From positions 1,736,001-1,800,000 of the forward strand of contig NZ_AP024900.1 in NCBI RefSeq assembly GCF_024347075.1: DNA of 64,000 nt, read 5' to 3'. A program made the translations under genes and the position numbers. The notes below the pieces were generated by a model. That model was not told where the DNA came from. It worked only from the letters and a program-made list of their open reading frames with translations, and did no database searches. Below are positions 1 through 64,000 of the stretch, in pieces. Position 1 is the stretch's first letter. Every line of letters starts with the position of its first letter. The stretch is from Vibrio rarus (GTDB lineage Bacteria > Pseudomonadota > Gammaproteobacteria > Enterobacterales > Vibrionaceae).

Positions 1-1651
1 TGATCTGACTGGCAAATTGTTGCTGATACTCCGCCAGTTGTCCTTGCACGCTTTTTTGCTTGGTTAACGCTTTGCTCATCTCTTGTTGCTGAGACTGCCA
101 GTGACTTAACTGTTGAACATCGTTATTGGCCGCCACCGCTTTAGCCAAGGCGCTCTTAGCAAAACGGGCTGCCTCACTGCGAGAGCAATCCGCATCTAAT
201 TGTTTCACCAAATCAAAGGCGCGATTAAACTGCTGAGCACTGGCCGAGTTAAGATCTAGCTTGTGTTTCAGTGACAATATATGCGCAGTTTGCGATTGCT
301 GTTCTGTACCAAGTTGCGTAATCAGTGCAGGAATAGCATCCACACTGTCAATGTCTAAACCACATAGCTCACGTGTCTCTTGTAGCGCTTTTATGGCTTG
401 TTGATATTGCAGAGCTCGAGTTTGCTGAACATCTAGCGCTTGTTGATAATCGGCAAGTTGCGATTTCAGACTATCCACTTCTTGTTCGGTTAATTCACTT
501 TGCTCTTCGGCAGCCATTAACCGCTCTTGGGCTTCTTCCACCACCATGACTTGCTCTTCAAGGCGCTCACTCAGCTCAATCAAATCCTCTTCATAGCGAG
601 CAATTTTTTGTTGCTGTTGCAAAGCACTTTGCACTAATTGCAAGTAATCGGATGCCGATTGATGATCTTGCTCTAGAGCCGAATATTCATCGACAATGGC
701 GTTTAGCTGCTGCTGGGTGGTATTGAGTAGCGTATTGTTGTCTAAAATTTGCTGGCGATTATTAAATAGCTCCGCGCGCAATCCCAATGTCGCCTCTAAC
801 TTAGTGCGGCGTTGATTGGCGTGGCGCATGTAATCGGCAGCCACATAACTGGTGGACTCGGTAAGCAAGTGCTTAAACAAGTCTCTATCTGCTTGGGTAT
901 TTTTGATCGCTTCAAGGGTGATGCGGTTCTCGCGAAGCGCCGATTCCATATCTTGGAACGCTTTTTTCACGCCACCATTTTGTGGCAGTAAGTAGTCACG
1001 CAGTGAACGGGTAATGGTGCTGGAAATGCCCCCGTACAGCGACGCTTCAATCAGGCGATAGAACTTAGAGCGATCACTTGAGTTACGCAATTTTTTTGGC
1101 ACCACGCCAAAATCAAACATTTGTGCATGGTAATCAGTAATCGAGTTAAACGCTTTAAATTGCGCTCCTTCAATTTGGGCAACGCGCTCTTTCACATCAT
1201 TTAACTGACAAACTTTGGCTTGTGTTTCATTGATGGTTTCAATGAACAACTGCGCCGCTTTCATCGAGCTTGGCAGTCCTTGAATTAAGAAAGGTTTAAT
1301 GTCCACTTTCTTATCGCGACCCGCGATTTGTTGTAATTTAACCGCAAACACTAAGCGTTGATTTCGTGAGTTAACCACTTCTAGTGCGGCATAACACACT
1401 CCAGGCTGTAGCTTGCCGTACAAGCCTTTATCGCGCGAGGCTTGTGAGCTACCCGCCTCAGTGGTGTTGCGAAAGTGCAATAAGCTTTGGTCTGGGATCA
1501 AGGTAGTAATAAATGCCGCCATTGTGGTGGATTTACCCGCACCGTTACCGCCCGATAACGTGGTGACAAGACCATCGATGTCAAAAGTACGTGCGAAAAA
1601 GCCGTTCCAGTTAACCATCGTCAGTGATTGATATTTACCTCTTTCAATCAT
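1..1651 (-). CDS. mukB: Chromosome partition protein MukB (N-terminal part, cut by window edge)
   Basis: MukB is the SMC-like ATPase of the MukBEF condensin, which compacts and segregates the chromosome. About 550 residues are visible, roughly the first third of a protein that is usually near 1,480 residues; the C-terminal part lies before base 1. The N-terminus reads [19 protein letters not shown], and the Walker A motif GGNGAGKS is at residues 34-41, where it stands in E. coli MukB. The rest of the visible part is rich in Q, E, L and A as expected for the neck and coiled coil. The ATG overlaps the mukE stop (ATGA), so the two are probably translationally coupled in a cmoM-mukF-mukE-mukB operon. 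Confidence 0.97.
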
Positions 1652-2340
1652 GCTTGTTCCTCATTTTTGGATTCTTCCAGCAAGCTGCCTTGTTGCATAT
1701 CTTCTGCCGGTACGGCTTCACCGTCTCTAATTAGGCGCATTTGCGCTTGTTGTACGTCATCGCCAACGCGAACATCCGCGCCAAAGCGAAATACTGCTTC
1801 ACTGATACGAAACTTATCCCCTTCGCCAATGGGTAATAACATGCCCAGTCGTTTTAAACGGCGTAAAGAAGTACGCACTTTTTCATACAGTTTTTCTTTA
1901 TCTAAATCCGTACCTGTGGCTTTATGGGTGACAAACTTCATCAGTGTGCTGTGATCCGCAATCGCCACCAGTTCGTCAAACATTTCTTGGTTGCTAAAAA
2001 TACCTTCTTGGGCCAAACGTTCTGGGCTTAGGTATAAGAAACACAACACTTTACCCACCAGCATATCCAACTCAGAAAGAACACTGCGGCTGATTAATGT
2101 GGTGGAGCGAGGACGTAAGTAAAAGAAGCCTTCGGGGGCTTTCACTAACTCAGTGTTATATCGTTGATAAAACAGCATTAAGTCGGTTTCAAAATCGCAC
2201 AACAGTGCATGGTTATCCATATCATCTTGTGTGATATGACGACCTGAGCGAAGCAAGCTATCTAACGCTGGAAACAGCGGATTGGCTATCGCTCGAACCA
2301 GATTATCTGGCATATACGTATCAGAATTTATTGATGACAT
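1648..2340 (-). CDS. mukE: Chromosome partition protein MukE
   Basis: MukE is the small winged-helix (kite) subunit that bridges MukF and MukB in the condensin complex. The product (230 residues) carries the conserved stretch [18 protein letters not shown] near the N-terminus and [13 protein letters not shown] in the middle. I chose the ATG at 2340 ([11 protein letters not shown]) because it matches the start of E. coli MukE and has an AAAGGT ribosome site; an in-frame ATG at 2361 would add seven residues. The gene overlaps the 3' end of mukF by 20 bases and the start of mukB by 4, which suggests coupled translation. Confidence 0.95.
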
Positions 2341-3673
2341 TCGCTTGTACCTTTGCGCCATAGTCGTTAATTGATTGCCAGTCTGGCTGTATCGCTGCGT
2401 AGTCTTGCTCGGAGTAACCCAGTTTCACCGCTTGATCGACCACTAGTCGAGCCAAATCAAAATGGCTGCCTTTGGCGTGCTTAGCCAGATACTCTCTTAG
2501 CACGGCACCAAGATCGATTTTTGCCCCATGCTGTTTATGGCTTTGTAACATGGCTTTGACTTGTTCAGCCAACTCGTTGGTCACCTGTTGCATCTCTTGA
2601 TATTCCACCTCAGGAGGTAGGACACCGAGCGCTTCATCGTTACTCAACACCATAGATTCATCTCTGAGATCGCGCAGGCGTTCCGCATCGGCAAAGGTTA
2701 ATAACCAGCCATGAGAACCAAAATCTTTGATGGATTGACGCAGCCTTTGACTGAACGCTCTATTCTTATCCATATCGATTGCGGTACGGATGAACTTATG
2801 CACATGGCGGTCATAACCGATCCACAAATCAATGGACTGCTGTCCCCAGCTAATGATGCGATCCAGTTTAATTTGCAAACTAAACAGTACCGCATCGATA
2901 TAATCCAGTTCGTCGTTGCCGTACACCAGTTGTTGTAAGGTCAATAGCTGAGATTGCAGTTCATCTCCCGCGGCCTGTAATGAGGATTGCAACTCAGTCA
3001 GTGTATTGGAGGTGGCCGACAGCAAGGTTTCACAGTGGTGAATCGCTTCGCGCCAATCTTGGTTTAGCAGCTCCGCAATTTCCGCCTTAACTTGATGTTG
3101 CTCTTCATCCATCACTCTTTGGTTGAGATCAATTTGATCAAAGATTTCAGCCACTGAGTATTTTAAGGAGCCGTAAACGTCTTTACGCCATCCTTCTATA
3201 GAAGGGGCTTTTTCAGCCGTTTCCACTACAGATGCCAGTTCCTTGCCCACTAAAATCAATTGAATGGACAGCTTCAGTTTAGAAAACTGACGGTGACGTA
3301 AATAATAATCGGTGATCCCTACCGCTAAAGGGGACAGACGATAAATACTATTCCCCTCTTGCCCTTCACTGGTAAAGCGGCTTAGCAGTCTTTGTGCGAC
3401 TAAGCTATTGATGGCGTTGTTGGCTTTAAACGCATTTTGCGCGCCCGGTGTAACACCATTAAATTCTCGTTGTACAATGGCGAATGCGTCATGCAATTCG
3501 CCCTCGGCCAACTCCTCATCAAAGCGCTCTTGGCTTAACAAGGCTATCGCTACCAAAAAGCTTAAATGTTCGCTGTTTAAATTGAGGGAGAAATCGTGCT
3601 GTTTAACCCAGCCCACCAGCTCATCGACCGTGACCTGCTCGTTTTGTTGCCCTTCTTGGGAGACTTGATTCAT
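2321..3673 (-). CDS. mukF: Chromosome partition protein MukF (kleisin)
   Basis: MukF is the kleisin subunit of MukBEF; it joins the MukB heads and binds MukE. The 450-residue product is close to the usual 440. It has an N-terminal winged-helix dimerisation region (about residues 1-115), a helical and coiled-coil middle and a C-terminal winged helix that contacts the MukB head. It starts 8 bases after the cmoM stop and overlaps mukE, so it belongs to the same transcript. Confidence 0.96.
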
Positions 3674-3681
3674 TCAGTTCT

Positions 3682-4464
3682 CTACTGTTTCTTTTGAACC
3701 CAAACATGGATATACCTTCCTAATGAAAGGTAAGGTTCTGTTCTGCATAATTGCCGTTCAAGCTGCATGACATCTTGTTGGCTATAGTCACCCACATATT
3801 GGGTAAATCCGATATAGTCATTAAAGGCGCGTATTCCTGATTTTCCGCATATGGATAATCCTACGTCCTCTAGCCATTGATAGACATCATAAGGTAGCAA
3901 ACCTTTTTGCGGCTGCAACTTAAAGCGTTTACGATACGGCATTCCTTGTAACACGTGCGGTATATTGCCACATATAACATTTTTCATCACCAATCCATGG
4001 TGGTTATAAAACATAATAGATGCCATGCCGCCTTGTGCCATATGGCTCATTAATGTTTGTAGCGCTTCTTTTGGAGAGGCTAACCATTCCATCACAGCAT
4101 GAAATAATATCAAATCTACTGGCTGCTCAAGATGCTGATGAAGCTCTTGAATTGGTGCATGAATAAATTGATACTGAGCTAACAAGCCTTTACGGGCAAT
4201 CTCTTGCTGAGCCAATAACAGCATTTCTTTTGACACATCACACAATATTATTTTGTGTCCAAGCTCGGCCAACTTTTGTGACATTTGAGCTAAACCTCCT
4301 CCTGCATCTAGTACAGTAAGAGGCTTTGTGTGACCATTTAGTTGGTAAAGAATTTGCTGTAAATCCTCCCAAACGATAGTCTGACGTATACTTCCCTTAT
4401 CTGAGCCATAAATATTTTCGGCAAATTTGTGGGCAATATCGTCGAAATTACGATCTTGTATCAC
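3682..4464 (-). CDS. cmoM: tRNA 5-carboxymethoxyuridine methyltransferase CmoM (SmtA)
   Basis: CmoM uses S-adenosylmethionine to methylate 5-carboxymethoxyuridine at the wobble position 34 of several tRNAs, giving the methyl ester mcmo5U. The 260-residue product begins MIQDRNFDDIAHKF, very like the E. coli enzyme, and has the SAM-binding motif VLDAGGG at about residues 51-57, followed by the acidic turn LCDVSKEM. It is the first gene of the cmoM-mukFEB operon, the order found in enterobacteria and vibrios. The 178-base gap to divergent elyC must hold both promoters. Confidence 0.95.
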   Translation of the reverse strand: MIQDRNFDDIAHKFAENIYGSDKGSIRQTIVWEDLQQILYQLNGHTKPLTVLDAGGGLAQMSQKLAELGHKIILCDVSKEMLLLAQQEIARKGLLAQYQFIHAPIQELHQHLEQPVDLILFHAVMEWLASPKEALQTLMSHMAQGGMASIMFYNHHGLVMKNVICGNIPHVLQGMPYRKRFKLQPQKGLLPYDVYQWLEDVGLSICGKSGIRAFNDYIGFTQYVGDYSQQDVMQLERQLCRTEPYLSLGRYIHVWVQKKQ

Positions 4465-4642
4465 TTTTATTTAGGGTATGATGTTATTTAAGTGTGTTTC
4501 GTATTGTGTCACAAGGGCGTCAATAATAAAGGATAACGATCAATTTGCTTTATTGATTGACTAAAAAACAGTCCAAATTCATGCCTTTTTTCTCGTGACC
4601 CAATTTACACCCCACCTAACTTAGGAAATAGTTTACTCCAAC

Positions 4643-5410
4643 ATGTTTGCACTCAAAAAAATTGTTTCAGCCTTTCTTATGCCACTCCCTGCTATGCTAC
4701 TTATTGGCTTTTTGGGCTTGGCATTAATTATGTTTACCCGAAAACATAAATCGGGTTGTATCTTTATTTTTATTTCTCTAGCTTCCATTTTTGCGATCTC
4801 TTTTCAGCCAATTTCTAGTGGATTATTAAAACCACTAGAAAGAAAATACAGTGCTTTTCTACCACCAACACAGAGCTTAGATTATGTTATGGTGCTCGGT
4901 AGTGGACATGTGGTTGACCCGCAAATTCCCCCCACCTCAGAATTGAGCCGTACAGCCATGATGCGTCTCAGTGAGGGGATTCGTGTGCTACGTATGTACC
5001 CGGGTGCGAAATTGATTTTATCCGGCTACTCGGGTGGCACAGAGATCAGTCAAGCAAGAATGATGGCGACGGTAGCGCTCGCTTTAGGGGTGGCGAAATC
5101 CGATATCATCTTACTCGAAACGGCGCAGGATACATGGCAAGAAGCCAGACAAGCAGCGAAATTTGTTGGTCAAAAAAGCATGGCATTAGTTACCTCTGCC
5201 AGCCATATGGAACGTGCATTACATGAATTTCATTCTGCAGGTTTACAGCCTCTGCCCGCTCCCACTAACTATTTAGCTCAATCCCACATTGTGCAGCCTT
5301 GGCAAAAATACACACCGCAAGCCCGTTACCTAGAACAAACCGAACGTTACTGGCACGAAACGATGGGGCAATGGTGGCAACGTTTGAGAAATTTAGCCAA
5401 TGGTGAGTAA
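4643..5410 (+). CDS. elyC: Envelope biogenesis factor ElyC (DUF218)
   Basis: ElyC is an inner-membrane protein of the DUF218/YdcF-like family needed for normal peptidoglycan assembly at low temperature, probably through undecaprenyl-phosphate metabolism. The 255-residue product has two N-terminal membrane segments (about residues 12-31 and 37-56) and then the DUF218 core, with LDYVMVLGSGH, the acidic/glycine loop ILSGYSGGTE and VTSASHMERA. Length and N-terminus match the E. coli protein. It is transcribed away from cmoM, its usual neighbour. Confidence 0.93.
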   Translation: MFALKKIVSAFLMPLPAMLLIGFLGLALIMFTRKHKSGCIFIFISLASIFAISFQPISSGLLKPLERKYSAFLPPTQSLDYVMVLGSGHVVDPQIPPTSELSRTAMMRLSEGIRVLRMYPGAKLILSGYSGGTEISQARMMATVALALGVAKSDIILLETAQDTWQEARQAAKFVGQKSMALVTSASHMERALHEFHSAGLQPLPAPTNYLAQSHIVQPWQKYTPQARYLEQTERYWHETMGQWWQRLRNLANGE

Positions 5411-5424
5411 TGCACTCACCTTTT
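5402..5424 (+). terminator. Rho-independent terminator overlapping the elyC stop
   Basis: Stem GGTGAGT / ACTCACC with a short loop, followed by TTTT. The stop codon of elyC lies within the stem-loop, so the gene has almost no 3' untranslated region. Confidence 0.6.
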
Positions 5425-5527
5425 GCTTCATTGCGCACATTTTAATTAATATTCATCTCACTCACATAGTAAAGATGACCTAAGCTACTATTCTTTATAG
5501 TAATTAAAATGAAATTGTGGTGCGTTT

Positions 5528-6178
5528 ATGCAAGAAGTTAAGCAGTTCAACGAGCAACGAGCAGAGATCTACTGGTGGTTTTCCAGCCTTTTTTCTAAGG
5601 AACTAACAGAGCAAGATTTGCAGGCTTATCAATCTTCTGCTGTGCGTGGCTTTCTTGCCGGTTTAGGTGAGAATCCACAACTTAGTGAGGCGGTGGAGGC
5701 TTTAGTGGATGCCTTTGACCGACTACAACAGCGTGAAGATGCGCAATTAGAATTGTCCGCCGACTTTTGTAATCTGTTTCTCACCTCAGATAAATACGCC
5801 GCCTTACCTTATGCCTCTCTCTATCTTGAAGAAAACAAGCTACTTAACGGCAAGCCTGCACAAGACATGACGCAATTAATGTTAAATAAAGGCATTAAGG
5901 TAGATGGTCACTTCAATGAACCCGCTGATCATTTAGCCATTGAGTTGGATTTTCTAGGCAATCTTATTATTCGTTGTAATGCCCTAGAAAAAGAGTCGCA
6001 TATGGAAGCGGCCCTGGCAGAGCAAAAAGCCTTAATTGAGCAACACCTCTTAACCTGGATACCCCAGTTTTCTGCTGACTGTAAACGCTATGATGAATTT
6101 GGTTTTTATGCGGCCGTATCCGTATTACTAGTGAATTTTTGCAAAATTGACTGCCACTATCTTGCTAATGAGACATAG
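5528..6178 (+). CDS. torD: TorD family molybdoenzyme chaperone
   Basis: TorD-type chaperones bind the Tat signal peptide and core of periplasmic molybdoenzymes such as TMAO reductase TorA and help insert the molybdenum cofactor before export. The 216-residue product is all-helical in appearance and has the family signature [17 protein letters not shown] near residues 137-153. No torA or torC gene is in the window, so the client enzyme must be encoded elsewhere. It stands alone between elyC and purR. Confidence 0.9.
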
Positions 6179-6239
6179 ATTCCAAATATATTCATAAATC
6201 CATTGTCAGTGGCCATATTTATGGCTAGACTCCCCCTCC

Positions 6240-6255
6240 GCGCAATCGTTTGCTG
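6240..6255. promoter_or_regulatory. PurR operator (PUR box) upstream of purR
   Basis: The bases GCAATCGTTTGC match the core of the PUR box (ANGCAANCGNTTNCNT) except at the two outermost positions. It lies 64 bases before the purR start, which fits the autorepression known for E. coli purR. Confidence 0.7.
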
Positions 6256-6318
6256 AGTGAAGGATCGCACAGTTTAATTTATGTTTATTGCATCCATCTT
6301 TTATTAACAAGGTAACGC

Positions 6319-7335
6319 ATGGCAACCATCAAAGACGTCGCTAAACTTGCAGGGGTTTCTACCACCACAGTTTCTCACGTTATTAATAAAACACGCTTTG
6401 TGGCCGAAGCAACTCAGCAACGAGTGATGGAAGCCGTAAAAAACCTAAATTACGCCCCAAGTGCCGTTGCTCGTAGTCTAAAATGCAATAGCACACGAAC
6501 TATTGGCATGTTAGTGACTCAATCCACTAACCCTTTCTTTGCCGAAGTGGTCGACGGCGTTGAAAGTTACTGTTACCGCCAAGGTTACACTCTTATTTTG
6601 TGTAATACCGGTGGGCTATACGAAAAGCAACGTGATTATATTCGTATGTTAGCGGAGAAGCGCGTCGACGGTATTTTAGTGATGTGTTCTGACTTAACCG
6701 AAGAGTTGCGTCAAATGCTCGACTCTCACCCTAACATCCCAAAAGTGGTTATGGACTGGGGACCGGAGTCTTCCTCGGCAGATAAAATCATTGATAACTC
6801 TGAAGAAGGGGGGTATTTAGCCACTAAATACTTAGTTAACAATGGTCACCATAAAATTGCCTGCCTGACTGGACAAGCTGAGAAACTGGCCTGTATTGAG
6901 CGCATTTCTGGCTACAAAAGAGCGTTAGCTGAAGCCAATATCCCATTTAATGAAAAACTCATTTTTGAAGGTAACTTTGAATGTGATACGGCTGTAGAAG
7001 CGGCCGATAAACTGGTAGCAATGTCTAAAGAAGAGCGTCCCACCTCTATTTTTTGCTTCAATGATATTATGGCGTTAGGCTTGATCAGTCGTCTAAGACA
7101 ACACAATATCGACATTCCCGAAGATATTTCGGTCATTGGCTACGATAACATCGATCTTGCGGCTTACTTCTCACCACCATTAACCACCATACATCAGCCC
7201 AAACGCCGTGTGGGTAAAACCGCCTTTGAGATCCTGTTAGAGCGCATTAAAAATAAAGAGCATGAGCGTCGCATCTTTGAAATGCACCCAGAGCTAATTG
7301 AAAGAGCCAGTGTCAAAAACCTCAATAACGACTAG
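6319..7335 (+). CDS. purR: Purine repressor PurR (LacI family)
   Basis: PurR represses purine and related nucleotide genes when it binds hypoxanthine or guanine. The 338-residue product starts with the helix-turn-helix and hinge [20 protein letters not shown], followed by [14 protein letters not shown] and [14 protein letters not shown] hinge residues ([10 protein letters not shown]), almost the same as E. coli PurR. A periplasmic-binding-protein-like ligand domain fills residues 60-330. A PUR box lies upstream and a strong terminator follows, so it appears monocistronic and self-regulated. Confidence 0.95.
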
Positions 7336-7361
7336 GCCAGCAAGGTAGCAAACCTCTTACG

Positions 7362-7392
7362 ATCGGCAACCTCTTGGTTGTCGATTTTTTTT
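7362..7392 (+). terminator. Rho-independent terminator after purR
   Basis: Stem ATCGGCAACC / GGTTGTCGAT (one G-U pair) with loop TCTT and a run of eight T. Confidence 0.85.
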
Positions 7393-7494
7393 ATTACTAA
7401 AAAGCGCTATAGGCCCACTTTTTTCCATCACAGTGAAAGTTTTAGTTTCGTCAACGTGTCTCTATACTTATTGCATAACAATAAGAGCTCACAC

Positions 7495-8181
7495 ATGAAT
7501 AAGAAATTGATAATAGGACTAATTTTAGTCTGTGCCATCGTACTTTTGGCCGTCAACTTTGGCCAACACTTCACTTTAGAAAACGCTAAAGCGCAACAAC
7601 TCGCCCTAAATAGCCACATAGCTGAACACTTCTTGTTATCCGCCACACTGTACTTTATCGGCTATGTGTTTATCACCGCTTTTTCCATCCCTGGAGCGGC
7701 CGTTGTCACTCTGCTTGGCGCGGCCTTATTTGGCTTTTGGAGTAGCTTATTGTTAGTGTCGTTTGCCAGCACAATTGGCGCAACTTTGGCGTTTTTAAGC
7801 AGTCGTTATTTGCTTCGAGACTGGGTGCAAGCGAAGTTTGGGTCAAAACTTGCGACCATCAATAACGGGGTAGAGAAAGATGGGGCCTTTTACCTCTTTT
7901 CTTTACGTCTTATCCCAGTATTTCCTTTTTTCTTAATCAATCTATTGATGGGGTTAACACCTATTTCTGTTGCCAAGTTCTATGTGGTCAGCCAATTAGG
8001 AATGTTAGCGGGTACTATGGTTTACCTCAACGCCGGTACGCAACTAGCCGAAATTGACAGCCTTTCCGGTATCGTATCCCCTACTGTGTTAGCCTCATTT
8101 GCGTTATTGGGTTTATTCCCGCTAATTGCGAAATGGGTCATGGCAAAACTGCGCCCACACAATAGTTCAACCACCGTATAA
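7495..8181 (+). CDS. TVP38/TMEM64 (VTT/DedA superfamily) membrane protein
   Basis: The 228-residue product is an integral membrane protein of the VTT/SNARE-associated family; relatives act as phospholipid scramblases or flippases, but this protein's substrate is unknown. It has an N-terminal membrane segment (about 5-22), the motif FSIPGAAVVTLLGAALFGFW, and the second conserved motif LRLIPVFPFFLINLLMGL, then two more hydrophobic segments. I start it at the ATG at 7495 (MNKKLIIG) with an AAGAG site; the open frame extends upstream to 7378 but that part overlaps the purR terminator. Confidence 0.85.
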   Translation: MNKKLIIGLILVCAIVLLAVNFGQHFTLENAKAQQLALNSHIAEHFLLSATLYFIGYVFITAFSIPGAAVVTLLGAALFGFWSSLLLVSFASTIGATLAFLSSRYLLRDWVQAKFGSKLATINNGVEKDGAFYLFSLRLIPVFPFFLINLLMGLTPISVAKFYVVSQLGMLAGTMVYLNAGTQLAEIDSLSGIVSPTVLASFALLGLFPLIAKWVMAKLRPHNSSTTV

Positions 8182-8217
8182 TCCCCATCACCGTAATTCA
8201 TAGATGATGCGGGCAAT

Positions 8218-8248
8218 GACTTACGGTGAGCACAATGCCACCGTAGTC
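8218..8248. other. Hairpin between the VTT-domain gene and repeat copy A
   Basis: Inverted repeat with arms TACGGTG / CACCGTA extended by GACT / AGTC with a one-base slip. No T run follows, so it is only a possible terminator. Confidence 0.35.
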
Positions 8249-8252
8249 AATC

Positions 8253-8405
8253 ATACCAAGTAAGTTGTCAGAAATAGCGTAGGAAAAATGCTCGAAAACA
8301 AAGCGGAATATTTCGATAAGTCGTTATTCTACTATCAAAAATTCTAACGCAGTTCTCGAGTATGTTAACAATCTAGAATGACCATTTATTGAGTACGATT
8401 GGTAC
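8253..8405. repeat. Dispersed palindromic element, copy A
   Basis: Full-length copy (about 153 bp, lacking some bases near its left end) of the element found six times here. It begins ATACCAAGTAAG and ends GAGTACGATTGGTAC, and contains the core GCTCGAAAACAAAGCGGAA and ACTATCAAAAATTCTAACG. Its right end covers the candidate TTG start of the DUF2007 gene at 8389. Confidence 0.9.
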
Positions 8406-8739
8406 CACTAGGATAGAAATAAAAATATTTATTGCGCAAAACCCACCGCAAGCTCATATCATGCGTGAGCTATTACTGAGTTATAATATTGAAACTGAGG
8501 TACGTGGCGAAGGAATGTTTGGTTTACAAGGAGAACTGCCTATGGACGATTCTACCTTGCCTTATCTATGGTTGCTTACGCCGCATCAGCACACACAAGC
8601 TAAAACCATTATTGCCGAGTTTGAACAACTGCATCAGCAAATCGCTTCGCAAAAATGGCGCTGTATCGAATGTGATGAGATTAATGAAGGTCAGTTTGCT
8701 CTTTGCTGGCAATGTGGCAGCAATAGACCAGAAGATTAA
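8389..8739 (+). CDS. DUF2007 / zinc-ribbon small protein
   Basis: The 116-residue open frame has a DUF2007-type domain (KIFIAQNPPQAHIMRELL.. with EVRGEGMFGLQGELP; a small ferredoxin-like fold whose role is unknown) and a C-terminal zinc ribbon with two CxxC pairs (CIEC and CWQC). Relatives usually start MKIFxAQN. Here the aligned codon is ATA at 8419, with an AGGA ribosome site five bases before it; the only conventional start that keeps the domain is TTG at 8389, inside repeat copy A. The true start is therefore uncertain: TTG 8389 or a non-standard ATA at 8419. The 3' end overlaps the convergent hydrolase gene by four bases. Confidence 0.75.
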   Translation: MSTIGTTRIEIKIFIAQNPPQAHIMRELLLSYNIETEVRGEGMFGLQGELPMDDSTLPYLWLLTPHQHTQAKTIIAEFEQLHQQIASQKWRCIECDEINEGQFALCWQCGSNRPED

Positions 8740-9545
8740 GCCAAAGCCTGAATAAATGAGATTGAACGCTGATTAAACTCTTGTGGTCTTTCCACATTGC
8801 ACACATGGCCACAATCTGCAATTTCCACCAATTGGCTGTTTTTGTGCGCCAACACCATCTCTTTCACTGGTTTAATGAACATATAGTCTTTGTCGCCCAT
8901 CAAATAAAGAGTGGGGATATTAAGCTCTTTATCTTTAAAATATTTCATTAACGGGTTCACGTCTGCCGCCAATTTAAACCAACGCTTAAATTCTTTCTGG
9001 CACAGCTTTCGAGCTTCGCGCACAAACATCAGTCGAGACTCTAATTGGCCTTTTTGTGGCATCACTATCCATGCAAATAAACGATAGAGCCACATATAAG
9101 GGATGATATTCTTACACAAATTGCCCAATTTCATTAAGATTTGTGAACGGGTATTAAACCGCGTCACCGCGCCACCTAACACCATGGAGTCCACGCGATC
9201 CGATGCCATTTCTGCCAATGTACGCACAATAATTGTCCCTAAAGACATGCCAACAAAGTGCGCTGACTTAATGCTTAAATGATCAAGCACATGCAAAATA
9301 TCATTGGTCACTGATTCAAATGTGTAACGTTTACTAATAATATCCTTAAACAAGGTATTTGACTTGCCGTGCCCACGTAAATCAATGAGCAAAATATTGA
9401 AATGCTCTTTATACGCTTTTATCTGTTTAAACCAGATAGACGAACTGCCACCCGCCCCATGCACAAATACCACCCACTGTTTAGAGTCACTATGGCGGTA
9501 GGTTTTATGAAATAAAATTGGGTTGGATTGAGCCGTTGCAGTCAT
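8736..9545 (-). CDS. Alpha/beta-fold hydrolase
   Basis: The 269-residue product is a single-domain alpha/beta hydrolase. Visible are the oxyanion-loop HGAGGSS (residues 29-35), the nucleophile elbow GMSLG with Ser101, the acid in MGDKD (Asp218 or Asp220) and the catalytic His247 in CGHVCNVERP. No signal peptide, so probably cytoplasmic. Its substrate cannot be told from sequence; esterase and 3-oxoadipate-enol-lactonase-like enzymes share this layout. It has its own promoter region at 9546-9640, separate from the lipid operon. Confidence 0.85.
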   Translation of the reverse strand: MTATAQSNPILFHKTYRHSDSKQWVVFVHGAGGSSSIWFKQIKAYKEHFNILLIDLRGHGKSNTLFKDIISKRYTFESVTNDILHVLDHLSIKSAHFVGMSLGTIIVRTLAEMASDRVDSMVLGGAVTRFNTRSQILMKLGNLCKNIIPYMWLYRLFAWIVMPQKGQLESRLMFVREARKLCQKEFKRWFKLAADVNPLMKYFKDKELNIPTLYLMGDKDYMFIKPVKEMVLAHKNSQLVEIADCGHVCNVERPQEFNQRSISFIQALA

Positions 9546-9640
9546 TAATAATACGTATCATAAATATATGTATGCAGATGATAACACAAATGCACGGAAC
9601 TCAAATTGGACTCTACTCTCATTTTGTAACAAACGTTGAT

Positions 9641-10192
9641 TTAGGGCTGTGAATGCTTTTGAAAGAACAAGGTTAAGCGGCCAAACTCAATCCCTAGCTT
9701 GCGAATGGAAGTGACATTAAATACATGCTCATTGTCTTGTCGATATAACCAGTCATCAAAATGCACCATCACGCTAGAATCCCCTCTTGGCAGAGCAAAA
9801 TCATAACGCCAATGCAAGGCATTGCCCACTTCCCTTCCCTGTGCCACGCCCACTACATCGTCTGCGCGACCTTCATAAGAGCCATCCGCTAAGCGAGTAA
9901 TGCGCCAAATACGCGTTGTATTTTCGCCATCGGCAAATACAAAATCTTCATGGAGGGTTAAGGTGTCTCCCTCTACCTGCCCATGTAACGCCACTTCAAA
10001 GCGTCGCGTTTGTTTTCCGCTGCGGTCTTGCACCATGCCCCATGCCGTTACATGACCTGAGAAGTAGCCGAACAAATCAAACTGTGGCGTCTGCTTTTGA
10101 TACTCATTTAAATGGGCACCGCAGCCCACCAGCGTCACTATCGCCAGCAGGGCAAATAAAAAACCGCGCACTTTCCTGCCTAGTCTGTTCAT
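9641..10192 (-). CDS. DUF3833 lipoprotein
   Basis: The product (183 residues from the ATG at 10192) begins with a signal peptide and lipobox ending LVGC, so it is a lipoprotein. The rest is a beta-rich DUF3833 domain (LFGYFSGHVTAWGMVQDRSG.., ..WLYRQD) of unknown biochemical role. The ATG overlaps the preceding stop codon (TAATG), which supports this start over one 21 codons upstream and shows coupling. It is the last gene of the lipid-modification operon, where DUF3833 proteins commonly accompany the CFA-synthase-like and DUF1365 genes. Confidence 0.85.
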   Translation of the reverse strand: MNRLGRKVRGFLFALLAIVTLVGCGAHLNEYQKQTPQFDLFGYFSGHVTAWGMVQDRSGKQTRRFEVALHGQVEGDTLTLHEDFVFADGENTTRIWRITRLADGSYEGRADDVVGVAQGREVGNALHWRYDFALPRGDSSVMVHFDDWLYRQDNEHVFNVTSIRKLGIEFGRLTLFFQKHSQP

Positions 10193-10770
10193 TATTGCGC
10201 CATCCCTATTAATTGCTTTCTCTGTTTTGGATATTCTGTATTCGGTGACAGCCAAATAGCCAAAAACGCATCGTTTAGCGCTTCATCATCAATGTGACCA
10301 CGCATTTCTGTGACGCCATCATTACGAATATAAATAAATGCTCCCCCCTGACCGTCGCTGATATACACCAACTGTTCGCCATTGGCCACATCTGGATAAA
10401 TGCCCCCTAAACGTCGAGCCCACGGTTGCCATTGATCTTGCCCATAACCTAAGTGTTGCCATTGTTTTTTGGTTTCTTTTAATAAATGTTGTTTTGAAAT
10501 GTCTCGCTCATAGGTAATGGATAACGCCAGTGGATGAGGGGTAATATCCACACCCACTTGATAGCGACCTTGTGGCGCACGCAACTCTGAAGTGTAAATA
10601 TCAAAAAACAGCACGTTTAAATCGGCCTTACCTACGGTAGGCCATTGAGCCCACTGTTGCGTCTGTTGACCGATGGTGTTTGGCTGAGCCATAGAAGAAG
10701 TAGAGGTGAAAAAAGTACTGAGCATAACAACAGCGCTTCCAATAACAACATTAATCTGAATTTTGCTCAT
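10192..10770 (-). CDS. Chalcone isomerase-like secreted protein
   Basis: A 192-residue protein with a signal peptide (cleavage likely after SSMA) and a chalcone-isomerase-like domain (WPTVGKADLNVLFFDIYTSEL, DISKQHLLKET, later DAFLAIWL). Bacterial members of this fold have no known flavonoid role; a fatty-acid or lipid-binding function is plausible from the fold's plant relatives and from the operon. It overlaps the DUF2878 gene by 20 bases and the DUF3833 gene by one. Confidence 0.82.
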   Translation of the reverse strand: MSKIQINVVIGSAVVMLSTFFTSTSSMAQPNTIGQQTQQWAQWPTVGKADLNVLFFDIYTSELRAPQGRYQVGVDITPHPLALSITYERDISKQHLLKETKKQWQHLGYGQDQWQPWARRLGGIYPDVANGEQLVYISDGQGGAFIYIRNDGVTEMRGHIDDEALNDAFLAIWLSPNTEYPKQRKQLIGMAQ

Positions 10771-11281
10771 GATCCAATCCCTTACCTTGCTTTTGTAACA
10801 CGTTTAGGGAGTAAATCATCGCAGTCAGTAAGCAAAACCATTCAACAAACACTATCACCAAGGTAATAACTGTTGAGTAGGGCCAATGTACCGCTGCAAA
10901 CTTCAGTCCAGCATAATAACTGCCGGCGGCTCCCAACGCTCCTACTATACATACGATAAACTTAGGGAAATGGGTCAAAATGGTGCGCATTTGATAGGCA
11001 TACCAAACAAAAATACCCCATAACAACAGCAACCACAGCGGCAACCATGGGGTTGGAAAAATAAATAACCCTGTGTATTGATTAAAGGAATCCAACACTA
11101 TGCCACATAGCACAAAGCCCACCAGCCACCTAAGGTGAATGTCACGCTGCCAATAAGAAAACACCACGCTAGCTACAACCGCGATAACTAACCAAACTTG
11201 AGTGCTCTCTTGACCCAGCACAGCTAAAAACCACAACAGCTGAAACCACACTGATTTCACCAACAAGGGCTTATTCATCAT
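10751..11281 (-). CDS. DUF2878 membrane protein
   Basis: The 176-residue product has five to six hydrophobic segments and matches the DUF2878 pattern (FQLLWFLAVLGQ at the start, PWLPLWLLLLWGIFVWY in the middle, SYYAGLKFAAV near the end). No function is known for the family. It starts four bases after the CFA-synthase-like gene and overlaps the chalcone-isomerase-like gene, so it is an integral part of the operon. Confidence 0.83.
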   Translation of the reverse strand: MMNKPLLVKSVWFQLLWFLAVLGQESTQVWLVIAVVASVVFSYWQRDIHLRWLVGFVLCGIVLDSFNQYTGLFIFPTPWLPLWLLLLWGIFVWYAYQMRTILTHFPKFIVCIVGALGAAGSYYAGLKFAAVHWPYSTVITLVIVFVEWFCLLTAMIYSLNVLQKQGKGLDHEQNSD

Positions 11282-11285
11282 CGGC

Positions 11286-12560
11286 CTATTGTGGGTTTCT
11301 AAATGTAAGGTGCACCGTGCTAATACGTTGGGCTAAAAAGCCGCCTTCACAATAACAAAGGTAATAGCGCCACATGCGCATAAATCGCTCATCATAGCCT
11401 AAAGTGGCAAGCTCTTTTTCTGCCTGATTAAAGCGATGTAACCACTCCCTTAGGGTGCGAGCGTAGTCCATGCCTATATCATGCAGATCGTGTAATACTA
11501 ATTGGCTGTGCTGGGTGGTTTGTTGTAACAGATGAGTCACGGAAGGGAGAAATCCGCCAGGGAAAATGTACTTTTGGATAAAGTCGACACTGTTGCAGTA
11601 AGCGTCGAAACGCTGATCGGCAATAGTGATGGCCTGAATGGCCATAATAGCCCCTGGCTTCAATAGTCGTTGGCAGGTGGTGATGTATGAGGGCAGATAC
11701 GCCTTCCCTACTGCCTCTATCATTTCAATAGAAACTAGCTTGTCGTATTGCCTTTCTAAGTCTCGATAGTCTTTCTTTAATAAGGTAATACGCTGCGAAA
11801 GCCCCGCCTGTTCTACTTTTTGTTTCGCATAGCTAAACTGTTCTTCGGAAATGGTGGTGGTGGTCACGCGGCAACCGTATGTTTGCGCCATATAGATGGC
11901 CATAGCGCCCCATCCAGTACCGATTTCTATTACATGATCTTCAGCCTTTAGCTGTAATTGTTGACACAATCGGTCCATTTTATTTATTTGTGCTTGCTCT
12001 AGTGTGTCGTCGTCTTGGTGATAGAGCGCGGCGGAATAAAGCATGTTACTGTCCAAAAAACGCGTGTATAACTGATTGCCTAAATCATAATGGGCACCAA
12101 TATTTTTTTTCGAATTGGCGTGCGTGTTGCGGTTTAACCAATGCCCAGCTTTATACGCCCAGCGTTTAAGCACACTTTGCTTGCTACTCATGCCATCCAA
12201 AGTATTCAGATTACGGGCCATAAACTCCATCACCGCCGTCAAGTCACAACTTTCCCACATTCCGTCAATATAGGCTTCCCCTGCGGCGATACTTCCACCA
12301 CTGAGCAGTCGCGTATAAAAATCTGGGTGCAGTATTTCAATACTGGCATGAAACGGGTGACGGCTAAGGCCAAACTCTTGTAACGAAACCTGACTATCAA
12401 ATCGCTCTATGAGGGTAAGTGAGCCATAACTCACATTGTGCAGATAATTAAAAATTAAAGCACGAGCGGAGCGTTGCCAAGGTGAGAGCATCTTTTCAAT
12501 GGCGGGATTGTTGTGCAGAACGCCCTGCTTTGCGATCAATAAGGACTTAGTGTTGTGCAT
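11286..12560 (-). CDS. Cyclopropane-fatty-acyl-phospholipid synthase family methyltransferase
   Basis: This family transfers a methyl or methylene group from S-adenosylmethionine to the double bond of fatty acyl chains in membrane phospholipids. The 424-residue product has the N-terminal lipid-binding region, the family motif AHYDLGN, the SAM site VIEIGTGWGAM and the following TTTTISEEQ, and YIFPGGFLPS. Its length fits the family. Whether it makes a cyclopropane, or a methylated chain used as a furan-fatty-acid precursor, cannot be decided from sequence. It lies between DUF1365 and DUF2878 genes rather than alone as the housekeeping cfa does, so I leave the symbol blank. Confidence 0.9.
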   Translation of the reverse strand: MHNTKSLLIAKQGVLHNNPAIEKMLSPWQRSARALIFNYLHNVSYGSLTLIERFDSQVSLQEFGLSRHPFHASIEILHPDFYTRLLSGGSIAAGEAYIDGMWESCDLTAVMEFMARNLNTLDGMSSKQSVLKRWAYKAGHWLNRNTHANSKKNIGAHYDLGNQLYTRFLDSNMLYSAALYHQDDDTLEQAQINKMDRLCQQLQLKAEDHVIEIGTGWGAMAIYMAQTYGCRVTTTTISEEQFSYAKQKVEQAGLSQRITLLKKDYRDLERQYDKLVSIEMIEAVGKAYLPSYITTCQRLLKPGAIMAIQAITIADQRFDAYCNSVDFIQKYIFPGGFLPSVTHLLQQTTQHSQLVLHDLHDIGMDYARTLREWLHRFNQAEKELATLGYDERFMRMWRYYLCYCEGGFLAQRISTVHLTFRNPQ

Positions 12561-12585
12561 AATGAAAAGCCTCCTGCTTTACCTA

Positions 12586-13320
12586 TTATTTATGTTTCGC
12601 TGGGTGCGCGTATAGCGGCACTTTCTTTAACCATAACTTCAGCGCATGCCAGTAAATGCCTACTATCATTTTTACTGCCATTATTGGCGTAGAGATCAAT
12701 TGTTTAATTAAATTTTTACTGGTAAATGGATAACCTTTCATCATCAATGTGGCATCAAACTCCTTTGTCTGCCGATGACACTCTAGATGAACCAGTAAAC
12801 GGCGCGATAGTGGCTTGAGCTTCCAAACATACTGTTGCTGTAACGGGTTAAACGGTGACACATGAAATTGCTTCTCATGCTGCCAATTTTCACTGTTGAT
12901 TCCCGGTTGCGCACTAATGGCATAGTAGTGACGTTCATTCCAAGGCGTGTTACTCACCTCCGCTAATAATGTGCGCCATTGCCCTTTGTCATCATAAACA
13001 TAGTAGAAATTCACTGGACTAAAATAGAGACCTAAATACCTAAGGTGCACCACAGCCAAAACCTTGCCGCTATAACTCTCCCCTGTCAGTTGCAACACTT
13101 TGCGTTGCACCGCACTTTTAAGGCATCCCTCTCCCACGTAATCGGCGCGACGAAAGCGCGCCCAGTGCCACCACCTTTGGCCAAAGCCCCATACCGTTTG
13201 TTGCAGTGTTTCCATCTCATCCAGATCAATGCACGGCATAAATATGGGATAGTTCAGATCATGTTTCACGGGGGTAAAGCGGCGATGCCTTACCTCACCT
13301 AGCATCAGGGCACTCTTCAT
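12586..13320 (-). CDS. DUF1365 protein
   Basis: A 244-residue DUF1365 protein (start MKSALMLGEVRHRRFTPVKH, then YFSPVNFYYVYDD and HVSPFNP). The family has no proven reaction, but it is very often beside a flavin amine oxidase and a CFA-synthase-like gene, as here. Its ATG overlaps the stop of the amine oxidase gene (ATGA), and the CFA-like gene follows after 25 bases. Confidence 0.88.
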   Translation of the reverse strand: MKSALMLGEVRHRRFTPVKHDLNYPIFMPCIDLDEMETLQQTVWGFGQRWWHWARFRRADYVGEGCLKSAVQRKVLQLTGESYSGKVLAVVHLRYLGLYFSPVNFYYVYDDKGQWRTLLAEVSNTPWNERHYYAISAQPGINSENWQHEKQFHVSPFNPLQQQYVWKLKPLSRRLLVHLECHRQTKEFDATLMMKGYPFTSKNLIKQLISTPIMAVKMIVGIYWHALKLWLKKVPLYAHPAKHK

Positions 13321-14735
13321 GCGGCGCCCTGTTGCGGCTTAGCTGCCTGTGGTTTAGCTGCCTGTGGTTTAGTTGCCCGTGGTTTCGTTGACAGTGGTTT
13401 AGTTGCAGACGATGATTGGGATTGGCTTAAGGTCTTTTTACTGACCTGAGTTAAATGAGAAGCAATAGGGTCACCGCAGGTTAACCCCTCAATGCCCTTC
13501 ACCACATTCAGTGCACTGACCACGCCATCTTCGTGAAATCCATTTCTCCAATATGCGCCACAAAACCAGCTGTTGTTTTTCCCCTGTAATTCATGGGCAC
13601 GTTGCTGCGCGGCTATCGACGGCAAGCTAAACACTGGATGATCATAAATAAAGGTCTTTAATACCTTTTGTTTATTGATATTAGCGCCATTGTTGAGGGA
13701 GACACAAAAGGTGTGCGGTGATCGAATATGTTGCAGGATATTCATGTTATATGTCAGCGTTGGCTGCTTGTGCTGTTGGTTGTGGCCCCCTTCAATGTAG
13801 TAATTCCAAGAAGCCCACGCTTTAGACCGTTTTGGTAGCCATTGTTCATCGGTATGTAAAATCACTTCATTGGCTTGATAGCGCATACAGCCAAGAATGT
13901 CATTCTCCACCGCGGTGCTTTCTTCTCCAAGGATCTTCAGTGCTTGGTCACTATGACAGGCAAAAATCACTTGGTCGAAGCTCTGCCACTCCCCGTTCAC
14001 CTGCAACTTGATACCAGCTGAGGTCCTTTGCACTTTTTCAACGGCACTGCGTAACTGAATGTTATCGGCAAAGCCTCGGCATAAAGGCTCAATATAGGCA
14101 CGCGATCCCCCTTCAATGACATACCATTGTGGCCTGTTTTTGATGTCTAATAAGCCGTGATTTAAAAAAAAGCGTAAGAAAAAAGTCAACGGGAAAGCGC
14201 GCATGTCTGCCAATGTGGATGACCAAATGGCAGCCCCCATGGGTAAGATGTAGTTTTCGCTAAAATAATCACTAAACTGGTGCTGCTGTAAAAATGTACC
14301 CAATGTTTGATCATTAACAGACTCGTCGGCCACTACGGTTTTTGCTAGCTTATTAAAGCGAATTATCTCTCTAATAAAGGCATAAAACTTAGGGTTAAAC
14401 CAGTTTCGTTTTTGCGCAAATAAATGGCTCAGTCCGTGGCCATTGTATTCCAAACCATTACCATCATTGCGCACGCTAAAGCTCATTTGCGTCGCTCTGC
14501 CCTTAACCCCAATTTCATTCATCATCTGTATAAAATTAGGGTAGGTTCTGTCGTTATAGACAATAAACCCCGTATCCACACTGTAGGACACCCCTTCCAC
14601 TACAACATCCACGGTAGCGGTATGCCCACCAATATAGTCGTTAGCTTCAAAAAGGGTGACATCATGTTGCTGGTGTAGACGATATGCGCAAGTTAAACCG
14701 GAAATACCTGTGCCAATAATTGCTATTTTCATCAC
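13317..14735 (-). CDS. FAD-dependent amine oxidase-like protein with repetitive C-terminal tail
   Basis: The 472-residue product begins with a dinucleotide-binding fold (IAIIGTGISGLTCAYRL) and the acidic end of strand two (LFEANDYIGGHT), as in flavin amine oxidases and desaturase-like oxidoreductases. Relatives in this operon context are predicted to oxidise or desaturate acyl chains. The last 40 residues are a K/P/A/Q-rich low-complexity tail with repeats of TKPQAAKP type, encoded by a 15-bp tandem repeat, and not expected in the enzyme core. Four-base overlaps with both neighbours show tight coupling. Confidence 0.88.
   Translation of the reverse strand: MMKIAIIGTGISGLTCAYRLHQQHDVTLFEANDYIGGHTATVDVVVEGVSYSVDTGFIVYNDRTYPNFIQMMNEIGVKGRATQMSFSVRNDGNGLEYNGHGLSHLFAQKRNWFNPKFYAFIREIIRFNKLAKTVVADESVNDQTLGTFLQQHQFSDYFSENYILPMGAAIWSSTLADMRAFPLTFFLRFFLNHGLLDIKNRPQWYVIEGGSRAYIEPLCRGFADNIQLRSAVEKVQRTSAGIKLQVNGEWQSFDQVIFACHSDQALKILGEESTAVENDILGCMRYQANEVILHTDEQWLPKRSKAWASWNYYIEGGHNQQHKQPTLTYNMNILQHIRSPHTFCVSLNNGANINKQKVLKTFIYDHPVFSLPSIAAQQRAHELQGKNNSWFCGAYWRNGFHEDGVVSALNVVKGIEGLTCGDPIASHLTQVSKKTLSQSQSSSATKPLSTKPRATKPQAAKPQAAKPQQGAA
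13337..13410. repeat. Short tandem repeat, 15-bp units, at the 3' end of the amine oxidase gene
   Basis: About five imperfect units of CCTGTGGTTTAGCTG type lie in tandem. In frame they encode the TKP/AAKP tail. Unit number could vary by slippage without breaking the frame. Confidence 0.75.
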
Positions 14736-15463
14736 TGTTTATCCTTAATCAGTTTTTTGGCCAAACCCTGCTGTATTGAGTAGGGTAAACTGCCCAAAAG
14801 CCTTAATATCCAAGTAAAGCGTTTCGGAAAATAAATGTGCGATTTGCCTAAACTTATGCCGTGCTTAATCGCCTTTGATGCCTCTTTTACTGTTACCATC
14901 ATTGGCATTGGAAAATCATTTTTATCCGTTAATGGTGTTTTCACAAAGCCAGGAAAAACTGTGCTAACTTTAATCCCTTTGTGCGCCAAATCTATGGCCA
15001 GTGTGCGCGCTAAATAACTCACCGCCGCTTTAGAAGCGCCATAGGCCTCAGCTCTTGGTAAAGCCATCTCACTGGCGATAGAACCCACTATCACCAAATG
15101 ATCTTTAGGGGCAAAATTCCCCTGAGCCCCTTCTATACAATTGGCTAATCCTACGACGTTAATGGCAAACACCCTTTGTATCAGCGACGCGTCCATCACC
15201 CCATTATTGAGATATTCGCAATCCCCAGCATTAAACAGCCAAGTTGTGGGCTTAGGATCAAGTTTGTCTAAGGCCACTTTACACGAGGCTAAATCGGTAA
15301 TATCAAATTGCAAAGGCATCACGTTTTCACTCATAGTACTGAGCGTTTGCAATTGGGCTGCATTACGGCCACAGGCATACACTTGCCACCCCTCATTGGC
15401 ATAGTCTCTCGCCAACTGTTCACCTATGCCGGAGGTGGCGCCGGTAATTAGAATCGTCTTCAT
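14732..15463 (-). CDS. Short-chain dehydrogenase/reductase in the lipid operon
   Basis: A 243-residue classical SDR: cofactor motif TGATSGIG near the N-terminus, NAG in the fourth strand, and the catalytic YGASK. SDR enzymes use NAD(P)H to reduce or oxidise alcohol/ketone groups; the substrate is unknown, but the context points to an acyl or lipid intermediate. It overlaps both the SnoaL-like gene before it and the amine oxidase gene after it by four bases. Confidence 0.88.
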   Translation of the reverse strand: MKTILITGATSGIGEQLARDYANEGWQVYACGRNAAQLQTLSTMSENVMPLQFDITDLASCKVALDKLDPKPTTWLFNAGDCEYLNNGVMDASLIQRVFAINVVGLANCIEGAQGNFAPKDHLVIVGSIASEMALPRAEAYGASKAAVSYLARTLAIDLAHKGIKVSTVFPGFVKTPLTDKNDFPMPMMVTVKEASKAIKHGISLGKSHIYFPKRFTWILRLLGSLPYSIQQGLAKKLIKDKQ

Positions 15464-15882
15464 GCTTGACCTAACCGTTTTTTGATAGCTCTAATCACGC
15501 TGCCCAATACCGGCAGGTGTTCATAGAGCATTTCACCCATATCAAAATAATCACGATGATGAATAATTTTGCCTCGGCGGAACTTAATATGACTGACCCC
15601 CTGCACGGCCACATCTTTACCACGGTTGAGCTTTGGGTGACGTAAATACATAGTCCAGATAATAAAGCCACTGTCGTCCACTTGATGTTGGCTTTTAATG
15701 TCAAAGCGGCAATCAATGACATTTTGGTACAAGGTATGAAAATATTGAGACAAGGCATCCCAACCATTGAGGGTGTGCGCCGAATCCTCAAATACCACGT
15801 CTTGATGGTAGATCTGAGCCAGATCTTGCAAGGTCTCTTTACTCAGTTTTTGGTATACGTCCGCGACGTTATCGATATCCAT
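15460..15882 (-). CDS. SnoaL-like / NTF2-fold protein, first gene of the lipid operon
   Basis: The 140-residue product is a single NTF2/SnoaL-like domain (LAQIYHQDVVFEDSAHTLNG, WTMYLRHPKLNRG, then HIKFRRGKIIHHRDYFDMGE). Such folds are small enzymes or binding proteins; no function can be given. I prefer the ATG at 15882 because an AGGGAA site lies in front of it; the frame stays open to an ATG at 15912. A candidate ECF-type promoter lies about 140 bases upstream. Confidence 0.83.
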   Translation of the reverse strand: MDIDNVADVYQKLSKETLQDLAQIYHQDVVFEDSAHTLNGWDALSQYFHTLYQNVIDCRFDIKSQHQVDDSGFIIWTMYLRHPKLNRGKDVAVQGVSHIKFRRGKIIHHRDYFDMGEMLYEHLPVLGSVIRAIKKRLGQA

Positions 15883-16022
15883 GATCCATTCCCTAATAGC
15901 TATGACAGACATTCCCTTCCTGCCGGGCTGATGCTAATCGTTATCCGTTTTCGATTGGCTCAATAACACCTTAATTGACTTAGAGCTGTACCAATTAAAA
16001 TGTAGTGTATTTTTCTATTAAC

Positions 16023-16048
16023 TACGTGATTTACAAAATAAAGGATCA
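16023..16048 (-). promoter_or_regulatory. Candidate RpoE/ChrR-type ECF sigma promoter for the lipid operon
   Basis: Read on the minus strand, TGATCC is followed after 16 bases by CGTA. This resembles the promoter of ECF sigma factors controlled by ChrR anti-sigma factors, whose regulon in other proteobacteria includes photolyase, CFA-synthase-like, DUF1365 and amine-oxidase genes. It lies directly after the htpX terminator and about 140 bases before the first gene. The match is by eye; no sigma factor gene is in the window. Confidence 0.6.
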
Positions 16049-16049
16049 A

Positions 16050-16083
16050 AAAAAAAGCTTGGTGAATACACCAAGCTTTTTAA
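16050..16083 (-). terminator. Rho-independent terminator after htpX
   Basis: Perfect stem AAGCTTGGTG / CACCAAGCTT with a four-base loop, followed on the minus strand by a run of T. Confidence 0.9.
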
Positions 16084-16101
16084 AGGCAATACATTTTTGA
16101 T

Positions 16102-16977
16102 TTAGAAATGTTGAGTATTTCGCAACGCATCAATGCGCTTATCCAGAGGAGGATGGGACATTAGCAACTCAGTTAATGAGCTTTTACCATTGATACCAAA
16201 GGCCATCATCGACCCTTCCAGTTGTGGCTCATGACTGGTTTTTAAACGCTCAAGAGCGGCAATCATTTTATGCTTACCCACCAATTGCGCCGCTCCCGCA
16301 TCCGCATGGAATTCACGTTTACGGCTATACCACATAGTGATGAAGCTGGCGAGGAAGCCAAATACCAATTCCAGCACCATAGACACACCGAAGTACACCA
16401 TCATGTTACTGCCCCCTTCACCCTCATCATTGTTATTATTTGCCACTATGTTGGCAATAAAACGAGATAGGAAGATAACAAAGGTATTCACCACACCTTG
16501 CATTAAGGTCATAGTGACCATGTCACCATTGGCAATATGGCTCACTTCATGCGCCAATACAGCTTCGGCTTCATCTTGAGTCATGTTATTGAGTAACCCA
16601 GTAGAAACAGCAACTAAAGAGTCGTTGCGCTTGGCCCCAGTGGCAAATGCGTTAATATCCGCTGAATCGTATACCGCCACTGTCGGCATACCAATACCCG
16701 CTTGCTGGGCCTGACGAGATACCGTTTCAATCAACCAATGCTCTGTTTGGTTACGCGGGCTTTCAATCACTTGACCACCCACAGAACGCAAGGCCATGCC
16801 TTTTGACATCATGAGTGAGATTAACGATCCACCAAAGCCAAATACGGCCGCGAGTACCAACAGACCAGACAAACTTCCCGATTGAATACCGGTAAAGGCA
16901 TATACAAGGTTTAAAACGACACTCAATACTGCAATTACAGCAAGGTTAGTCAGTAAAAATAACGCTACGCGCTTCAT
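16102..16977 (-). CDS. htpX: Membrane zinc protease HtpX
   Basis: HtpX is an inner-membrane M48 metalloprotease that helps degrade misfolded membrane proteins with FtsH. The 291-residue product has two N-terminal membrane segments, the zinc motif HEVSH at residues 143-147, two further hydrophobic segments and the third-ligand region [13 protein letters not shown]. The length is normal. It is monocistronic, with its own terminator. Confidence 0.97.
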
Positions 16978-17072
16978 TCAATCTCTCCAAAGTAAGAAGC
17001 TAAAACTATCAAAGTGAATAACAATCAAGATACTAGACACTGAGACGCGGTGTGGGTTCCCCAATTTATGTA

Positions 17073-17234
17073 ACACCAATCGTACTAAATAACTGATCAT
17101 TCTAGCTTGTTAAAATACTCGATAACTGCGTTAGAATTTTTGATTGTAGAATAACTACTTATCGAAAAATTCTGCCTTGTTTTCGAGCATTTTTCCTGCG
17201 CTATTTCTGAACACTTACTTAGTGTGATTGGTAT
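17073..17234. repeat. Dispersed palindromic element, copy B (inverted)
   Basis: Full copy of 162 bp in the opposite orientation to copies A, C, E and F. It begins ACACCAATCGTACTAAATAA and ends TTAGTGTGATTGGTAT. It lies upstream of htpX, about 95 bases before that gene's start, and so may be near its promoter. Confidence 0.92.
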
Positions 17235-17443
17235 AAATAAGGCTCTCAATTGTCTTTGCAATTTTTTGCACTGATATTGTATACATATGATCAGCCTAGG
17301 CAAACTCAACAGCAGTAACAAATTGCTACAAAATGAGAGCTCTGCTAGCAATTGGCATTTTTTTTATGGAAGATTCTTGCTTAAAATCAATGAATGAGTC
17401 TACATATTAACCAGCAAGATGAATAATTAACAGGATGTACATT

Positions 17444-17608
17444 ATGGATGATGAAAGAAAACATGAAATGGCACTGGATATGCTTCGCTACCACCTAGGA
17501 ATGAGCAAAGAAGAAGCACAGGCTGAATTGGGGATCCGCAACAGTGAACCCATTGAGCAGCAAGTCATTAAAACACAATCTCATATTAGCAGTAAAAACG
17601 CGCAATAA
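17444..17608 (+). CDS. Small hypothetical protein, 54 residues
   Basis: The ORF starts with ATG after a good ribosome site (AGGAT, 7 bases before). The product is charged and soluble (MDDERKHEMALDMLRYHLGM, then SKEEAQAELGI and a polar tail ending KNAQ), and looks like one short helical hairpin. I do not recognise a family. The composition, start signal and its isolation between htpX and bioD make it a likely real small gene. Confidence 0.6.
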   Translation: MDDERKHEMALDMLRYHLGMSKEEAQAELGIRNSEPIEQQVIKTQSHISSKNAQ

Positions 17609-17702
17609 TCATCATTGGATGATTAACGGCCAGGGCTAACCTGCCACAGCCACCGTCGCAGTTACTGCCTCTAATTGGCGTAACGCTAACTGAATTGAAT
17701 TC

Positions 17703-17741
17703 ACCGTTTAAGGATCTGAATCCGTCACATCCTTAAACGGT
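17703..17741. terminator. Hairpin downstream of bioD
   Basis: Perfect 13-bp inverted repeat ACCGTTTAAGGAT / ATCCTTAAACGGT with a 13-base loop, 14 bases after the bioD stop. There is no clear T run on the minus strand, so it may act as an end-stabilising hairpin or a weak terminator. Confidence 0.5.
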
Positions 17742-17754
17742 AATTTAAAATCCA

Positions 17755-18432
17755 TTATACGAGGGCGTTGAGATTTATGTATTGACTTAAATCTTGCTCA
17801 TTAATATTGCGCATATAGGGGATTTCACCAATTTTAGGCGCGTCTATTTTTGCCTCTAAAAAAGCCACAATATCTTTATAGTGTTCTTCAAAAGGATTGA
17901 TACGATTGGCCACCCAACCGACAATATCTAATCCATCATGTTTAATCATTTCTTCGCTGAGTATGGCGTGATTTAAACAGCCTAATTTGATACCAACCAC
18001 TAAAACAACTGGGATTTTTTCTGCTACTACCCACTCGGATAAATAGCGCTCAGCCGTGATAGGAACCCGCCATCCTCCAGCCCCTTCAACTAAGACCACA
18101 TCGGCTTTCTCTTGATGTTGCAAAAGTTGCTCTGATAAGCGTTGTGTACAAACCTCTGTACCATCAATTCGCGCGGCAATATGGGGGGATGCCGGAGTCA
18201 CTAGTGCCACCGGATTCACTTGAGAATAGGGTAATGACACACTGGCGGCTTTTTGCAAACACAAGGCATCGCTATTGGTTAAGCCTTGTTCTGTTTGCTC
18301 TGAACCTGCGGCAACGGGTTTATAGCCAATGGTGGAAAAGCCTTGCTGATTAAATGCTTGTAATAAAGCTTTTGAAACCACGGTTTTACCAACGTCCGTA
18401 TCCGTCCCAGCGACAAAAAACGTTTTGTTCAT
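17755..18432 (-). CDS. bioD: Dethiobiotin synthetase BioD
   Basis: BioD uses ATP and bicarbonate to close the ureido ring of 7,8-diaminopelargonate, giving dethiobiotin. The product (225 residues) has the P-loop GTDTDVGKT at the N-terminus and VEGAGGWRVPI in the middle. I start it at the ATG at 18432, which overlaps the bioC stop (ATGA); the open frame runs seven codons further. Last gene of bioBFCD. Confidence 0.95.
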   Translation of the reverse strand: MNKTFFVAGTDTDVGKTVVSKALLQAFNQQGFSTIGYKPVAAGSEQTEQGLTNSDALCLQKAASVSLPYSQVNPVALVTPASPHIAARIDGTEVCTQRLSEQLLQHQEKADVVLVEGAGGWRVPITAERYLSEWVVAEKIPVVLVVGIKLGCLNHAILSEEMIKHDGLDIVGWVANRINPFEEHYKDIVAFLEAKIDAPKIGEIPYMRNINEQDLSQYINLNALV

Positions 18433-19226
18433 TTCTTTATTAATCCTAGGCACACGCGATACGTTGCCGGTAATCTGAAGTTATTCGGATAAAGGTCTTG
18501 GTACGCCTGTTCGACCTTAAGAAGTGTGCTTCGTTTTGTGAGACCTTGACTGCGACCGCCAATTTGAGTCGCACCAATACCTTTAAGATCTTTCATCAGA
18601 TTAAAAGCACTGTCGTACCAATAAGTCATTGGAATATACCTTACCTGATGCCTTTTGCACCTCGCTTGCGCCAACGCAATTTTTATCGAATTTTCACTAA
18701 GGAACTGCTTAACATGTTGATATTGATCAACACGAGCCCAAGCCTGTTTTAATTCAAACAACGAACCTTCGGCGAGAGTAGAAAATAATGCACGGCCACC
18801 AGGCTTTACCACTCGTTGTAACTCGGCTATGGGTACAGTTAACTCTTTGCACCATTGTAGCGCTAGGCTTGAAACGACATAGTCAAATTGGCTATCGGCA
18901 AAAGGAATGTGCTCTGCATCTCCTAAACAATAACTGGCGTGTTGCTGGCAACGTAAGCGCGCTTGAGTCAGCATTTGTTCTGACAAATCCAATGCCACAA
19001 CCGTGGCGCCTCTAGCAATGAGTTGTTGGGTAAAATACCCCGTGCCACATCCCACATCCAGTATGTGACACTGGCTAAGGTTGCGGGGCAAATAGAGCAA
19101 CATCTCCTCAACGACATCTCGTTGAAATTGAGCATGTTTGTCATAATCTATGGCCGCGCGACCAAACGCTTGAGCTATAGCGCGCTTCTCTGCGCTGATG
19201 TTGTCAACCTCAGAGCACGAAGTCAT
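18429..19226 (-). CDS. bioC: Malonyl-ACP O-methyltransferase BioC
   Basis: BioC methylates malonyl-ACP so that the fatty-acid enzymes can extend it to pimeloyl-ACP methyl ester, the first committed steps of biotin synthesis. The 265-residue product has the SAM motif ILDVGCGTGYF near residue 60. It overlaps bioF and bioD by four bases each. No bioH esterase is in the window. Confidence 0.94.
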   Translation of the reverse strand: MTSCSEVDNISAEKRAIAQAFGRAAIDYDKHAQFQRDVVEEMLLYLPRNLSQCHILDVGCGTGYFTQQLIARGATVVALDLSEQMLTQARLRCQQHASYCLGDAEHIPFADSQFDYVVSSLALQWCKELTVPIAELQRVVKPGGRALFSTLAEGSLFELKQAWARVDQYQHVKQFLSENSIKIALAQARCKRHQVRYIPMTYWYDSAFNLMKDLKGIGATQIGGRSQGLTKRSTLLKVEQAYQDLYPNNFRLPATYRVCLGLIKK

Positions 19227-20392
19227 GATGCATCCTTAGCTGGGTTCATAAGTTCAAACTGCTCCAGTTTGTGCGCTAGCGTCAGCACGTGATGAGGCAG
19301 GTGAGATGCGGATAAGGTAATGCGAATTCTGGCTTTATCTTTGGCTACGGTAGGCGGGCGGATAGCCGTGGCCCATAGGCCCTGTTGACGCAAAAAGTCT
19401 GCCAATGCCATAGCGCGCGTTGAACTGCCCGCTAAATAGGGTTTAATGGCGGTCTGTGTATGCACAAAGCCTGGTAAATGGGCTACGGCTTGCGTGTACA
19501 CGTCTTGTAAGTGAGCTAAATGCTGACGACGCCACTGTTGATTGCGGGCGAGGTGTACCGAATGTGTTACCGCCACGGCTTGTGCGGCAGGCATGGCGGT
19601 AGAATAGACAAAATGGCGTGCAAATTGGCGTAAATAGTGCGCGGTATTGCTATCACATAAAATGGCCGCCCCTTGTACACCCAATGCTTTACCAAAGGTC
19701 ACCATCAATAGGTTCGGGGTAATGCCATGCACGCTACAACTGCCTTGTCCTTGCTCACCTAACACGCCAATACCATGAGCATCATCCACCATTAGCCATG
19801 ACCCATGATGCTGACACAAAGTGGCGATGTCCCCCAAGGGAGCGCAGTCGCCATCCATACTAAATACCCCTTCTGTTACCACTAGGCTCGGCCCATGTTT
19901 TTGTAACAGCTGTTGCAAGCGCGCTGGGTTATTATGGGAAAAACGCTGCATTTTACCCGGACTTAACATTCCCGCTTCCATTAATGAGGCGTGATTGAGT
20001 TTGTCTTGTAATAAACAATCGTCTTTTTGCAGTAGAGTAAACAGCGCTGCTTGGTTGGCACTAAAACCGGAGTTAAACAACAGCGCTTGTTCAAAGCCTA
20101 ACCAGTCACACAAAGTGTCTTGTAACCTTTGGTGGGCGTGCGTTTGTCCAGTCACCATAGGCGAGGCGGCACTGCCTGCACCGTATTGGTCAATGGCCGA
20201 AATCCACGCTTTCTTGAGGGCTTCATCATTGGCTAACCCCAAATAATCGTTACTTGAAAAGTTTATGTACTCTTGCTTTCCATCGTAAATTTTATGGGTA
20301 TTGCCCCCCTTAATTGGGGTGACAGTACGAGTTAAGCCTTGTGCACTGCGTTGTTGCAGTGCCTGTTGCATACGTGACTCAAACCGTGGCAT
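19223..20392 (-). CDS. bioF: 8-amino-7-oxononanoate synthase BioF
   Basis: BioF is the pyridoxal-phosphate enzyme that joins pimeloyl-ACP and L-alanine. The 389-residue product shows [10 protein letters not shown] near the N-terminus, [10 protein letters not shown] for the cofactor aspartate, and [11 protein letters not shown] with the Schiff-base lysine. Its start overlaps the end of bioB by 14 bases. Confidence 0.96.
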
Positions 20393-21431
20393 CGTAAAAC
20401 AAATCGTCTTTCGTGGGCCTTGCCGCTACGCGCTCATTCACCTCATCAAGGAGTTCCATCTCTTGAATTTCGTCAGGCTTTTGACTGATCGCTACGGTAT
20501 TGATGCCCAGTTTTTTAAATAGCTGCATATCGCTATCTTCATCTGGGTTTGGCGTGGTAAGAAGTTTGCATCCATAAAAAATGGAGTTCGCTCCAGCCAT
20601 AAAGCACAGCGCCTGCATTTGCTCATTCATGCTTTCTCTACCCGCAGACAGGCGCACCGCCGACTGAGGCATAATAATACGTGCAATGGCAATTAACTTT
20701 ATAAACTCAAACGGATCTACGTCTTCAACATCTTGTAAAGGCGTGCCTTTTACCTTTACCAACATATTGATAGGCACACTCTCTGGATGAACAGGTAAGT
20801 TGGCCAGTTCGACAAGTAACCCCGCTCTATCGGCTGAGCCTTCCCCTAAACCTATGATGCCACCAGAGCAGATTTTCATACCGGCCTCTCTAACATGAGA
20901 TAAGGTATCTAAGCGGTCTTGATAGGTACGAGTGGTAATAATATTGCCATAGTATTCCGGTGAGGTATCCAAATTGTGGTTGTAATAATCCAAACCTGCA
21001 CTAGACAACTCAGAGGCTTGCTCAGGGGTCAACATACCTAATGTCATACAGGTTTCTAAGCCTAGTGACTTCACCCCTTTGATCATATCGGTTAATAAAG
21101 GCATGTCTCGCGCTTTAGGATTTTTCCATGCTGCCCCCATGCAAAAGCGTGTGGAACCGGAGTTTTTTGCTTTTTCGGCCGCCTCTAACACGCGCTCCAC
21201 TTCCATCAAACGCTCTTTATCCACATCGGTGCGATAGTGGGCACTTTGCGGACAGTATTTACAATCCTCGGGGCAAGCACCTGTTTTAATTGACAGAAGC
21301 GTACTCACTTGCACGTAATTATGTTGCTGAAATTGTCGATGAACGGTCTGAGCTTGAAAAAGCAAATCCATAAACGGGAGACTGAGTAATTGCTGGACCT
21401 CGTTAACTGTCCAATCGTGACGAACTTCCAC
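20379..21431 (-). CDS. bioB: Biotin synthase BioB
   Basis: BioB is the radical-SAM enzyme that inserts sulfur into dethiobiotin. The 350-residue product has the CxxxCxxC cluster motif in [13 protein letters not shown] and further conserved cysteines for the second cluster ([15 protein letters not shown]). First gene of the bioBFCD operon, divergent from bioA. Confidence 0.97.
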
Positions 21432-21487
21432 ACTGTTATCCTTTATTGACGGTTTGATGCTTGGCTAGTCTAACCGGACGGGATACA

Positions 21488-21520
21488 CTGTCAACAAAAC
21501 AAAGTGCACTTTGTTTACTA
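21488..21520. promoter_or_regulatory. BirA (biotin repressor) operator between bioB and bioA
   Basis: Half-sites TGTCAAC and GTTTACTA are separated by about 17 bases, as in the BirA operator TGTAAAC..GTTTACA. It lies in the 121-base gap between the divergent bioB and bioA starts, where one operator can control both. Confidence 0.75.
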
Positions 21521-21552
21521 ACGATTATTATTTATACAATTAGAGCGTTAAC

Positions 21553-22833
21553 ATGGATCTCAGCTTTGACAAACAACACCTTTGGCACCCCTACACTTCC
21601 ACCATTACTCCACTCACCTGCTACCCCGTTACCCATGCTTCGGGAGTCACGTTAACCTTAGAAGGCGGGACTGAGTTGGTGGATGGCATGTCTTCTTGGT
21701 GGTCAGCCATCCATGGTTACTGTCACCCACAACTCAACGATGCAGCTCACCAACAAATTGAGCGCATGTCCCATGTCATGTTTGGTGGTATTACTCATGA
21801 TCCGGCCATTGAGCTTGGTAAAAAACTGCTGGATTTAGTGCCAAGTAATCTACAGCATATTTTTCTCGCCGACTCAGGTTCGGTGGCAGTAGAAGTCAGC
21901 TTAAAAATGGCGTTGCAATATTGGCATGCTTTAGGGGAGTCTCGACCTAAGTTTGTTACTCTTCGCCATGGCTATCATGGGGACACGTTTGCCGCCATGT
22001 CAGTCACCGACCCTGATAACTCAATGCATTCGTTATATAAGGGTTTTTTACCAGAACATATCTTTGTGCCATCCCCGCAGTGTGGGTTTTATGATCCTTG
22101 GGATGAACAAGATATAAAACCTATGCTCGAGGCACTCGCTCTTCACCATCAAGATGTCGCGGCCATTATTTTAGAGCCTATAGTGCAAGGTGCCGGTGGG
22201 ATGCGCCTATATCATCCCACCTATTTACAACGAGTTCGTGAGTTGTGTGACCACTACGGCATCCTGCTCATTGCCGATGAAATCGCCACAGGATTTGGAC
22301 GTACCGGCAAAATGTTTGCCCTAGAACATGCGGCCATTGAACCGGATATTTTATGTGTGGGGAAAGCCTTAACGGGCGGTTATATGACGTTGTCTGCCAC
22401 CTTAACTAGCGCCAAAGTCGCGCATACGGTGTGCCGTAGTGAAGCGGGATGCTTTATGCATGGCCCAACCTTTATGGGCAATCCACTGGCTTGTGCGGTG
22501 GCCAGTGCTAGCTTAACGCTGTTACAAACTGGAGCATGGCAACAGCAAGTTAAGGCCATAGAGTCTCAATTACAACAAGGTTTGGCTTCCCTAAAACGCT
22601 ACCCTTTGGTCAAAGATATTCGAGTATTAGGGGCTATTGGCGTGGTAGAAACCACTCGAGCGGTCAATATGGAAAAGATACAGGCGCACTTTGTTAAACA
22701 AGGGGTTTGGATCCGTCCCTTTGGCAGACTGATTTACATCATGCCACCGTATATCATCGAACAACGCCAGCTAGAGCAACTGATCTGCGCCATAGACAGT
22801 GCCGTACAAAATGAACACCTTTTTAATGCCTAA
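21553..22833 (+). CDS. bioA: Adenosylmethionine-8-amino-7-oxononanoate transaminase BioA
   Basis: BioA transfers the amino group of S-adenosylmethionine to 8-amino-7-oxononanoate, giving diaminopelargonate. The 426-residue class III aminotransferase starts [16 protein letters not shown], has [16 protein letters not shown], the cofactor aspartate in [15 protein letters not shown], and the lysine in [10 protein letters not shown]. Divergent from the other bio genes. Confidence 0.96.
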
Positions 22834-22920
22834 TTAGGTGTTTATCAATACGTTATTTAAGGGGTATTGGAGACAGATTATCCCCTTTTTTATTTGCCTA
22901 TACCTATCGTAGTAATGGTA

Positions 22921-23373
22921 TTAATCCTCACCCAAAGCGACGTAAATTTTTCCGACAATGGTTTCGGCAATCATAATGGCAAATACCACACCAAAAAACG
23001 CCACTATGCCGTTAAAAGGGCCACTAAAGGAAACCGCATCACCAAATACCAAGTCAATGGCCCCTAACATAACAAATTTCGAACCCACTAAAATAATGTA
23101 AGTACTGATACCTCGATACACTTTCGGCGCGGTACCCGGCTTTGATTTAAAATAGTTGGCCAGTTTATGTTCTAAGCCAATAGACAGCTTGAGTAATAAC
23201 TGCAATAAGATGGCTGCACCCAGTGACACAATAAATGAGGATATATGCACATAATGCCAAAACTCATCCAACAAATTTAAAACCGTTAAATCCACCAAAA
23301 TCGCCAGCGTATACCCTACAAATAACTTCTGTGGAGTACTAAAGTATTCTAAACCTGCCTTCTTCTCATCCAT
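22921..23373 (-). CDS. Four-helix membrane protein of unknown function
   Basis: From the ATG at 23373 (MDEKKAGLEYFSTPQ), which has a strong GAGG site, the product is 150 residues with four hydrophobic segments (LFVGYTLAILVDLTVL, SFIVSLGAAILLQLLL, YIILVGSKFVMLGAIDL, IVAFFGVVFAIMIAETIV). The open frame runs to 23496, but the extra part has no supported start. I do not recognise the family. It lies between bioA and serS, convergent with bioA. Confidence 0.75.
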   Translation of the reverse strand: MDEKKAGLEYFSTPQKLFVGYTLAILVDLTVLNLLDEFWHYVHISSFIVSLGAAILLQLLLKLSIGLEHKLANYFKSKPGTAPKVYRGISTYIILVGSKFVMLGAIDLVFGDAVSFSGPFNGIVAFFGVVFAIMIAETIVGKIYVALGED

Positions 23374-23543
23374 AAGAACCTCATTAAGTGAATTAATACC
23401 AATTAACCTTAGCAGTAAATGCCAGAATAGGTAGTAAACACCTGATAATTCACGTTTTTTAAACAAGGGGTAACGACGTTGAAATGTTAACGACATGGCA
23501 AACGTCTCGTCTGCTCGTTCTCGTGTTTTTGTCCTATTGTAAG

Positions 23544-23575
23544 CAAAAAAAAGGCCGGCTATGATAGCCGGCCTT
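23544..23575 (-). terminator. Rho-independent terminator after serS
   Basis: Stem AAGGCCGGCTAT / ATAGCCGGCCTT with a short loop, followed on the minus strand by eight T. Confidence 0.93.
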
Positions 23576-23591
23576 CTTTAATAATAGATAA

Positions 23592-24917
<1,326 letters not shown>

Positions 24918-24984
24918 TTAACGATAACTCTCAAGGAGCTAAAAAATGGGAAAATATTAATCGAACAAAGATAACGAAAAACCA

Positions 24985-26331
24985 CTACTTTTTGTAGCGC
25001 TTTCGTCGGCTTTTTTCATCTAATGAATGGAGATAGTTCAGCTTTTCAGCAATCTTGCCTTCTAAGCCGCGATTTTCAGGGAAATAATAACGAGTATCAC
25101 TCAGTTCAGGAGGAAAATAACACTCTCCTGCTGCGTATGCGCCCGGTTCGTCATGGGCGTATCGATACTCTTCACCATAGCCTAAGTCTTGCATTAACTT
25201 AGTGGGGGCATTTCGCAAGTGATGAGGCACCTCTAGCTCTGACGTCTCATCGGCATCATGTAGCGCCTGTTTCCACGCTTTATAAACCGCGTTACTTTTC
25301 GGCGCGCAAGCAAGGTACACCACCGCTTGTGCTAGGGCACGCTCTCCTTCGGCAGGACCTATGCGGGTAAAACAGTCCCACGCATTAATGGCCACTTGCA
25401 TGGCTCTAGGGTCAGCATTCCCTATGTCTTCAGAGGCAATGGCCAATAGGCGGCGGGCAATATATAAGGGATCGCATCCTGCTTTTATCATTCGCGCACT
25501 CCAATACAGCGCGCCATCAGGATTGGAGCCGCGTATGGATTTGTGCACTGCAGAGATGAGGTCGTACCAAATGTCCCCTTTATTATCAAAACGGGCCACT
25601 TTAGAACCGGCCACTTGTGCCAATAACGATAAACTGATCTGCTTAACGCCGTCTTGTTCTGGCGCCATATCAAACAATAATTCTAGATAGTTGAGCGCCA
25701 TACGCGCATCACCACAGACTAATTCCGCTAAACGTTTATCACTTTCATCTAAAAAGCGAGCTTGTAACTTACCTAGCCCGCGCTCTTTATCTTGCAACGC
25801 TTGTTGGATAACCAATTCAATATCTGCACTGGTTAATGAGCTCAGTTTATACACTCGCGCTCGCGACAAGAGTGCGTTATTGAGTTCAAAGGAGGGGTTT
25901 TCCGTGGTTGCGCCAATAAACGTTACCGTGCCATCTTCAATATGAGGCAAAAAAGCGTCTTGTTGGCTTTTATTAAACCGATGCACTTCATCCACAAATA
26001 ACAAGGTGCGATAGCCCGCCAGTTTATTATCACGGGCTTTTTCAATCGCAGCGCGGATGTCTTTAATCCCAGAGGTGACCGCAGACACGCGCTCCACTCT
26101 GGCATCAGCATAATGAGCGGCAACTTCGGCAAGGGTGGTTTTGCCAGTACCCGGAGGCCCCCACAGTATCATGGAGTGCAACGTGCCCGCTTGCAGGGCA
26201 CGATACAAGGGCTTATCTGGCCCTAACACATGTTGCTGACCAATGTACTCTTGCAAGGTTGTAGGGCGCATTCTCGCGGCTAAAGGACGAAAGTCGTCAC
26301 CGCTTGAAAAGTCAAACTGCATGTTACTCAT
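24985..26331 (-). CDS. rarA: Replication-associated recombination AAA+ ATPase RarA (MgsA)
   Basis: RarA is a clamp-loader-like ATPase that acts at stalled replication forks. The 448-residue product starts [10 protein letters not shown], has Walker A GPPGTGKT, Walker [20 protein letters not shown], sensor [11 protein letters not shown], and the C-terminal tetramerisation region ending near [20 protein letters not shown]. It follows lolA by nine bases, in the usual ftsK-lolA-rarA-serS order. Confidence 0.97.
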
Positions 26332-26340
26332 GAAAATAAC

Positions 26341-26943
26341 TTAGTTACGTTGATCGTCAACTTCAACCCCATTAGGGATGGTAAATACAAAGCGATTCTT
26401 AGCAGGAACCTCTGCGCGATAATGGTCAAAGGTAAACTGACTGCGTTGACCGTCTTGTTCTACCACATTAAAGCCGGCAATCTCTCCCGCTTTATTGATT
26501 TGTAACTGGAACTGCCCTTGGGTAGACGTTTTATCAGTAGGGGTTAAGGTAAAGTTATCCCCTTTTTGCATAACCTTGTATTTATCCCAATCGCTGGCTT
26601 TGTTACGAGTTAACAACACAAATGGTGTTTGCTGTGTGGCTTGCTCTTGCCAATAAATGCTCACTTGTTCGATAAATGGGCTGTAATACCATAACGTTTT
26701 ACCATCGGAAACTAAGACATTCTCATCCGGCGCATTGGTTGTCCAACGGAACAAGCTAGGACGGGCAATTTCTACAGAACCTGCCCCTTCCATCACCACT
26801 TCATTGTCAGGGCTGATGACCTTTTGGCTAAACTGCGCCGTAAACCCATCGGTTTGCCCTAAACGTTTCACAAGCTCTTGCTGTGGATTAGCAAGCACAG
26901 AACCTGACACTAACAGTAAAATGCTGATTAATAATTTTCTCAT
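26341..26943 (-). CDS. lolA: Outer-membrane lipoprotein carrier protein LolA
   Basis: LolA carries lipoproteins across the periplasm from LolCDE to LolB. From the ATG at 26943 the product is 200 residues with a signal peptide ([18 protein letters not shown]) and the mature start [26 protein letters not shown] is typical of the family. The open frame extends 11 codons upstream to 26976, into the ftsK stop. Confidence 0.95.
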
Positions 26944-26975
26944 AACTCTCTCTAAAGATTGGATCTTCAGATCCA

Positions 26976-29900
26976 TTAAATGTCCTTGATTGGCGGTGGT
27001 GCAAGCACCTCGCGATTACCATTGTGTCCTGGAGCAGAAACGATGCCCTGAGCCTCTAGTTGCTCCACAATACGAGCCGCACGGTTGTAGCCAATTTTGA
27101 ATCGGCGTTGTACACCAGAGACAGAACCACGACGAGTTTCAGTTACATGTTCCACCACTTGGTCAAACAGTGGATCAGTATCTTCTTCCATTTTCTCCCC
27201 TGGAAGCAAGGTTTCCGGTGACGGTTCACCTTTGGTTATTTCGTCTATGTATCTTGGTTTACCACGCGCCTTCCAGTCATTCACCACGGCATGCACATCA
27301 TCATCGGAAGCAAACGCACCATGCACACGTATGGTATGGCTTGAGCCCGGTGGTAGATAGAGCATATCACCCATACCCAATAGCGATTCTGCGCCACCTT
27401 GGTCTAAAATGGTGCGCGAATCGGTTTTGGTGGATACGGTAAAGGCCACTCGTGTCGGGATATTGGCTTTAATCAAGCCGGTAATCACATCAACAGAAGG
27501 TCTTTGCGTCGCAAGAACTAAGTGAATACCTGCCGCACGCGCTTTTTGCGCAATACGTGCAATCAACTCTTCTACTTTTTTACCTACCACCATAATGAGG
27601 TCGGCAAATTCGTCAACCACCACTACTATAAACGGCAGTTTTTCTAGCAACGGCGCTTCTTGATCCATGCTGTCGCCCGGTTGCCACAATGGATCATAAA
27701 TTGGGTGACCTGCTTCGGCCGCCATTTTCAGTTTTTCATTAAAGCCTTTTAAGTTACGCACGCCTAATGCTGACATCAGTTTGTAACGGCGTTCCATTTC
27801 GCCAACACACCAACGTAATGCGTTTGATGCATCTTTCATGTCAGTCACCACTTCCGATAATAGATGTGGGATACCTTCATAAATAGAAAGCTCTAACATT
27901 TTAGGGTCAATCATGATGAAACGAACGTCTTCAGGTGTTGATTTATACAATATACTCAAAATCATTACGTTCACCCCCACAGACTTACCAGAGCCTGTGG
28001 TACCTGCCACTAAAACATGCGGCATTTTCGCTAAGTCTGCCACCACGGCATCCCCTGCGATATCTTGACCGAGAACCACGGCCGTAGGTGAGGTATTTTC
28101 TAAAAATTGCGGGCTACTGATCACATCCGATAAAAATACCGTCTGACGCGTCATGTTAGGCAACTCTAAACCTACGTAAGGCTTGCCTGGTATCACTTCT
28201 ACTACACGTACCGCCAATGCGGAAAGTGAGCGAGCTAAATCCATGGATAAGCTTGAGATTCTTGATACTTTGACCCCAGGCGCCAGATCAAGTTCAAAAC
28301 GTGTGATGACAGGGCCGGGGAAAATGCCCATTACCGTGGCCTTGATTTTGTAATCCGCCAGTTTTGTTTCAACTAAGCGAGCAATGTTTTGTAGGGCTTC
28401 TCTATCAATGGTGTTTTCACGTTTTTCAGGGTGATACAGCAACTCAAGAGTTGGCATTGGGCTAGTAGGAACCGGTAAATCTTCGTCTTTACGCATCAAA
28501 AATGGATTTTGTGCAGCAGACTCTCTGGCTCTTGCGTCGGCAACTTGTTTTGCCAGTGCTTCCGCATCTGTTAGGGGTTGCTCAACCTCTTCTACTTCTA
28601 CATCCTCTTCAAACACCTCTTCTACTGGGGCTTGTGCCACTACCACAGTAGGGGCACCCTCTGACGCCACTTCGGCGGAGCTGTGATCTAGGTATTGGTC
28701 ATTGATGTCATCCATGGCAGCAAGGTTAACGTCATCAGCAGCGTGAGCCTCTGTCTGGGTAACGTCAGCATCCTTTGAGGTTGGCTCGTAAGACGCGGGC
28801 TCATTAACCTCAGCTTGGTTCACGGGCATATCATTAACATCAATCTCTTCAACCACATCCATTGCTTGTGCTTCATCGACGTCATCGAAGGTATGAGAGG
28901 TGATATTCGGCATGTGTTTATCGTCGTCGTCAATATCAAAGGCACTCACATCATCAATATGTGCATCGTGCATGTGAGCGCTATGGTCTGGTACATCAAG
29001 ACTTTCTTGTGCTGGCGTGTCCTCATGATGCGTCTGAGCCGCGACGTTATGAGTCTGCTGATGGCTTTCTCGTTCACTAGGGTGTTCCTCCGATGGGGCA
29101 ACACTTGCTGCACTTGCCGCACTTGATGCACTTGATGCACTTGAAAAGATAGGAGGTTGTCCATTGGATGAGGCTACTGTTGCAGGCTCATTGGAATGAG
29201 ATGCCTTAGATTGGGTGGCTTGTTCTGTCGTCGCCACAGGTGCGCTATGATCTGCGTCGGTATGGACAGGAGCGACCACCTCACTGGTATCCGTTGGTTC
29301 AACGTAATCATTCACTAATTGAGCGTCACGCTCTAATTGTTCAATAGGGGCATGTAAATTATTGCCTCGATCAAAGGTGAATTCGTCTTCCTCGCTGCCT
29401 TCTGGCATATAAATTTTATACTGGCCGTCTTCTGCTGACGTCTCCCCTGCCTCAGTAGCACGGCTAGGGTCATCACTCAGTGGGGCTTCATCTAGCAATA
29501 CATCTGGCGTGGTATCTGCGTAAACCAATTTTTGGTCATCAAGACGAGTAGGTTCAATCAATTGCGCTTTATCACCGCGGACAAAGTTTAAGCCTCCTCC
29601 CACAAACTTAAGCGTTCTTTGACCAATACTCTCTACGATAGACAGCCAAGAGATCCCTGTAAATAAGGTGAAAGATGCCCCCCAAATAAACAGAAACGCT
29701 AGAGTAGTGCCTAAAGCATTAAGGGTGGGCAAAGCAAGGCTAGTGATAACATCACCAACCACACCGCCAGATGAGAAATACCAAATATCGTCAAAGTTGA
29801 GATCCGCTAAACCACAGCTAGTGACGATTAATAGTGCGCCGCCCAACAGTCTTGTCGCCCAAAGCATAAGATCAATGGGTTCAGACTCTGTGCGTTTACG

Positions 29901-30221
29901 AAATACAATCCAAGAGAGCAATACTATGATAGCGGGCACAAAATAGGCCAACACACCGAAGGTGAATAACAAAGTATCCCCTACCCATGCGCCGACTAGA
30001 CCACCCGCATTGGAGACATCGCCGCCCCAAGCAGTCTGTGACCACGATGGATCTGCAGGATTAAATGAGATAAGGGAAACCGCCATGAGGACGGCACATA
30101 ATACTCCAATGATTAAACATCCCTCTCTCAAGCGCTGAACGCCAGAAAGATTAGGCTTAACTTTTTTCGGAGACGTGTGAACTACAGTTCGAACTTTTGG
30201 GTTTCTTTTCAACATATCCAT
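26976..30221 (-). CDS. ftsK: DNA translocase FtsK
   Basis: FtsK is anchored at the division septum and pumps chromosome ends so that XerCD can act at dif. The product (about 1,081 residues from ATG 30221; ATG 30215 or 30269 are alternatives) has four N-terminal membrane segments, an acidic, A/S/H/D/V-rich linker of roughly 350 residues, then the motor with Walker [14 protein letters not shown] and Walker [16 protein letters not shown], and the C-terminal winged-helix gamma domain ([20 protein letters not shown]) that reads KOPS. The linker includes a Ser/Ala-repeat segment around [13 protein letters not shown]. Confidence 0.97.
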
Positions 30222-30295
30222 TGCGTGTGGGTCTTGGTTGGATAAAAGACACGAGTGACGACTTGTCACCCGTGATTACCCTCATTTAAACACAT

Positions 30296-30326
30296 GCAGA
30301 GGTAAAAACCCAAACAGAACCTCTGC
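30296..30326. terminator. Hairpin downstream of lrp
   Basis: Inverted repeat GCAGAGGT / ACCTCTGC with a 15-base loop, between the lrp stop and the ftsK start. No T run after the stem, so termination is uncertain. Confidence 0.35.
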
Positions 30327-30337
30327 CAATACGCAAT

Positions 30338-30829
30338 TTAACTGGTCTTAATGACTAGGTTTGTACTTTGTTTAACCTCTTCCATAACAACATAGGTGCG
30401 CGTATCGTTCACACCCGGTAAACGCAGTAACGTATCACCTAACAGTTTGCGATATGCACCCATGTCCGACACGCGTGTCTTTAACAGGTAATCGAAATCG
30501 CCAGAGACTAAATGGCATTCTTGAATGTCATCCAATTTTTGTACCGCTGTGTTGAATTGTTCAAATACATCCGGTGCACCTCGATTTAGAGTGATCTCTA
30601 CAAATACAAGTAAAGAAGCATCGAGATATTGTGGATTTAACTGCGCGGTATAACCCAGTATGTATCCTTGGCGTTCTAAACGTCGCACCCTTTCCAAACA
30701 GGGCGTCGGCGATAGCCCGACTCGTTTGGAAAGCTCAACGTTAGAGATACGACCATCTTTTTGCAGCTCACTGAGAATATTTCTGTCTATACGGTCCAGT
30801 TCCTTGGACGGCTTACTCACTTCAATCAT
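30338..30829 (-). CDS. lrp: Leucine-responsive regulatory protein Lrp
   Basis: Lrp is a global feast/famine regulator of amino-acid metabolism. The 163-residue product has the helix-turn-helix LDRIDRNILSELQKDGRISN..LSKRVGLSPTPCLERVRRLE and the RAM effector domain, including HLVSGDFDYLLKTRV, and is close to E. coli Lrp over its whole length. It is divergent from ald, a likely target, with 156 bases between them. Confidence 0.97.
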   Translation of the reverse strand: MIEVSKPSKELDRIDRNILSELQKDGRISNVELSKRVGLSPTPCLERVRRLERQGYILGYTAQLNPQYLDASLLVFVEITLNRGAPDVFEQFNTAVQKLDDIQECHLVSGDFDYLLKTRVSDMGAYRKLLGDTLLRLPGVNDTRTYVVMEEVKQSTNLVIKTS

Positions 30830-30985
30830 GGTTTTACTCCACCTTTTAACTTCCTTGCAACAATATACACTACAACACCTACTAAAATTAGAACTAAATT
30901 TTACACAAACAACATTATACTAGTTAATAGCGCTTACATTCATAAGCCGCTCAGTAATTTTAACTAGCAACCAAGAGGAATCAGG

Positions 30986-32113
30986 ATGATTATTGGTATA
31001 CCTAAAGAGATCAAGAACCACGAATACCGAGTCGGTATGGTTCCTGGAAGCGTGAGAGAAGTGATCTCTCACGGACATCAAGTCATTGTTGAAACTCAAG
31101 CGGGTTCAGGCATTGGTTTCACTGATGATGACTATATCGCAGCAGGCGCATCCATTCTTCACTCCGCGAAGGAAATTTTTGCTCAAGCCGAGATGATCGT
31201 GAAGGTGAAAGAACCTCAAGCCATTGAACGAGCTATGCTTCGCAAAGGGCAAATATTGTTTACTTATTTACACTTAGCTCCTGATTTTCCACAAACTGAG
31301 GAACTAATCAATAGCAAAGCGGTATGCATTGCCTACGAAACCGTGACCGATCCCTTAAATCAGTTACCTCTTCTGGCGCCTATGTCTGAAGTTGCCGGCC
31401 GAATGTCTATTCAAGCAGGCGCACAAGCACTAGAAAAATCCAATCAGGGACGCGGGTTATTGTTAGGTGGCGTTCCGGGGGTAGAACCTGCCAAAGTAGT
31501 GATCATTGGCGGCGGTGTTGTTGGCTCCAATGCCGCTAGAATGGCTGTAGGAATGCGTGCGGATGTGACGATATTGGATCGCAACATTGAAACATTACGT
31601 CGTTTAGATGAAGAGTTCCAAGGGCGCGCAAAAGTGGTGTACTCCACAGAAGAAGTGCTCAATCGTCACGTATTAGAGGCCGATCTAGTGGTAGGTGCAG
31701 TACTGATCCCAGGGGCTGCGGCGCCAAAATTGGTGACCAAGAAGCACATTGAAATGATGAAACCTGGAGCGGCTATTGTGGATGTGGCTATAGACCAAGG
31801 TGGCTGTTTTGAAACCTCGCACCCCACCACGCACGCCGACCCCATTTACATTGTCGATGATGTAGTGCATTACTGCGTCGCCAATATGCCCGGTGCCGTG
31901 GCTCGAACCTCTACCTACGCACTCAATAACGCCACGTTGCCGTACATTTTGCAACTGGCCAATAAAGGCGTAAAAGCGGCGCTCACGGACGATGCCGGTT
32001 TCCTAAATGGTCTTAACGTCTTACAAGGCATGGTCACTTGTAAAGAAGTGGCCGAAAACTTTAACCTTGAGTATGTTGAGCCAAGCCAAGCATTGGACAT
32101 AGTATTTGAGTAA
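30986..32113 (+). CDS. ald: Alanine dehydrogenase
   Basis: Ald reversibly deaminates L-alanine to pyruvate and ammonia with NAD+. The 375-residue product starts MIIGIPKEIKNHEYRVG, has the pyruvate-binding lysine in MIVKVKEPQ, the catalytic histidine in FTYLHLAPD, and the NAD fold VVIIGGGVVGSNAARMAVG. Length is normal. The divergent lrp suggests control by Lrp. Repeat copy C lies just downstream. Confidence 0.97.
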   Translation: MIIGIPKEIKNHEYRVGMVPGSVREVISHGHQVIVETQAGSGIGFTDDDYIAAGASILHSAKEIFAQAEMIVKVKEPQAIERAMLRKGQILFTYLHLAPDFPQTEELINSKAVCIAYETVTDPLNQLPLLAPMSEVAGRMSIQAGAQALEKSNQGRGLLLGGVPGVEPAKVVIIGGGVVGSNAARMAVGMRADVTILDRNIETLRRLDEEFQGRAKVVYSTEEVLNRHVLEADLVVGAVLIPGAAAPKLVTKKHIEMMKPGAAIVDVAIDQGGCFETSHPTTHADPIYIVDDVVHYCVANMPGAVARTSTYALNNATLPYILQLANKGVKAALTDDAGFLNGLNVLQGMVTCKEVAENFNLEYVEPSQALDIVFE

Positions 32114-32144
32114 TAGTATTTGAATAATAGCGTTTAAAAAAGGT

Positions 32145-32333
32145 GAGCCTAGGTTCCAATACCAATAGCACTAAGTAAGTGATCAGAAATAGCGCAGGAA
32201 AAATGCTCGAAAACAAGGCAGAATTTTTCGATAAGTCATTATTCTACAATCAAAAATTCTAACGCAGTTATCAAGCATGTTAACAAGCTAGAATGGCCCG
32301 TTATTTAGTGCAATTGGTATCACACCTAGGCTC
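32145..32333. terminator. Bidirectional terminator hairpin split by repeat copy C
   Basis: The arms GAGCCTAGGT (32145-32154) and ACCTAGGCTC (32324-32333) are perfect inverted repeats that lie immediately outside repeat copy C. TTTTTT follows the stem on the minus strand and TGTTCTTTT on the plus strand. The simplest reading is a shared ald/methyltransferase terminator whose loop received the element. Confidence 0.65.
32159..32320. repeat. Dispersed palindromic element, copy C
   Basis: Full 162-bp copy, from ATACCAATAGCACTAAGTAA to TTTAGTGCAATTGGTAT. Its right end contains the last six codons and the stop of the minus-strand methyltransferase gene. Confidence 0.93.
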
Positions 32334-33518
32334 TGTTCTTTTGGCATGAATTAAGATATTTCTTGGGGTAATGGCTTTGCTACAAAACTCGTTTAGGGTG
32401 ATCTGGTAACCGTGTTTAGCTAAAAACAATGATTTATCCAGAACTAACCACATTTCCAGAGCACGATGAAAAGCCATCTGCACTAAACTGAGCTTTTCCA
32501 TTCGGGCAAATCGCAATTCACCTTGCAGGCGGTATTGCTCAAAATCACATTCGGGTAAAGTCAGTCCCTTACGTTGCGCCGCCCACAGGCAAAACTCCCG
32601 AAAACCTAATTGTAATTGCGACTTTTTAATACTAGGGATAGGTTGATACTGCTGTAAACCCAACTCGCCCCTTAACAACTCATCCAAGCCTAAACGAAAA
32701 CTCATTTCTAATAATCGGTGTCTTTGAACCCTCTCTCCCCCGGTGACCGTTTCTTGTAAAGGGATACGTAATTCGGACTTAGACAAAATCAACGAAGACG
32801 CCTTGCCTTCATCGGATTGCGCTTGATAGTGTTCACCTTGAATGAGGTGATAACAACAAGGGGCAATAGAGAGCGCTGGCAACTGATAGTTCATGGCATG
32901 ATGCATTAAAGCCACGTGCAAATCCCCACAGGCATGTAAAGCCACCGCATGTTGCTGATGATTGAAAACGGCCTTATGATCGCAATTAAACGCATCCCCT
33001 TCGATAAAAGTCACCGGCAACTGCTGTTTGTTCGCTTCGGCCTGCCCCTTTTCACAAAGCTCACTTTGCCATTCAAAGCTACGCACTGCTTGCTGAGATT
33101 GATCCGCTAATATTCGCCCTAAAAAGCCTTTACCTGCGCACCACTCTAACCACTGGGTACCACAATGCTGATGCAATACTTGCGCCCCCATAGCAGTGAT
33201 TTGCGTCAGTTTTCTCCCCGGCACTCCCGTAGTAAGACGCGAGTTGAGTGTCACAGGCGGGACCTGAGTCTGTTTAAGACAAGAATGTTGGGCGAGATCC
33301 GCCAGTGATGGCAAGAAGGTGGTCAACGTCGAAGTGAGTGTTTGCACATTCTGCTTACACTGTTGCACTTGCTGCATTGACAGGCTTTCCAACCAATCCC
33401 CTAATTCAGTATTAGTGAAACGATGATCCTTACTGCCACTTTCATGGAAAGGTTCAAAACGCCAATAACGCTGATGTGCTAGTAGCAAACGGTCTATGTG
33501 TAAAAAAGCAGTGCGCAT
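32301..33518 (-). CDS. SAM-dependent methyltransferase (Methyltransf_32 type)
   Basis: The 405-residue product has the SAM motif WLEWCAGKGFLGRILA near the middle, VALHACGDLHVALM, and the motif SIAPCCYHLI, which together are typical of a methyltransferase group related to GSTCD/METTL25-like proteins; the substrate is unknown. I start it at ATG 33518 because a strong AGGGGGAA site precedes it; the frame is open to 33539. The last residues (DTNCTK) and the stop codon come from repeat copy C, so the native C-terminus has been changed. Confidence 0.8.
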   Translation of the reverse strand: MRTAFLHIDRLLLAHQRYWRFEPFHESGSKDHRFTNTELGDWLESLSMQQVQQCKQNVQTLTSTLTTFLPSLADLAQHSCLKQTQVPPVTLNSRLTTGVPGRKLTQITAMGAQVLHQHCGTQWLEWCAGKGFLGRILADQSQQAVRSFEWQSELCEKGQAEANKQQLPVTFIEGDAFNCDHKAVFNHQQHAVALHACGDLHVALMHHAMNYQLPALSIAPCCYHLIQGEHYQAQSDEGKASSLILSKSELRIPLQETVTGGERVQRHRLLEMSFRLGLDELLRGELGLQQYQPIPSIKKSQLQLGFREFCLWAAQRKGLTLPECDFEQYRLQGELRFARMEKLSLVQMAFHRALEMWLVLDKSLFLAKHGYQITLNEFCSKAITPRNILIHAKRTEPRCDTNCTK

Positions 33519-33569
33519 GATTCCCCCTAAAACGAACATTTTAGAGGGAAGCGTGACAATTAGGAATAT

Positions 33570-34562
<993 letters not shown>

Positions 34563-34704
34563 TCATATATAATGTTTAGTTATAACGCTTTTACATTATG
34601 TTGAAAAGCAGTTTCAGCGAATAAGGCCACTTCTTCATCCCTATAGACACCAGTGAGCAAATTCCTTAGGCTACGTGTTTGCAAAATTCACAACAGGTCT
34701 TGTC

Positions 34705-35502
34705 ATGTATCAATCACTTCTTGCCCCTATTCATCAATTTCTCAATTGCACCACTCCCACACAGTGGATTGATGAAGCGAAAAAGCCCGAACGTCTACCT
34801 GTTGTACTTATTGACCACTTATTGTGTGAGTTAAAAGCGGGGCAGTCTGCCATGTTTTTAATTCGTAAATACGCGGCCAATAATCAAAGTAAACAGCAAT
34901 TGCTGGATTGGTTTAAGCCTTACGAGGCGTTTGCTTATAAAGGCGAGGGTTGTCTTAATAGCCTAAAAGGAAAAAGTAACATCTCTAAAGGGATCATTGC
35001 GCAGTCCGAATCCCCTTATAGCCAAGAGTTAATCGATAAAATGGTGTTACTAATTAAAGAAGAGTTGCATCACTTTTATCAAGTATTAGAGATTATGCAC
35101 AGCCGAGACATTGAGTATCAGCATGTACCGGCAGGTCGCTATGCAAAAGGCTTGCTCAAACATGTTCGTACTTATGAGCCACAAACCTTAATCGATAAAT
35201 TGATCATTGGCGCATTTATTGAGGCGAGATCCTGTGAACGATTTGCCGCTTTAGCTCCCTATATGGATGACGATATTCAATCGTTTTATATTTCTTTATT
35301 GCGCTCTGAAGCCCGTCACTATCAAGATTACTTGAGTCTTGCTCAGCAAATAGCCGAGGAGGATATTAGTGATAGAGTGGACTATTTTGCTCAAGTTGAA
35401 GCGGAATTAATTTGCTCAGCAGACCATGAATTTAAATTTCATAGTGGTGTGCCAACCGGGGAAGCCATAATACCAAGCGTACTAAATAGCGGCTCATTCT
35501 AG
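34705..35502 (+). CDS. miaE: tRNA-(ms2io6A37) hydroxylase MiaE
   Basis: MiaE is a di-iron monooxygenase that hydroxylates the isopentenyl group of ms2i6A37 in tRNA. The product (265 residues from ATG 34705, with a CAGGT site; a GTG start at 34675 is possible) has the carboxylate/histidine iron ligands in EELHHFYQ, EARSCERF and EARHYQDY. The last ten residues (IPSVLNSGSF) and the stop are encoded by the half copy of the repeat element starting exactly at codon 256, so the native end has been replaced. Confidence 0.93.
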   Translation: MYQSLLAPIHQFLNCTTPTQWIDEAKKPERLPVVLIDHLLCELKAGQSAMFLIRKYAANNQSKQQLLDWFKPYEAFAYKGEGCLNSLKGKSNISKGIIAQSESPYSQELIDKMVLLIKEELHHFYQVLEIMHSRDIEYQHVPAGRYAKGLLKHVRTYEPQTLIDKLIIGAFIEARSCERFAALAPYMDDDIQSFYISLLRSEARHYQDYLSLAQQIAEEDISDRVDYFAQVEAELICSADHEFKFHSGVPTGEAIIPSVLNSGSF

Positions 35503-35533
35503 CTTGTTAGAATTCTCGATAACTGGGTTAGAA
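35470..35533. repeat. Dispersed palindromic element, copy D (half element, inverted)
   Basis: About 64 bp from ATACCAAGCGTACTAAATAG to GATAACTGGGTTAGAAC, matching the first 40 percent of copy B. The other end is missing. It overlaps the 3' end of miaE. Confidence 0.85.
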
Positions 35534-35567
35534 CTGGATAAATCATTGGGCTTACGGTGAGGTCAGT

Positions 35568-35603
35568 AAAAAAAATGGAATGCTTTCAAGCATTCCATTT
35601 TCC
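35568..35603 (-). terminator. Rho-independent terminator after pyrF
   Basis: Stem AAATGGAATGCTT / AAGCATTCCATTT with a short loop and a run of eight T on the minus strand; it may also serve miaE on the plus strand. Confidence 0.92.
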
Positions 35604-35628
35604 ATCATCACCATTAAATTAACAGCAA

Positions 35629-36321
35629 CTAAGCGAGCGTGGCATTAATTTGCTCAAGTACTTGAGCTGGGTTACTGGCTTGGGTGATAGGTCTGCCTAT
35701 TACTAAGTAATCCGACCCTGCCTGTATGGCATCTACTGGGGTCATAATACGTTTTTGATCCCCTACATCCGCTCCTGCGGGGCGAATGCCTGGAGTGATT
35801 AATTTAAACGCTTTGCCTAAGTCCGACTTCAAAAAGTGCGCTTCTTGTGCCGAGCACACTACGCCGTCAAGACCGCTATTTTTCGTTAAGTTCGCTAAGC
35901 GTAAAACTTGCTCTTTAGGCTCAACATTTAAGCCGATACCCGCAAGATCCGCTTGTTCCATACTGGTTAATACCGTCACGCCGATAAGCAATGGGCGGTC
36001 TTTACCGTAAGGTTCTAGAATTTCACGTGACGCTGTCATCATGCGCTCACCACCACTGGCATGCACATTCACCATCCATACGCCCATTTCAGCTGCCGCA
36101 CGTACCGCTTTAGAGCAGGTATTAGGGATATCGTGAAATTTAAGGTCTAAAAATACAGAGAAGCCCTTTTGATGAAGTTGTTTCACAAACTCAGGACCAA
36201 ATAAAGTGAACATTTCTTTACCCACTTTAAGGCGGCAAGAAGCAGGGTCTATTCGGTCAACAAAGTTTAAAGCTTGAGTTTTGTTGTCATAATCTAGGGC
36301 AACAATCACTTTTTGATCCAT
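35629..36321 (-). CDS. pyrF: Orotidine 5'-phosphate decarboxylase
   Basis: PyrF decarboxylates OMP to UMP, the last step of pyrimidine synthesis. The 230-residue TIM barrel has [17 protein letters not shown] and the catalytic [10 protein letters not shown] motif, plus TPGIRP and VIGRPIT for phosphate binding. It follows lapB by about 85 bases, in the common lapAB-pyrF order. Confidence 0.97.
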
Positions 36322-36406
36322 CGAGGGTCTCCTAATTGGGGCTTGAGGTGTAAAGCGCGCTTATTCTACCTGCGTATGGGCAAGAATGTTAGAGTACAAA
36401 GGCATT

Positions 36407-37576
36407 TTATTCGCCATCTAAGCCACGAATGGGTTTGATGCTTCCCCAACTGCGACAAGATGGGCAGTGCCAATGTAAGGCATGAGTGGAGTAACCACAT
36501 TTACGACAGCGGTGATGAGGTTTCACTTTTAGCTGTTCCCCTACCATAGATTGCAAAGTGGTTAAGCTCTCTTTAGCGCTCCCCTCTTCGGCTTCTGCCG
36601 TATGGTAGTCGATAAGGCGGTAAAAGCCCTTCATGGTTGGGTTTTTGATCAGTTGCTTAGTGAGCATGCTTTGTGCTGCGGCAGTGCCTTCATGGTGTGC
36701 CACGATTTGTGAAAGCATCAGTTCCACCGAGACCCCTGCCTGCTTATCAATGCACTTACGCAGAAACTCTAACAACTCGGCTTCTTGTCCAAGATGGTAA
36801 TAGCAGTCGGCAATATTAGATAACACTTCGCTGATGTAATCCACATCCTGATCCAATACCGACTCTAGGTACTTAATGGCCTTGCTGTATTCTTCTGTTT
36901 CCATGTAGATGCGTCCAAGGGCAATATTGGCTCGCACACATTTACTGTCCTCTGACAGCGCTCTTTTATAATAATTAATCACCTTGGTACGCTTACCAAA
37001 GGCTTTTTCATTTAACGCTAATTCACACCAGTAATGGGATACACTCGTGCGCATTCTCTTGCGCCCCATTTTCACTAACATGGTGGCGTAGTAAATGGCT
37101 TTGTTCCACTCTTTAGTTTGCTGAAAAATGGAGACTAACTGGGTGAGTGCATCGTGCTTATGCTCTGGTTCATCCACCAGCTGTTCATAAATTTTCTCTG
37201 CGCGATCCAAAAAGCCTGACACCATATAATCTTTGGCCAACTGTTGCAGAGCAATGTTTTTTTGCTCAATGGTCAATTCGGTGCGAGAAATTAGGCTTTG
37301 ATGGATTCGAATGGCTCTATCCACTTCACCTCTTGAACGAAACAAGTTACCCAAAGCTAAGTGAGTATCAATGGTTTCATCATCCACTTGTAATAGTTCA
37401 ATAAAGTGGTCAACCGCCTGATCAGACTGATCGGAGAGAAGCAGGTTTAAGCCATGTACGTACTGGCGAGAAATTTGATTAGAGTGTCTCTGATTATCTT
37501 GGCGCGCACTTCGCTGCCCCATGTACCATCCATAGGCAGCTGCGATTGGCAAAAGTAGAAACAGTAACTCAAGCAT
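36407..37576 (-). CDS. lapB: Lipopolysaccharide assembly protein LapB (YciM)
   Basis: LapB is an inner-membrane TPR protein that, with FtsH, controls LpxC breakdown and so LPS synthesis. The 389-residue product has one N-terminal membrane helix, about nine TPR-like repeats, and a C-terminal rubredoxin-type metal site with two CxxC pairs (CRKCGY and CPSC). It lies eight bases after lapA. Confidence 0.96.
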   Translation of the reverse strand: MLELLFLLLPIAAAYGWYMGQRSARQDNQRHSNQISRQYVHGLNLLLSDQSDQAVDHFIELLQVDDETIDTHLALGNLFRSRGEVDRAIRIHQSLISRTELTIEQKNIALQQLAKDYMVSGFLDRAEKIYEQLVDEPEHKHDALTQLVSIFQQTKEWNKAIYYATMLVKMGRKRMRTSVSHYWCELALNEKAFGKRTKVINYYKRALSEDSKCVRANIALGRIYMETEEYSKAIKYLESVLDQDVDYISEVLSNIADCYYHLGQEAELLEFLRKCIDKQAGVSVELMLSQIVAHHEGTAAAQSMLTKQLIKNPTMKGFYRLIDYHTAEAEEGSAKESLTTLQSMVGEQLKVKPHHRCRKCGYSTHALHWHCPSCRSWGSIKPIRGLDGE

Positions 37577-37584
37577 TCAATAAA

Positions 37585-37902
37585 TTACTTATTCGCATTC
37601 TTCACGGCAGGTACTGTATTTGACCCCTTATCCGCTGCGGGGGTCACAGAAACTTGAGGCGTTAATTTTTTCAACTTTCGGTTAAGTTTCCTTACTCGTA
37701 ACTGAGACTTAAAATGCATAGTGCCAAAAATAACACCAGAGATAGCAAAGCCAATGACAAATATCATGCCGATCAATGTCGAAAGATGAAAGTCTCCCTC
37801 TGCAACTAAGTAGTTAAAGGTGACTACTTGTTGATTTTGCGCGCCTAAAGCCAAAGCGAAAAGAAACAGAACCAACACTAAAACGATCTTCAAAATTTTC
37901 AC
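37585..37902 (-). CDS. lapA: Lipopolysaccharide assembly protein LapA (YciS)
   Basis: A 105-residue inner-membrane protein with two hydrophobic segments (KIVLVLVLFLFALALG and STLIGMIFVIGFAISGVIFG) and a basic cytoplasmic tail (LRVRKLNRKLKKL), as in E. coli LapA. It is the first gene of the lapA-lapB-pyrF group. Confidence 0.94.
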   Translation of the reverse strand: MKILKIVLVLVLFLFALALGAQNQQVVTFNYLVAEGDFHLSTLIGMIFVIGFAISGVIFGTMHFKSQLRVRKLNRKLKKLTPQVSVTPAADKGSNTVPAVKNANK

Positions 37903-38033
37903 AAGGGCGACCCTTTTAAAATCAGTGTAATTACCTTGATTATGCAGTAATTCGACAATCTACACCATGTTAATTCAATAATTATCATTAGCTTACGTAT
38001 TTAAAATCTAATTTTTTGATATTAGACCTCTCT

Positions 38034-38150
38034 CAGTAAGTCAGTGATTAGCAATCTTGAAGTAAAAACGGCGCACCACAAAGGAGAAAATCTTGATAAG
38101 TAGTGTATCTACAATCAAAAGTTTCATCTCTTTTGTTTCTAGCATGTTTT
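38034..38150. repeat. Possible degenerate relative of the dispersed element (copy G)
   Basis: The stretch shares with the element the run GATAAGTAGT..TCTACAATCAAAA, the preceding ACAAAGG.AGAA and an upstream GTAAGT..AGTGAT.AGCAAT in the same order and spacing, but the ends are not preserved. Confidence 0.35.
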
Positions 38151-38221
38151 TATTTGTCTCGGCTAGGTTTTAAGCGTTAAGCTCCCCTTTAGTTCACCGC
38201 TCATACACTTAAATCAATAAT

Positions 38222-38256
38222 GAAAAACGGCACTCCAAAGCCGAAGTGCCGTTTTC
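38222..38256 (-). terminator. Rho-independent terminator after ihfB
   Basis: Stem GAAAACGGCACTTCGG / CCAAAGTGCCGTTTTT-type (arms AAAACGGCACT / AGTGCCGTTTT) with T-rich flanks on both strands. Confidence 0.9.
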
Positions 38257-38267
38257 CATTTCCATCA

Positions 38268-38552
38268 TTATAAGCTTTCGTTGACACGCTCTCTAAGTTC
38301 CTTCCCTGGTTTAAAGTGAGGAACAAATTTACCGTCCAGCTCTACTTGATCGCCAGTTTTAGGATTACGTCCTAAGCGGGGTTCTCGATAGTGAAGGGAA
38401 AAACTACCGAAACCTCTAATCTCAATTCGCTCTCCACTCTTTAGAGTATCGGCCATATGTTCAATAATTTCTTTTACAGCGTCTTCAATTTCTTTGGCAG
38501 ATAAGTGTGTCTGCTCTGCACACAGCCTTTCAATCAATTCAGACTTAGTCAT
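38268..38552 (-). CDS. ihfB: Integration host factor subunit beta
   Basis: IHF bends DNA at specific sites and works as a heterodimer with IhfA. From ATG 38552 ([11 protein letters not shown]) the product is 94 residues with the HU/IHF signature [20 protein letters not shown] and [14 protein letters not shown]. It follows rpsA as in enterobacteria. Confidence 0.97.
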
Positions 38553-38573
38553 AGTTTCCCTCATTCACAAATC

Positions 38574-38601
38574 AAAAAAAGGGAGCCTTGTGGGCTCCCT
38601 C
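38574..38601 (-). terminator. Rho-independent terminator after rpsA
   Basis: Stem GGGAGCC / GGCTCCC with loop ACAA (minus strand), followed by seven T. ihfB begins just after it, so readthrough or an internal promoter is needed for ihfB. Confidence 0.92.
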
Positions 38602-38631
38602 TTAGCGGTCAACTTTTAATTAAAAAAGTGA

Positions 38632-40302
38632 TTATTCGCCTTTAGCAGCCTTGAATGCATCTGCCATAGCATTACCGAACGCGCCTTCTTCAGCTTTGTT
38701 CAGTGAAGCCATTGCTTCTTGCTCTTCAGCTTGATCTTTAGCTTTGATAGATAGGTTGATTACGCGGTTCTTACGGTCTACACCGGTGAACTTAGCTTCA
38801 ACGCTATCGCCAACGCTTAGGATTAGAGACGCATCTTCGATACGGTCACGAGATACTTCAGAAGCACGGATGTAACCTTCAACGCCGTCTACAAGTTCAA
38901 TTGTAGCACCTTTTGCGTCTACTGCAGATACAGTACCAGAAACTAGAGCACCTTTTTTGTTGTCAGCAACATAGTTGTTGAACGGGTCGTTTTCCATTTG
39001 CTTAACGCCAAGAGAAATACGCTCACGCTCTGCATCTACTGCAAGAACAACAGCTGAGATTTCGTCGCCTTTCTTGTATTCGCGTACTGCTTCTTCACCA
39101 GCAACGTTCCAAGAAATGTCAGATAGGTGAACTAGACCGTCAATGCCGCCTTCTAGACCGATGAAGATACCGAAGTCAGTGATAGACTTGATCTTACCAG
39201 TTACTTGGTCGCCTTTCGCTTGAATTTCAGCGAATGACTGCCAAGGGTTAGCTTTACATTGTTTTAGGCCTAGAGAGATACGACGACGTTCTTCGTCAAT
39301 CTCAAGAACCATAACTTCAACTTCGTCGCCAACGTTCACAACTTTAGAAGGGTGGATGTTCTTGTTAGTCCAATCCATTTCAGAAACGTGTACTAGACCT
39401 TCAACGCCTTCTTCGATTTCTACGAAGCAGCCGTAATCAGTTAGGTTAGTAACGCGACCAGTCAGTTTGTGACCTTCTGGGTAACGCTTAGCGATAGCTA
39501 CCCATGGATCTTCGCCAAGTTGTTTAAGACCTAGAGAAACACGAGTGCGCTCACGGTCAAACTTAAGAACTTTAACTAGGATCTCGTCACCAACGTTTAC
39601 GATCTCAGAAGGGTGCTTAACGCGTTTCCAAGCCATGTCAGTGATGTGAAGTAGGCCGTCTACGCCGCCAAGGTCAACGAATGCACCGTAGTCAGTAAGG
39701 TTCTTAACGATACCTTTAACTTCAGTACCTTCTTGTAGAGTCTCAAGAAGTTCGTCACGCTCAACACTGTTTTCAGATTCGATAACAGCACGACGAGAAA
39801 CAACAACGTTGTTGCGCTTCTGATCAAGCTTGATAACTTTGAACTCTAGCTCTTTGTTTTCTAGGTGAGCAGTGTCGCGGATAGGACGTACGTCTACTAG
39901 AGAACCAGGTAGGAAAGCACGGATACCGTTTAGTTCAACAGTGAAACCGCCTTTAACTTTACCGTTGATGATACCAACAACAGTTTCAGCTTCTTCGTAA
40001 GCTTTCTCAAGTACGATCCAAGCTTCGTGACGCTTAGCTTTCTCACGAGAAAGTTGAGTTTCACCGAAACCATCTTCAACAGCGTCAAGTGCTACGTCAA
40101 CTTCAGCACCTACTTCAACTTCAAGTTCGCCAGCAGCGTTCTTGAATTGTTCTGCAGGGATAGCAGACTCAGACTTAAGGCCAGCATCAACAAGAACGAA
40201 ACCGTTCTCGATAGCTACTACAGTACCTTTAACGATACTACCTTGTTGGAATTCAGTTTCATTTAGAAACTCTTCAAAGAGTTGAGCAAAAGATTCAGTC
40301 AT
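38632..40302 (-). CDS. rpsA: 30S ribosomal protein S1
   Basis: S1 binds mRNA on the 30S subunit and helps start translation. The 556-residue product has six S1 RNA-binding repeats (for example [20 protein letters not shown] and [20 protein letters not shown]), as in E. coli. Codon use is markedly biased (few rare codons), as expected for a highly expressed gene. Confidence 0.98.
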
Positions 40303-40423
40303 TTATTAGATCTTCAATATTTAAACGTCCACGGGCATCCTGCCTCGAGGGGTTGATAAATTCGCCGGTCATCATCCTTGGGACCAACGTACCCTAGTGT
40401 CCTGACTTCCTAAAAGGAATGCA
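40303..40423 (-). promoter_or_regulatory. rpsA: rpsA leader region
   Basis: The 121 bases between cmk and rpsA contain several GGA-bearing segments on the minus strand (AGGAAGTCAGGACAC, AAGGATGATG, GAGGCAGGATGCC), the last in a short hairpin. The E. coli rpsA leader folds into GGA-containing hairpins that S1 uses for translational self-repression; this leader may work the same way. No clear Shine-Dalgarno is next to the ATG, as in E. coli. Confidence 0.45.
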
Positions 40424-41101
40424 TCAAGACAATTTAGATTCGATAAATTGTAAGGCTTGCTCTACCACTTCATCAATAGAAAGCTCTGTAGAATCAAGCA
40501 CTAAAGCGTCATCCGCGGGACGTAAAGGTGCAACAGTTCGGTTGCGATCACGATAGTCACGTTCTTGGATCTCGCTTAAAAGGTGGTCAATACTAACCTC
40601 TAAGCCCTTACCTTGCAACTGATTAAAGCGTCTTTGAGCACGCTCTTGCGCACTTGCATCTAGGAAAATCTTTGCTACCGCGCCGGTGAATACAACTGTA
40701 CCCATATCACGACCATCAGCCACCAGACCCGGTTCGGCTTGAAAGGCTCGTTGTCGACGTAATAACGCCTCACGAACGCGGGGTAAAGCAGCCACTTTAG
40801 AGGCGGCCATTCCCGTTTCTTCTTTTCTTAACTCACCGGATACATCTTCACCTTCTAAGATAACCTGTACTAAGTCGCCTTGAGCGATAAACTGTACATC
40901 TAAGTGAGTCGCCAGTGGTACCAATGCATCTTCTGATTCAAGGTCAACACCGTGGTGGATTGCTGCGAGAGCCAATACGCGATAAATCGCCCCTGAGTCC
41001 AGCAATTGGAAGCCTAGTTTTTCAGCCAACATCATACATAAAGTGCCCTTACCTGCCCCACTTGGGCCGTCTACGGTAATGACAGGAGAAAGAGAAGACA
41101 T
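40424..41101 (-). CDS. cmk: Cytidylate kinase
   Basis: Cmk phosphorylates CMP and dCMP with ATP. The 225-residue product has the P-loop GPSGAGKGT, the CMP-binding insert typical of the long bacterial form, and [12 protein letters not shown]. It lies upstream of rpsA, as is common. Confidence 0.97.
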
Positions 41102-41430
41102 AGTTACTCCAGATGTTTTCTTTTTGTTATGGGTCTCTGCCCTATATGCGCCTCAAAGGACGCGGGGCATATTATAGAGGTAATTATCTAAGTTCGCGAG
41201 TCATTACAGAGAAGATTATGGCCATTTTCTGCCAATGTCTTCCCGCACTGTGATGGATGACAAATACCCTTACAAAAAGGTGTGACAATTGACATGAAAC
41301 TGACAAATGCATTCTCAATCCGAGGAGAAAATCTGCCAAATTTTGAGCGATTTATAGTAAAAAACGATAATCTCTACCCATAAAAATGGGTGACAAATGT
41401 CACCCATTGAATCCTGGTAAAAAGATACCC
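41102..41430. other. Intergenic region between cmk and sohB
   Basis: 329 bases without a supported ORF. It holds the sohB terminator at 41382-41409. On the minus strand a perfect -10 hexamer TATAAT (41176-41171) is followed by a GC-rich stretch (ATGCCCCGCG), the kind of discriminator seen at stringently controlled ribosomal-protein promoters; the -35 box is poor. It could drive cmk-rpsA. Confidence 0.45.
41382..41409 (-). terminator. Rho-independent terminator after sohB
   Basis: Stem AATGGGTGACA / TGTCACCCATT with a short loop and TTTTT on the minus strand. Confidence 0.88.
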
Positions 41431-42489
41431 TTAAAGAATCGGTCTTTGGCCGCGTTCTACCCATTTTAGCAACACGTCATCCGTTGCTTGTGCCGCCGCT
41501 TTACCAAACTTTTCTGATAGCTTTTTCTTTTGCACATAATGTACCGCTAATACGGTTTTATCTTTACATGCAGCCACCACCAAATCATCCGAGGTTTGTA
41601 CTTCGTCTATCAAGCCTAACGCTAACGCTTGGGAGCCATACCAATGCTCACCAGTTGCAACACTGTCTAGATCTAAAGCAGGGCGACGTTCACGAATGAA
41701 GTCTTTGAACAGGTCGTGAGTTTCTTGTAACTCTTGCTTAAATTTGTCTCGCGCTTTGTCGGTGTTTTCACCAAACATAGTTAAGGTGCGTTTGTATTCA
41801 CCCGCGGTCATTTGTTCAAATTCTATGTTGTTTTTCTTTAATAGCTTATTAAAGTTAGGAATTTGCGCAATCACACCGATGGATCCCACAATGGCAAACG
41901 GTGCCGATACAATTTTATCTGCTACACACGCCATCATATAACCGCCACTGGCCGCGACTTTATCTACGGCAATGGTCAGTGGGATATTCGCCGCTTTTAT
42001 GCGATCAAGCTGAGACGCAGCCAAACCGTATCCATGCACCATGCCACCGCCAGACTCTAGGCGAACCAACACCTCATCCCCTTCACTGGCACAGGCTAAA
42101 ATAGCCGTGATTTCTTGGCGAAGTTGCGTCACTTCTTTTGCATCAATACTGCCCACAAAATCTAATACAAAAAGATGTGGCTTACGTTGCGAATCTAACT
42201 CACCGGTTTTAGCCGCTTCTTTGATCTCTTTATTGCGCGCTTTGTGTTGCTCTTTACGCTGTTTCTTGGTCGCTTTATCACGAGCTTTGAGGAACGACTC
42301 ATCATGCAAATGATGCTCCATTAACTCAATGTTATTCTCATGCAACTCAGAAAGATTAGTCACCTCAAGAGAGCCTTTAGCACCACCTTTAGATGAAGAG
42401 GATTTAGCAATCACTAAAATCGCAATAATAGCGACGACAAATGTAACAATTTTGGCCAAAAATAAGCCGTAGTTTAACAAAAATTCCAA
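41431..42489 (-). CDS. sohB: Probable protease SohB (S49 family)
   Basis: SohB is an inner-membrane S49 serine protease related to SppA. The 352-residue product has an N-terminal membrane helix, a charged lysine-rich linker (about residues 70-95), and the S49 core with the nucleophile in KVAASGGYMM and the general-base lysine region GEYKRTLTMFGE. Length is normal. Confidence 0.95.
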   Translation of the reverse strand: MEFLLNYGLFLAKIVTFVVAIIAILVIAKSSSSKGGAKGSLEVTNLSELHENNIELMEHHLHDESFLKARDKATKKQRKEQHKARNKEIKEAAKTGELDSQRKPHLFVLDFVGSIDAKEVTQLRQEITAILACASEGDEVLVRLESGGGMVHGYGLAASQLDRIKAANIPLTIAVDKVAASGGYMMACVADKIVSAPFAIVGSIGVIAQIPNFNKLLKKNNIEFEQMTAGEYKRTLTMFGENTDKARDKFKQELQETHDLFKDFIRERRPALDLDSVATGEHWYGSQALALGLIDEVQTSDDLVVAACKDKTVLAVHYVQKKKLSEKFGKAAAQATDDVLLKWVERGQRPIL

Positions 42490-42576
42490 TGTCTTATCCC
42501 AGAAGATGAATATTGTTGTATTGTAACCCTCTATCCCTATTCAATAAAACAAAACCGCATTAAAAGGATTCAGATT

Positions 42577-43317
42577 GTGGATTACGCAGTTGCAACTGAC
42601 GCATTAAAAGGCAAAACCATCCTAGTGACTGGCGCTGGAGACGGCATTGGCAAACAAGCAGCTCTATCTTATGCCCAACATGGTGCCACCGTTATCTTAC
42701 TTGGCCGTACGGTCAATAAACTGGAAAACACCTATGATGACATCGTCAATGCTGGCTTTCCTGAACCCGCTATCATTCCATTAGATATGCAAGGGGCGAC
42801 CAAGCAGCACTATATTGATATGGCGGAAACCATCGAAGGGCAATACGGGAAATTGGATGGCCTACTGCATAATGCGGGGGTTCTTGGCATGATCAGTCCC
42901 TTTGACCAAATTGAAGAAGACACCTTTGAGGAAGTGATGCAAATTAATGTCAAAGGACAATTTTTAATGACTCAAGCTTTGTTGCCTATCATTAAAAAAG
43001 CCCCACATGGTCGCATTGTGTTTACCTCCTCAACGGTAGGCCATATTGGACGGGCGTTATGGGGTAGCTACGCCATATCAAAGTTTGCCACCGAAGGCAT
43101 GATGCAAGTATTGGCCGACGAATTAAGCAATACTCCGGTACGAGTGAATGCCATCAACCCAGGCGCAACTCGCACAGCCATGCGTGCCGGAGCCTACCCA
43201 GCCGAAGACTGCGATACATTAAAGACCCCTCTGCAAATCATGCCGCTCTATTTATACTTAATGAGTGATCAAGCCGAAGGCATCAGCGGGTTATGTATTG
43301 ACGCTCAACCAAAATAA
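42577..43317 (+). CDS. yciK: YciK family SDR oxidoreductase
   Basis: A 246-residue SDR of the YciK group: GKTILVTGAGDGIGKQAALSYA at the N-terminus, HNAGVLG, and the catalytic serine and YAISK. Its physiological substrate is unknown. It begins with GTG at 42577 after AAAGGATT. sohB is divergent, as in vibrios and enterobacteria. Confidence 0.9.
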   Translation: MDYAVATDALKGKTILVTGAGDGIGKQAALSYAQHGATVILLGRTVNKLENTYDDIVNAGFPEPAIIPLDMQGATKQHYIDMAETIEGQYGKLDGLLHNAGVLGMISPFDQIEEDTFEEVMQINVKGQFLMTQALLPIIKKAPHGRIVFTSSTVGHIGRALWGSYAISKFATEGMMQVLADELSNTPVRVNAINPGATRTAMRAGAYPAEDCDTLKTPLQIMPLYLYLMSDQAEGISGLCIDAQPK

Positions 43318-43336
43318 CCCAATTAAGGATAAAGCC

Positions 43337-44023
43337 ATGCGTACCATTTTAATCACCGGAGCTAACCGCGGTATCGGTTTTGGACTCACTGAGCATTATT
43401 TAAAAACGGGGGCAAACGTTATTGCTACCTACCGCGATGAAGCCAGTAGCGAGCCATTGATTGATTTAACCCAGCACTATGAAAACTTGCACATTAGACC
43501 ATTAGATGTCACCGATTACACAGCGGTTAAACGTCTTGCTAATGAGTTTGAGCAGTTAGATCTGCTGATTAATAATGCTGGCTATTACGGCCCTAAAGGC
43601 GTCGCTTTTGGCAATGTCGATGTGCAAGAATGGCGTAAAGTATTAGAAGTGAATACTATCGCCCCTCTAAAGTTAGTCGAAGCCTTCTACCCTGCCCTTG
43701 AAAAAAGCAATGAAAAGCGCATCGCGATACTCTCATCAAAAGTGGGTAGCATGACAGAAAATACCTCTGGCGGTGGTTACCTCTATCGCTCATCAAAAGC
43801 CGGTATAAATTCTGTGATAAAAAGCCTACACAACGACTTAAACCCACAAGGCTTCACCGTACTCGCCCTTCACCCCGGCTGGGTCAAAACCCGCATGGGA
43901 GGAGCAAACGCCCTAATTGATGTCAATGAGTCGGTCAACGGCTTAGTTAATATCATTGAACATGCAAGCAAAGAGCAGTCCGGTGGGTTCTTTAATTATG
44001 ATGGGCAAGAGATTGCTTGGTAA
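43337..44023 (+). CDS. Short-chain dehydrogenase/reductase
   Basis: The 228-residue product is a classical SDR with TGANRGIGFGL, NNAGYYGP and the catalytic YRSSK, then LHPGWVKTRMGG. The reaction and substrate are unknown. The ATG at 43337 has an AAGGAT site and is 19 bases after yciK; the open frame extends upstream to 43265 inside yciK but without a ribosome site. Probably cotranscribed with yciK. Confidence 0.88.
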   Translation: MRTILITGANRGIGFGLTEHYLKTGANVIATYRDEASSEPLIDLTQHYENLHIRPLDVTDYTAVKRLANEFEQLDLLINNAGYYGPKGVAFGNVDVQEWRKVLEVNTIAPLKLVEAFYPALEKSNEKRIAILSSKVGSMTENTSGGGYLYRSSKAGINSVIKSLHNDLNPQGFTVLALHPGWVKTRMGGANALIDVNESVNGLVNIIEHASKEQSGGFFNYDGQEIAW

Positions 44024-44374
44024 TGTTTAATATTCAGCGCTATGCCTTCGGTTTTATTAATGAGTAATAGTGCTGAGGTGTTGACCTTTAATAGTTATGG
44101 GGAATGATGGTTATACTGACATCCCCATTGCGCTCTACAATGCCAGTTTGATATTAATCCTACGCCAATAACACATTCTCTTTTCACATCATCATTTCTT
44201 ATATCTAACAACTAATATAACAATGATATCAAATACCCCAACAGCAAAAAGAAGCAATACATTTAGATGCCTCATTTTAGTGCAATCTAATTTGAATTCT
44301 TAGGTTTCACATTATTAAAATTAAAACCACGCTGTAGCATAAATTGCTAATGATAATTAAATATAGGGGTTCGT
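44024..44374. other. Intergenic region, no feature recognised
   Basis: 351 AT-rich bases after the SDR gene. I see no ORF over 40 codons with a start signal and no clear terminator. The stretch just before 44375 (TTAAATATAGGGG) may carry the small ORF's ribosome site. Confidence 0.5.
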
Positions 44375-44542
44375 GTGTTCGTTGTAATTATCACATTCAT
44401 AAATATAGTTTTAATTCACCACGGGTGGTCAATGCTCAGTGTTGTGAGCTTAGCGGTAGGCGTTAATGTGGCTTGTGCAATAGTGTTTGGCCCAGGTACG
44501 GCTAAAGGCATGTCTTTCATTTTTAACAAAAAGTTTTTTTGA
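44375..44542 (+). CDS. Possible small membrane protein, 55 residues
   Basis: A GTG-started ORF with an AGGGG site five bases before it. The product has two hydrophobic segments (FVVIITFINIVLI and SVVSLAVGVNVACAIVF) separated by HHGWSM, and a basic end (FNKKFF). No family is recognised. It could be a real two-helix membrane peptide or chance in AT-rich sequence. Confidence 0.4.
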   Translation: MFVVIITFINIVLIHHGWSMLSVVSLAVGVNVACAIVFGPGTAKGMSFIFNKKFF

Positions 44543-44584
44543 CCCACATACCTCTGGGGATGAAAAAAAACAAATAATCGCGTA

Positions 44585-44616
44585 AAACAGTTTAGAGCGG
44601 GATCTCTAAACTGTTT
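44585..44616. terminator. Hairpin between the small ORF and the secreted protein gene
   Basis: Perfect 13-bp arms AAACAGTTTAGAG / CTCTAAACTGTTT with loop CGGGAT; short T-runs on both strands. Placed between two genes that converge here, so a bidirectional terminator is likely. Confidence 0.65.
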
Positions 44617-44681
44617 GCTATGGATAAGTTACATTTAGCAAAATAGATAGGAGTAATATCGCTAAAAAAACGGCACGCCGA

Positions 44682-45104
44682 CTATTTCAGGCTTAAAAAA
44701 CCCTCGGTGCTAACCACACCATCATTAAGTCTCAACGGAGTATGCTGCTGTGCATTACTGACTAAGCGAGCGTAGATTTCCTCGTTGTCACTAGGGACTT
44801 TAGGGAATAAAAATACCGCCTTGCCCACACCTGTCTCTCTGCAACCTATGTATGTAGGTATGCTATGGTCAAGCCATGTGACACTTTCCAGTTTCACGTT
44901 GCTTTCTGGTTTACAGGGTTGTTTAGTGAAAATACCCACCGAAACTATATGCCCTTGTGATGTTTGAGCAACCTGAAATATCGCCCTATCCCCATTATTA
45001 GTATGGAACTGAGTACCAACACTGCCATTAGGGGCGGTGCGCCATGCGGCATTTGAAGATAAAGAAAAAAGAGCAAGGGTTGTGGCTAAAACTATTTTTT
45101 TCAT
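44682..45104 (-). CDS. Hypothetical secreted protein
   Basis: The 140-residue product has a clear signal peptide (MKKIVLATTLALFSLSSNAA) and a mature part beginning WRTAPNG, with two cysteines (QPCKPES and YIGCRE) that could form a disulfide in the periplasm. No family is recognised. It stands alone between convergent genes and topB, in the loosest part of the window. Confidence 0.7.
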   Translation of the reverse strand: MKKIVLATTLALFSLSSNAAWRTAPNGSVGTQFHTNNGDRAIFQVAQTSQGHIVSVGIFTKQPCKPESNVKLESVTWLDHSIPTYIGCRETGVGKAVFLFPKVPSDNEEIYARLVSNAQQHTPLRLNDGVVSTEGFLSLK

Positions 45105-45299
45105 TGGTTTGGAAAAGGGATTAATTATTAGTTACTCATATATTAACGCAGACACTGAGCTTCACACATCACCTCATTTTGCAAAATAAACTATCACTTT
45201 CATGACGTTTATTCCTATTCGCCACAATGAAGCCATCAAGGATGATTTCACCACATCCACTATTGCGGCGCTCTACTTGGGATCCATAAAGATATACTG

Positions 45300-47249
45300 T
45301 TATTTACCACTACGCTTAGAATATGATTTTTTGCCACTGGCACGGCGCTTTTTATAGGCCGGTTTTTTCACTTCTGGTAGCGCACGTAATGAGTCGGGTA
45401 TGGGGCCGGTTTTTGCGGTGTCCATTAACTGGGCCAGTTGGCGGTGCAGTTCGCTAATAAAAGGTTGGTAGGCCTGTTTTTTCTCGGCCATATCTTGCAG
45501 TTGTTTTTCCCAGTGGGCGGTAAGATCTGGATAGGTAGAAAGATCTGGTAAGGCCGCAATTAGTCCTTTACCTGCTGGGGTACTTAATACAGATTTGCCA
45601 CTACGCACTAATAAGGCGCGTTTAAATAACGTATCTAAAATGCCGGCGCGTGTGGCCTCGGTGCCTATCCCATCAGTTTCTCTGAGGATTTTCTTTAATG
45701 AGCTGTCTTGTACAAAACGTCCAATGCCGGTCATAGCTTGCAATAATGTCCCCTCAGTAAAGTGTTTTGGCGGCTCGGTTTGCTTTTGTTTGATCTCACC
45801 TTCGCGGCAAGTTAATTGTTGTCCTTGCGCTAACGCTGGCACCTGCGGAGCTTGCTTATCTTTATCTGTGGCATCTTTACGTGCCGGGAATAACGCTTTC
45901 CAGCCGGGAACCAATAATTGTCGACCAGAGGCGGTAAATTTGCCCCCTTTAATATCGAATTCCAATTTAGATTCGGCGTATTGCGCTGACGGATAAAACT
46001 GCATGAGATATTGAGTTGCAATCAGCTGATAGACCTTTGCTTCTTGCGGCGGCAAGTTTGAGGCTTTTTTCGGTGTCGGAATGATGGCGTGGTGCGCATC
46101 AACCTTTTTATCATTCCACGCTTTAGAGCGCAGAGATAAATTGGCATTCGCCACCGCCTTACTTTGCTCAGGGGCATTGCTCAAAATAGCATCGCATACC
46201 GATTTTGCTTCATTGAAATGCTCTACGGGCAAATAGCGACAATCTGAGCGAGGGTAAGTTATCACTTTGTATTTTTCGTAAAGGGACTGACACAAATCTA
46301 AAACTTGCTGCGCACTCATAGAGTAACGTTTAGACGCATCAATTTGTAAGGCGCTCAAGGAATAAGGGAGCGGCGGAGCTTGCTTGGTGGTTTTTTGTTC
46401 TGATTTTGTAACGATAGCCGGCTGCCCTTGAATGCGCTGAGCAACATTTTCAACCAGTGCTTTGCTTAATACTCGACCATCTTCATCCAGCCACTTTTTG
46501 CATGCGTCACTAGGAATCCACTTAGCGCGAATATCAAAAGCACCGTTATGATCTGAATAAGGGATTAGCGCCTCAAGAGTGTAGTAATCTCGAGGCACAA
46601 AATTTTCGATTTCTAAATCGCGACGCACTACAAGCCCAAGAACTGGGGTTTGTACTCTGCCTACTGACAGTACGCCATTATATCCGGCTTTTTTACCCAG
46701 CAAAGTGTAAGCGCGAGACATGTTCATGCCGTATAACCAGTCTGCGCGAGAGCGCGCAAGGGCTGACACCGACAAAGGGACAAATTCGCGATTACTGCGC
46801 ATGCTAGATAGGGAGCGTTTTACTGCAGATAAGTTTAAGTCGCTGATCAATAAGCGTTGCGCGGATTCTTTTTTGCTTTTGCTGACTTTGCAATAATCAA
46901 ACACTTCATCCACCAGCAACTGCCCTTCTCTATCCGGGTCACCTGCATTAACAATTTGGCTTGATGATTTCAGCAGTTTTTTTACCACAGCAAGTTGCTT
47001 GGCCGCACTTTTACGAGGTCGTAGTTGCCACGCGTCTGGGATAATAGGAAGATCCGCCAGATCCCAGCGCTTATATTTAGGATCGTACACATCCGGTTCA
47101 ACTTGTTCGAGCAAATGTCCAATACACCAAGTGACGATATCGCCATTACCGCACTCAATAAAGCCTTGCCCATTTTTATGTGGACGAGGAAGAGCGCTGG
47201 CAATAGCGCGCCCTAAACTGGGTTTTTCTGCTACAAAAAGTCGAGTCAT
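45300..47249 (-). CDS. topB: DNA topoisomerase III
   Basis: TopB is a type IA topoisomerase that decatenates DNA and works at recombination intermediates. The 649-residue product has the TOPRIM domain (MTRLFVAEKPSLGRAIA, then NAGDPDREGQLL) and the active tyrosine in YKVITYPRSDCRYL. The C-terminus is basic (KKRRASGKKSYSKRSGK). Length fits E. coli TopB. Confidence 0.97.
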   Translation of the reverse strand: MTRLFVAEKPSLGRAIASALPRPHKNGQGFIECGNGDIVTWCIGHLLEQVEPDVYDPKYKRWDLADLPIIPDAWQLRPRKSAAKQLAVVKKLLKSSSQIVNAGDPDREGQLLVDEVFDYCKVSKSKKESAQRLLISDLNLSAVKRSLSSMRSNREFVPLSVSALARSRADWLYGMNMSRAYTLLGKKAGYNGVLSVGRVQTPVLGLVVRRDLEIENFVPRDYYTLEALIPYSDHNGAFDIRAKWIPSDACKKWLDEDGRVLSKALVENVAQRIQGQPAIVTKSEQKTTKQAPPLPYSLSALQIDASKRYSMSAQQVLDLCQSLYEKYKVITYPRSDCRYLPVEHFNEAKSVCDAILSNAPEQSKAVANANLSLRSKAWNDKKVDAHHAIIPTPKKASNLPPQEAKVYQLIATQYLMQFYPSAQYAESKLEFDIKGGKFTASGRQLLVPGWKALFPARKDATDKDKQAPQVPALAQGQQLTCREGEIKQKQTEPPKHFTEGTLLQAMTGIGRFVQDSSLKKILRETDGIGTEATRAGILDTLFKRALLVRSGKSVLSTPAGKGLIAALPDLSTYPDLTAHWEKQLQDMAEKKQAYQPFISELHRQLAQLMDTAKTGPIPDSLRALPEVKKPAYKKRRASGKKSYSKRSGK

Positions 47250-47384
47250 AGTAAGCGTTTAACAAATATTTGGAAAAATAAATTACTGGATAAATATACA
47301 TACCCAGCTATCTAAGTGCAACTATGGCCTGCGACCTTTATATCAAGAAGAGGTCAAACTCTTTATTAACGCTCACTATTATGG

Positions 47385-47933
47385 CTATAAGTACTCTACA
47401 AATTTATCGAGATCGCGCTGCGGGGTTGGCGCAGCTTGGCATTGCGCCGTACCAAGGTACAAAAAACCCACTATTTTATCTTGTTCTTGTAAGCCAAAGG
47501 CCCGTTCTACATGGCTATCAAACATCCAAGTCCCCGATCGCCAGAAGCCCTGAAACCCTTGCGCGACAGCCGCCATCTGCATCGCCTGCACAGCACAAGC
47601 GGCGGAAAGGTATTGCTCAAATTCAGGTACTTTAGGATGAGGCTTGGTTTTAGCGATCACAGTGATCACCATAGGCGCACGAAATGGCGCTTTTGCTAAT
47701 TTATCAATGACCGCCTGTTCCGCGTCCGCTGACTGCGCCGCGGACACTAAAATATCCGCCAGTTTTTGTTGGCCCTCCCCTTCAGCCACCACAAACCGCC
47801 AAGGGGTTAAGCCTCCATGATCAGGGGCTCTAAGCCCTGCAGCCAAAATATTATTTAATACATCGCCACAAGGGGCCGGGTGAGACAATTTAGCAATAGA
47901 GCGACGGTTCAATAACAGGTCGAGTGCATCCAT
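47385..47933 (-). CDS. ydjA: NAD(P)H nitroreductase, YdjA family
   Basis: A 182-residue FMN-dependent nitroreductase-fold protein: MDALDLLLNRRSIAKL, APDHGGLTPWRFVV, and GFWRSGTWMFD near the C-terminus, as in the small YdjA subgroup. The physiological substrate is unknown. Confidence 0.9.
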   Translation of the reverse strand: MDALDLLLNRRSIAKLSHPAPCGDVLNNILAAGLRAPDHGGLTPWRFVVAEGEGQQKLADILVSAAQSADAEQAVIDKLAKAPFRAPMVITVIAKTKPHPKVPEFEQYLSAACAVQAMQMAAVAQGFQGFWRSGTWMFDSHVERAFGLQEQDKIVGFLYLGTAQCQAAPTPQRDLDKFVEYL

Positions 47934-47994
47934 AGGTGTTCATTCCACTATCAATTTCAATATAAGAGAAGGCTTAATACAGCAACAACTTTCT

Positions 47995-48020
47995 ATGGCA
48001 CATGTGACTCAATGTGCCAT
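47995..48020. terminator. Hairpin downstream of fadH
   Basis: Perfect arms ATGGCACAT / ATGTGCCAT with an eight-base loop, 40 bases after the fadH stop; no T run follows. Confidence 0.4.
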
Positions 48021-48059
48021 CTATTCATATACCATCGTGAGTGTAACACCTCAATTGCA

Positions 48060-50081
<2,022 letters not shown>

Positions 50082-50086
50082 TCACT

Positions 50087-50103
50087 TTCTGGTCAGACCA
50101 CGA
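50087..50103. promoter_or_regulatory. FadR operator upstream of fadH
   Basis: CTGGTCAGACCA matches the core of the FadR site (AnCTGGTCnGACnnGTT) with only outer positions changed. It lies 24 bases before the fadH start, a position suited to repression in the absence of long-chain acyl-CoA. Confidence 0.75.
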
Positions 50104-50363
50104 TAAGGTAGCGCGATCAATATGGCAAATATATTTTTACATTTACGCAACAAATCCCCAGGTAAATCACAATCTCAGCGCCTTTCCTGCCAAGCAATGA
50201 ATGAGATGTCTAATTTTTAAGCGCATTATGCCCTTATCACTCTGATTAGATTTAATTCTTTTACATGATTAGCTATGGGTTGTTTGTGATTAACGTCATT
50301 ATCACTTAGCATTAAACATCATCCCTTAACTCTCTGATTGTGAAGGATCAGGCGGAGAATATA

Positions 50364-52223
50364 ATGAAAACACTGTTTCGCTTCATTGGTAAGATAGCAA
50401 GAGGTATTTGGAAGGTCATCACCTTCACTCGTGTCGCACTTGCCAACTTGCTGTTTCTTGCAGCTCTCGTCTTTATTTATTTTACTGTGACTCAAGTTGA
50501 CAGTAAATCCGATACCCCTGCTGTGGATCAAACAGCCAAAGCGCTCGTTCTTAACCTTTCTGGAAAAATCGTCGAAGACCGACGTGCCAGCAATCCTATG
50601 GATTCGTTAACGGGCTCTCTACTAGGAAAAGACACCCCTAAAGAGAACATGTTATACGACATTAGAAACACAATTCGTCATGCTGCCAGTGACGATAATG
50701 TGTCAGGCTTGGTCTTGAGCCTGAAAAAAATGCCGGAAACAAATCTCACTAAGCTGCGCTATATTGCTAAAGCATTAAACGAGTTTAAGGCAACAGGGAA
50801 ACCTATCTATGCCATTGGCGATTTTTATAATCAGAGCCAATACTATCTTGCCAGCTATGCCGACAAAATTTATCTCTCTCCCGATGGCGGTGTCATGCTA
50901 CGAGGTTACAGTTCTTACTCTATGTATTATAAAGAGTTACTGGACAATTTAGACGTTAGCACTCACGTATTCAAAGTGGGCACCTACAAATCAGCGGTAG
51001 AACCCTTCACCCGTAACAGCATGTCAGCCCCAGCTAAAGAAGCAGCCAGCGTTTGGCTAGGGCAACTGTGGGGCGCGTATGTGGATGATGTCGCGCACAA
51101 TAGAAATATCGATAAAGCGCTGTTTAATCCAAGTATGGATGAGTTTATCAAAGCGTTTTCACAGGCGGATGGGAGCTTATCTCTGTTAGCCATGAAGCTA
51201 GGTATGGTAGATGAATTGGCCACTCGTCAACAAGCACAAGACGCTATGATTGATGCGTTTGGAGGAGATGAGAAGTCCGGCTTTAATTCTGTTGATTACT
51301 ACACCTATAAAGATCAGCTTAGCCCTGAGCTAAACCAATCCGACAATCAAATTGCGGTTGTAGTCGCCAGTGGTGCCATTATGGATGGACCACAACAAGG
51401 CAACTCTGTAGGGGGTGACACTACGGCCAGTCTCATTCGTCAGGCGCGTTTAAACGACAAAGTGAAAGCGTTAGTACTGCGAGTGGATAGCCCAGGAGGC
51501 AGTGCATTTGCTTCGGAAGTCATTCGCAATGAAATTGTCGCCTTTAAACAAACCAATAGACCGGTTGTGGTGTCCATGTCGAGTCTTGCTGCCTCTGGCG
51601 GGTATTGGATCTCCATGTCTGCCGATGAAATCTTGGCTCAACCTACCACGCTTACCGGCTCTATCGGGATTTTCAGTATCGTCACTACCTTTGAAAAAGG
51701 GCTGAATAAATACGGCATTCATACCGATGGCCTCGGCACTTCTCCGTTCTCGGGCATCGGCGCGATGTCAGGGCTCAACGAGGGGGCAAAACGTGCCATG
51801 CAACTGGGCATTGAAAATGGCTACCGACGCTTTACAGGCTTAGTGGCCGTCAACCGAGACTTAGATGCAAAAGCTGTCGAAAAAATTGCTGAAGGGCGCG
51901 TTTGGACTGGGCAAGATGCCGTCAACAAAGGTTTAGTGGATTCCATTGGTGACTTTGATGATGCCATTGCTCGCGCAGCCACCTTGGCTAAGGTAGAGTC
52001 TTACTCTCTAAATTGGTTACAAAAACCGCTGACACCTGCTCAAAAATTCCTACAGGATTTCAGCAAGCATGTTTCGGTCTCCTTAGGGCTTGATGTCAAT
52101 GCATGGCTACCGAGTGCCTTACAACCTATGGCATCACAAATGCAACAAGATCTCAGTATGATGCAAGAGTTTAACGACCCGAATGGGTACTACACCCTAT
52201 GTTTACCGTGTCAGGTTGAATAA
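50364..52223 (+). CDS. sppA: Signal peptide peptidase SppA (67K type)
   Basis: SppA is an inner-membrane S49 protease that degrades cleaved signal peptides. From ATG 50364 (MKTLFRFIGKIARG, with a GGAG site) the product is 619 residues, like E. coli. It has one N-terminal membrane helix, two S49 domains, the lysine in VGTYKSAVEPF of the first and the serine nucleophile in SLAASGGYWIS of the second. Repeat copy E lies between its stop and its terminator. Confidence 0.96.
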   Translation: MKTLFRFIGKIARGIWKVITFTRVALANLLFLAALVFIYFTVTQVDSKSDTPAVDQTAKALVLNLSGKIVEDRRASNPMDSLTGSLLGKDTPKENMLYDIRNTIRHAASDDNVSGLVLSLKKMPETNLTKLRYIAKALNEFKATGKPIYAIGDFYNQSQYYLASYADKIYLSPDGGVMLRGYSSYSMYYKELLDNLDVSTHVFKVGTYKSAVEPFTRNSMSAPAKEAASVWLGQLWGAYVDDVAHNRNIDKALFNPSMDEFIKAFSQADGSLSLLAMKLGMVDELATRQQAQDAMIDAFGGDEKSGFNSVDYYTYKDQLSPELNQSDNQIAVVVASGAIMDGPQQGNSVGGDTTASLIRQARLNDKVKALVLRVDSPGGSAFASEVIRNEIVAFKQTNRPVVVSMSSLAASGGYWISMSADEILAQPTTLTGSIGIFSIVTTFEKGLNKYGIHTDGLGTSPFSGIGAMSGLNEGAKRAMQLGIENGYRRFTGLVAVNRDLDAKAVEKIAEGRVWTGQDAVNKGLVDSIGDFDDAIARAATLAKVESYSLNWLQKPLTPAQKFLQDFSKHVSVSLGLDVNAWLPSALQPMASQMQQDLSMMQEFNDPNGYYTLCLPCQVE

Positions 52224-52236
52224 CCTTATATACCTC

Positions 52237-52397
52237 ATACCCATCACACTAAGTAAGTGATCAGAAATAGCGCAGGAGACATGCTCGAAAACAAGGAAGA
52301 ACTTTTCGATAAGTAGTTATTCTACAATCAAAAATTCTGCCTTGTTATCGAGCATTTTAACCAGCTAGAATGACCCGTTATTTAGTACGATTTGTAT
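52237..52397. repeat. Dispersed palindromic element, copy E
   Basis: Full copy of about 161 bp, from ATACCCATCACACTAAGTAA to TTTAGTACGATTTGTAT. It lies in the sppA 3' untranslated region, 13 bases after the stop and 5 before the terminator stem, so it is probably transcribed. Confidence 0.92.
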
Positions 52398-52402
52398 TAT
52401 TT

Positions 52403-52427
52403 AGCCCAGCTTTGCTGGGCTTTTTTA
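52403..52427 (+). terminator. Rho-independent terminator after sppA
   Basis: Stem AGCCCAGC / GCTGGGCT with loop TTT and six T. Confidence 0.95.
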
Positions 52428-52516
52428 TTTTAATCCATTCACTGTCGTATTGCGTGCCCTAAAAGATCCGTTATACTTCGCCTCAATCTGTCCGTCGTAG
52501 AAAAAGTCCTAGTTTT

Positions 52517-53542
52517 ATGCCTCAGCACAACACACGTAAACACATCTATATCGCTTATACTGGCGGTACCATAGGTATGCAAAAATCAGCCAATGGCTAT
52601 GTTCCGGTTGCGGGATTTATGGAGTCACAATTGGCCGCCATGCCTGAATTTCACCGTCCAGAAATGCCACAGTATACTATCCATGAATATGCGCCATTGA
52701 TTGACTCATCGGATATGACCCCTTCTGACTGGCAACAGATCGCCAATGATATAAAAGCACATTACGATGATTATGACGGCTTTGTTATTTTGCATGGCAC
52801 TGACACTATGGCTTATACCGCCTCTGCCTTGTCGTTTATGTTAGAAAACCTTGGCAAACCTGTCATTGTTACAGGATCGCAGATCCCGCTGGCAGAATTA
52901 CGTTCTGACGGACAAGCCAATCTACTTAACGCACTGCACATTGCGGCCAACTACCCTATTAACGAAGTCACCTTGTTTTTCAATAACCAATTGATGCGAG
53001 GCAATCGAAGCACCAAATCTCATGCAGACGGATTTTCGGCCTTCACTTCTCCTAACCTGCCTCCTTTGCTAGAAGCGGGGATCCACATTCAACTCAGCCC
53101 ACAAGCGCAAATAAATAAACAAGCTGACGGCGAATTTAAGGTACACACGATCACCCCACAACCTATTGGCGTGATCACTATGTACCCTGGTATTTCACAT
53201 GAGGTGATTCGCAATACCCTAAGGCAACCCGTTAACGCCATGATTTTGCTCACTTTTGGGGTGGGTAATGCGCCACAAAACCCGCAATTGTTAGGCCACC
53301 TTAAAGAGGCATCTGAGCGCGGTGTGATTGTGGTCAATCTCACTCAATGTCTGGCTGGAAAGGTCAACATGGGGGGCTATGCCACAGGGTGTGCATTAGC
53401 AGGGGCAGGGGTGATCAGTGGCTACGATATGACTCATGAAGCGGCGCTGGCAAAACTGCACTTTTTATTGAGCCAAGGTCTGGAATACGAAGAAATTAAG
53501 CTAAGAATGCAACAGGTGCTACACGGAGAAATGAGCCTGTAG
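52517..53542 (+). CDS. ansA: L-asparaginase I (cytoplasmic)
   Basis: AnsA hydrolyses asparagine to aspartate and ammonia. The 341-residue product has no signal peptide; the two catalytic threonine motifs are YTGGTIGMQ near the N-terminus and LHGTDTMAYTASALSF around residue 90-105. Length is normal for the type I enzyme. Confidence 0.95.
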   Translation: MPQHNTRKHIYIAYTGGTIGMQKSANGYVPVAGFMESQLAAMPEFHRPEMPQYTIHEYAPLIDSSDMTPSDWQQIANDIKAHYDDYDGFVILHGTDTMAYTASALSFMLENLGKPVIVTGSQIPLAELRSDGQANLLNALHIAANYPINEVTLFFNNQLMRGNRSTKSHADGFSAFTSPNLPPLLEAGIHIQLSPQAQINKQADGEFKVHTITPQPIGVITMYPGISHEVIRNTLRQPVNAMILLTFGVGNAPQNPQLLGHLKEASERGVIVVNLTQCLAGKVNMGGYATGCALAGAGVISGYDMTHEAALAKLHFLLSQGLEYEEIKLRMQQVLHGEMSL

Positions 53543-53567
53543 TCAACTAAAGTAAAGCTTTACTAAG

Positions 53568-53604
53568 CTGAACATCAATGCGTTTACTGCGTATGGATGT
53601 TCAG
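53568..53604. terminator. Hairpin between ansA and yeaC
   Basis: Arms CTGAACATC / GATGTTCAG around a 19-base loop, between convergent genes. No T run, so only a possible terminator. Confidence 0.35.
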
Positions 53605-53631
53605 TGATTCCCCAATAGTCACTGTCGTGAC

Positions 53632-53922
53632 TTAATCCACTTTTACCTTTGCTATCGTCTGTTCATTAGTAAATTGACGCTTCAGTTCACTCTTTGATTT
53701 AAAGCTGATTTCCCCGCCCACCGCTACCGTCATATGCTGCGCTTCAGTGTTGTGCTTACTTTGATACAGCATAACCGCTTGCTGACAAAATGCCCTTTGC
53801 TCATCGCTCACTGCGGTGCCTTCTGGCCAACGACCGGTTTCAACCACAAAGCTTAATCTTTGATATGCTTCAGGGGTAATAGTATCGATCATCTGTTGTA
53901 AACTAGGGTGACTTTGACTCAT
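53632..53922 (-). CDS. yeaC: YeaC family protein (DUF1315)
   Basis: A 96-residue protein matching E. coli YeaC (IDTITPEAYQRLSFVVETGRW-like N-terminus, HNTEAQHMTV). Function unknown. It follows msrB by 46 bases, the same msrB-yeaC order seen in E. coli. Confidence 0.88.
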   Translation of the reverse strand: MSQSHPSLQQMIDTITPEAYQRLSFVVETGRWPEGTAVSDEQRAFCQQAVMLYQSKHNTEAQHMTVAVGGEISFKSKSELKRQFTNEQTIAKVKVD

Positions 53923-53968
53923 TGCCTTCCTCTAAATTAATTTCAATTGTAACAAAATAACGACAGAT

Positions 53969-54382
53969 TTACGTTTTCTGTAGGTCGCTGTTATTAAAAA
54001 TCAATGAAACTGAGTTCACGCAATAACGGACTCCAGTGCTTTTTGGGCCATCAGGAAACACATGTCCTAAATGGCTATCGCAGAAACCGCAACGAATTTC
54101 GACTCTTTGCATTCCTTGGCTGTTATCTTCCAAATAACGCAGCGCATCATGGGATACTGGCGCATCAAAACTGGGCCAACCACAACCGGAATCGTATTTG
54201 TTCTCGGATTTAAAAAGTAACGCCTGACAACACGTACATAGATAATCGCCCGTGTCCTTATTATGCAGTAAAGTCCCGCTATACGGGGCTTCTGTCCCTT
54301 GTTGCCTACAAACGCGAAAAGCCTCTTCAGACAATATGTTACGCCATTCTTGGTCTGATTTTTTATGATCGTTATCGTTCAA
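53969..54382 (-). CDS. msrB: Peptide-methionine (R)-S-oxide reductase MsrB
   Basis: MsrB reduces methionine R-sulfoxide in proteins. The 137-residue product has the two zinc CxxC pairs (CTCC and CGFC), [10 protein letters not shown], and the catalytic cysteine in [11 protein letters not shown]. Divergent from gapA, as in E. coli. Confidence 0.96.
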
Positions 54383-55715
<1,333 letters not shown>

Positions 55716-55740
55716 GTATTAGTTCAGTATTTTGCTTAAG

Positions 55741-55766
55741 GGCGGCTTTCGAGTCGCCTTTTTTTT
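55741..55766 (+). terminator. Rho-independent terminator after gapA
   Basis: Stem GGCGGCT / AGTCGCC (one G-U) with loop TTCG, then eight T. Confidence 0.93.
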
Positions 55767-55789
55767 GTCAATTTTTAGGGCAAAATTTT

Positions 55790-55951
55790 ATACTTATCAC
55801 ACTAAGTAAGTGATCAGAAATAGCGCTGGAAAAACGCTCGAAAACAAGGCGGAATTTTGCGATAAGTCGTTATTCTACAATCAAAAATTGTAACGCAGTT
55901 ATCGAGTATTTTAACAAGCTAGAATGACCTGTTATTTAGTACGATTAGTAT
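55790..55951. repeat. Dispersed palindromic element, copy F
   Basis: Full 162-bp copy, from ATACTTATCACACTAAGTAA to TTTAGTACGATTAGTAT, 24 bases after the gapA terminator and 60 before yeaD. It may separate yeaD from gapA or carry promoter elements for yeaD. Confidence 0.92.
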
Positions 55952-56011
55952 GATAAAAGAGTAGCTCCCCTACTCAACAGAAAGTACGCCCTAGTTTTGT
56001 GAGAGCTCAAT

Positions 56012-56896
56012 ATGGATGTATATCAGTTACCCCCCGTTGCCGTCCTGTCTGACAGCGTTACCATAGCTCAACTTGATCAAATAAAAATTGTGCGCGTTAT
56101 GCACGAAAAAGCCAATGCAGCCATTGCCCTGCATGGTGGCCATGTCATTTCATACCAACCTAATTCTCAAAACGATCTTATCTGGTTAAGCCAGCAAGCC
56201 ATCTTTGACGGACACACGGCCATTCGTGGCGGGATCCCCATCTGCTGGCCTTGGTTCGGCCGTGTGGCTACCCCGGCCCATGGTTTTGCACGTAGCAGTG
56301 AATGGCAACTGGTGGAGCACAGAGACAGTGAGCAAGGCGTGATTATCCGCTTAGGGTTAACGGCAAACGAGCACACTCTCGCTATATGGCCACATCAGTT
56401 TGACGCCGTATTAGATATTGAAGTGAGCGAAGTGCTTAAAGTGACGTTGGATGTGACCAATACCGATACTGAAGCTTGGCGCTTTTCTGGGGCACTGCAC
56501 TCCTACCTTAATATCTCCGATATTACCCGCGTACACACCATAGGCATGGGACCTGTCTATCTGGACAGTCTAAATGCGTCCAAGTTGACCCAAGGAGAAG
56601 AGGTACTAACTCTAACCGAATCCGTTGATCGCGTTTACACACAGCCAAAGCCTATCATTACCTTACAAGACCCAGGTTTACAGCGTGACCTTGTTATCGG
56701 CCTTGAAGGGGCGAACAGCGCCGTCATATGGAACCCATGGTCTCAAGGTGCGCAAGCTATGGGTGACATGCAAGATGATGGTTATAAAACCATGCTTTGC
56801 ATCGAGGCTTGCCAGCATGCCTCTAGCATTGACAGTGGCACAGTGGTTGAGCCGCAGCAGCATTGCATCTTATCGACCACCATTGGTCATCAATAA
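56012..56896 (+). CDS. yeaD: D-hexose-6-phosphate mutarotase YeaD
   Basis: Aldose-1-epimerase-like protein that interconverts anomers of hexose-6-phosphates. The 294-residue product has AIRGGIPICWPWFG and HGFARSSEW with the conserved catalytic histidine, and GALHSYLNISDI. It follows gapA, as in E. coli. Confidence 0.93.
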   Translation: MDVYQLPPVAVLSDSVTIAQLDQIKIVRVMHEKANAAIALHGGHVISYQPNSQNDLIWLSQQAIFDGHTAIRGGIPICWPWFGRVATPAHGFARSSEWQLVEHRDSEQGVIIRLGLTANEHTLAIWPHQFDAVLDIEVSEVLKVTLDVTNTDTEAWRFSGALHSYLNISDITRVHTIGMGPVYLDSLNASKLTQGEEVLTLTESVDRVYTQPKPIITLQDPGLQRDLVIGLEGANSAVIWNPWSQGAQAMGDMQDDGYKTMLCIEACQHASSIDSGTVVEPQQHCILSTTIGHQ

Positions 56897-56905
56897 GCTC
56901 ACTAT

Positions 56906-56938
56906 GTGACTCTAGATCTCTATGTAGAGTCACTTTTA
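56906..56938 (+). terminator. Rho-independent terminator after yeaD
   Basis: Arms GTGACTCTA / TAGAGTCAC with a ten-base loop, then TTTT. Confidence 0.8.
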
Positions 56939-56999
56939 TCATTGTCTCTATCTACGATAGCGACTACTATCTGCATAACATTTTTCTATAGCAATTATT

Positions 57000-57827
57000 A
57001 TGATCTACGCTTGTCCTCTTTGCTCTGAGCCGCTATCCCTTGAATCCCGTACATTTAAATGTCCGAACAATCACATGTTTGATATGGCCAAAGAAGGCTA
57101 CGTCAATCTGCTGCCTGCTCACCACAAACATTCGAAAAATCCCGGTGACAGTAAAGAGATGATGCAATCGCGTCGACTATTTCTAGAGTCAGGCCATTAT
57201 CAAAAACTGCAACAGCAGTTAGTGGCCACCGTAACGAAGAGCTTAGCGGATCGTGTTAAGCCAACGGTATTAGATATGGGGTGTGGTGAAGGTTATTACA
57301 CTGCCGCCATGGCCGAAGCACTCCCTAGTGCCGAGGTTTACGGTTTAGATATTTCTAAAGTTGCCGTTCGTTACGCGGCCAAACGCTATAATAAAAGCCA
57401 TTTAGATCATCATGCGCATTTTAGCGTCGCTTCAAATTATAAGTTACCTTTTGCCGACCACAGCTTAGATGCCATCATTAAAGTGTACGCGCCTTGCAAA
57501 CCGCAAGAGTTACTCCGCAGCTTAAAGCCTGGCGGGGTGTTAATCACAGTAACGCCAGGGGCGCGACATTTATTTCAATTAAGAGAGCGCTTATACCAAG
57601 AAGTGCGTCTTCATGAAGAGTCCGCAGAACAGTTTGCAGGGCTAAAATTAAGCCATCAAACCAAACTGAACTATCCTATGGATCTGGAAAATGGCCTCGC
57701 TTTCGACCTATTACAAATGACGCCTTTTGCCTGGAAAGCATCGGCAGAATTTCAGCAGGAATTACAGCAAGCCCGTCACTTCTCCTGTGAAGCTGAATTT
57801 AATTTACAAGTTTACCAAGTTATTTAA
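57000..57827 (+). CDS. rlmA: 23S rRNA (guanine(745)-N1)-methyltransferase RlmA
   Basis: RlmA methylates G745 of 23S rRNA. The 275-residue product has the N-terminal zinc finger (CPLCSEPL.. then CPNNHMFDMAKEGYVNLL) and the SAM motif VLDMGCGEGYYT. Length and start match the E. coli enzyme. Confidence 0.95.
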   Translation: MIYACPLCSEPLSLESRTFKCPNNHMFDMAKEGYVNLLPAHHKHSKNPGDSKEMMQSRRLFLESGHYQKLQQQLVATVTKSLADRVKPTVLDMGCGEGYYTAAMAEALPSAEVYGLDISKVAVRYAAKRYNKSHLDHHAHFSVASNYKLPFADHSLDAIIKVYAPCKPQELLRSLKPGGVLITVTPGARHLFQLRERLYQEVRLHEESAEQFAGLKLSHQTKLNYPMDLENGLAFDLLQMTPFAWKASAEFQQELQQARHFSCEAEFNLQVYQVI

Positions 57828-58189
57828 CAAAATCGTTCTATGGCAGGCTCAACCTGCCAATTCCCGCTTATTTTTGGCATCCCCAAACAATTCACAACAT
57901 CAATACCATCAAACTTTCTTTGCAAAAAAGATAGTCACTAACGCATGTAACTTGCCGATAAAACGAAATTTAGCGTCATTATTATGCACTTTATCTACTA
58001 TATTGCTTCACTTCTCTGTTGCTTGCCAGTCACACATGTAGAAATTGCTCTTCCTTACAAGGGCGCCATTGCTCACACATTTGACCCACTCAACAGGGAA
58101 GTTATATAGTTTACCGCCATAAAGACTAGTTACAATTAGTTACACTTTCACATGGCAGTCGTAAATATATGAATATGAGATGGAGTAAT
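57828..58189. other. Intergenic region before the metalloprotease gene
   Basis: 362 bases without a supported ORF. A short hairpin (GGCAGG / CCTGCC at about 57842-57858) follows rlmA but lacks a T run. The promoter of the protease pair should lie near 58060-58160; I could not fix its boxes. Confidence 0.5.
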
Positions 58190-61100
58190 ATGTATAGCAA
58201 AGGATTTACCCTCGTTTTATTAAGCACTCTGATGATGACAGGGTGTGGGCCAAAAGATGAGAAATATGACGAAGTAGCCAAAGACACCAACCAGGTGGCG
58301 ACTTTTGATATAAATAATCTAAGTAAGACTAAATTCATTTACAGCCACACTATTTCTCAGCTCCCCTCCTATCTTAATAACTCACTTGCTTACGACATTA
58401 GACGCCATGCTTCTGTTGGGATCAATTTAGTTAAAGACGGTATTGAGTTACGTGAAATGCCACGTGATTTATACACGGCAGCCAATACACAGGATGTGAA
58501 AAATTGGCCATTAGTTCTATTCATTCCCGGCAGTTACATCGACTATAAATGTCAAGAAGACAGCTATGATAAATGTGTGAACAAAGAGGTCGTGAATTCA
58601 GACGCCGATGTGCAATGGTATGACAAACATTACTTCATCCCTGATTTTGCTAACATCCAACAATTCACTAAAGAAAAACAGGGCACCAGCGCTCTATTCG
58701 ATACCTGTATGCAACAACAAGGTGGCGCTACTTTAGTTAAAGATGGTGACTGGAATGGCACAGAAATCGATTTAAAAAATGGCATCATCAACTTTGAATT
58801 GGCAAAAAGATACACATTAAGCGACAGCAACGCCTGCCAAGTGTTCTACCGAAATATCGCAGGCTCTGAATCTGGCACAGGTAATGCGGCCAATGGCTTC
58901 TCAACCCATGAATTCTACTCTATTGTGGCTAAGTCTAACTTAGATGCTAAAGAGTATACCCCTGTGCCTTATAGCCATGAGGATTTTGCTCGCTTTGGCT
59001 TCTTTGACAGTGAAATCGATAATCTTAGCTTCATTTCTGTGCGCAGTCGCAGTCAATTACAAAACGGTCATCGCTACCATGACTATCTCTATCGTTGGAA
59101 TCCAAAACGAGAAGATATTACCTATTATTTAAGTAACAACTACTATTTGCCTGAAAATAAACCTTATTTAGATTCCGCTAAAAAAACCATTACTGCCATC
59201 AATATCGAACTGGCAGAGGCAAAAACAGGCGTACCAAAAATCATCTTGAAAAAACAAGGTGATAAAAGATTTGGTGATCTACGATATAGCTTCATCACAC
59301 TTGATAATTTTGCTGATAACTACAACTACAGTGGCGCAACAGAATCCATTACCGATACACAAACGGGTGAAATTGTCAGCTCACGTATCGTAATGAATCT
59401 ACCAATGTTCCGTTCTACTGGTGTGCAATCGCGCTATAAAGTAATAAGCGACACCTTTAAATTCTTAGATGGCCGTCTTGACGCCAGCCAGTTGAGCCAA
59501 GAACTCACTAGCGGCAAAGTGACCGACCATCCAGCCAATTCAATGACGGCCACATCAACCAATGCAAGCTATCATTCCTCTAGCGATCAAGACTCTTTAA
59601 CTGAGACACAACGCAGTAATTTGGCAACATCAACTAAGTTTTATAATGCTCTGCACGGCTTAGAAATGTTTAACTCTGGCTCAAGCCAATTGTCGGCAAC
59701 TCAGGCGACAGGTGCAGGTGTAGATGCGGCGACGTCTAACGTAAAACAATTAGTACCGCAATTACCGCCTCAACTAGCGACAGAAAAAAAACAGATCATT
59801 CCTAAGGATATACAAACCTTCTGGACTGATAACCTTGCGCCAATTTATGGCCCAACGTCCTCTGTATGGGACAATCCAGAATTATGGACAGGTGAACCTA
59901 GACACTCAGACATGCTTCCTTATGCTGAGCTTTCTGATGAAAACAAGAGCTTAATTCAAGAGATTACAGGGAACGGCTTTTATTCTGGTATTTTAACTCA
60001 TGAACTAGGGCACTCTTTTGGTTTACGCCATAACTTCCGCTCTAGTGTTGACTTTGCCCATCACTTTACCAAGAAGTCACCATTTTATGCCTCAGTGCAG
60101 CCTAAAATTGATAAAGCACTGGGTGTATCCGGCGAAAAATCGATGCAGATCATCACCCATTACAGCTCGGTTATGGAATACATGCAGGATTCGTCTTTCT
60201 ACAATCGTATTTATGGTGCCTACGATTTAGCCGCACTGCGTTTTGGCTATGCTCGAGAAATACAACCAGATACTTCGAATAACGATGTATTTGATGTGAA
60301 CGCTCGCTGGCAGAGCGTTAAACCACACGACACCAGTATTTTGAGTGCATGGAAAAAAGAAATGGTCACTAACCCGTCACTGGGTGGTGGTGCTATTTCT
60401 GATTCCGAGCAGATGTACAACATGGAGTCTGTCCGTTATCAATTCTGTAGTGACTCTGACATAGAAACAGATTTTTATTGCAATAAGAGTGATATGGCAT
60501 TGACGCAATCCAATGCGCCTACCGCACTAAAAAATATTGGTTGGGGATTAGTGGATGGTGTGTTCATCCCATTCATGTACAACAGTGTTGGTGGAAACGG
60601 ATTATCCGATCTTTCTGCGTTAGGTAAGCTCTTCGATACCGGCGATTACTATACGGCGACCAGCTCCCTAATAAAGATCCGTCATAACATTGCCCGCGCC
60701 GCCAATGCAGCCGGTATTTATGATGCAGACGACTATCTAAGCGATACTAACTGTCCTTATAACCCTCAGTATTCCGCGCAAGGGTTAGAGCAGTGCGTAC
60801 CACTACGAGCAAGTTTAGACGCCACATTACTGCGATCCCTTTCAATCATGGATATTAATGATATCGATGCACGAGTGACGATTTCGCAACGACCTGTACC
60901 AGGAGTGTCTACAAGCAGCACCCCTCTTTTAGTCACCGATGTGAATTTAAATGACATCTATAAAGCGGCGACTCAATTGCATATCCCGTACAATCAAGGG
61001 AAATCTAAATTCACTAGTTTCAATAGTTTATATACTAACTTCATGGATGAGCAGCATCAGTCGCTATTGTTCAAAGTACTGGTATTAAATAATCCAACGG

Positions 61101-62410
61101 TGATGCAATTACTACAAGATAAAGGCATTTCTGCCGATGAAGGTACGCTTGCAGTCAATGTCGTACCATCTGGCAACTCGTCGGTAGTAACACCGTTAAA
61201 TGGTCTTAACTTCCCAAGTGACATTCAGCCTCAAAATGGCAATTTGTATAAAAAATTCGCTCCTGCTTGGCCGATGAAACTTGAGCTAATGAGAGACTTA
61301 TTACGTTCATCAGATTTAGACCCTATGGATCACTTCTCTAATTATTCAATGGTGGATTATGACCATAAAATGGGGCGTGCTTTAGAAGTCTTTTTGTGTA
61401 ACTCGGTAATGCATACCGATTACTCGGCTTACCATCTCAGTACGGTTAACAGCCCGTTAACCTACCCTATTGACGTACCTAGACTGCAAAATAACTGCCT
61501 GCAAAGCATTATGCAGCACAGTGACATTACCGATGAAGGGGATCTCTCTGGTTCTAAAGCACAAAATGAAGCACCGTATTTCCTAGCTGACAATGCTTCA
61601 TTCTCGCTTGGATCGTATCTAGCCAATTACATGCGATATAACATCCTCAATAATTATGGCAATGATCCTGCGAATAAATATATTGAACCTGTCATCAAAT
61701 CAGATTCAAACCAACATTTGTACAAGCATTTCGGCCTAGCCTTTTCTGACGCTTCAGAAGAAGGGATGACATTACGCATCAATTACCTTAAAGCACTTCT
61801 AAAACAGGTTGTATTGGCCACTGATGATGGTGTGCAAGGTGGCTATGGTCATAGCAGTGCATGGCGCGAATATGTGTCAGTGCATAAAGATGATGGTCTA
61901 TATCAAGGCAAGCCACTGTACACATATGATGAAGCCACTCAGCAGTACGCGATGCTAACGGAATGGCGCACCTCAGAAGTGTACGATCCAGATACGGGTA
62001 AAAGTGTCTATATTGGCCCACAAAATATTCTCGCAACAAAACTGCGAAACCGTATTCAGGACTCCGTTGTTCAGCTATTTCTGATCAATAAGTCACTCGC
62101 AGCCGCTTCACAAGCTGCGGTAAATAACAATGCGCCAACGCAACAAAATACGCCGCAACTACCCAATGCGAACAGCCCTGTTAAGCAAAACGTTCCGCCT
62201 CTACCAACAGGTTCGGGTAACTCAGTGCAACAAAATGTTCCGCCTCAACCAGCAAGTGCGGGCAACTCAGTACCGCAAAATGTTCCGCCTCAAACAGCTG
62301 GGAACACTCTTACCCAGGCTCAACAACGAGCAATGAAAATGGAAAACCTTGAGTTGCAAATCAAACGTGATAAACATGTGCTGTTTGATCTTCTACCTGA
62401 GCTTGATTAA
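58190..62410 (+). CDS. Large zinc metalloprotease lipoprotein (metzincin-like)
   Basis: The 1,406-residue product starts at ATG 58190 (GGAG site) with a signal peptide and lipobox LMMTGC, so it is a lipoprotein of the cell envelope. The extended zinc motif HELGHSFGLRHNF at residues 604-616 and the later SSVMEYMQD (Met-turn) followed by YDLAALRFGYA are the pattern of the large bacterial zinc-dependent metalloprotease family (DUF4953/DUF5117 type). The substrate is unknown. The last 130 residues hold a Q/N/P-rich segment with three or four repeats of the NVPPxP..GNSV type. A few stretches of S/T/N-rich sequence lie around residues 440-500. It lies 12 bases before the serine protease gene. Confidence 0.85.
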   Translation: MYSKGFTLVLLSTLMMTGCGPKDEKYDEVAKDTNQVATFDINNLSKTKFIYSHTISQLPSYLNNSLAYDIRRHASVGINLVKDGIELREMPRDLYTAANTQDVKNWPLVLFIPGSYIDYKCQEDSYDKCVNKEVVNSDADVQWYDKHYFIPDFANIQQFTKEKQGTSALFDTCMQQQGGATLVKDGDWNGTEIDLKNGIINFELAKRYTLSDSNACQVFYRNIAGSESGTGNAANGFSTHEFYSIVAKSNLDAKEYTPVPYSHEDFARFGFFDSEIDNLSFISVRSRSQLQNGHRYHDYLYRWNPKREDITYYLSNNYYLPENKPYLDSAKKTITAINIELAEAKTGVPKIILKKQGDKRFGDLRYSFITLDNFADNYNYSGATESITDTQTGEIVSSRIVMNLPMFRSTGVQSRYKVISDTFKFLDGRLDASQLSQELTSGKVTDHPANSMTATSTNASYHSSSDQDSLTETQRSNLATSTKFYNALHGLEMFNSGSSQLSATQATGAGVDAATSNVKQLVPQLPPQLATEKKQIIPKDIQTFWTDNLAPIYGPTSSVWDNPELWTGEPRHSDMLPYAELSDENKSLIQEITGNGFYSGILTHELGHSFGLRHNFRSSVDFAHHFTKKSPFYASVQPKIDKALGVSGEKSMQIITHYSSVMEYMQDSSFYNRIYGAYDLAALRFGYAREIQPDTSNNDVFDVNARWQSVKPHDTSILSAWKKEMVTNPSLGGGAISDSEQMYNMESVRYQFCSDSDIETDFYCNKSDMALTQSNAPTALKNIGWGLVDGVFIPFMYNSVGGNGLSDLSALGKLFDTGDYYTATSSLIKIRHNIARAANAAGIYDADDYLSDTNCPYNPQYSAQGLEQCVPLRASLDATLLRSLSIMDINDIDARVTISQRPVPGVSTSSTPLLVTDVNLNDIYKAATQLHIPYNQGKSKFTSFNSLYTNFMDEQHQSLLFKVLVLNNPTVMQLLQDKGISADEGTLAVNVVPSGNSSVVTPLNGLNFPSDIQPQNGNLYKKFAPAWPMKLELMRDLLRSSDLDPMDHFSNYSMVDYDHKMGRALEVFLCNSVMHTDYSAYHLSTVNSPLTYPIDVPRLQNNCLQSIMQHSDITDEGDLSGSKAQNEAPYFLADNASFSLGSYLANYMRYNILNNYGNDPANKYIEPVIKSDSNQHLYKHFGLAFSDASEEGMTLRINYLKALLKQVVLATDDGVQGGYGHSSAWREYVSVHKDDGLYQGKPLYTYDEATQQYAMLTEWRTSEVYDPDTGKSVYIGPQNILATKLRNRIQDSVVQLFLINKSLAAASQAAVNNNAPTQQNTPQLPNANSPVKQNVPPLPTGSGNSVQQNVPPQPASAGNSVPQNVPPQTAGNTLTQAQQRAMKMENLELQIKRDKHVLFDLLPELD
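62157..62305. repeat. Tandem repeats in the C-terminal part of the metalloprotease gene
   Basis: Imperfect units of about 57 bp encode QNVPPLP/QNVPPQP..GNSV repeats; a proline/glutamine-rich spacer. Confidence 0.7.
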
Positions 62411-62422
62411 AGGAATATTATA

Positions 62423-64000
62423 ATGAATAAGAATACCTACTTTGTATGCTTTCTTGGGCTTGGGCTGTTAAACGGTTGTGGTGGTGGTGAGTCCACCACT
62501 CATGAAGTAAAAGAAAGTGCGCATACTCAGCAATTATTTGCTGCTGTGCCAAGCAATGCTGAGTATCAAACACAAAGTTTAACCACTCGCACCAATAACA
62601 CACTTTATACCGATGCGGGCCGTTTAGTGCGTTTTGAGCAGCAAGGACATCAGCTATCCTTGGTGGATATCTCTGGCATCAAAAATGGTGCCCTTCGACA
62701 AGAGGGCAATTCATTTCTCTATATTCCGCAAACCGCTGATGGGGAAACGAAATCTACAGACTCTTTTGTATATAGTGAGGATGGTGTTAACAAAACTGTC
62801 ACTGTACAGATTAATGATGACCCAATGTATGCGCAACAGTGGCACCTGCATAATGTCGCGCAAACGGCTTATACCGATATGGATATTCCTGCCGATGGCG
62901 AGACCGACATCAATATGAAAAACGCCTTAGCTTCCAGCTATCTTGGACAAGGTGTGACCGTTGGCGTGGTGGATTATGGTGCGGATATTACCCACCCTGA
63001 CCTAAACGTTGGTAAAGGTTCCCTCAATCTAGGTAGCCCTGTGCCTGCAGCCTCTCAAACTTCTATGCCTGTATTGAACGGGCATGGCACTGCCGTGGCT
63101 GGCATTATTGCTGAAAAAGGTTGGAATAATATAGGTGGTCGAGGGGTTGCTCCTGAGGCAAAAATCATCAGCTTTAATTTTCTGGACTCACCACAGAATG
63201 CATTAAATTTTGCCCGAAGCCATGGCTTTTCCAATACCACCGCTTCTGCCACTAATAATCTGAACAGCACCGACGATCTGAAAAAAGGGCTTGATAACCT
63301 TGCCCGTGTCTATAACGAAAGTTGGGGTACTACGGCTTTATGTACTAATGATACTGACTGGTACTGTTTAAATGAGAAAGCTTTCCTGAGTATTGCTCGT
63401 GAGGGGGCTCGTCATGGTTTTAAAGATAAAGGGATTATTTACCTAAAATCATCGGCAAATAATGAACAAGGTTTCGAGTTACACTCTGGATCGGCACAAC
63501 CGGGATACTACCAACCTAGTGATAGTAAACTGACTGATTTCACTACATTTGACCCTCAGTTGGCACCTAATGTCATCAACCATGGCCTGCCTTTCATTGG
63601 GGGGATGCTGAGCTTTTACAAAAACTCACCTTATGTCACTGTCGTCAGTTCAGTCACCGCCCAAGGTAAACAAGCCAGTTATTCAGGCTCTGGTGCAAAC
63701 GTATTTATTGCTGGCCTTGGTGGTGAAAGACCCTACCCTCGCATCATCACGACGGATGTTCAAGGTTGTAATGAAAGCATCGGCTTTGCTAATTTCACCA
63801 CCCGAGATACCTTTGTAGATAGCTTTAACCAAGGGCTATACGCAGAGAATCAGAACTGTGATTACAATGCAGAAATGGATGGTACTTCTGCTGCTACGCC
63901 CGTTGTGGCAGGGGCTGTTGCCGATATATTATCCGTAAACCCAGATCTTTCATGGCGTGATATTCGCAATATCCTTGCGCACACCGCTAAGAAAGTCGAT
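62423..64000 (+). CDS. Subtilisin-like (S8) serine protease lipoprotein, cut by window end
   Basis: About 526 residues are visible and the frame is open at base 64000. It starts at ATG 62423 after AAAGGAAT, with a signal peptide and lipobox ending LNGCGGG. The S8 triad is present: Asp184 in VVDYGAD, His221 in GHGTAVAGI and Ser489 in GTSAATPVVAG; SSANN around residue 350 supplies the oxyanion asparagine. NESWG and the spacing resemble the kexin-like branch. It is probably cotranscribed with the metalloprotease upstream (12-base gap), so two unrelated proteases may act at the same envelope site. Confidence 0.9.
   Translation, partial: MNKNTYFVCFLGLGLLNGCGGGESTTHEVKESAHTQQLFAAVPSNAEYQTQSLTTRTNNTLYTDAGRLVRFEQQGHQLSLVDISGIKNGALRQEGNSFLYIPQTADGETKSTDSFVYSEDGVNKTVTVQINDDPMYAQQWHLHNVAQTAYTDMDIPADGETDINMKNALASSYLGQGVTVGVVDYGADITHPDLNVGKGSLNLGSPVPAASQTSMPVLNGHGTAVAGIIAEKGWNNIGGRGVAPEAKIISFNFLDSPQNALNFARSHGFSNTTASATNNLNSTDDLKKGLDNLARVYNESWGTTALCTNDTDWYCLNEKAFLSIAREGARHGFKDKGIIYLKSSANNEQGFELHSGSAQPGYYQPSDSKLTDFTTFDPQLAPNVINHGLPFIGGMLSFYKNSPYVTVVSSVTAQGKQASYSGSGANVFIAGLGGERPYPRIITTDVQGCNESIGFANFTTRDTFVDSFNQGLYAENQNCDYNAEMDGTSAATPVVAGAVADILSVNPDLSWRDIRNILAHTAKKVD

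Follow-up and report, generated by a model that had tools for sequence, protein, structure and literature searches.

Near one end of a 64,000-nucleotide stretch of the Vibrio rarus genome (the window, i.e., the whole stretch of DNA that was analyzed), eight genes lie behind a site resembling the promoters of ECF sigma factors of the RpoE/ChrR type. What do these genes make, and what switches them on when no sigma factor gene lies nearby? On the basis of sequence comparisons, we put the probability at about 85% that they form the furan-fatty-acid (Ufa) operon of an RpoE-ChrR (ECF11-type) singlet-oxygen regulon. This light-stress system is already known in kind, and the operon is a good example of it rather than a new system. 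The host belongs to Vibrio and lies close to V. superstes, V. breoganii, and V. halioticoli.

The first-pass annotation had described eight tightly packed minus-strand genes and a TGATCC-N16-CGTA site directly past the htpX terminator, and both descriptions are confirmed. The genes, all on the minus strand, span positions 9641 to 15912 with an intergene spacing of -20 to +25 bases. The intrinsic terminator of htpX (16052 to 16081, minus strand; a 13-pair stem with a T run) is followed after 3 bases by the ECF (RpoE/ChrR-type) promoter-like site (16048 to 16023, minus strand). The operon then encodes a SnoaL/NTF2-fold protein of 150 aa (15460 to 15912; SnoaL_2, 60.9 bits), a short-chain dehydrogenase (SDR; 14732 to 15463; NF004765, 382 bits, below the cut-off of 406), an FAD amine-oxidase-family protein (13317 to 14735), a DUF1365 protein (12586 to 13320; 254 bits), a CFA-synthase-family SAM methyltransferase (11286 to 12560), a DUF2878 membrane protein (10751 to 11281; five hydrophobic stretches), a probably exported chalcone-isomerase-fold protein with an N-terminal hydrophobic stretch (10192 to 10770), and a DUF3833 lipoprotein with a predicted all-beta barrel (9641 to 10192; lipobox LVGC).

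The promoter-like site is conserved in relatives. It was matched at no fewer than 9 of 10 positions in 27 of 28 htpX-SnoaL gaps (null, 0.75%) and, at the same threshold, in 9 of 12 upstream regions of split Vibrio versus 3 of 182 controls; sigma-linked loci were left out of both counts. Three of the 12 split Vibrio regions (L078, L079, and L084) reached 8/10 only, a score attained by 17% of shuffles. No sigma-70-like site was found between htpX and SnoaL at the threshold of the scan. The N16 spacing equals that of the Pseudomonas syringae consensus (PMC5507510) and of the five listed Shewanella RpoE2 promoters (PMC4336711). We infer that the operon is governed by an RpoE/ChrR-type sigma factor through this upstream site.

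A ChrR-type ECF sigma gene with its own promoter-like site, as the first-pass annotation had expected somewhere in the genome, was indeed found. The single ChrR gene (TIGR02451, 240 bits; cut-off, 124.5) lies directly behind an ECF sigma gene carrying sigma-70 regions 2 and 4 (C1:613530-614782). Both belong to an operon of the order LON-DUF4397-rpoE-chrR, 1.1 Mb from the eight genes on the same contig and headed, before the LON-domain gene, by a promoter-like TGATCG-N15-CGTA (L105:5461). In a plain count without a null (27 loci inspected, 21 with a LON gene), the site before LON reached at least 9/10 in 18 of the 21, missing in L109, L111, and L117. The match TGATCC-N17-CGTATA (C1:613284-613311), some 220 bases ahead of the rpoE start, was also considered as the promoter of the sigma gene; since it falls within the coding sequence of DUF4397, it was discarded.

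Across 41 genomes (i.e., that of the window and 40 relatives), DUF2878 was present in all 32 genomes with ChrR over the cut-off versus 1 of the 9 others (Fisher P = 9e-8, with genomes treated as independent of kinship). Sigma and operon genes are kept together in 15 of the 32 ChrR-positive genomes; therefore, the lack of a neighboring sigma gene is a lineage arrangement. The earlier claim of control in trans is supported for this genome, where sigma-chrR is 1.1 Mb away, but as a lineage-specific trait. The accompanying proposal of a singlet-oxygen ChrR/ECF regulon is supported by the presence of the ECF sigma and ChrR genes and by the conservation of the operon site. The FAD, CFA, sigma, and ChrR trees parted the genus into two groups, with several long branches flagged. 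In the FAD tree, a test of whether the genus forms a single clade gave a marginal result (p-AU = 0.039; 23 of 30 rows, 7 long or near-identical ones having been dropped), and we make no claim of horizontal transfer.

Motif matches have to be read with their coding context. Genome-wide, TGATC-N16-18-CGTAW gave 41 matches versus 21 for the reversed control; 17 of the 20 matches inspected fell inside an open reading frame of at least 100 aa on either strand. The three others were L125, where the motif is on the strand pointing away from the listed gene, L130 (the LON-DUF4397-rpoE-chrR operon), and L141 (fasciclin). Photolyase is a core-regulon gene in other organisms; the one found here, on the second contig, has a best upstream site of 8/10, which is within chance. 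In the sigma-linked loci, we discounted the apparent promoters before SnoaL as a coincidence of coding: in the seven linked loci with a located photolyase (L074, L076, L085, L087, L092, L104, and L117), the match falls within the photolyase coding sequence. Read by eye, the codons concerned are those of the photolyase motif DPxGxFIRK. Such false matches in conserved codons (also DPALSSFAYT in DUF4397) call for caution with regulon lists based on motifs only.

The contiguity of the FAD, DUF1365, and CFA-like genes in the window, together with the published enzymology of UfaD, UfaO (which contains DUF1365), and UfaM in Rhodobacter furan fatty acid synthesis (PMC7380195), supports the furan-fatty-acid interpretation. 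Among the best 80 of 530 FAD-protein relatives, DUF1365 and CFA-like genes come after the FAD gene at every one of the 80 loci. We regard the three products as probable counterparts of UfaD (fatty acyl desaturase), UfaO (furan-ring formation), and UfaM. Their identities to the counterparts in family f62, taken to be Rhodobacteraceae, are low, at 38 to 40% (FAD), 31 to 38% (CFA), and 26 to 31% (DUF1365, over at least 0.58 of the length). An SDR and a DUF3833-type gene also occur in related loci (8 f62 loci), and labels for them appear in PMC7074977 and PMC5507510. The window's versions are probably counterparts of RSP1087 and RSP1088 of the published core regulon, the RSP-number matches being founded on f62 gene order, sizes, and published annotation. 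That core regulon is described as having about eight genes, furan-acid genes included (PMC6852236 and PMC5507510); RSP1087, RSP1088, and RSP1089 are reported to be dispensable for furan synthesis in Rhodobacter (PMC7380195). An older annotation reads "cyclopropane/cyclopropene fatty acid synthesis" (PMC7074977).

Whether the methyltransferase makes a methyl branch or a cyclopropane can be approached through its active site. Cyclopropane synthase binds bicarbonate through Glu239, His266, and Tyr317 (E. coli numbering; PMC11387697). The window enzyme, which aligns with E. coli CFA synthase along 350 residues, keeps Glu282 and Tyr366, and Gln309 replaces the His, leaving the ligand set incomplete (positions were hand-counted on the E. 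coli alignment, in which chain numbering is one ahead). Gln occupies this position in 136 of 136 operon-type copies, versus His in 9 of 9 other CFA-family copies with the column filled and in 5 solved relatives. With Gln in place of the ligand His, the enzyme should methylate rather than cyclopropanate.

Two further readings are tentative, and we rate them as less likely than not. The His-to-Gln exchange may mark, and help to cause, the switch from synthase to UfaM: lacking a firmly bound base, the cation that arises when the methyl group is transferred would lose an allylic proton and the ring would not be closed. No report of this marker was found among the open-licence PMC titles and abstracts listed; the text of PMC10876521 mentions neither bicarbonate nor glutamine, and that of PMC11387697 mentions neither UfaM nor furan. 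The residue may offer a one-position marker separating UfaM from cyclopropane synthase in genomes. The other reading concerns the last three products, which resemble a membrane protein with five helices, an exported protein with a predicted chalcone isomerase fold, and a beta-barrel lipoprotein whose lipobox Cys24 is invariant in 50 of 50 aligned sequences. The chalcone isomerase fold also occurs in plant fatty-acid-binding proteins. DUF2878 (membrane), the chalcone-isomerase-fold protein (periplasm), and DUF3833 could work together as a relay across the envelope, binding furan or photo-oxidized acyl chains or moving them between membranes, such that protection would reach the outer membrane. 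As a possible lipid-handling set, the three proteins become candidates for such a role under photo-oxidative stress.

We infer the regulation, chemistry, feedback, and accessory roles of the system as follows. Singlet oxygen would free the ECF sigma from ChrR, and the freed sigma would read its own promoter and the operon site. UfaM would methylate the cis-vaccenoyl double bond on phospholipids to a methyl-branched trans-alkene, UfaD would convert this to a conjugated diene, and UfaO would add O2 and close the furan ring. The furan lipid would then scavenge singlet oxygen, as furan fatty acids reportedly do (Lemke 2014). If Rhodobacter is a guide, the UfaD and UfaO proteins would also promote ChrR turnover and create a positive loop. 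The SDR, SnoaL, DUF2878, chalcone-isomerase-fold, and DUF3833 proteins would be accessories, probably handling or moving modified or oxidized acyl chains across the envelope.

That the operon serves mainly for sensing, with UfaD, UfaO, and their lipid product signaling singlet oxygen to ChrR and protection being secondary, seems to us rather unlikely, given the scavenging just mentioned and five further operon genes without a known sensing role. A sensing function finds some backing in the RSP_1090 mutant, which is reported to answer organic peroxide normally (PMC3818230). In Rhodobacter, UfaD and UfaO are required for the activation of RpoE too (RSP_1090 and RSP_1091, with RSP_1090 needed for ChrR turnover; PMC3818230), so this operon probably acts within the signaling pathway besides being its output.

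An ordinary cyclopropane synthase, protecting the membrane by cyclopropanation and leaving the cyclopropane chain to the FAD and DUF1365 proteins as their substrate, would agree with the E. coli alignment, with the lack of any other strong CMAS-family match in the genome (271 bits for this gene; next, 28.4; cut-off, 27), and with the naming of VC1122 as a CFA synthase in V. cholerae (PMC5241685). The Gln at the His266 position argues against it, as do the methyl-branched products reported for the operon-type enzymes of Rhodobacter and Rhodopseudomonas (PMC7380195) and of Halomonas. In E. coli, the Halomonas ufaM gene, which sits in a row with ufaD and ufaO, led to 11-methyl-octadec-12-enoate, and its overexpression was accompanied by cyclic fatty acids as well (PMC12089945). 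We consider this alternative improbable. Very improbable, in our view, is a scenario in which a different sigma factor or a repressor responsive to light controls the operon and TGATCC-N16-CGTA is a relic. Other sigma factors do exist, because the genome has seven sigma-70 region-2 matches; the V. cholerae blue-light answer also runs via a MerR-type regulator (PMC5241685), and the spacing differs between the operon (N16) and the sigma operon (N15). Against these points stand the 27 of 28 gaps in which the site is conserved, the lack of a sigma-70-like site at the scan's threshold, and the co-occurrence with ChrR.

The furan-fatty-acid reading can be set beside four known systems. With Rhodobacter sphaeroides RSP_1091-1087 and RSP_2144 (ufaD, ufaO, the symporter RSP1089, RSP1088, and the SDR RSP1087 beside rpoE-chrR, with ufaM apart), the window's genome has the three synthesis enzymes and the sigma/anti-sigma type in common. 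The operon in the window includes ufaM and lacks the symporter; SnoaL, DUF2878, and the chalcone-isomerase-fold gene are added, and sigma-chrR is remote. The RpoE2-ChrR regulon of Shewanella oneidensis (SO_3386-3374 with phrB and cfa; SO_1986, rpoE2) is described as sharing TGATCC-N16-CGTA, cfa in the (predicted) regulon, and a LON-domain gene preceded by a promoter of its own (PMC4336711); its photolyase is in the operon, whereas the single one found in the window's genome, on the second contig, has no clear promoter. In Aeromonas salmonicida, AXA69_RS13645-13670 has the same order of SnoaL, SDR, FAD, DUF1365, cfa, and DUF2878 and was lowered together with chrR in a riboflavin experiment; the passages describing this cluster propose fatty acid metabolism, with no furan acid, and do not name the chalcone-isomerase-like and DUF3833 genes (PMC10012899). 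Finally, the sigma-E/ChrR blue-light regulon of V. cholerae (VC2302 and VC1122) comes from the same genus as the window. Blue light induces its cfa gene, VC1122, and the sigma-E motif is given as TGATC-N16-18-CGTAW, a statement that does not include dependence of VC1122 on sigma-E (PMC5241685). VC1122 was read there as cyclopropane synthesis, in passages that give no operon content, in contrast to the furan reading for the window, which ties a Vibrio operon with such a CFA-like gene to furan fatty acids.

The genome containing the window (three contigs, 3.88 Mb) encodes one ChrR-family protein, and its gene lies directly behind an ECF sigma gene (C1:613530-614782), approximately 1.1 Mb from the eight-gene operon. 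The gene order at this locus is LON-DUF4397-rpoE-chrR, in which the sigma gene is third, with TGATCG-N15-CGTA upstream of LON. LON was present in 21 of the 27 loci examined (this genome included); within 200 bases upstream, 18 of the 21 carry a site of this kind matching at least 9 of 10 positions. The first-pass annotation proposed a photo-oxidative membrane-protection operon controlled in trans and called for a ChrR-type ECF sigma gene with its own promoter copy. Because sigma-chrR and the upstream site were located, the first objection named there (i.e., that the genome might lack such a sigma factor) falls away. The proposal is supported as far as it is testable here. The DUF4397 gene (L105:6113-7486), between LON and rpoE, is also inserted in four more Vibrio loci in which the operon is apart from sigma-chrR (L107, L108, L112, and L113).

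The operon consists of eight minus-strand ORFs encoding SnoaL (15912-15460), SDR (15463-14732), FAD amine-oxidase-family (14735-13317), DUF1365 (13320-12586), CFA-like (12560-11286), DUF2878 (11281-10751), chalcone-isomerase-like (10770-10192), and DUF3833 (10192-9641) proteins, with successive spacings of -4, -4, -4, +25, +4, -20, and -1. The Pfam names agree; the chalcone-isomerase-like product scores below the sequence cutoff, although AlphaFold2 predicts a chalcone-isomerase fold for it. The tight packing noted previously is borne out by ORF coordinates and spacings (-20 to +25). The strand that encodes htpX also carries bioD-, bioC-, and bioF-like genes upstream of it (17755-20392; ORF translations judged by eye).

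The promoter-like TGATCC-N16-CGTA (16048-16023, minus strand) begins 3 bases past the 13-pair htpX terminator stem. The reversed pattern is equally common genome-wide (6 matches each), so a lone match proves little; judged from sequence comparison, it is conservation that decides the promoter question. Among 12 upstream regions (the window and 11 Vibrio loci of the separated type), 9 match at least 9 of 10 positions and 5 match all 10, while a score of 9 is reached by 1.0% of dinucleotide shuffles and by 3 of 182 other gene-upstream regions. The remaining regions (L078, L079, and L084) each score 8, a level reached by 17% of shuffles. The site placed just past the terminator by the annotation is kept at 9 or more of 10 positions in 27 of 28 htpX-SnoaL gaps (null, 0.75%; htpX-adjacent loci only, with named Vibrio loci added, several from the same or near-identical genomes and 9 shared with the 12-region set), the sole miss being L084 of genome G013.

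ChrR scored above the cutoff in 32 of 41 genomes (the window's genome and 40 relatives); DUF2878 occurs in all 32 and in 1 of the 9 others. In 15 of the 32 genomes (11 belonging to the window's genus, the others being G030, G033, G035, and G040, with the last three genes of G030 on another contig), sigma-chrR and operon genes share one fetched stretch, and a photolyase gene lies between them in 7 of the 8 joined genomes examined for it. They were not found together in the other 17, which include G002 (operon contig outside the comparison) and several draft assemblies. Therefore, separation is a trait of some lineages, including the window's Vibrio group. The closest named loci belong to V. superstes, V. 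breoganii, V. comitans, V. halioticoli, V. ezurae, and V. inusitatus (FAD protein identity, 74 to 79%). G013 (L084/L111) combines an htpX-linked operon with a sigma factor and ChrR that group in trees with the other, sigma-linked Vibrio type; its sigma factor looks to have been replaced.

A query with the FAD protein yielded 530 relatives in named genomes. Among the best 80 of these 530, DUF1365 and CFA-like genes accompany the FAD gene in all 80; SDR (66), DUF2878 (64), SnoaL (57), DUF3833 (33), and chalcone-isomerase-like (32) genes were seen in fewer, and sigma and ChrR genes fall inside the examined stretch in 30, some loci being cut by contig ends. In family f62, taken to be the Rhodobacteraceae, all eight loci examined contain FAD, DUF1365, SDR, sigma, and ChrR genes, with DUF3833 in five and the CFA-like gene in four, and sigma-chrR is divergent beside the FAD gene in seven. 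This content matches R. sphaeroides RSP_1091-1087. Furan synthesis in that species starts with methylation of cis-vaccenate by UfaM; after desaturation by UfaD, the DUF1365 protein UfaO forms the furan with O2. PMC7074977 and PMC5507510 annotate RSP_1089 as a symporter, 1088 as hypothetical (with a lipoprotein counterpart in P. syringae), and 1087 as an SDR. RpoE activation under singlet oxygen also needs UfaD and UfaO, and ChrR turnover needs UfaO, according to PMC3818230. Halomonas ufaM, consecutive with ufaD and ufaO, yielded the methyl-alkene in E. coli (PMC12089945).

The bicarbonate ligands of E. coli CFA synthase are Glu239, His266, and Tyr317 (PMC11387697); the window protein aligns Glu282, Gln309, and Tyr366 with them (positions counted by hand). 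In an alignment of 147 CFA-family rows, Gln occupies the His266 column in all 136 rows (window included) defined by a score of >250 bits against the operon profile, some of which share a genome. The remaining 11 rows have 9 His, 1 Gln (operon copy L177), and 1 cut off, and His is found in the five solved relatives compared (of ten listed). The window's genome lacks a second strong CFA-family match (operon copy, 271 bits; next, 28.4). From these comparisons, we conclude that the CFA-like enzyme is UfaM-like, and the His-to-Gln change may cause the change of product. At L237, L262, L265, and L268, a second, His-type CFA gene occurs 3 to 5 kb upstream of the FAD-DUF1365-UfaM trio, followed in all four by a DUF2878-like gene.

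The system is known in kind, being the core RpoE-ChrR regulon (described in PMC6852236 and PMC5507510) with its furan fatty acid enzymes. Our analysis adds the location of the sigma operon, the promoter conservation, and predicted folds for two operon members, together with the His-to-Gln marker and two types of in-gene match that mislead. The conserved photolyase codons DPxGxFIRK mimic TGATCC-N16-CGTA inside photolyase (L074, L076, L085, L087, L092, L104, and L117), a trap for regulon lists built from motifs. A fasciclin-domain gene (L141:1501-2073; C1:1832026) behind TGATCT-N15-CGTAAC, a 9/10 site, is another candidate target for the sigma factor. A table in PMC7074977 gives induction values for an R. 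sphaeroides fasciclin gene, listed alongside rpoE, chrR, and the ufa genes. In G013, a fasciclin gene adjoins LON-rpoE-chrR (L111).
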